Below are positions 1 through 25,444 of a DNA stretch of 25,444 bases, in pieces. Position numbers and translations under genes: made by a program. How positions within the stretch are numbered: position 1 is the stretch's first letter; each line of letters starts with the position of its first letter. The notes beneath the pieces were generated by a model. That model worked only from the letters and a program-made list of their open reading frames with translations, was not told where the DNA came from and ran no database searches. Origin of the DNA: Acidimicrobiaceae bacterium (lineage in GTDB: Bacteria > Actinomycetota > Acidimicrobiia > Acidimicrobiales > Salinilacustritrichaceae); contig DMTU01000255.1 of NCBI GenBank assembly GCA_003476595.1, forward strand, positions 313 through 25,756, written 5' to 3'.

Positions 1-2
1 TC

Positions 3-1286
3 GACGTCGCCGCCCAGGTGCCCCACGGCGCCGTCCGGTTGCACGTCATGGGGGAGCGGGGCGCCCAGAGGGAGCCGGCCACCGCCGAGGAGATCGCCCA
101 GATGGCCGCGCTCGCGGCCGAGGGCGTGGCCGCGGGTGCGTTGGGCTTCACGACGTCGCGGACGATGAACCACCGCACCAGCCGCGGCGAGCCCACGCCC
201 ACGCTGACCGCGTCGGCCGACGAGCTCGTGGGCATCGCACGCGGCCTCGGCGAGCTCGGCAGCGGTGTGCTCCAGATCGTGTCCGACCACATGAACACCG
301 ATGAGGAGTTCGCCATGTTCCGGCGGATGGTGTCGGAGTCGGGTCGCCCGCTGTCGTTCTCGCTCGTGCAGAGCCCGTTCGACCCGGAGGGCTACCGCGA
401 GGTCCTGGGCCGCATCGACGCGGCCCAGGCCGACGGTCTGGCCATCACCGCCCAGGTCGGCACCCGGGCCGTGGGCCTGCTGTTCGGTCTCCAGTGCACG
501 CTGCACCCGTTCCTCAACAACCCGGTGTTCGCCGAGATCGCCGCGCTCGGCGTGCCCGAGCAGGCCAGCATCATGGCCGCCGAGGGCTTCAAGGCCCGCG
601 TGCTCGAGGCGGCCGCGAGCGGCAAGGTCCGCAAGCTGGGCGGCGGGCTGATCGGCCGGTTCGAGGCCATGTACGAGCTGGGCGATCCGCCCGACTACGA
701 GCCCGACGCCGGCGACAGCATCGCGGCGCGCGCTGCGCGCGAAGGTCGAGCCGTCGAGGACTTCGTCTACGACCTGCTCGTGGCCGACCAGGGTCGCACC
801 CTGCTGTACATGCCGGCCCTCAACTTCGCCGGCGGCACCCTGGACGCGGTGGGGGAGATGCTCGCCCATCCCCACACGGTGCCGGGGCTCAGCGACGGCG
901 GCGCCCACGTGGGCACGATCAGCGACGGCAGCTTCCCCACGACGCTGCTCACGCTGTGGGGCCGCGACCGCGACCGGGGGCGGCTCGAGCTGGCCTACCT
1001 GGTGCAGCAGCACTGCCGGGACACCGCCCGCACGGTCGGCCTCCACGACCGCGGCGTGCTGGCCCCTGGGTACCGGGCCGACGTCAACGTGATCGACTTC
1101 GACAACCTCCGCGCTCGTCGCCCGGAGGTCCGCTACGACCTGCCCGCCGGCGGTCGACGTCTGCTGCAGCGGGCCGACGGCTACCTGCACACCGTCGTGG
1201 CCGGGGTGGAGACCTACCGTGGAGGGGAGCCGACCGGCGAGCTGCCCGGCCGGCTGGTGCGTGGGGCACGACCGACCCCGGCATGA
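3..1286 (+). CDS. N-acyl-D-amino-acid deacylase-like amidohydrolase, 3' part
   Basis: The reading frame is open from the left edge, so the start codon and N-terminal metal-binding part lie outside the window; 427 codons plus the stop are visible. The first residues (DVAAQVPHG, then VMGERG) and the stretch HTVPGLSDGGAHVG near residue 295 are typical of the D-aminoacylase / N-acyl-D-amino-acid deacylase branch of the amidohydrolase superfamily. The Asp in SDGGAH is the expected catalytic/metal-site Asp of that family. Members hydrolyse N-acyl or amide bonds with a zinc-type centre in the cytoplasm. The actual substrate cannot be read from the sequence; actinobacteria have many uncharacterised paralogues next to catabolic genes. 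The stop lies just before BVMO 1 in the same direction, so the two are probably co-transcribed. Family confident, substrate unknown. Confidence 0.85.
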   Translation, partial: DVAAQVPHGAVRLHVMGERGAQREPATAEEIAQMAALAAEGVAAGALGFTTSRTMNHRTSRGEPTPTLTASADELVGIARGLGELGSGVLQIVSDHMNTDEEFAMFRRMVSESGRPLSFSLVQSPFDPEGYREVLGRIDAAQADGLAITAQVGTRAVGLLFGLQCTLHPFLNNPVFAEIAALGVPEQASIMAAEGFKARVLEAAASGKVRKLGGGLIGRFEAMYELGDPPDYEPDAGDSIAARAAREGRAVEDFVYDLLVADQGRTLLYMPALNFAGGTLDAVGEMLAHPHTVPGLSDGGAHVGTISDGSFPTTLLTLWGRDRDRGRLELAYLVQQHCRDTARTVGLHDRGVLAPGYRADVNVIDFDNLRARRPEVRYDLPAGGRRLLQRADGYLHTVVAGVETYRGGEPTGELPGRLVRGARPTPA

Positions 1287-1297
1287 ACACCCCGACC

Positions 1298-1304
1298 GGA
1301 GGAG
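1298..1304 (+). promoter_or_regulatory. Shine-Dalgarno site that sets the start of BVMO 1
   Basis: GGAGGAG lies five bases before the GTG at 1310. An in-frame ATG at 1283 overlaps the previous stop as ATGA but has no comparable site and would add nine residues before the dinucleotide-binding strand. I therefore prefer GTG 1310. Confidence 0.7.
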
Positions 1305-1309
1305 ACCCC

Positions 1310-2782
1310 GTGCGAAATCTGCGCGTCGCCGTCATCGGCGCCGGGATGGCCGGCATCGCCAGCGTGATCAAGCTGCGCGAGGCCGGCATCGACGACGTGA
1401 CCGTGTTCGAGAAGGCCCACGACGTCGGAGGTACCTGGCGGGAGAACACCTATCCCGGCATCGCCTGCGACGTGCCCTCGCACCTGTACAGCTACTCGTT
1501 CTCGCCCAACGCCGACTGGACCCACACGTTCTCGCCGGGCGATGAGATCCAGGCCTACTTCCAGGAGGTCGCCCGCCGCGAGGGCGTGTACGAGCGGACC
1601 CGCTTCGGCGAGGAGGTGGTGTCGCTCGACCACACCGCCGGTCGGTGGACGCTGGCAACCACCGGCGGCTACCGGGACGACTTCGACGTGGTCATCGCTG
1701 CCACCGGCGTGCTCCACCACCCCAACGTGCCCGACCTGCCCGGGCTGGGCTCCTTCGCCGGTGCCGCCTTCCACAGCGCCCGCTGGGATCACGACGTGCC
1801 GATCGAGGGCCGACGCGTCGGTGTGATCGGCACCGGCTCCTCCGCCGTGCAGATCACCGGTGCACTGGTCGACCGGGTCTCGCACCTGACCCTGTTCCAG
1901 CGCACGCCGCAGTGGATCATGCCGATCGACAACACGCCCTACGACGAGGTCCAGCGTCGCGCGTTCCGGGACGACCCCGCCCTCATGCGCCAGGCCCGCG
2001 ACGGCCTGGGGCAGGCATTCGCCGACCACTTCGCCAACGCGGTGATCGACGCCGACTCACCGGCCATGGCCCTCATCGAGGAGGCCTGCCGCGCCCACCT
2101 GGAGGGCGTCGCCGATCCGGTCCTGCGGGAGAAGCTGCGACCCGACTACCGCGCCGGGTGCAAGCGGCTGATCGCCTCGGGCGAGTTCTACGACGCCATG
2201 CAGCGCCCCAACGCCGAGCTCGTCACCGACCGGATCGAGCGGATCGAGCCGGCCGGCGTGCGCACCGCCGACGGCGAGCTGCACGAGCTCGATGTGCTGG
2301 TGCTGGCCACCGGGTTCCGCTCCGACCGGTTCCTGCGCCCGATCCACGTGCGGGGTCGCGACGGCGCCGACCTCGACGACGTGTGGGCGCAGCGACCCAG
2401 CGCGCACCTCGCGTTGGCCGTGCCCGGCTTCCCCAACCTGTTCCTGCTCAACGGGCCGAACGGACCGGTGGGGAACTTCTCGCTCATCGACGTCGCCGAG
2501 CTCCAGCTCGACTACACGATCCAGCTCCTCGACCTGCTCCGTCAGGGCGCCGAGTCCGTCGAGCCCACCCCCGAGGCGGCCGAGGCCTTCGAGGCCGCTC
2601 GCGTCGAGGCCACGAAGGGCACCGTGTGGGTCACCGGCTGCCGCAGCTGGTACCTCGACGACCGCGGCGTCCCGGCGGCGTGGCCGTGGAGCATCGACCA
2701 CTTCCGCGAGGTGATGCAGGCCCCCGACCTCACCCAGTACCGGGTGACCTCCGGCCAGGCGGTGGCGACGGCCAGAGACTAG
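1310..2782 (+). CDS. Flavin-dependent Baeyer-Villiger monooxygenase 1
   Basis: A 490-residue class B flavoprotein monooxygenase. It would use FAD, NADPH and O2 to insert oxygen next to a ketone carbonyl (ester or lactone product), or to oxygenate a soft heteroatom. Visible motifs: FAD-binding GAGMAG at residues 10-15; the first BVMO fingerprint, GGTW through YPGIACD, near residue 40; the second fingerprint FxGxxxHxxxW with F149 to W159; and a second nucleotide-binding turn GTGSSAV after it, for NADPH. ATGF near the C-terminal third is also typical. Length is at the short end of the family. It follows the amidohydrolase by 23 bases, with a good ribosome site before GTG 1310. Its stop overlaps the stop of the opposing alcohol dehydrogenase. 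The natural substrate is unknown; steroid or cyclic ketones are a guess from context. Confidence 0.9.
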   Translation: MRNLRVAVIGAGMAGIASVIKLREAGIDDVTVFEKAHDVGGTWRENTYPGIACDVPSHLYSYSFSPNADWTHTFSPGDEIQAYFQEVARREGVYERTRFGEEVVSLDHTAGRWTLATTGGYRDDFDVVIAATGVLHHPNVPDLPGLGSFAGAAFHSARWDHDVPIEGRRVGVIGTGSSAVQITGALVDRVSHLTLFQRTPQWIMPIDNTPYDEVQRRAFRDDPALMRQARDGLGQAFADHFANAVIDADSPAMALIEEACRAHLEGVADPVLREKLRPDYRAGCKRLIASGEFYDAMQRPNAELVTDRIERIEPAGVRTADGELHELDVLVLATGFRSDRFLRPIHVRGRDGADLDDVWAQRPSAHLALAVPGFPNLFLLNGPNGPVGNFSLIDVAELQLDYTIQLLDLLRQGAESVEPTPEAAEAFEAARVEATKGTVWVTGCRSWYLDDRGVPAAWPWSIDHFREVMQAPDLTQYRVTSGQAVATARD

Positions 2783-3870
2783 TCCGGCACCACGACCCCG
2801 TGGATGGGCGGGGTACCGCCCTCGCCGGCCATGGTGCCCAGCAGTGCCTCGACACCGTCGAGACCGACGACCGCCCGCTCCAGATCGGCGAAGGGATAGC
2901 GGCCGGTGGCCAGCAGGTCGAGGGCGGCCCGGTACGCGACCACGTCGACGCCGAGCGCGCCTTCGATGCGCAGCTCCTTGTAGACGACGTGATCGGGCTC
3001 GAAGCCGGGTGCCCCGCCGCCGCCCCGGGTGCCGGCGATGACGATGCGCCCGCCGGTGGCGGCGAGCTGCACCGCTTGGGCCACGACCTGGGGCGCCTTG
3101 GCCGTGACGTCGACGACGACGTCGGCGCCGGAACGGCCCGTGGCGGCCCGGAACGCCTCGATCGGATCCTGCTCGGTGACGTCGACCACGAGGTCGGCAC
3201 CGAAGTCGGGGGCGGCGTCGAGGCGGGGACGGTCGCGCTCGCCGGCGCCGGTGACCATGACGAAGTCGGCGCCCGCCTCCTTGGCCGCAACCGATGCTGA
3301 CAGGCCGCGGACCCCGCAGCCGAGGACGGCCACGACGTCGCCGGGACCGGTTCCGGGCACGGTGGCGCCCCAGCGGATGCCGGCGCCCAGCGGATTGAAC
3401 AAGGTGGCCACCACCGGGTCGAGCCCCTCGGGGACGGGCAGCACCATGGAGTCCGGTGCCAGGTACTGGTGGGTGGCGTAGCCGCCCCACAGCCCCGGCC
3501 CGGTGTCGACCGACACGAACCCGTACATGGTGGCCAGGCCGTTGCGCTCGCAGCGCCGGTAGGCGCCGGCCCGGCAGGCATCGCACTCCCGGCAGGAGCG
3601 GAACACCTCGACCGCCACCCGCTGGCCCTGCGTCACACCCCAGCGCTGCGCGGCGACCGGGCCGATCTGCTCGATCACCCCGACCGCCTCGTGGCCGGGG
3701 ATGAACGGGTGCCCCGGGTGGAGCTGGCCGCTGTACTGCTCGTGATCGGTGCCGCACAGCCCGCAGGCCTCGACTCGGAGCAGGGCGTCGTCGTCGCCGA
3801 TCTCGGGGAGCGGCAGCTCGCGGGGCTCGAGGGTGTGCGGTGCGGCGAGCACCATGGCGGTGGCGTTCAT
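2779..3870 (-). CDS. Zinc-dependent medium-chain alcohol dehydrogenase
   Basis: A 363-residue MDR-superfamily dehydrogenase, which would interconvert an alcohol and an aldehyde or ketone with NAD(P). Catalytic zinc ligands are visible as C39 in GLCGTD and H60-E61 in PGHE. The structural zinc loop is complete, with C93, C96, C99 and C107. A Rossmann turn GCGVRG lies mid-protein. The start is ATG at 3870, with AAGGGG a few bases upstream on the minus strand. It is divergent from the P450 gene, with a 111-base shared gap, and convergent with BVMO 1. A plausible role is oxidation of the alcohol made by P450 hydroxylation or by ester hydrolysis after a BVMO step; this is inferred from neighbours only. 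Glutathione-dependent formaldehyde dehydrogenase is less likely because the typical sequence around those zinc loops is not seen. Confidence 0.88.
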   Translation of the reverse strand: MNATAMVLAAPHTLEPRELPLPEIGDDDALLRVEACGLCGTDHEQYSGQLHPGHPFIPGHEAVGVIEQIGPVAAQRWGVTQGQRVAVEVFRSCRECDACRAGAYRRCERNGLATMYGFVSVDTGPGLWGGYATHQYLAPDSMVLPVPEGLDPVVATLFNPLGAGIRWGATVPGTGPGDVVAVLGCGVRGLSASVAAKEAGADFVMVTGAGERDRPRLDAAPDFGADLVVDVTEQDPIEAFRAATGRSGADVVVDVTAKAPQVVAQAVQLAATGGRIVIAGTRGGGGAPGFEPDHVVYKELRIEGALGVDVVAYRAALDLLATGRYPFADLERAVVGLDGVEALLGTMAGEGGTPPIHGVVVPD

Positions 3871-3918
3871 GTCGTCCCCTTGGGTCGGCGGCACGCATGC
3901 ATCAATGAGCCGCAGCTG

Positions 3919-3947
3919 TTGCATGTCTCGTGGGCCGAGCCTACGCT
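3919..3947 (+). promoter_or_regulatory. Candidate promoter of the P450 gene
   Basis: TTGCAT (3919-3924), a 17-base spacer and TACGCT (3942-3947) resemble a sigma-70-type promoter. Transcription would start near 3954, about 28 bases before GTG 3982. The rest of the 111-base gap (3871-3981) holds the overlapping palindromes GCATGC/ATGCAT just upstream and must also contain the dehydrogenase promoter, for which I see no clear hexamers. Confidence 0.45.
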
Positions 3948-3981
3948 CCGGGCGACATCGTCTGCCGAGGAGAGCGCACGC

Positions 3982-5211
3982 GTGGAGACCACCTCGATCC
4001 CCGACCTGTTCTCGCCCGTGGTCACCGCCGACCCACACCCGGCCTACCGAGCCCTGCGGGGCCTCGGCCCCGTCCGTGACGACGCCAACAACGTCTGGCT
4101 GCTCGCCCGCCACGCCGACGTCCTCGACGCCCTCCACCAGCCCACGGTGTTCTCCTCCGAGGGCGGCTTCGGCGAGTTCCTGGCCGGGCGCATCGGTCCC
4201 AGCGGCGGATCCGAGCGGGCCGGGGTGCTCGGCTTCGACCGCATCGGCGGCGCCCGGCTCATGATCGCCAGCGACCCGCCCGACCACACCGCGCTGCGCC
4301 GGATCGTCAGCCGGCCCTTCACCAAGCGCCGGATCGCGGAGTGGGAGGAGATGGCCGCGCGCCTCACTGCGACGTTGGTCGACCAGCTCGTCGAGCGCAT
4401 CCGGGACGAGGGCTCGGCCGACTTCACCAAGGAGCTGGCCGTCCCCCTGCCGGTCACCTTGATCGCCGAGATCCTCGGCGTGCCACCCTCGATGATGGCC
4501 GACTTCCGCCGCTGGTCCGATGCCCTCGTGGGCACCCTGGCCGCGGAGATCGACGTCGCCGGGGTCGGCGCCGACCTGGCGGAGATGTCCGCGTTCTTCT
4601 TCTCCGTCGCCGAGCAGCGTCGCCAGGACCCCGAGGACGACCTGATCAGCGCCATCGCCGCCGCCACGCCCGACGGGGAGCAGCTGTCCACGATGGAGGT
4701 CGTGCTGTTCTGCATCCTGCTCCTGGTGGCCGGAAACGAGACGACCACGAACCTGCTCGGCAACCTGCAACACGCCTTCTGGGACCACCCGGACCAGTGG
4801 CGCCGCCTGCGCGACGATCCCTCGCTCGCTGCCGCCGCAGTGGAGGAGGGGCTGCGCTACTGCGGCCCGGTGCAGGCGCTGTTCCGTCGCACCACCCAGG
4901 ACTGCGTGCTGGGCGGCGTCGAGATCCCGGTCGAGGCGAACGTCGGCGTGCTGTTCGCCGCCGCCAACCGGGACGAGTCGGTCTTCGAGGATCCCGACCG
5001 CTACGTCATCGGCCGGCCCGGCGGCGAGCACGTCGCCTTCGGTCACGGCATCCACTACTGCCTGGGTGCCCAGCTGGCCCGGCTCGAGACCCGGGTGGTG
5101 CTCGAGGCCCTGGCCGAGCGAGGCATCGACCTCGTATCGGGGGGACCGTCGGTCCGCACCGCCAACACGGTGCTCCAGGGCTACACCAGCATCCCGGTCG
5201 CCGTCGCCTGA
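3982..5211 (+). CDS. Cytochrome P450
   Basis: A 409-residue soluble bacterial P450, a heme monooxygenase that takes electrons from a ferredoxin and reductase. The I-helix oxygen-activation motif is AGNETT at residues 250-255, the K-helix ExxR pair is E289/R292, and the heme-binding loop is FGHGIHYCLG at 353-362 with C360 as the axial thiolate. All essential residues are present and the length is normal. The start is GTG 3982, chosen because GAGGAGAG lies seven bases upstream and the protein then begins just before the usual first helix. The open frame continues much further upstream but that part is antisense to the dehydrogenase. No ferredoxin gene lies beside it, so electron donors must be encoded elsewhere. 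The substrate is unknown; the context suggests a hydrophobic alicyclic or steroid-like compound. Confidence 0.92.
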   Translation: METTSIPDLFSPVVTADPHPAYRALRGLGPVRDDANNVWLLARHADVLDALHQPTVFSSEGGFGEFLAGRIGPSGGSERAGVLGFDRIGGARLMIASDPPDHTALRRIVSRPFTKRRIAEWEEMAARLTATLVDQLVERIRDEGSADFTKELAVPLPVTLIAEILGVPPSMMADFRRWSDALVGTLAAEIDVAGVGADLAEMSAFFFSVAEQRRQDPEDDLISAIAAATPDGEQLSTMEVVLFCILLLVAGNETTTNLLGNLQHAFWDHPDQWRRLRDDPSLAAAAVEEGLRYCGPVQALFRRTTQDCVLGGVEIPVEANVGVLFAAANRDESVFEDPDRYVIGRPGGEHVAFGHGIHYCLGAQLARLETRVVLEALAERGIDLVSGGPSVRTANTVLQGYTSIPVAVA

Positions 5212-5259
5212 TGGGAGTCTGAACGGGCCGCCCGGGCCGGACCGTGCCGGCGGGACCCG

Positions 5260-5290
5260 TTGACACCCCCGGGTGCCACCCGAATAGGGT
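5260..5290 (+). promoter_or_regulatory. Candidate promoter of the acyl-CoA ligase operon
   Basis: A perfect TTGACA (5260-5265) is followed by AATAGG (5283-5288, 17-base spacer) or by TAGGGT (5285-5290, 19-base spacer), the latter matching the TANNNT form common in actinobacteria. The spacer contains CACCC-CC-GGGTG arms that could be an operator. The P450 stop is about 50 bases upstream, so this would start a new transcription unit. Confidence 0.5.
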
Positions 5291-5294
5291 CGGG

Positions 5295-5324
5295 CGGACG
5301 GTCGGCGATCCGGGAGCCCGTCCG
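5295..5324 (+). other. Inverted repeat in the leader of the ligase gene
   Basis: CGGACGG (5295-5301) and CCGTCCG (5318-5324) are perfect 7-base complementary arms with a 16-base loop. They lie between the candidate promoter and the ribosome site (GGGGGGAAG, from 5331). This could be an operator or an RNA leader hairpin; in DNA this GC-rich, chance is also possible. Confidence 0.35.
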
Positions 5325-5342
5325 TTGAGTGGGGGGAAGTCG

Positions 5343-6992
5343 ATGGGCCACGACGACGATGCGAGCCACGGTTGGCACTACGCCGACGTCTGGGACCTGA
5401 TCGCCGAGCTGCGTCCGGCCCAGGATGCCCTGGTCCATGGTGATCGGCGCACGAGCTGGTCGGCGTTCCGGGACCGCGCCGGCGCGCTGGCGTCGAGCCT
5501 GGTCGCCGGTGGGGCCGGACCGGGCGACCGGGTGGCCCAGTACCTCTACAACAGCCCCGAGTACCTCGAGGTCACCTACGCCGCCTACCAGGCCGGGCTC
5601 ACCCCGGTGAACACCAACTACCGGTACCGGGCCGACGAGCTCGCCTACCTGTGGACGAACGCCGATGCGGTGGCGGTCGTGTTCCACGGCGCCTTCACCG
5701 ACACCGTCGACTCGGTGCGCGACCGGGTGCCCACGCTGCGCCGGTGGCTGTGGGTGGACGACGGCAGCGGGCCGTGCCCGGACTGGGCGGAGCCCTACGA
5801 GGCCATCGCGGGCGCCGCGGCCGCCGGTCCCTACCAGCCGTCGTGGGGGCGCAGCGGCGACGACATCGTGATGATCTACACCGGTGGCACCACCGGCATG
5901 CCCAAGGGTGTGATGTGGCGCCACGACGACATGTACCGGTCCTTCAACGCCGTGGGCGACCCCGACGACCGCGACCTCGACGCGGTTCGTGACCGCCTGG
6001 GCGCCGAGGGAGAGCCGCCGGTGGGCATCCCGGGGTCGCCCCTCATGCACGCCACGGGGTACATGTTCGCCAAGAGCATGCTCACCCAGGGCGGGACCGT
6101 GGTCACGCTGCCGGACCGCCACTTCGACGTGCGATCCCTGCTCGAGACCATCGAACGCGAGGGGGTCACGACCGTGGCCATCGTCGGTGACGCCTTCGCC
6201 CGGCCGATCCTGGAGGCGCTCGACGCGTCCCCGCAGCGCTGGGACCTCTCGTCCCTGCAGCTGCTCGTGTCGGCCGGCGTGATGTGGAGCGGCGAGACCA
6301 AGGCCGGGCTGGCCCGCCACCTCCCCGGCACCCTGTTCGCCGATCTGCTCGGTTCCACCGAAGCCCACGGGATGGGGTCGTCGGTGTCGGGGGCCGGCTC
6401 CGATCCGAACACGGCCAGGTTCTCCCTCGGTGCCCACGCCATGGTCATCGACGACGGCGGCAACGTGCTCGGTCCCGGCGGTACCGGCCTGCTCGCGGTC
6501 GGCGGACCCGGACCGGTCGGCTACCACAAGGACCCCGACAAGTCGGCCGCCACCTTCCGCACCGTCGCCGGCCGGCGGGTGTCGGTGCCCGGCGACTGGG
6601 CCCGCGTCGGCGACGACGGCAGCATCACCCTGCTCGGCCGGGGGTCGCTGTGCATCAACACCGGTGGCGAGAAGGTCTTCCCCGAGGAGGTGGAGGAGGC
6701 CCTCGAGACGCACCCGGCCGTCCGGGACTCCACCGTGGTGGGGGTGCCGGATCCGGCCTTCGGCGAGGCCGTCGGCGCCGTGGTGTCCCTCGTCGGCGAC
6801 GACCTGGTCACCGCCGATGACCTCATCGTCCACGTCAAGGGCCGCATCGCCGGGTACAAGGCGCCCAAGCACGTGCTGATCGTGGACGACGTGGAGCGGA
6901 GCCCGAACGGCAAGGCGGACTACGCCGGCGCCCGCCGACGGCTCCTCGACCACCTGTCAGCCACCTCCCCCGCGTCGGCCCAGTCCGACTGA
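5343..6992 (+). CDS. FadD19-like acyl-CoA synthetase (AMP-forming)
   Basis: A 549-residue ANL-superfamily adenylating enzyme, expected to activate a carboxylic acid to its CoA thioester with ATP. The phosphate-binding loop is [11 protein letters not shown] at residues 179-189, followed by VMWRHDD. The GSTE motif, [28 protein letters not shown] and the C-terminal SPNGK with catalytic K524 are all in order. The wording of these motifs closely resembles mycobacterial FadD17/FadD19 ligases; FadD19 is known for activating C-24-branched sterol side chains. The start is ATG 5343, after a G-rich ribosome site. BVMO 2 follows 23 bases later. K524 is the residue that protein acetyltransferases modify in related ligases, and such a protein is encoded at 14542-15747. 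Class sure; sterol-type substrate inferred. Confidence 0.9.
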
Positions 6993-7015
6993 GGACGCCC
7001 GGAAAGGAACCCCGC

Positions 7016-8827
7016 GTGTCACCGAGCACTGCACCCGAGATCGACAAGGACGCACTGAAGGCGAAGTACCGACGCGAGCGCGACAAGCGGCTCCGCCCGG
7101 ACGGGAACGCCCAGTACCAGCGCCTGAGCGGGCGCTTCGCCCACTACGCCGTGGACCCGTACCTGCCGGTCGAGCCGCGGGACCCCGTTACCGACGACGT
7201 GACCGTGGCCGTCATCGGTGGGGGCTTCGCCGGGCTGCTCACCGGCGCCCGGCTCGCCGAGGCCGGCGTCACCGACGTCCGCATCATCGACAAGGGCGGG
7301 GACTTCGGCGGCACCTGGTACTGGAACCGGTACCCGGGCGCCCAGTGCGACACCGCCTCGATGGTGTACATGCCGCTGCTCGAGGAGACCGGGCACATGC
7401 CCACCGAGAAGTACGCGCACGGGCCCGAGATCCTCGAGCACTCCCAACGCATCGGCAAGCACTTCGGCCTCTACGACGGCGCCCTGTTCCACACCGAGGT
7501 CACCGGTCTGGTGTGGGACGAGGCCCGGGCGCGCTGGGTGGTGCGCACCGACCGGGGCGACGAGTTCACCGCCCGGTTCCTGTCCATGGGTACCGGCCCG
7601 CTCCACGTACCCAAGCTGCCCGGCGTGCCCGGCATCGACGAGTTCGATGGCCACGCCTTCCACACCAGTCGCTGGGACTACGCCTACACCGGCGGCGACC
7701 CCACCGGTGCGCCGATGACCGGTCTGGCCGACAAGCGGGTGGCGGTCATCGGCACGGGCGCCACCGCGGTGCAGTGCGTGCCCCGCCTCGCCCGAGACGC
7801 CGGCGAGCTGTTCGTGTTCCAGCGGACCCCGTCGTCGGTCGACGTGCGCGGCAACCACCCCATCGACCCGGACTGGTTCGTGAGCGTCGCCACCCCCGGC
7901 TGGCAGCAGCGCTGGCTGGAGAACTTCACCCTGAACCAGACGGGGGGCATGGTCGAAGAGGACCTGGTCATGGACGGCTGGACCGATCTGGCCCGGCGCA
8001 TCCTGGGCCGCATCGCGTCGCTCGAGGGTCCCGTCGACATGACCCGGATCATGGAGGCCGTCGAGGACGCCGACTTCGAGAAGATGGAGCAGATCCGGGC
8101 TCGCTGCGACGAGGTGGTGCAGGACCCCGAGACGGCCGAGAACCTGAAGGCCTGGTACCGCCAGCTGTGCAAGCGGCCCTGCTTCCACGACGAGTACCTG
8201 CAGGCCTACAACGAGCCCACCGTCCGCCTGGTGGACACCGACGGCCAGGGTGTGGAGCGGATCACCGCCACCGGCGTCGTGGTCGCCGGCGTCGAGTACG
8301 AGGTCGACTGCATCGTGTTCGCCTCCGGCTTCGAGGTGGGCACACCGTTCACCGAGCGGGCCGGCTACGACCCGGTCGGGCGCGGCGGTCGGCGCCTGTC
8401 GGAGTACTGGGCCGCCGGCATGAAGACCTTGCACGGCATGCACGTGCACGGCTTCCCCAACCTGTTCATCACCCAGCTGGGCCACGGCGCCAACCTCGTC
8501 TCCAACGTCCCCCACAACTTCACCGAGACGTCGAAGGCCGTCGCCGCCGTGGTGGCCCACGCCGAGGAGGGCGGCCATGACGTCGTGGAGGCGAGCGAGG
8601 AGGCCGAGCAAGCCTGGATGGAGCTGATCTCGAGCGGGTCGACCTCGGCCATGGGCTCGGCGCTGGGGTCGGCCGACTGCACGCCGGGCTACTACAACAA
8701 CGAGGGCCAGCCCGGGGCCGGCTTCGCCAGCGAGATCGCCAAGGGCCACCCGGGCGGCCCCATGGCGTTCTTCGAGCACCTGCGACGCTGGACGGGGGAG
8801 GGCTTCGATGGGCTCGACTTCCGATAG
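7016..8827 (+). CDS. Baeyer-Villiger monooxygenase 2 (long type)
   Basis: A 603-residue type I BVMO. An N-terminal extension of about 60 residues, with a KYRRERDKR stretch and DGNAQY, precedes the FAD turn GGGFAG; this resembles the longer BVMOs of about 600 residues active on large cyclic ketones such as cyclododecanone or cyclopentadecanone. The first fingerprint runs GGTW to YPGAQCD near residue 102, FxGxxxHxxxW spans F210 to W220, and GTGATAV marks the NADPH site. It would use FAD, NADPH and O2. The start is GTG 7016 with GGAAAGGA upstream. It lies between the CoA ligase and an SDR in the same direction, so is very likely in one operon. The macrocyclic-ketone preference is inferred from overall architecture only. 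Confidence 0.92.
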
Positions 8828-8869
8828 ACCCGCAGCCGAGCGGCCCACCACCGCCGCGAGCCGCGGGCG

Positions 8870-9610
8870 ATGACCGCCCGGACCGCACTGGTGACCGGCG
8901 GGGGCGGGGGCATCGGCGCGGCGATCTGCCGGGGGCTGGCCGACGCCGGCCACCGGGTGGCCGTGGCCGACGTGGCCGTCGAGCGGGCCCGAGAGGTGGC
9001 CGTCGACATCGACGGTGTCGCCGTCGAGCTCGACGTGACCGATCCGGCCTCGGTCACCGCCGCGGTCGCCGGCGCGGCCGAGGCGCTCGGACCGATCGAG
9101 ATCTGCGTGAGCTGCGCCGGCTGGGACGAGCTGCGTCCCTTCCTGGACACCGACGAGGCCTTCCAGGCCAAGATCATCGAGATCAACCTGGCCGGACCGG
9201 TGCGCGTCACCCGGGCCGTCCTGCCCGCCATGGTGGAGCGCTCGTTCGGGCGGATCGTGAACATCGGCTCCGACGCCGGCCGGGTCGGCTCGTCGCTCGA
9301 GTCGGTGTACTCCGGCGCCAAGGGTGGCGTCATCGCCTTCACCAAGACCATCGCCCGCGAGTTCGCCCGCCACGGCATCACGGCCAACACCGTCTGCCCC
9401 GGCCCGACGGACACCCCGCTGCTCGACGCCATCACCGAGGCCAGCGCCGATGCCGAGCGGGTGATCGCCGGGATGACGAAGGCCGTGCCCATGCGCCGCC
9501 TCGGCCAGCCCGACGACGTGGCCCCGGCCGTGGTGTTCCTCGCCTCCGACGCCGCCGGCTTCATCACCGGCCAGACCCTGTCGGTGAGTGGCGGGCTCAC
9601 CATGGCATGA
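8870..9610 (+). CDS. Short-chain dehydrogenase/reductase, BadH-like
   Basis: A 246-residue classical SDR. The coenzyme loop is TGGGGGIG at residues 9-16, catalytic Ser lies in NIGSDAGRVG, and the catalytic pair is Y147/K151 in YSGAK. The usual NNAG motif reads SCAG here, which is tolerated in some members. The late motif CPGPTDTPLL and the overall pattern resemble BadH, the 2-hydroxycyclohexanecarboxyl-CoA dehydrogenase of alicyclic acid degradation, and more distantly 3-oxoacyl-ACP reductases. It may oxidise a beta-hydroxyacyl-CoA in the pathway that starts with the neighbouring ligase. The gene begins 42 bases after BVMO 2; ATG 8870 has only a weak ribosome site. SDR assignment firm, BadH-type role tentative. 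Confidence 0.85.
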   Translation: MTARTALVTGGGGGIGAAICRGLADAGHRVAVADVAVERAREVAVDIDGVAVELDVTDPASVTAAVAGAAEALGPIEICVSCAGWDELRPFLDTDEAFQAKIIEINLAGPVRVTRAVLPAMVERSFGRIVNIGSDAGRVGSSLESVYSGAKGGVIAFTKTIAREFARHGITANTVCPGPTDTPLLDAITEASADAERVIAGMTKAVPMRRLGQPDDVAPAVVFLASDAAGFITGQTLSVSGGLTMA

Positions 9611-9684
9611 ACCGCTCGCAATGGATGTGACAATCAGATACTCTCGTTTCACCGTCTCACCACTGCGAACGAGGGGAAACCACG
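9611..9684 (+). promoter_or_regulatory. AT-richer gap with possible internal promoter
   Basis: This 74-base gap between two SDR genes is visibly richer in A and T than its surroundings. It holds GATACT (9637-9642), a possible -10 without a convincing -35, and GTTTCACCGTCTC (9646-9658), which resembles the GTTGTACCGT element found near 23429 and 25250. It ends in the ribosome site GAGGGGAAA before ATG 9685. Confidence 0.35.
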
Positions 9685-10545
9685 ATGAAGACCTTCCAGG
9701 GCCGCGTCGGCGCCATCACCGGAGCCGGGTCCGGCATCGGCCGGGCCGTGGCCACCGAGCTGGCCCGCCGCGGGGCCGAGGTCGCCCTGTGCGACGTTGA
9801 CGACGCCGGCCTCGCCGAGACCGCCGACCGCATCCAGGCCATGGGCACCCGCGTGTCCACCCAGCGCGTCGACGTGGCCGACCGCCAGGCGGTGGAGGAG
9901 TGGGCCGACAAGGTGGCGGCCGACCACGGCAAGGTCAACCTGATCATCAACAACGCCGGAGTCGCCCTCGGCGCCAACGTGGAGACGATGTCGTACGAGG
10001 ACCTCGAGTGGCTGATGGGCGTCAACTTCTGGGGCGTCGTCCACGGGACCAAGGCGTTCCTGCCCCACCTGCGCGCCGCAGGCGAGGGTCACATCGTCAA
10101 CATCTCCAGCGTGTTCGGGATGATGGGGATCCCGTCGCAGTCGGCGTACAACGCGGCGAAGTTCGCGGTGCGCGGCTTCACCGAAGCGCTCCGGATCGAG
10201 CTCGATGCCGACGGTGGCAAGGTCTCGTGCACCACCATCCACCCGGGCGGCATCAAGACCAACATCGCCCGCAACGGCCGCTTCGACGACGCCACCATGT
10301 CCGGGATGGGCATGTCCGATCTGGTCCAGGACCCCGACAAGGTGCTCGAGATGACCGAGCGGGCGTTCCGCACGACCCCGGAGAAGGCGGCCCAGGTCAT
10401 CCTCGACGCCGTCCAGGCCGACAAGCGCCGGGCGTTCATCGGCACCGACGCCCAGCTGTTCAAGTTCATGGCCATGCTGCCCCCAGGCGTGTACCAGAAC
10501 GCCATCCGGCTCGGGTCCCGCCTGGGCGCCCGCTTCGCCCGCTGA
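9685..10545 (+). CDS. Short-chain dehydrogenase/reductase with C-terminal extension
   Basis: A 286-residue classical SDR. Motifs: TGAGSGIG near residue 14, acidic CDVDD after the second strand (suggesting NAD preference, an inference), NNAG, catalytic Ser in NISSVFG and Y155/K159 in YNAAK. It is about 30-40 residues longer than a minimal SDR; the extra C-terminal part (after TTPEKAAQVILDAV) is seen in many actinobacterial SDRs of lipid and steroid metabolism. The start is ATG 9685 with a clear GAGGGGAAA site. The 353-residue putative diiron protein begins 24 bases downstream with its own strong ribosome site, so the two are probably co-expressed. Substrate unknown; an alcohol or ketone in the same pathway is likely. 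Confidence 0.87.
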   Translation: MKTFQGRVGAITGAGSGIGRAVATELARRGAEVALCDVDDAGLAETADRIQAMGTRVSTQRVDVADRQAVEEWADKVAADHGKVNLIINNAGVALGANVETMSYEDLEWLMGVNFWGVVHGTKAFLPHLRAAGEGHIVNISSVFGMMGIPSQSAYNAAKFAVRGFTEALRIELDADGGKVSCTTIHPGGIKTNIARNGRFDDATMSGMGMSDLVQDPDKVLEMTERAFRTTPEKAAQVILDAVQADKRRAFIGTDAQLFKFMAMLPPGVYQNAIRLGSRLGARFAR

Positions 10546-10569
10546 CACCCCCGTCGACGAGGAGTACCC

Positions 10570-11631
10570 ATGACTCACACGCTCGAGTTCAGCGCCGAGG
10601 AGCTGCTGGCCACCGACGACATCGAGGAGCCGCTGCTGGCCGGCGGTGTCCGCTGCCACGGTGGGTTCCTCCACGACGGCACCTACGTCTCGCCGCGCAC
10701 CAAGTTCCGCCGGCCGGCGCTCACGGCATGGCAGGACCAGCACCGCAAGGACTTCGGCACCGAGATCCTGCACGCGCCGGTCGAGACCTGGCCGGGCAAC
10801 TACCCGAGCGTCGAGCAGGCCCGGCTGCTGCTGCGCCACGGGGTGCGGGAGCCGATCATCGCCAACCTCACCCGGATCGGCACGGTGGAGGGCTTCGGTG
10901 CGATGATCCGCTTCCTCGCCCCTCCAGACATGCAACGGTTCTTCGACGACGACATCCGTGGCACGGCGTTGGACCACCTCTCGAAGGGCTTGGTCGAGGC
11001 ACACGCGCGGGACGAGGCCGGCCACGGCGACGAAGCCGGCCACGACCGTATGTGGTACGCCGTGCGTGACATCGCCTTCGAGAACCCGGTCACCCAGGAC
11101 GAGACCGAGCTGATGATGCAGCGCATGGGAATCGCCTTCGGCGCCAGCCCCGATCCCGACGGTGCCCGGCAGCGGTTCCTGGGCAAGCGCGCCTTCGAGG
11201 ATCTCGACGTCGGGCTCGAGCTGCTGATCTCCACCATGCTCCGGGTCCTGTTCGTGGAGATCAAGGCCTTCCACGTCTTCGCCTGGGCCGAGGAGCTGCT
11301 GTCCGATCCTGACCTGGTGGCCGGCGACGGCGAGGCGACCCGCCTGGTCTCCTTCATCCGGGCCGATGAGACCCCGCATGTGGAGTACCTGCGCACCGCG
11401 CTCACCGAGATGCGCGATCGCACGTTCGTGGGCGAGTCCGGGAAGCACTACCCGGGTGCCGACATCATCGGGCCGATGTGGGATGCGTCCCTGGCCGAGT
11501 CGCTGGGGCTGCTGGAGGACCAGAACCGGGCGGCCACCGTCGCCGAGCTGGAGCTGGCCGTGTCGTCCCGGCCCCACGGCGCCGACCTGCTCGCCGAGTT
11601 CCACAGCCTGGCCGAACCGCCGGCGGACTGA
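10570..11631 (+). CDS. Unknown protein with ferritin-like diiron ligand pattern
   Basis: 353 residues that I cannot assign to a named family. Seen in the sequence: a predicted mostly helical protein with two ExxH motifs, E149-A-G-H152 (repeated at once as E155-A-G-H158) and E267-T-P-H270. Helical segments around E107 (TVEGFGAMIRFL) and E230 (LFVEIKAFHVF) each offer a further Glu. The order Glu, ExxH, Glu, ExxH is the signature of four-helix carboxylate-bridged diiron proteins such as desaturases, R2-like oxidases and N-oxygenases. Which Glu residues in helices 1 and 3 bind metal is my inference. It has no signal peptide or membrane segment. The start is ATG 10570, with GAGGAG six bases upstream. 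It sits behind an SDR in the ligase/BVMO operon, suggesting an oxygenase or oxidase step on the same substrate. A structural role without iron cannot be excluded. Confidence 0.8.
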   Translation: MTHTLEFSAEELLATDDIEEPLLAGGVRCHGGFLHDGTYVSPRTKFRRPALTAWQDQHRKDFGTEILHAPVETWPGNYPSVEQARLLLRHGVREPIIANLTRIGTVEGFGAMIRFLAPPDMQRFFDDDIRGTALDHLSKGLVEAHARDEAGHGDEAGHDRMWYAVRDIAFENPVTQDETELMMQRMGIAFGASPDPDGARQRFLGKRAFEDLDVGLELLISTMLRVLFVEIKAFHVFAWAEELLSDPDLVAGDGEATRLVSFIRADETPHVEYLRTALTEMRDRTFVGESGKHYPGADIIGPMWDASLAESLGLLEDQNRAATVAELELAVSSRPHGADLLAEFHSLAEPPAD

Positions 11632-11642
11632 TCTTCGGGCGC

Positions 11643-11659
11643 GGACCCGGACCGGGTCC
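11643..11659. terminator. Candidate bidirectional terminator hairpin
   Basis: GGACCCGG and CCGGGTCC are exact complements around a single A, able to fold as a 6-bp stem with a 5-base loop. It lies in the 50-base gap between two convergent genes (the putative diiron protein and BVMO 3). No T-run follows, as is common for high-GC actinobacteria, so this is a position-based call. Confidence 0.4.
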
Positions 11660-11681
11660 CGTCACCTCTGCGGCGGCAACC

Positions 11682-14446
<2,765 letters not shown>

Positions 14447-14480
14447 CTGCTCGCTCCTGTCCCCTTGTTGCTGGCCAGCG

Positions 14481-14486
14481 ACAGTA
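14481..14486 (-). promoter_or_regulatory. Possible -10 box before the acyl-CoA dehydrogenase
   Basis: On the minus strand this reads TACTGT, 34 bases before ATG 14446. It fits the TANNNT pattern seen at other gene starts here, but the -35 region is poor. It would be an internal promoter in the 95-base gap (14447-14541) behind the ACT-GAF-GNAT gene. Confidence 0.3.
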
Positions 14487-14541
14487 GCGGTGCGCGACAC
14501 GCGACGGGAATCGTCTCGCCGCCGGTGCGGGTGCCGGACGG

Positions 14542-15747
14542 TCAGGGCGAGGACACCGGCCGCAGCCCGCTCCACGGCGCGGGTGCCGGGGCGCCACCGT
14601 CGCGCCGCTCGGTCCGGGGCACCGGGAAGGTGAGGTGGCGGAGGCCGTCGTCGAGGGTGGCCGTGGCGTCGTAGCCGCAGCGCACCACCAGCTGCGGGAA
14701 TGCGATGTTGTCGGCGAGGCACACGGCGGACAGCGCGCCGACGTCGCGGACCGCAGCGACGTGCACACACCTGCGCAGGAGCGCGGCGCCGATGCCCCGC
14801 CGCTGGTGGGCGTCCTCCACCAGCACGGCAACCTCGCCGGTGCCGTCACCCGGCAGGTCGAGGTGGGCGACCCCGACCAGCTCGGAGCCGACGGCGGCGA
14901 CGAGCCCGACCCGCCGGCGCCCGTCGACGTCCATGAGCAGGCGCAGCAGCGACGGAGGGATGGCCCGCATCCCCGAGAAGTACCGGCGCTGTCTCGTGAG
15001 CGGACTGCACCGGGCATGCATCCGCACGTAGGCGAGCTCGTCCTCGGCCCGCAGCACGCGCAGGTCGACCTCGCCACCGTCGCGCAGCACGACCCGCTCG
15101 CCGGTCGGGGCGCCGAGATCGGGGTCGGGGCTCGCCACGGCCGCCCCGATGCTCATGACGGCCCGGAGCCGGGCCGTCTCGGTGAAGGAGAACCGGGGCG
15201 AGCGGCGAACGGCGACGCCGATGTGGGCCCGTCCGCCGAGCGCCATCGGTGCGGCCAGCACCCAGGCGCCGTCGGGCCCCGCCGGCAACGACTTCACCGG
15301 TTCGCGTCCCAGCACGGCGCGGCCCTCGGCCAGCGCCCTCGCTCCGACGCCGGCGAGCGGCAGTCCCTCGATCGCCGGCCGGACGTAGGCGAGCTCCACG
15401 GGGACGACCTGGGCGATGGCTGCGGCCAGCACCTCGACGCTGGCCTGCGCTCTCATGACACCTCCGGCCGCCTCGACGGCCTGCGTCACCGGATCCACCA
15501 GCTCGTGGGCGTCGGCCCGGCGCAGGTCCACGAGCTCGGCGTCGAGTGGGGCGAGTCGCTCCTGGATGGCGGCGGCGTCGAGGTACCCGTCGACCGCGAT
15601 GACCAGATCGTCGGCGACGCGGGATGCACCGGTGGCATGCACGTCGAGGGAGACGATGTTGGCGCCGACGCCACCGAGGGCCCCGGCGATCGCGGCGAGC
15701 TGGCCGGGTGTGTCGTCGGCTTCGATCCTGGCTCTCCACAGTTCCAT
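14542..15747 (-). CDS. ACT-GAF-GNAT multidomain acetyltransferase
   Basis: A 401-residue protein with three modules. Residues about 3-76 form an ACT-type ligand-binding domain (DDTPGQLAAIAGALGGVGAN pattern). About 82-215 look like a GAF domain, ending in a WVLAAPM strand and an RLRAVMSIGAAV helix. About 225-385 form a GNAT domain with the acetyl-CoA loop Q315-RRGIGA and preceding VAVLVED strand. ACT-GNAT lysine acetyltransferases are known in actinomycetes, where amino acids tune acetylation of acyl-CoA synthetases; the middle GAF-like domain is my reading. It probably senses a small molecule and acetylates a protein. It lies between hydrolase and acyl-CoA dehydrogenase genes of one run. Start chosen at ATG 15747, where the ACT strand begins and a GAGG site is near; ATG 15777 would add 10 residues. 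Confidence 0.8.
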   Translation of the reverse strand: MELWRARIEADDTPGQLAAIAGALGGVGANIVSLDVHATGASRVADDLVIAVDGYLDAAAIQERLAPLDAELVDLRRADAHELVDPVTQAVEAAGGVMRAQASVEVLAAAIAQVVPVELAYVRPAIEGLPLAGVGARALAEGRAVLGREPVKSLPAGPDGAWVLAAPMALGGRAHIGVAVRRSPRFSFTETARLRAVMSIGAAVASPDPDLGAPTGERVVLRDGGEVDLRVLRAEDELAYVRMHARCSPLTRQRRYFSGMRAIPPSLLRLLMDVDGRRRVGLVAAVGSELVGVAHLDLPGDGTGEVAVLVEDAHQRRGIGAALLRRCVHVAAVRDVGALSAVCLADNIAFPQLVVRCGYDATATLDDGLRHLTFPVPRTERRDGGAPAPAPWSGLRPVSSP

Positions 15748-15808
15748 GGCGCCAGCCTCGCCGCCGCGCCGTGTCATCGGATCGACGGCCGCGTGAGGTC
15801 TGCGTGAA

Positions 15809-15820
15809 CTCCGCGCGGAG
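15809..15820. other. 12-base perfect palindrome upstream of the acetyltransferase gene
   Basis: CTCCGCGCGGAG reads the same on both strands. It lies in the 87-base gap (15748-15834) between the end of an alpha/beta hydrolase gene and the acetyltransferase start. It could be an operator or part of a stem; GC content makes chance palindromes fairly common. Confidence 0.3.
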
Positions 15821-15834
15821 CGAGCCGCGGCGCC

Positions 15835-16722
15835 TCAGCTCCGGACCGGTACGGAGTGCTCCCAGTCGGCGAGCAGGGCCCGCAGCGCGGCGATGAGCGC
15901 CAGGGGCTGGTCGAGGGGCACGTGGTGGTGGGCCTGGGGGATCTCGACGAAGGGAGCGGTGCGCCCGAGCACCTCGGACATGTGGTCGGTGACGTCGGGG
16001 GTGACGATGGCGCTGAACTGGCCGTGCAACACGGCGACGCGGGTCTTCACCATGGCCAGGTACTCGTGCAGCTCGTGGGCGGCGAACCGTTCGAAGACGG
16101 CCCGGTCGAACTTCCACGTCCAGCCGTTCGGGGTCTCGCGCAGGGAGTGCCGAGCGATGTGATCCACGATGTAGCGGTTCTCGCACGGCTGCGGGGGCAC
16201 CAGGTGGAAGTGCTCCATGGCCTCCTCGAGGCTGGGGTAGGTCTTCGGGTTCGAGAAGGCACGGCCGCGGTTGGCCTCCTCGGTCTCGGGATCGGGACGT
16301 CGCACCGGCGAATCGATGATGATCGTGCCGGCGATGTCGTCGCCGTGGATGGCGGCGGCGACCATGGTCACGAAGCCCCCCATGCTGTGACCCACCGTGA
16401 TGGGCCGATCCATCCCGAGGGCGTCGGCCACGCCCAGGACCTCGGCCGCCCACTGCTCCATGTCGTAGCGCTCACGGTGGCCGCTGTCTCCGTGGCCGCT
16501 GAGGTCGAGCGCGGCGACGTGGTACTGGTGCGTCAGCTGTGGGGCGATGAAGCTCCACCACCGGGCGTGGGCCGCGCCCCCGTGGACGAGGACGAGGCCG
16601 GGCTTGGCCGTGTCACCCCAGGACAGGGCGTGGATGGCGCAGCCGTCGACCTCGACGTGCGTCGTCAGGGGATCGGTCGCGACGGCACTGGTGAACCAGG
16701 CCGGGGGATGGGTGGCGGCCAT
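15835..16722 (-). CDS. Alpha/beta hydrolase 2
   Basis: A 295-residue alpha/beta-hydrolase-fold enzyme. Oxyanion strand LVLVHGGAAHARWW, nucleophile elbow GHS113MGG, and a late His cluster (AHHHVPLDQP) that provides the catalytic His; the Asp is probably in the LHGQFSAIVTPD region. The family cleaves esters, lactones, epoxides or C-C bonds of ring-cleavage products in the cytoplasm. Next to BVMO 3 it is a natural candidate to open the ester or lactone made by that enzyme, but the fold alone does not fix the reaction. Start uncertain: ATG 16722 (used here) or ATG 16734, neither with a clear ribosome site. The upstream hydrolase gene ends about 50 bases before it, in the same direction. Confidence 0.85.
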   Translation of the reverse strand: MAATHPPAWFTSAVATDPLTTHVEVDGCAIHALSWGDTAKPGLVLVHGGAAHARWWSFIAPQLTHQYHVAALDLSGHGDSGHRERYDMEQWAAEVLGVADALGMDRPITVGHSMGGFVTMVAAAIHGDDIAGTIIIDSPVRRPDPETEEANRGRAFSNPKTYPSLEEAMEHFHLVPPQPCENRYIVDHIARHSLRETPNGWTWKFDRAVFERFAAHELHEYLAMVKTRVAVLHGQFSAIVTPDVTDHMSEVLGRTAPFVEIPQAHHHVPLDQPLALIAALRALLADWEHSVPVRS

Positions 16723-16771
16723 GGCCGGCACCATAGGGAACGCCGCCGCCGGCCGCGAAGCGGGCGCCGGG

Positions 16772-17647
16772 TTACCGGTCCGTGCCGATCGCGTACTGCT
16801 CGATGAGCTCCACGCCGCGGGCGGTGTCCTCGTGGAGCACGAAGTGGCCACCCGGGACGGTGACCAGCTCGGCGCCGGCGCGCGTCGCCTGCTCGGCGAA
16901 GACGTCGGGCAGGAACGTGTCCGAGCCGGCGACGATGGTGGTCGGCGCGGCGAGCCGGGCGAGGTGGTCCCACGCCGCAGCTGCGCCGTCGGGTCCCGTG
17001 GACACCTCGAACACCATGGCCTCCACCTCGGGACGGCAGGCCAGGCGCACGCCGTCGCCGTCATCGACCGTCCCCCAACGGGCGTAGGCCTCGAGCGCTT
17101 CGGGTGCGAGCTGCGACAACGGTGGGCGGTCGCGGTAGGCATCGACCAGTGCCGCCCGGTCGGGGAACCGGTCCCGCCGGCGCCGGGCACCGGCCGCCAT
17201 CGGGTTCTCCGCGCCGCCCGGCGCCCACTCGTCGGAGATCGGGAACGCCACCGGCTCGGCCAGCAGCAGCCGTGACCACCTTCCCGGGTCCAGCCGGTCG
17301 ACGAGCACGGCCACCGCTCCGCCCAGGGATCCGCCGACGCCGACGACCCCGTGCAGGCCGAGTGCGTCGAGCACCGTCACCACGTCGGTCGCCAGGTGCT
17401 CGAACGCGTAGTCGTGGGCATCGGTCGGCGCGCTCGACGCCCCGTGGCCACGTAGGTCCACGGCGATCGGCCGGGCGACCCGGTGGAGCCGTTCGGCGAC
17501 CGGCTCGTACAGGCCGGCGCAGAAACCGTTCGGATGCAGCAGCACCACCGCCGGTCCCGGCCCGCCCCAGTCCATGACCCGGAGCCGGACTCCCGCTGCG
17601 ACATCGATGTCGACCAGATCGGGTCCGTCGCGGCGATGGCTCGGCAT
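16772..17647 (-). CDS. Alpha/beta hydrolase 1
   Basis: A 291-residue alpha/beta hydrolase, first gene of the minus-strand run. Strand and oxyanion region AVVLLHPNGFCAG, then DLRGHGASSAP, nucleophile elbow GGS107LGG and C-terminal GGHFVLHED with the catalytic His. It is only loosely similar to hydrolase 2, so is not a recent tandem copy. Possible reactions are ester, lactone or haloalkane/epoxide hydrolysis; DLRGHG and the elbow sequence do not decide between them. The start is ATG 17647. The minus-strand hexamer TAGGCT lies only six bases before this ATG, which fits a leaderless transcript starting at the ATG. The gene is divergent from the Liv-type transporter operon. Confidence 0.87.
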   Translation of the reverse strand: MPSHRRDGPDLVDIDVAAGVRLRVMDWGGPGPAVVLLHPNGFCAGLYEPVAERLHRVARPIAVDLRGHGASSAPTDAHDYAFEHLATDVVTVLDALGLHGVVGVGGSLGGAVAVLVDRLDPGRWSRLLLAEPVAFPISDEWAPGGAENPMAAGARRRRDRFPDRAALVDAYRDRPPLSQLAPEALEAYARWGTVDDGDGVRLACRPEVEAMVFEVSTGPDGAAAAWDHLARLAAPTTIVAGSDTFLPDVFAEQATRAGAELVTVPGGHFVLHEDTARGVELIEQYAIGTDR

Positions 17648-17653
17648 CGCCCG

Positions 17654-17659
17654 AGCCTA
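17654..17659 (-). promoter_or_regulatory. Candidate -10 box for a leaderless catabolic transcript
   Basis: On the minus strand the hexamer is TAGGCT, six bases before ATG 17647, so transcription would start at or next to the start codon. No ribosome site is visible before this ATG, which supports a leaderless start. The -35 region is not convincing. Confidence 0.4.
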
Positions 17660-17704
17660 TGGAGGGGCATCGCGGTCGGTGCGCGGCGCGGGGCGTGGAA
17701 CGTC

Positions 17705-17729
17705 TACGGTCTCATGCGTCACCGGACGC
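17705..17729 (+). promoter_or_regulatory. Candidate -10 box and leader hairpin of the transporter operon
   Basis: TACGGT (17705-17710) fits the TANNNT pattern and would place the start of transcription near 17717. It is followed by GCGTC (17716-17720), loop ACCG, GACGC (17725-17729), a 5-bp hairpin between promoter and ribosome site (AAGGGGG, 17744-17750). Both calls rest on pattern only. Confidence 0.35.
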
Positions 17730-17751
17730 GGGTCCGGGAACCGAAGGGGGA

Positions 17752-19047
17752 ATGGTGACGTCGACGAGGCGATGGGTGAGCGTCCTGCTCGCCGCAGCAC
17801 TGCTGATCGGTGCCTGTGGTGCCGAGGACGAGTCCACGGCAACAGACGAAGGCGCCGCGGTCGATGGCGGGGCCGAAGAGCCGGCGCCTCCGGAGGAGGC
17901 GCTCCCAGAGGAGGAGGCCGAGATCGAGGACAGCACCGCCGGTGTCACCGACTCCACCATCAGCATCGGCGTCCACGCCCCCGAGACGATCGGCGGGATC
18001 GACATCGGAGACCTCCTCGGGCTCGGGGACATGACCCAGCTCTACTGGGACACGGTGAACGAGGCGGGCGGGATCCACGGTCGCACCGTGGAGGTGACCC
18101 TGGGCGATGACGGCTACGACGCCAACGCGGCCCAGCAGGCGTGCCGCGACCTGATCGCCAAGGATCTGTTCTTCGTCTCCGGCACCTCGGGCGCCGACCA
18201 GATCATCACGTGCGCCAACCTGGCCACCGAGGTCCAGATGCCGTACCTGAGCCTCGGTGTCGCCGAGGCCGGGCTGGTCGACAGGCCCGGCTACCGGGCG
18301 ATGACGATGACCTACGACGGCATGTCGGAGCTCATGGCCGAGTACGTGCTCGGCGAGCTGGCCGAGCCCGAGACCCCCGTCGCCATGGTCCGCTACAACA
18401 GCCCGAGCTCGGCGGGCGCCCAGGACGCGTTCACCGCCAAGATGGACGAGCTGGGCGGCAACGTGGTGGCCGCCGATGCGGTGGACAAGCAGGGCAACGC
18501 CAACGAGCTCACCGCCGAGTGCGTGAAGCTGGCCAACCTCGGCGTCGAGGTCGTCTTCATGATCCTCGTGCCCACCGTGTCGACCCAGCTCGCCCGCCTG
18601 TGCGCCGAGCAGGGCTTCACCCCCCAGTACGTGACCGTCTCCAACACCCTGTCCTGCGCCTCGGAGCCGCCGATCGGCGTCCCCGAGCTGAACGGCTGCC
18701 AGTCGTTCTCGGCCGTGCGGGTCGACGTCACCGACAGCCCCTTGGCCAAGGAGGCCATGGACGCGTGGGCTGCCGCCTTCCCCGACCGTGAGCCGCCGGA
18801 TGACCTGGTGACGTTCTGGGGCCTGTTCGACATCTACCGCGAGGCCCTCGAACAGATGGGTCCGGAGCCGAGCCGGGTGAAGTTCCTCGAGACGTTGGAC
18901 TCCATGCAGTACGACAACGGCTTGGCCAACCCGATCGACTTCGCCGGGGACAAGATCGGGGCCGACAGCACCATCGTGATCGAAGCAACGGGGGAAGCTC
19001 CCTGGGAGCGCGAGCTCGTCGCGGAGTGGACCTCCAGCTTCGGCTGA
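17752..19047 (+). CDS. Branched-chain-amino-acid-type ABC transporter substrate-binding lipoprotein
   Basis: A 431-residue secreted lipoprotein of the LivJ/LivK (periplasmic-binding type I) group. A signal peptide with RR at 6-7, a hydrophobic core and lipobox IGAC ends at C22, the predicted lipidated Cys. An acidic, Pro/Glu/Ala-rich tether of about 40 residues follows (EEPAPPEEALPEEE), as is usual for surface-anchored binding proteins. The mature domain has ISIGVHAP, GGIHGR and FVSGTSGAD, as in the family. Family members bind branched amino acids, but in actinobacteria also aromatic acids, amides and other ligands, so the ligand is not known here. Start ATG 17752 (GTG 17755 also possible). 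The permease fusion begins 23 bases after its stop, so these are one operon. Confidence 0.88.
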   Translation: MVTSTRRWVSVLLAAALLIGACGAEDESTATDEGAAVDGGAEEPAPPEEALPEEEAEIEDSTAGVTDSTISIGVHAPETIGGIDIGDLLGLGDMTQLYWDTVNEAGGIHGRTVEVTLGDDGYDANAAQQACRDLIAKDLFFVSGTSGADQIITCANLATEVQMPYLSLGVAEAGLVDRPGYRAMTMTYDGMSELMAEYVLGELAEPETPVAMVRYNSPSSAGAQDAFTAKMDELGGNVVAADAVDKQGNANELTAECVKLANLGVEVVFMILVPTVSTQLARLCAEQGFTPQYVTVSNTLSCASEPPIGVPELNGCQSFSAVRVDVTDSPLAKEAMDAWAAAFPDREPPDDLVTFWGLFDIYREALEQMGPEPSRVKFLETLDSMQYDNGLANPIDFAGDKIGADSTIVIEATGEAPWERELVAEWTSSFG

Positions 19048-19070
19048 GCAGCTGATCGGCGGGCGTGGAG

Positions 19071-21869
19071 ATGGAAGAAGCGTTCACCTTCGTGGTCGTC
19101 GGCATCGCCGGCGGCTCCACCTACGCACTGCTCGCGCTCGGCCTGGTGCTCGTCCACAGCGTCTCCCGCGTCCTCAACTTCGCCCAGGGCGCCTTCGGCA
19201 CCCTCGCCGCCTTCGTCGCCGCCAGCATCGCCATGGGTCACGACATCCCGTGGCCGCTGGCGGTGGCGGCCGCGGTGGCGGTGGGGGCGGCGGTGGGGGC
19301 GGCCACGGCGGTGGTGCTGCTCGGCCGCGATGGCGGGATCCTCCCGCCGCTGGTCGGGACCGTCGGGATCCTGTCTGCCATCACGCTCGTCGAGGCCCGT
19401 TGGCTCGGGGGCACCCGCGAGTTCCCCACGCCGGTCTCCGGCGCCGGTGTCGAGCTGGCCGGGGTGGTGATCACCCCCACCCGCATGTTGGTCGTGGCCG
19501 TCGCCGCGGGGGCCGGTCTCGCCCTGTGGCTCGGTCTGGAGCGGACGCGCCTCGGGCTGGCGCTGCGGGCCGGTGCCGACAACCGCGAGGGCGCCCGCAT
19601 CGTCGGGCTCGACCCACGACGGCTCGAGGTGGCGGCGTGGACCGCCGCCGGTGCCCTCGGCGCCGTCGCCGGCGTGCTGTCCGGCTGGACGACCCAGACC
19701 ATCACTCCCGGCTTCCTCACCGGCGTGCTTCCCCAGGCCTTCGCCGCCGCGATGCTCGGCGGCATGGTCAGCCTGCCCGGCGCCATCCTCGGCGGGTTGG
19801 TCGTCGGCGTGGCCGAGAGCCTGACCCGCCTCTACTGGGGCGGCACGCCGGGCTCCCCGGAGCTGGTCGTGTTCCTGGTGCTCGCCGCCGTCCTGCTGCT
19901 CCGTCCCCAGGGACTGTTCACCCGAGCCCGGCGTGGTCTCGCCTTCGAGGGATCCGAATCCCTCGTTCGCCTCCTGCCGATGGTGCGCGACCCGCGCCCG
20001 GGCTCGACCCTCAGCCGGGTCGTGGGTCCGGCCGGTCCGGTGGTCGCCGTGGTGGCCGTCGTCGCCATCGCCGGGGCGGTGTCCGGCCCGGATGCCTTCA
20101 AGCTGTCGGCCCTGCCGGTGTACGCCCTGCTGGCCCTCAGCCTCAACTTCCTCGCCGCCGCCACCGGGCAGCTCTCCCTGGGCCATGCCGGCCTCTTCGG
20201 GCTCGGTGCCTTCGGCGCAGCCGTCGCCACCACCACGTGGGAGCTGCCGCCGGTGCTGGGGTTCCTCGCCGGGCCGGCACTGGCCGGGGTCGCCGCCGCC
20301 GCACTCGGTGCCGCGTCCCTGCGGGTCCGCGGCCTCTACCTGGCCGTGCTGACCCTGGCCTTCGGAGTGGTGCTGCAGGCCTTCGTGTTCCCCACCGAGA
20401 CGTTCTCCCAGGGCGGCGCCGGCCTGACGCTGACCCGTCCCGAGCTCGGCCCGTTCGACCTCGGCGACGACGGCACGTTCCTGGCCGCGTGCGGGATCCT
20501 GCTCATCGCGGTCTGGGCGGTGCTCCGCCGGCTCGAGCGAGTCCCGCTGCTGCGCGGCATGGTCGCCATCCGGGAGAACCAGACGGCGGCCTCGGCCCGC
20601 GGCATCGACGCCACCCGGCTCGGCGTCGTGGGCTTCGCCATCTCCGGCGTCCTGGCCGGCCTGGCCGGGTCCGCCTTCGCCTTCCGCCAGGGCATCGTGG
20701 TCGCGTCGGTCTTCCCGGTGCAGCTGTCGCTCACGCTCGTGATCTGGGTGGTGCTCGGCGGGCTGGGGTCCCGGGCCGGTGTCGCCGCCGTCGCAGCCGC
20801 GTTCACCCTCGTCGATCTCTACGCCTCGGGCAGCAACCAGATCTTCACCCTCCTCGCCGCGCTGGCGGTCGTCCTGCTCATCGGTCGTCAGCCCCTCGGT
20901 GCCGGCGGTGCCCTGCGCGCGGTGTTCGAGCGTCGCCGTCTCGCCCGTCCCGCCAGCCGGCCGGCCAGCGAGCGGCGAGAACCCGCGAGGAGCGACGCGG
21001 CGGGGGGAGCCCCGGGTCCCGGGCCCGCCGTCCCGCCGTCGCTCGTGGTCCGCATGTCCGAGCACGAGGTGGTCCGGCCGGTGGTGCTCGGCGCACGCGA
21101 CGTCACGGTCCGCTTCGGCGGCAACGTGGCCATCGACTCGCTGTCGCTCGACGTCCATCCCGGCGAGATCGTCGGCATCCTCGGACCCAACGGCGCCGGC
21201 AAGACCACGACGTTCAACGTCCTGAGCGGCTTCATCGCCCCCACCCGGGGCGGGGTCTGGTTCCGGGGTCACGACATCTCCGAGCTCACACCGGCCGAGC
21301 GCACACGGCGCGGCCTGGGCCGGTCGTTCCAGCAGGGCGGACTGTGGCCGTCGGAGACGGCGCACGCCAACCTGTTGATGGCCCAGTACGGGCGCTCGGT
21401 CGGGTCCTCGTTCGGTGACGCCGTCGCCCTGGCGCCGGAGCATCTGCGCAGCGACCGACGCCGCGCCGCCGTCGCCGATGAGGTCCTCGAAGTGCTCGGC
21501 CTGGGCGACGCGGCCCGGCGACCGGTCGGCACCCTGCCCTACGGGCACCGCAAGGTCCTCGAGATCGGCTGCGCCGTGGCCACCCGACCCGAGGTGCTGC
21601 TCCTCGACGAGCCCGCCGCCGGCCTCCACGGTGCACAGAGCGAGTGGATCTCCGAAGCCATCGCCGCCCTGCGCCGCGAGCTGGGCATCACCGTCGTGGT
21701 CATCGAGCACGACGTCGCCCTGGTCCGATCGGTGTCGGACCGCATCTACGTCCTGGACTTCGGGAGCCTGCTCACCGCGGGTCGACCCGACGAGGTGCTG
21801 GCTCGAGCCGAGGTGATCGAGGCCTACCTCGGCCAGCCTCTCGCCGCTCCCGGGACGGTGCCGTCGTGA
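19071..21869 (+). CDS. Fused LivH-LivM-LivG: two permeases plus ATPase in one chain
   Basis: One uninterrupted 932-residue chain equal to three usual Liv subunits. About 1-285 is a LivH-type permease (GGSTYALLALGLVL, VLNFAQGAFG); about 315-615 a LivM-type permease (LNFLAAATGQLSLGHAG, MVAIRENQTAASARGI); a 40-residue Arg/Pro/Ala-rich linker; then, from about 662, a LivG-type ATPase. The ATPase has Walker A GPNGAGK711T, a FQQ Q-loop, Walker B LLLDEP (D846/E847) and H-loop VIEHD; its signature reads LPYGHRK rather than LSGGQ, a variant seen in LivG-like proteins. It would form the inner-membrane channel and one motor domain, with LivF as the other. I see no frameshift. ATG 19071 is preferred, with GTG 19065 possible. 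An internal ATG at 21054 could start a free ATPase but has no ribosome site. Confidence 0.9.
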   Translation: MEEAFTFVVVGIAGGSTYALLALGLVLVHSVSRVLNFAQGAFGTLAAFVAASIAMGHDIPWPLAVAAAVAVGAAVGAATAVVLLGRDGGILPPLVGTVGILSAITLVEARWLGGTREFPTPVSGAGVELAGVVITPTRMLVVAVAAGAGLALWLGLERTRLGLALRAGADNREGARIVGLDPRRLEVAAWTAAGALGAVAGVLSGWTTQTITPGFLTGVLPQAFAAAMLGGMVSLPGAILGGLVVGVAESLTRLYWGGTPGSPELVVFLVLAAVLLLRPQGLFTRARRGLAFEGSESLVRLLPMVRDPRPGSTLSRVVGPAGPVVAVVAVVAIAGAVSGPDAFKLSALPVYALLALSLNFLAAATGQLSLGHAGLFGLGAFGAAVATTTWELPPVLGFLAGPALAGVAAAALGAASLRVRGLYLAVLTLAFGVVLQAFVFPTETFSQGGAGLTLTRPELGPFDLGDDGTFLAACGILLIAVWAVLRRLERVPLLRGMVAIRENQTAASARGIDATRLGVVGFAISGVLAGLAGSAFAFRQGIVVASVFPVQLSLTLVIWVVLGGLGSRAGVAAVAAAFTLVDLYASGSNQIFTLLAALAVVLLIGRQPLGAGGALRAVFERRRLARPASRPASERREPARSDAAGGAPGPGPAVPPSLVVRMSEHEVVRPVVLGARDVTVRFGGNVAIDSLSLDVHPGEIVGILGPNGAGKTTTFNVLSGFIAPTRGGVWFRGHDISELTPAERTRRGLGRSFQQGGLWPSETAHANLLMAQYGRSVGSSFGDAVALAPEHLRSDRRRAAVADEVLEVLGLGDAARRPVGTLPYGHRKVLEIGCAVATRPEVLLLDEPAAGLHGAQSEWISEAIAALRRELGITVVVIEHDVALVRSVSDRIYVLDFGSLLTAGRPDEVLARAEVIEAYLGQPLAAPGTVPS
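19277..19300 (+). repeat. Tandem 12-base G-rich repeat inside the LivH part
   Basis: GGCGGTGGGGGC occurs twice in direct succession (19277-19288, 19289-19300), flanked by more GGCGG/GGTGG runs. It keeps the reading frame and encodes alternating Ala/Val/Gly in a membrane helix. The run of G tracts could form a G-quadruplex in the coding strand. Confidence 0.7.
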
Positions 21870-22591
21870 CCGCCGCCCTGTCGGTGCGCGGGTTGGTGGC
21901 CGGCTACGACGGCGTGCCGGTGGTGCGCGACATCGACCTCGACATCGGCCCGGACACGTTCCTGGCGGTGGTCGGAGCCAACGGTGCCGGAAAGACGACC
22001 ACGCTCCGGGCGATCATGGGCCTGTGCGACGTGTTCGCCGGCACCATCGAGCTCGGCGACCGCTCGGTCGGCGACGCCCGCACGAGCGCCCGGGTCTTGG
22101 CCGGTCTCGCCCTGTGCCCGGAGGGTCGGATGGTCTTCCCCACCCTCACCGTGGAGGAGAACCTGCTCACCGGCGCCATCGCCGGCCAGGCCTGGGCCGG
22201 AAGATCTGACGCCCTCGCCCGCGTCTATGCGGTGCTACCCCGGCTCGCGGAGCGCCGCGGCCAGGCCGCCGGCACGATGTCGGGCGGCGAGCAGCAACAG
22301 CTCGCGGTCGGGCGCTCCCTGATGAGCGACCCACGGGTCCTGCTCGTCGACGAGGCATCCCTGGGCCTGGCCCCGGTCATGGTGGACCAGGTGTTCGAGA
22401 TCCTGGCCAGCATCCACGCGTCGGGCACCGCCATCGTCGCCGTGGAGCAGAACATCCGCATCAGCACCGTGGCCACCGAGATCGTGGTGCTCGAGCAGGG
22501 CACGATCTCGGAACGGATCCCGGCCGAGGACGTCGGCCACGGACTGCACGAAGCCGCGAGAGCGGCGTACTTCGGAACAGGAGCGCACTGA
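21866..22591 (+). CDS. livF: LivF-type ABC transporter ATPase
   Basis: A 241-residue ABC ATPase, the second motor of the Liv-type importer. Walker A GANGAGKTT, signature MSGGEQQQ, Walker B LLVDEASLGLAP and the late VEQN motif are standard for LivF; ASLGLAP and EQN distinguish it from LivG. Its GTG start overlaps the stop of the three-part fusion as GTGA, so the two are translationally coupled. The protein is cytoplasmic and binds the inner face of the permease. The following small membrane protein starts one base after its stop. Substrate of the system unknown, as for the binding protein. Confidence 0.93.
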   Translation: MTAALSVRGLVAGYDGVPVVRDIDLDIGPDTFLAVVGANGAGKTTTLRAIMGLCDVFAGTIELGDRSVGDARTSARVLAGLALCPEGRMVFPTLTVEENLLTGAIAGQAWAGRSDALARVYAVLPRLAERRGQAAGTMSGGEQQQLAVGRSLMSDPRVLLVDEASLGLAPVMVDQVFEILASIHASGTAIVAVEQNIRISTVATEIVVLEQGTISERIPAEDVGHGLHEAARAAYFGTGAH

Positions 22592-22592
22592 C

Positions 22593-22907
22593 ATGCCCGA
22601 AACCCACACCCCGACCGAGGACGCCACACCGGTGGTCGACTGGCGGGCGCTGCGCGACCTCGTCAGCGACGAGACGAGCGAGCACGGGCGCCGGCGGCGT
22701 TCCGTCGCGCTCACCGTCGCCATCCTCGCCTGGATCGCCGCCTTCGTGCTGGTGTGGATCACCTGGGACCAGGTCGCCACCCGCGACATCGTCGCCGACC
22801 AGCTGCCGTTCCTGGCCAGCAGCGGTCTGGCCGCCATCGTGGCCGCCATCATCGGCGGTGCTGCCCTGGTCGTGGCCTTCCTGCCCACGGGACCAGCGTC
22901 CCGCTGA
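22593..22907 (+). CDS. Small two-helix membrane protein in the transporter operon
   Basis: 104 residues, family not recognised. A charged N-terminal part of about 36 residues ends in HGRRRR, followed by two hydrophobic helices, residues 38-58 and 71-97, joined by a short acidic loop. By the positive-inside rule both ends should face the cytoplasm. It starts one base after livF with an AGGAG-type site, so it is almost surely co-expressed with the importer. It might be an accessory or stabilising subunit, but nothing in the sequence shows a reaction. Codon use is like its neighbours, supporting a real gene. It is convergent with the MarR gene, 28 bases apart. Confidence 0.75.
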   Translation: MPETHTPTEDATPVVDWRALRDLVSDETSEHGRRRRSVALTVAILAWIAAFVLVWITWDQVATRDIVADQLPFLASSGLAAIVAAIIGGAALVVAFLPTGPASR

Positions 22908-22935
22908 GCGGTCTCGGCCCGGGTCGCCGCCGAAC

Positions 22936-23397
22936 CTAGGGCTCGCTGATGTTGAAGGTCTCGATGCGCTCGGCCAGCCGGTGCAGCACCGAGGCCACGG
23001 TCTCGAGCTCGTCGGCCGATGCATCGCCGAGCAGCTCGGCGAAGATCTGACGCCGGGCCCGGCGGTGGGCCTCCACCGCGACGATCCCGCCCTCGTCGAT
23101 GACCACGACCCACCCGCGGCGGTCGGTGGGATGGGGCTCTCGGCGGGCCAGACCGGCCTCCTGGAGGGCCTGGACCTGACGACTCACCGTCGACACGTCG
23201 AGGCACAGGTGGTCAGCCAGCTCGCCCACCCGCCACGGCCGCTCGGTGAGCCGCACGAGCAGGACGTAGGCGGACCGGTCGAGGTGCACACCGGCCCGGT
23301 CGGCGACCCGCTCGGTGAAGCGGGGCAGCGTCGCACTGCGCACGACCCGGCTCAGGGAGTCGGCGAGGTCGACGACGATCGGCGCGACGGGTTCCAT
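22936..23397 (-). CDS. MarR-family transcriptional regulator
   Basis: 153 residues with a winged helix-turn-helix: WRVGELADHLCLDVSTVSRQVQALQEAG as helix-turn-helix and recognition helix (residues about 55-82), then REPHPTDRRGW as the wing. N- and C-terminal helices form the dimer region. MarR proteins usually repress a nearby exporter or catabolic genes and are released by phenolic or other small ligands. It is divergent from an MFS exporter across a 101-base gap with inverted repeats, so it probably represses both. The ATG has no ribosome site, and a TACCCT hexamer lies eight bases before it, suggesting a leaderless transcript. Two Cys (one in HLCLDV) are not enough to call redox sensing. 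Confidence 0.92.
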   Translation of the reverse strand: MEPVAPIVVDLADSLSRVVRSATLPRFTERVADRAGVHLDRSAYVLLVRLTERPWRVGELADHLCLDVSTVSRQVQALQEAGLARREPHPTDRRGWVVVIDEGGIVAVEAHRRARRQIFAELLGDASADELETVASVLHRLAERIETFNISEP

Positions 23398-23405
23398 CGG
23401 CGGTA

Positions 23406-23459
23406 AGGGTACAGCTGGCGGTCAGGAAGTTGTACCGTGCACCCTCTGCGCGATACAAC
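23406..23459. promoter_or_regulatory. Divergent MarR/exporter control region with inverted repeats
   Basis: GGTACA (23408-23413) and TGTACC (23431-23436) are perfect arms 17 bases apart. GTTGTA (23429-23434) and TACAAC (23454-23459) form a second pair. Candidate -10 boxes are TACCCT on the minus strand (23406-23411, for MarR) and TACCGT on the plus strand (23433-23438, for the exporter), so each promoter's -35 would overlap the other's -10. This is a likely MarR operator. Confidence 0.5.
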
Positions 23460-23498
23460 GATGTGCCGGCGGACCCCTTGGAGAAGAGGCTGGTGACC

Positions 23499-25166
23499 AT
23501 GGACGACTCCGCAGCGGCCCCCGAGCTGGAGCTGACGCACCGCGAGATCCTCGTCGTGATGAGCGGCCTGATGCTCGGCATGCTGGTGGCTGCACTCGGT
23601 CAGACGGTGGTGGCCACCGCGCTGCCCACCATCGTCGGTGAGCTCGGCGGCCAGGACCAGCTGGCCTGGGTGGTCAGCGCCACCCTGCTGACCTCGACCG
23701 CGTCGACTCCCCTGTGGGGCAAGCTCAGCGACCTGTACGGCCGCCGGCCGCTGTTCCAGGCCGCGATCGTGGTCTTCCTGGTCGGGTCCGTGCTGTGCGG
23801 CCTGTCCCAGGACATGGCCCAGCTGATCGGCTTCCGGGCCGTGCAGGGCCTCGGCATCGGCGGCTTGATGGCGCTGTCCCAGGCCATCATCGGCGACATC
23901 GTCTCGCCTCGCGAGCGGGGTCGCTACCAGGGCTACATCGGGTCCGTGTTCGGCGTGTCCAGCGTCGGCGGGCCCCTGATCGGCGGCTTCCTGGTGGACG
24001 GCCCCGGCTGGCGCTGGTGCTTCTACGTCGGCGTGCCCATCGGCATCGCCGCCTACGTGGTGACCAACCGCGTGCTGACCATGCCGTTCACCCGTCGTGA
24101 CCACGAGATCGACTACCTCGGTGCGGCGCTCATCGTCGGCGGCGTCTCCTTGCTCCTCCTCCTGCTCTCCCTCGGGGGCAAGGAGTTCGAGTGGGGATCC
24201 ACCGAGATCGTGGGGATGGCCATCGGCAGCGCCGTGCTCCTCGCCCTCGCCGTGGTGCAGGAGCGCCGTGCCGCCGAGCCGATCATCCCGCCTCGGCTGT
24301 TCAGCATCCCGACGTTCCGGATCACCAGCCTGGCCGGATTCATCGTCGGCGTGGCGATGTTCGGGGCCATCGTCTACCTCCCCCAGTACCTCCAGATCGT
24401 CAAGGGCCAGAGCCCGACCCGGTCGGGGCTGCTCACCATCCCGCTGATGATCGGGCTCATGGGGATGTCGATCGGATCGGGCCGGATCATCACCCGGACG
24501 GGCCGCTACAAGGTGTTCCCGGTGGTGGGTCTCATACTGGTGGCCGTGGGCCTCGGGCTGTTCTCCCTGCTCGGCGTCGACACACCGCTGCCGGTGGCGG
24601 GCACCTACATGCTCGTCCTCGGCGCCGGCCTCGGCATGGTCATGCAGGTCCTGGTGCTGGCCGTGCAGAACGCGGTCGAGCACCGTGACCTGGGAACGGC
24701 GACATCGGCCGCCACCTTCTTCCGTTCGATGGGCGGGGCGCTCGGCGTTGCCGTCTTCGGAGCGCTGCTCTCGAACCGGTTGGGCACCTACATCCCCGAG
24801 CGCCTGGCCGCCGCCGGCGTCGAGGCCGGCGACGGTGGGGGCGACCTGCTCGGCACCCCCGACGCCATCGCCGCCCTGCCGGGACCGGTGCGCGATGCGG
24901 TGCTCGGCGGCTTCGCCGACAGCCTCTCGGACCTCTACACCATCGCCATCCCCATCGCGCTGCTCGGCTTCCTCGTCGTGCTGTTCCTCCCCGAGCTGCC
25001 GCTGCGGACCTCGGTGCGGGAGCACGAGCGCGTGGTCACCGACGGAGAAGCGGTCAGCGCCGCCTTCGAGACGTCCTTCGTCGACGACAATGCGGATGTG
25101 CCCGACCTCACCCACAGCGGGGATGAGCCTGGCGGCAGAAGGAACGACGCCGCCAGCAACGCCTGA
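23499..25166 (+). CDS. DHA2-type MFS multidrug exporter (EmrB/QacA-like, 14 helices)
   Basis: A 555-residue major facilitator of the drug:H+ antiporter 14-helix group. Motif A reads GKLSDLYGRRPLF after helix 2, and the antiporter motif C appears as GVSSVGGPLIGGF in helix 5. Other marks are LGQTVVATALPTIVGEL in helix 1 and a long run of hydrophobic segments. A hydrophilic acidic tail of about 45 residues follows the last helix. It would export toxic hydrophobic compounds, perhaps pathway substrates or intermediates. ATG 23499 is used, with AAGAGG nine bases upstream; GTG 23493 is an alternative two codons earlier. An ATG-like extension upstream (from 23430) lies within the operator region and is rejected. 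Confidence 0.92.
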   Translation: MDDSAAAPELELTHREILVVMSGLMLGMLVAALGQTVVATALPTIVGELGGQDQLAWVVSATLLTSTASTPLWGKLSDLYGRRPLFQAAIVVFLVGSVLCGLSQDMAQLIGFRAVQGLGIGGLMALSQAIIGDIVSPRERGRYQGYIGSVFGVSSVGGPLIGGFLVDGPGWRWCFYVGVPIGIAAYVVTNRVLTMPFTRRDHEIDYLGAALIVGGVSLLLLLLSLGGKEFEWGSTEIVGMAIGSAVLLALAVVQERRAAEPIIPPRLFSIPTFRITSLAGFIVGVAMFGAIVYLPQYLQIVKGQSPTRSGLLTIPLMIGLMGMSIGSGRIITRTGRYKVFPVVGLILVAVGLGLFSLLGVDTPLPVAGTYMLVLGAGLGMVMQVLVLAVQNAVEHRDLGTATSAATFFRSMGGALGVAVFGALLSNRLGTYIPERLAAAGVEAGDGGGDLLGTPDAIAALPGPVRDAVLGGFADSLSDLYTIAIPIALLGFLVVLFLPELPLRTSVREHERVVTDGEAVSAAFETSFVDDNADVPDLTHSGDEPGGRRNDAASNA

Positions 25167-25336
25167 AATCTGCCGGTCGTCGCACGGGCGGCCGAGGATC
25201 GAGCAGGAGGCCAGGCGGCCGACGGCGAATGTGGCGATGAAACGATTTCGTTGTACCGTTTCGTCCGAACGCCTGCCGCGACGAGCACCGACCCCGCCGG
25301 GAGCGTCATGTCCTCCACCGCATACGAGCCGGTCCC
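25167..25336. other. Intergenic region before the right-edge SDR
   Basis: The longest gap in the window (170 bases). Apart from the operator-like repeats and the tiny ORF listed separately, I see no terminator with a T-run and no further gene. Confidence 0.6.
25239..25262. promoter_or_regulatory. Operator-like nested inverted repeats
   Basis: GAAACG (25239-25244) and CGTTTC (25257-25262) are exact complements 12 bases apart; within them AACGA-TT-TCGTT (25241-25252) forms a smaller pair. The region is clearly richer in A/T than its surroundings and contains GTTGTACCGT (25250-25259), identical to a stretch before the exporter. It is a likely binding site for a dimeric regulator of the TetR or MarR kind. 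Confidence 0.45.
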
Positions 25337-25340
25337 GTGA
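25308..25340 (+). CDS. Possible 10-codon upstream ORF coupled to the SDR
   Basis: ATG at 25308 with GGGAG (25299-25303) five bases upstream opens a 10-residue frame, MSSTAYEPVP, whose TGA overlaps the GTG start of the SDR as GTGA. It could deliver ribosomes to the weakly initiated GTG. Too short to show coding bias, so uncertain. Confidence 0.3.
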   Translation: MSSTAYEPVP

Positions 25341-25444
25341 CCCGGCGTCTGCGCTTGCAGGGCGGCACGGCGCTGGTCACCGGCGCCGGGAGCGGCATCG
25401 GTCGGGCGACCGCGATCGCCCTCGCCGAGGCCGGCGCCGACGTG
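25337..25444 (+). CDS. Short-chain dehydrogenase, 5' part
   Basis: The first 36 codons of an SDR, cut by the window edge. The visible part holds the first beta strand and coenzyme loop, TALVTGAGSGIGRA, followed by an IALAEAGADV helix/strand, the classical SDR N-terminus. The start is GTG 25337, the only start codon in this frame after a long stretch; its own ribosome site is weak. The catalytic Tyr/Lys lie outside the window, so activity and substrate are unknown. It may belong to the next catabolic unit, under control of the repeats at 25239-25262. Confidence 0.8.
   Translation, partial: MTRRLRLQGGTALVTGAGSGIGRATAIALAEAGADV

Follow-up and report, generated by a model that had tools for sequence, protein, structure and literature searches.

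An unnamed protein family with invariant glutamate and histidine residues, a candidate dimetal oxidase linked to flavin-dependent monooxygenases

The gene at positions 10570..11631 (forward strand) of the stretch of DNA analysed here (25,444 nucleotides, hereafter the window) encodes a 353 amino acid protein belonging to a conserved and unnamed family, which carries the pattern E / E-x8-H / E / ExxH, gives confident helical models and recurs beside a gene for a flavin-dependent monooxygenase. Because the iron-binding-type residues are fully conserved and an O2-using flavin enzyme is often adjacent, this large family is probably, judging from its sequences, a new branch of oxygen-activating metal enzymes. 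We give an even chance to the window protein itself belonging to an undescribed family of helix-bundle oxidases or oxygenases with a dimetal, most likely diiron, site, in which case it would bind its metals and react with O2 as part of a relay with flavin enzymes. The more specific proposal of a new branch of dimetal carboxylate oxygenases, marked by a loop-split E149-x8-H158, an N-terminal H-G-G/R-x3-R/W and a two-enzyme relay with a luciferase-like protein (swapped for a Baeyer-Villiger monooxygenase, BVMO, in some lineages), is put forward only tentatively.

Searches of Pfam and NCBIfam with the window protein returned no family at E ≤ 10, in agreement with the original prediction, which had left it unassigned, and 54 family members gave best E-values of 0.062 (Pfam) and 0.14 (NCBIfam), with none over a curated cut-off; the known families AurF, DUF455, Ferritin_2, Ribonuc_red_sm, Ferritin and others were rejected on this ground. 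Among 5.8 billion proteins searched, at least 3711 homologues were found at E ≤ 0.001 (8000 scored), and a profile of 24 more distant members gave at least 2646 matches (8000 scored). Every named protein among the 120 homologues listed was a hypothetical protein, and there were no Pfam domains on the 240 matches listed (120 per search). The named loci (80 kept of 127) were mostly titled Acidimicrobiia or Actinomycetota, together with Myxococcota and Deltaproteobacteria, and no plasmid record matched the family. At least 3 of 296 genomes of the window's phylum matched, the window's own included, a lower bound since the scan scored at most 6 candidates per genome. No publication was recognised as describing the family, in a literature with most subscription journals outside its coverage. 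Copies recorded as Bifidobacterium breve (L074), Archangium sp. (L025) and Pseudomonadales (L079) fell among Acidimicrobiia-type sequences in the tree, the L074 copy being almost identical to that of L073, an Acidimicrobiia record, and these titles likely reflect misbinning or mislabelling.

Against the PDB, the sole match of the single sequence was a collagen chain (E 1.7), and the family profile matched 6 chains up to E 10, the best of them a designed diiron protein (E 0.011), followed by four bacterioferritins at 0.033-0.37 and one uridylate kinase at 0.89. Comparisons by hhalign with home-made ferritin, R2, AurF, AurF-like, DUF455 and HO-like alignments gave probabilities of 0.3-11%, which serve for direction only, and the HO-like alignment paired an unrelated stretch.

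Conservation was assessed in an alignment of 151 unique sequences, made up of the window protein, 60 homologues taken from the 120 listed and 90 full-length products of the fetched loci. Identity to the window protein ranges from 32 to 93%, falling below 50% in 21 sequences and below 40% in 5. Five loci from which no ORF passed the filter of the script (L002, L017, L021, L023 and L088) and the other family member encoded in the window's genome (read in L210) stand outside this count. The ORF, which has an ATG start after an AGGAG-like stretch, was present as originally predicted, as were the residues E107, E149, H152, E230, E267 and H270 proposed as ligands and the second EAGH (the first at 149-152, the second at 155-158). 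Five of these six residues are invariant, E107, E149, E230, E267 and H270 each being found in 151/151, so that lone carboxylates stand on the first and third putative ligand helices (E107 and E230) and an ExxH at 267-270 on the fourth (151/151). The sixth was not conserved: position 152 is W in 69 sequences, F in 42, Y in 19 and H in 16, an ExxH at 149-152 was thus found in 16/151, and E149xxH152 was dropped as a ligand pair. H158 is present in all 151 and E155 in 98, giving an ExxH at 155-158 in 98/151, and the spacer between E149 and H158 is 8 residues in 146 sequences, 10 in 3 and 12 in 2. Because H152 and E155 vary while E149 and H158 do not, the conserved unit of the putative ligand helix B is E149-x8-H158 and neither of the two ExxH found there, so the predicted "complete" Glu/ExxH/Glu/ExxH pattern gives way to one in which helix B carries its pair across a helix break. 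The focus protein holds four ExxH (at 65, 149, 155 and 267) against a mean of 1.34 in shuffled sequences (P 0.037), which is weak on its own; the real evidence for the motif is conservation.

Several residues beyond these are also invariant (H30, R43, R47, W54, H136, D148, M161, W162, R166, D266 and E280, all 151/151) and two nearly so (H145 in 148/151 and E143 in 147/151). Taking 100 degrees per residue, H145 shares one face of helix 141-150 with E149, which makes H145 or H136 a possible additional ligand.

An AF2 model of the focus protein was obtained with a pLDDT of 92.6 and a pTM of 0.90. Its N-terminal part (residues 1-93, 10570..10848) forms a beta hairpin and helices by DSSP on the model and includes the invariant H30, R43, R47 and W54. 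E107, E230, E267 and H270 sit in long helices: E107 (codon 10888..10890) in helix 94-115, E230 (codon 11257..11259) in helix 214-244, and the sequence D266-E267-T-P-H270 (11365..11379), a DExxH resembling that of bacterioferritin helix D, in helix 255-282. Between E107 and E230 lies the split helix-B segment (residues 136-169, 10975..11076), where residues 151-157 break helix 141-150 from helix 158-169, and an identical break appears in a second model. The candidate dimetal ligands are thus predicted to lie in order on successive helices, as had been claimed. The suggested fold search gave best structural matches that were mostly dimetal enzymes for two separate models, these matches being weak, and Foldseek found no significant match. 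CADD, a haem-oxygenase-like dimetal oxidase (HDO), gave a comparable VIA-align Z, and the absence of a family from the fold-search lists does not rule that family out.

Gene neighbourhoods were compared in 96 loci annotated with a purpose-written gene caller, 95 of them with a downstream gene. L001, L003, L006, L008, L021, L023 and L024 had been dropped as repeats or cut; two identical pairs (L007/L035 and L014/L057), two near-identical pairs (L073/L074 and L043/L092) and a close set (L016/L044/L050) were retained, and because of this the counts are of loci and not of independent events. Contigs ending beside the focus gene can score as without a partner. Neighbours were grouped by single-linkage BLAST clustering, with one or two representatives of each cluster identified. 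Directly downstream on the same strand we found a gene of a luciferase-like cluster in 37/95 loci, an ABC1/UbiB gene in 9/95 and a short-chain dehydrogenase (SDR) gene in 5/95, and directly upstream a divergent TetR-cluster gene in 27/95. Of the 37 luciferase-like genes, 34 share at least 55% identity with the L078 copy and 3 are more distant, and all 34 genes of such identity among the 1061 called directly follow the focus gene, 13 of them overlapping it by 4 nt. Two of the 37 partners were scanned with PF00296 and scored above its 27.9-bit cut-off (L048:9065-10432, 182.7 bits; L090:9147-10244, 169.6 bits), the others being assigned by BLAST clustering. The partner is about 455 amino acids long with 7bip as its nearest solved chain (E 3.6e-26), and is below the cut-off of all 25 NCBIfam models shown of 28. 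Its sequence is closer to those of alkanal monooxygenases and F420 reductases; diketocamphane monooxygenase is more distant and was absent from its matches at E ≤ 1e-4.

Some of the records from Acidimicrobiia and Actinomycetota have the pair flanked by rho-rpmE-DUF1385 and prfA-prmC (DUF1385 identified by Pfam, the other four by eye), and elsewhere, including the Binataceae record L085, it has other surroundings. Across 59 related genomes the partner was found in 10 of the 15 with the focus gene versus 3 of the 44 without (Fisher P 1.0e-5), at thresholds (focus gene E < 1e-100, partner at least 66% identity) that were read by hand and set after seeing the lists. The partner was adjacent in 5 of those 10 genomes and on another contig in 5, and the focus-gene genomes lacking a partner of at least 66% identity were G000, G001, G005, G012 and G025. 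On a quick ML tree of 96 rows, in which the labels of the window row and of L210 were set by hand, the luciferase-like label was spread with 17 changes, and 37/96 rows had no scored partner. The window's clade (11 rows, support 98) comprises five rows with a luciferase-like partner, five with BVMO/SDR (including the window) and one other, and the window's sister L004/L214 (85-86% identical) has the order TetR, focus gene, SDR, BVMO, the BVMO being cut by the contig end. No close luciferase-like partner occurs in the window's genome (80% complete), where the best match is 37% identical over about 200 residues; the genome also encodes a second family member, 37% identical, in another setting.

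Two further loci carry other arrangements. L090 has tandem diverged family copies (6638-7759 and 7992-9092, sharing 39% and 44% identity with the window protein), both ahead of the luciferase-like gene, an arrangement that may hint at a heteromer. In L212 (6945-10460) a 36%-identical family member adjoins a 747-aa protein that by eye is like an RND/MMPL-type transporter, with P450-like and ferredoxin-like genes nearby.

The window gene had been placed in an operon with a CoA ligase, a BVMO and two SDRs, and this holds for the window, where the genes share a strand and are separated by 23, 42, 74 and 24 nt, as a local arrangement, other partners being commoner elsewhere. In order, these are an AMP-binding acyl-CoA ligase (5343..6992, above the NCBIfam PRK07798 cut-off, start set by the gene caller), an FAD BVMO-like gene (7016..8827, near 5mq6 and (neo)pentalenolactone D synthase, at 737 of 1100 bits and so under the NCBIfam cut-off), an SDR (8870..9610, nearest to the NCBIfam model for 2-hydroxycyclohexanecarboxyl-CoA dehydrogenase at E 2.7e-92, 308.7 of 431.2 bits and below cut-off) and, directly upstream of the focus gene, a further SDR (9685..10545, Pfam adh_short E 1.4e-52), all on the forward strand. 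A second BVMO-like gene (11682..13292, reverse strand, near 6jdk, start set by the gene caller) and an acyl-CoA dehydrogenase gene are convergent with the focus gene, and a P450 gene lies further upstream. The gene caller, an amino-acid-composition script, called 20 genes on the window and put a plus-strand ORF in place of a minus-strand alcohol dehydrogenase near 2766-3897. Three BVMO-like genes lie within 12 kb (1283-2779, 7016-8827 and 11682-13292) with the P450, acyl-CoA dehydrogenase and CoA ligase genes beside them. At 17659-22591 there are genes that by eye are like those of a branched-chain-amino-acid-type ABC transporter (binding protein, permeases and two ATPases), perhaps the uptake system of a catabolic island.

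The clustering of CoA ligase, BVMO, SDR, P450, second BVMO and acyl-CoA dehydrogenase genes suggests a pathway that degrades an alicyclic or terpenoid compound. Classically in such pathways an oxidase makes an alcohol or activates a ring, and SDR, BVMO, hydrolase and CoA ligase follow. We propose that the candidate ligands E107, E149, H158, E230, E267 and H270, perhaps joined by an additional His (H136 or H145), would hold a metal pair. In its reduced state this pair would bind O2 and oxidise a hydrophobic substrate, probably of alicyclic or isoprenoid type, by hydroxylation, desaturation or another form of activation. Further oxidation would fall to a dehydrogenase and a flavin monooxygenase, the latter being the luciferase-like enzyme in many relatives and a BVMO in some members of the window's clade. 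In these members the steps would run from hydroxylation through ketone formation by the SDR and ester formation by the BVMO to hydrolysis and CoA ligation. The relay would thus couple iron-based activation of an inert substrate to flavin-based oxygen insertion. The P450 of the window could also catalyse the first oxidation. A related argument, that hydroxylase and SDR steps prime substrates for BVMOs, many being luciferase-like enzymes of type II, is made for SAR202 genomes in passages of PMC5395668, and type II BVMO enzymes are treated in parts of PMC4631483.

The ABC1/UbiB genes raise the possibility of a COQ7-type lipid hydroxylase acting on a membrane isoprenoid or quinone-like lipid, with the adjacent ABC1/UbiB protein of Myxococcota-type genomes aiding lipid delivery. 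An ABC1/UbiB-cluster gene directly follows the focus gene on the same strand in the nine Myxococcota-type loci L093, L094, L096-L100, L102 and L103, overlapping it by 4 nt in four of them (L093, L097, L098 and L102), and the one cluster representative scanned matched PF03109 at E 1.5e-76. On the tree a single gain (support 76) accounts for this pairing. COQ7 is described in passages of PMC9774615 as a diiron enzyme that hydroxylates a polyprenyl lipid and has an E/ExxH/E/ExxH pattern. We regard this explanation as unlikely, as the ABC1 link is limited to one group, the partners in the window's relatives are luciferase-like or BVMO genes, there is no ExxH on helix B and the Pfam scans matched neither COQ7 nor another model. 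A non-oxygenase dimetal protein, such as a rubrerythrin-type peroxidase or oxidase or a metal store tied to peroxide-leaking flavoproteins, appears somewhat less likely again: flavin monooxygenases can leak H2O2 and the DExxH helix resembles that of bacterioferritin (the weak profile match at E 0.033), but the 353 amino acids are about twice a 142-position ferritin domain plus ends, the N-terminal part has invariant residues of its own and the window gene stands in an operon with SDRs, a BVMO and a CoA ligase.

The weak fold matches, the unusual helix-B pattern and the many further invariants (H30, R43, R47, W54, H136, D148, R166 and E280) would also suit a helical enzyme unrelated to diiron proteins, whose invariant Glu and His would take part in acid-base chemistry or bind a mononuclear metal. 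Successive helices with two pairs of Glu and His and two single Glu are, however, the dimetal arrangement, and the top structural matches of two separate models are mostly dimetal enzymes, leaving the absence of a dimetal site slightly more doubtful than a peroxidase or metal store. Membership of the HDOs is very improbable and failed on sequence: the H-x3-(D/E)-xx-H of their helix alpha3 is contradicted by position 263, which is I in 145 and V in 6 of the 151 sequences, and the (D/E)xxH of alpha1 by position 110, which is Gly in 151/151 where E107 is taken as its start, although alpha1 spacing varies among HDOs, making the second comparison weaker than the first. Public databases contain thousands of sequences of the family. 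If the site of the focus protein is the dimetal oxidase or oxygenase centre that we favour, an O2-activating family with unusual ligand spacing would be added, its conserved flavin partner would offer a ready two-protein assay for the reaction, and the family could supply a missing step in the environmental breakdown of recalcitrant alicyclic or isoprenoid compounds.

Among known systems, bacterial luciferase, alkanal monooxygenase and type II BVMOs are resembled by the PF00296 partner and not by the focus protein. The HDOs (CADD, UndA and AetD) share with the family the dimetal chemistry that is here only proposed, and differ in the HxxxD/ExxH on their last ligand helix and the (D/E)xxH on their first, neither of which the family has; in the parts of the sources concerned, HDOs are described as mainly having three His and three carboxylates from three core helices, with ferritin-like oxygenases variable (PMC13108848), and the AetD ligands are given as D76, H79 and H172-x3-E176-xx-H179 (PMC11611611). 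As in the ubiquinone pathway, where COQ7 works with COQ8/UbiB, a gene for a diiron-type protein adjoins an ABC1/UbiB-family gene at nine loci, but the family lacks a sequence match to COQ7, and most fetched loci, titled Acidimicrobiia/Actinomycetota, lack an adjoining ABC1 gene. The ligand order of RNR and COQ7 is given in passages of PMC8463856 and PMC9774615 as D/E...ExxH...E...ExxH, and compared with it the 151 sequences depart at the second ligand helix and agree at the fourth. Ferritin-like diiron enzymes (class I RNR R2, R2lox, MiaE, COQ7, AurF and ADO) differ from the family in having ExxH on helix B, where the family has E-x8-H (8, 10 or 12 residues between) across a break, in the family's N-terminal part (about 93 residues, among them the invariant H30/R43/R47/W54), and in giving no significant sequence match. 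They share with it a helical model, the order Glu, Glu plus His, Glu and ExxH on successive helices, a candidate set of four carboxylates and two His and the DExxH helix, so the focus protein, which fits no known family, appears most like a ferritin-like diiron oxygenase.
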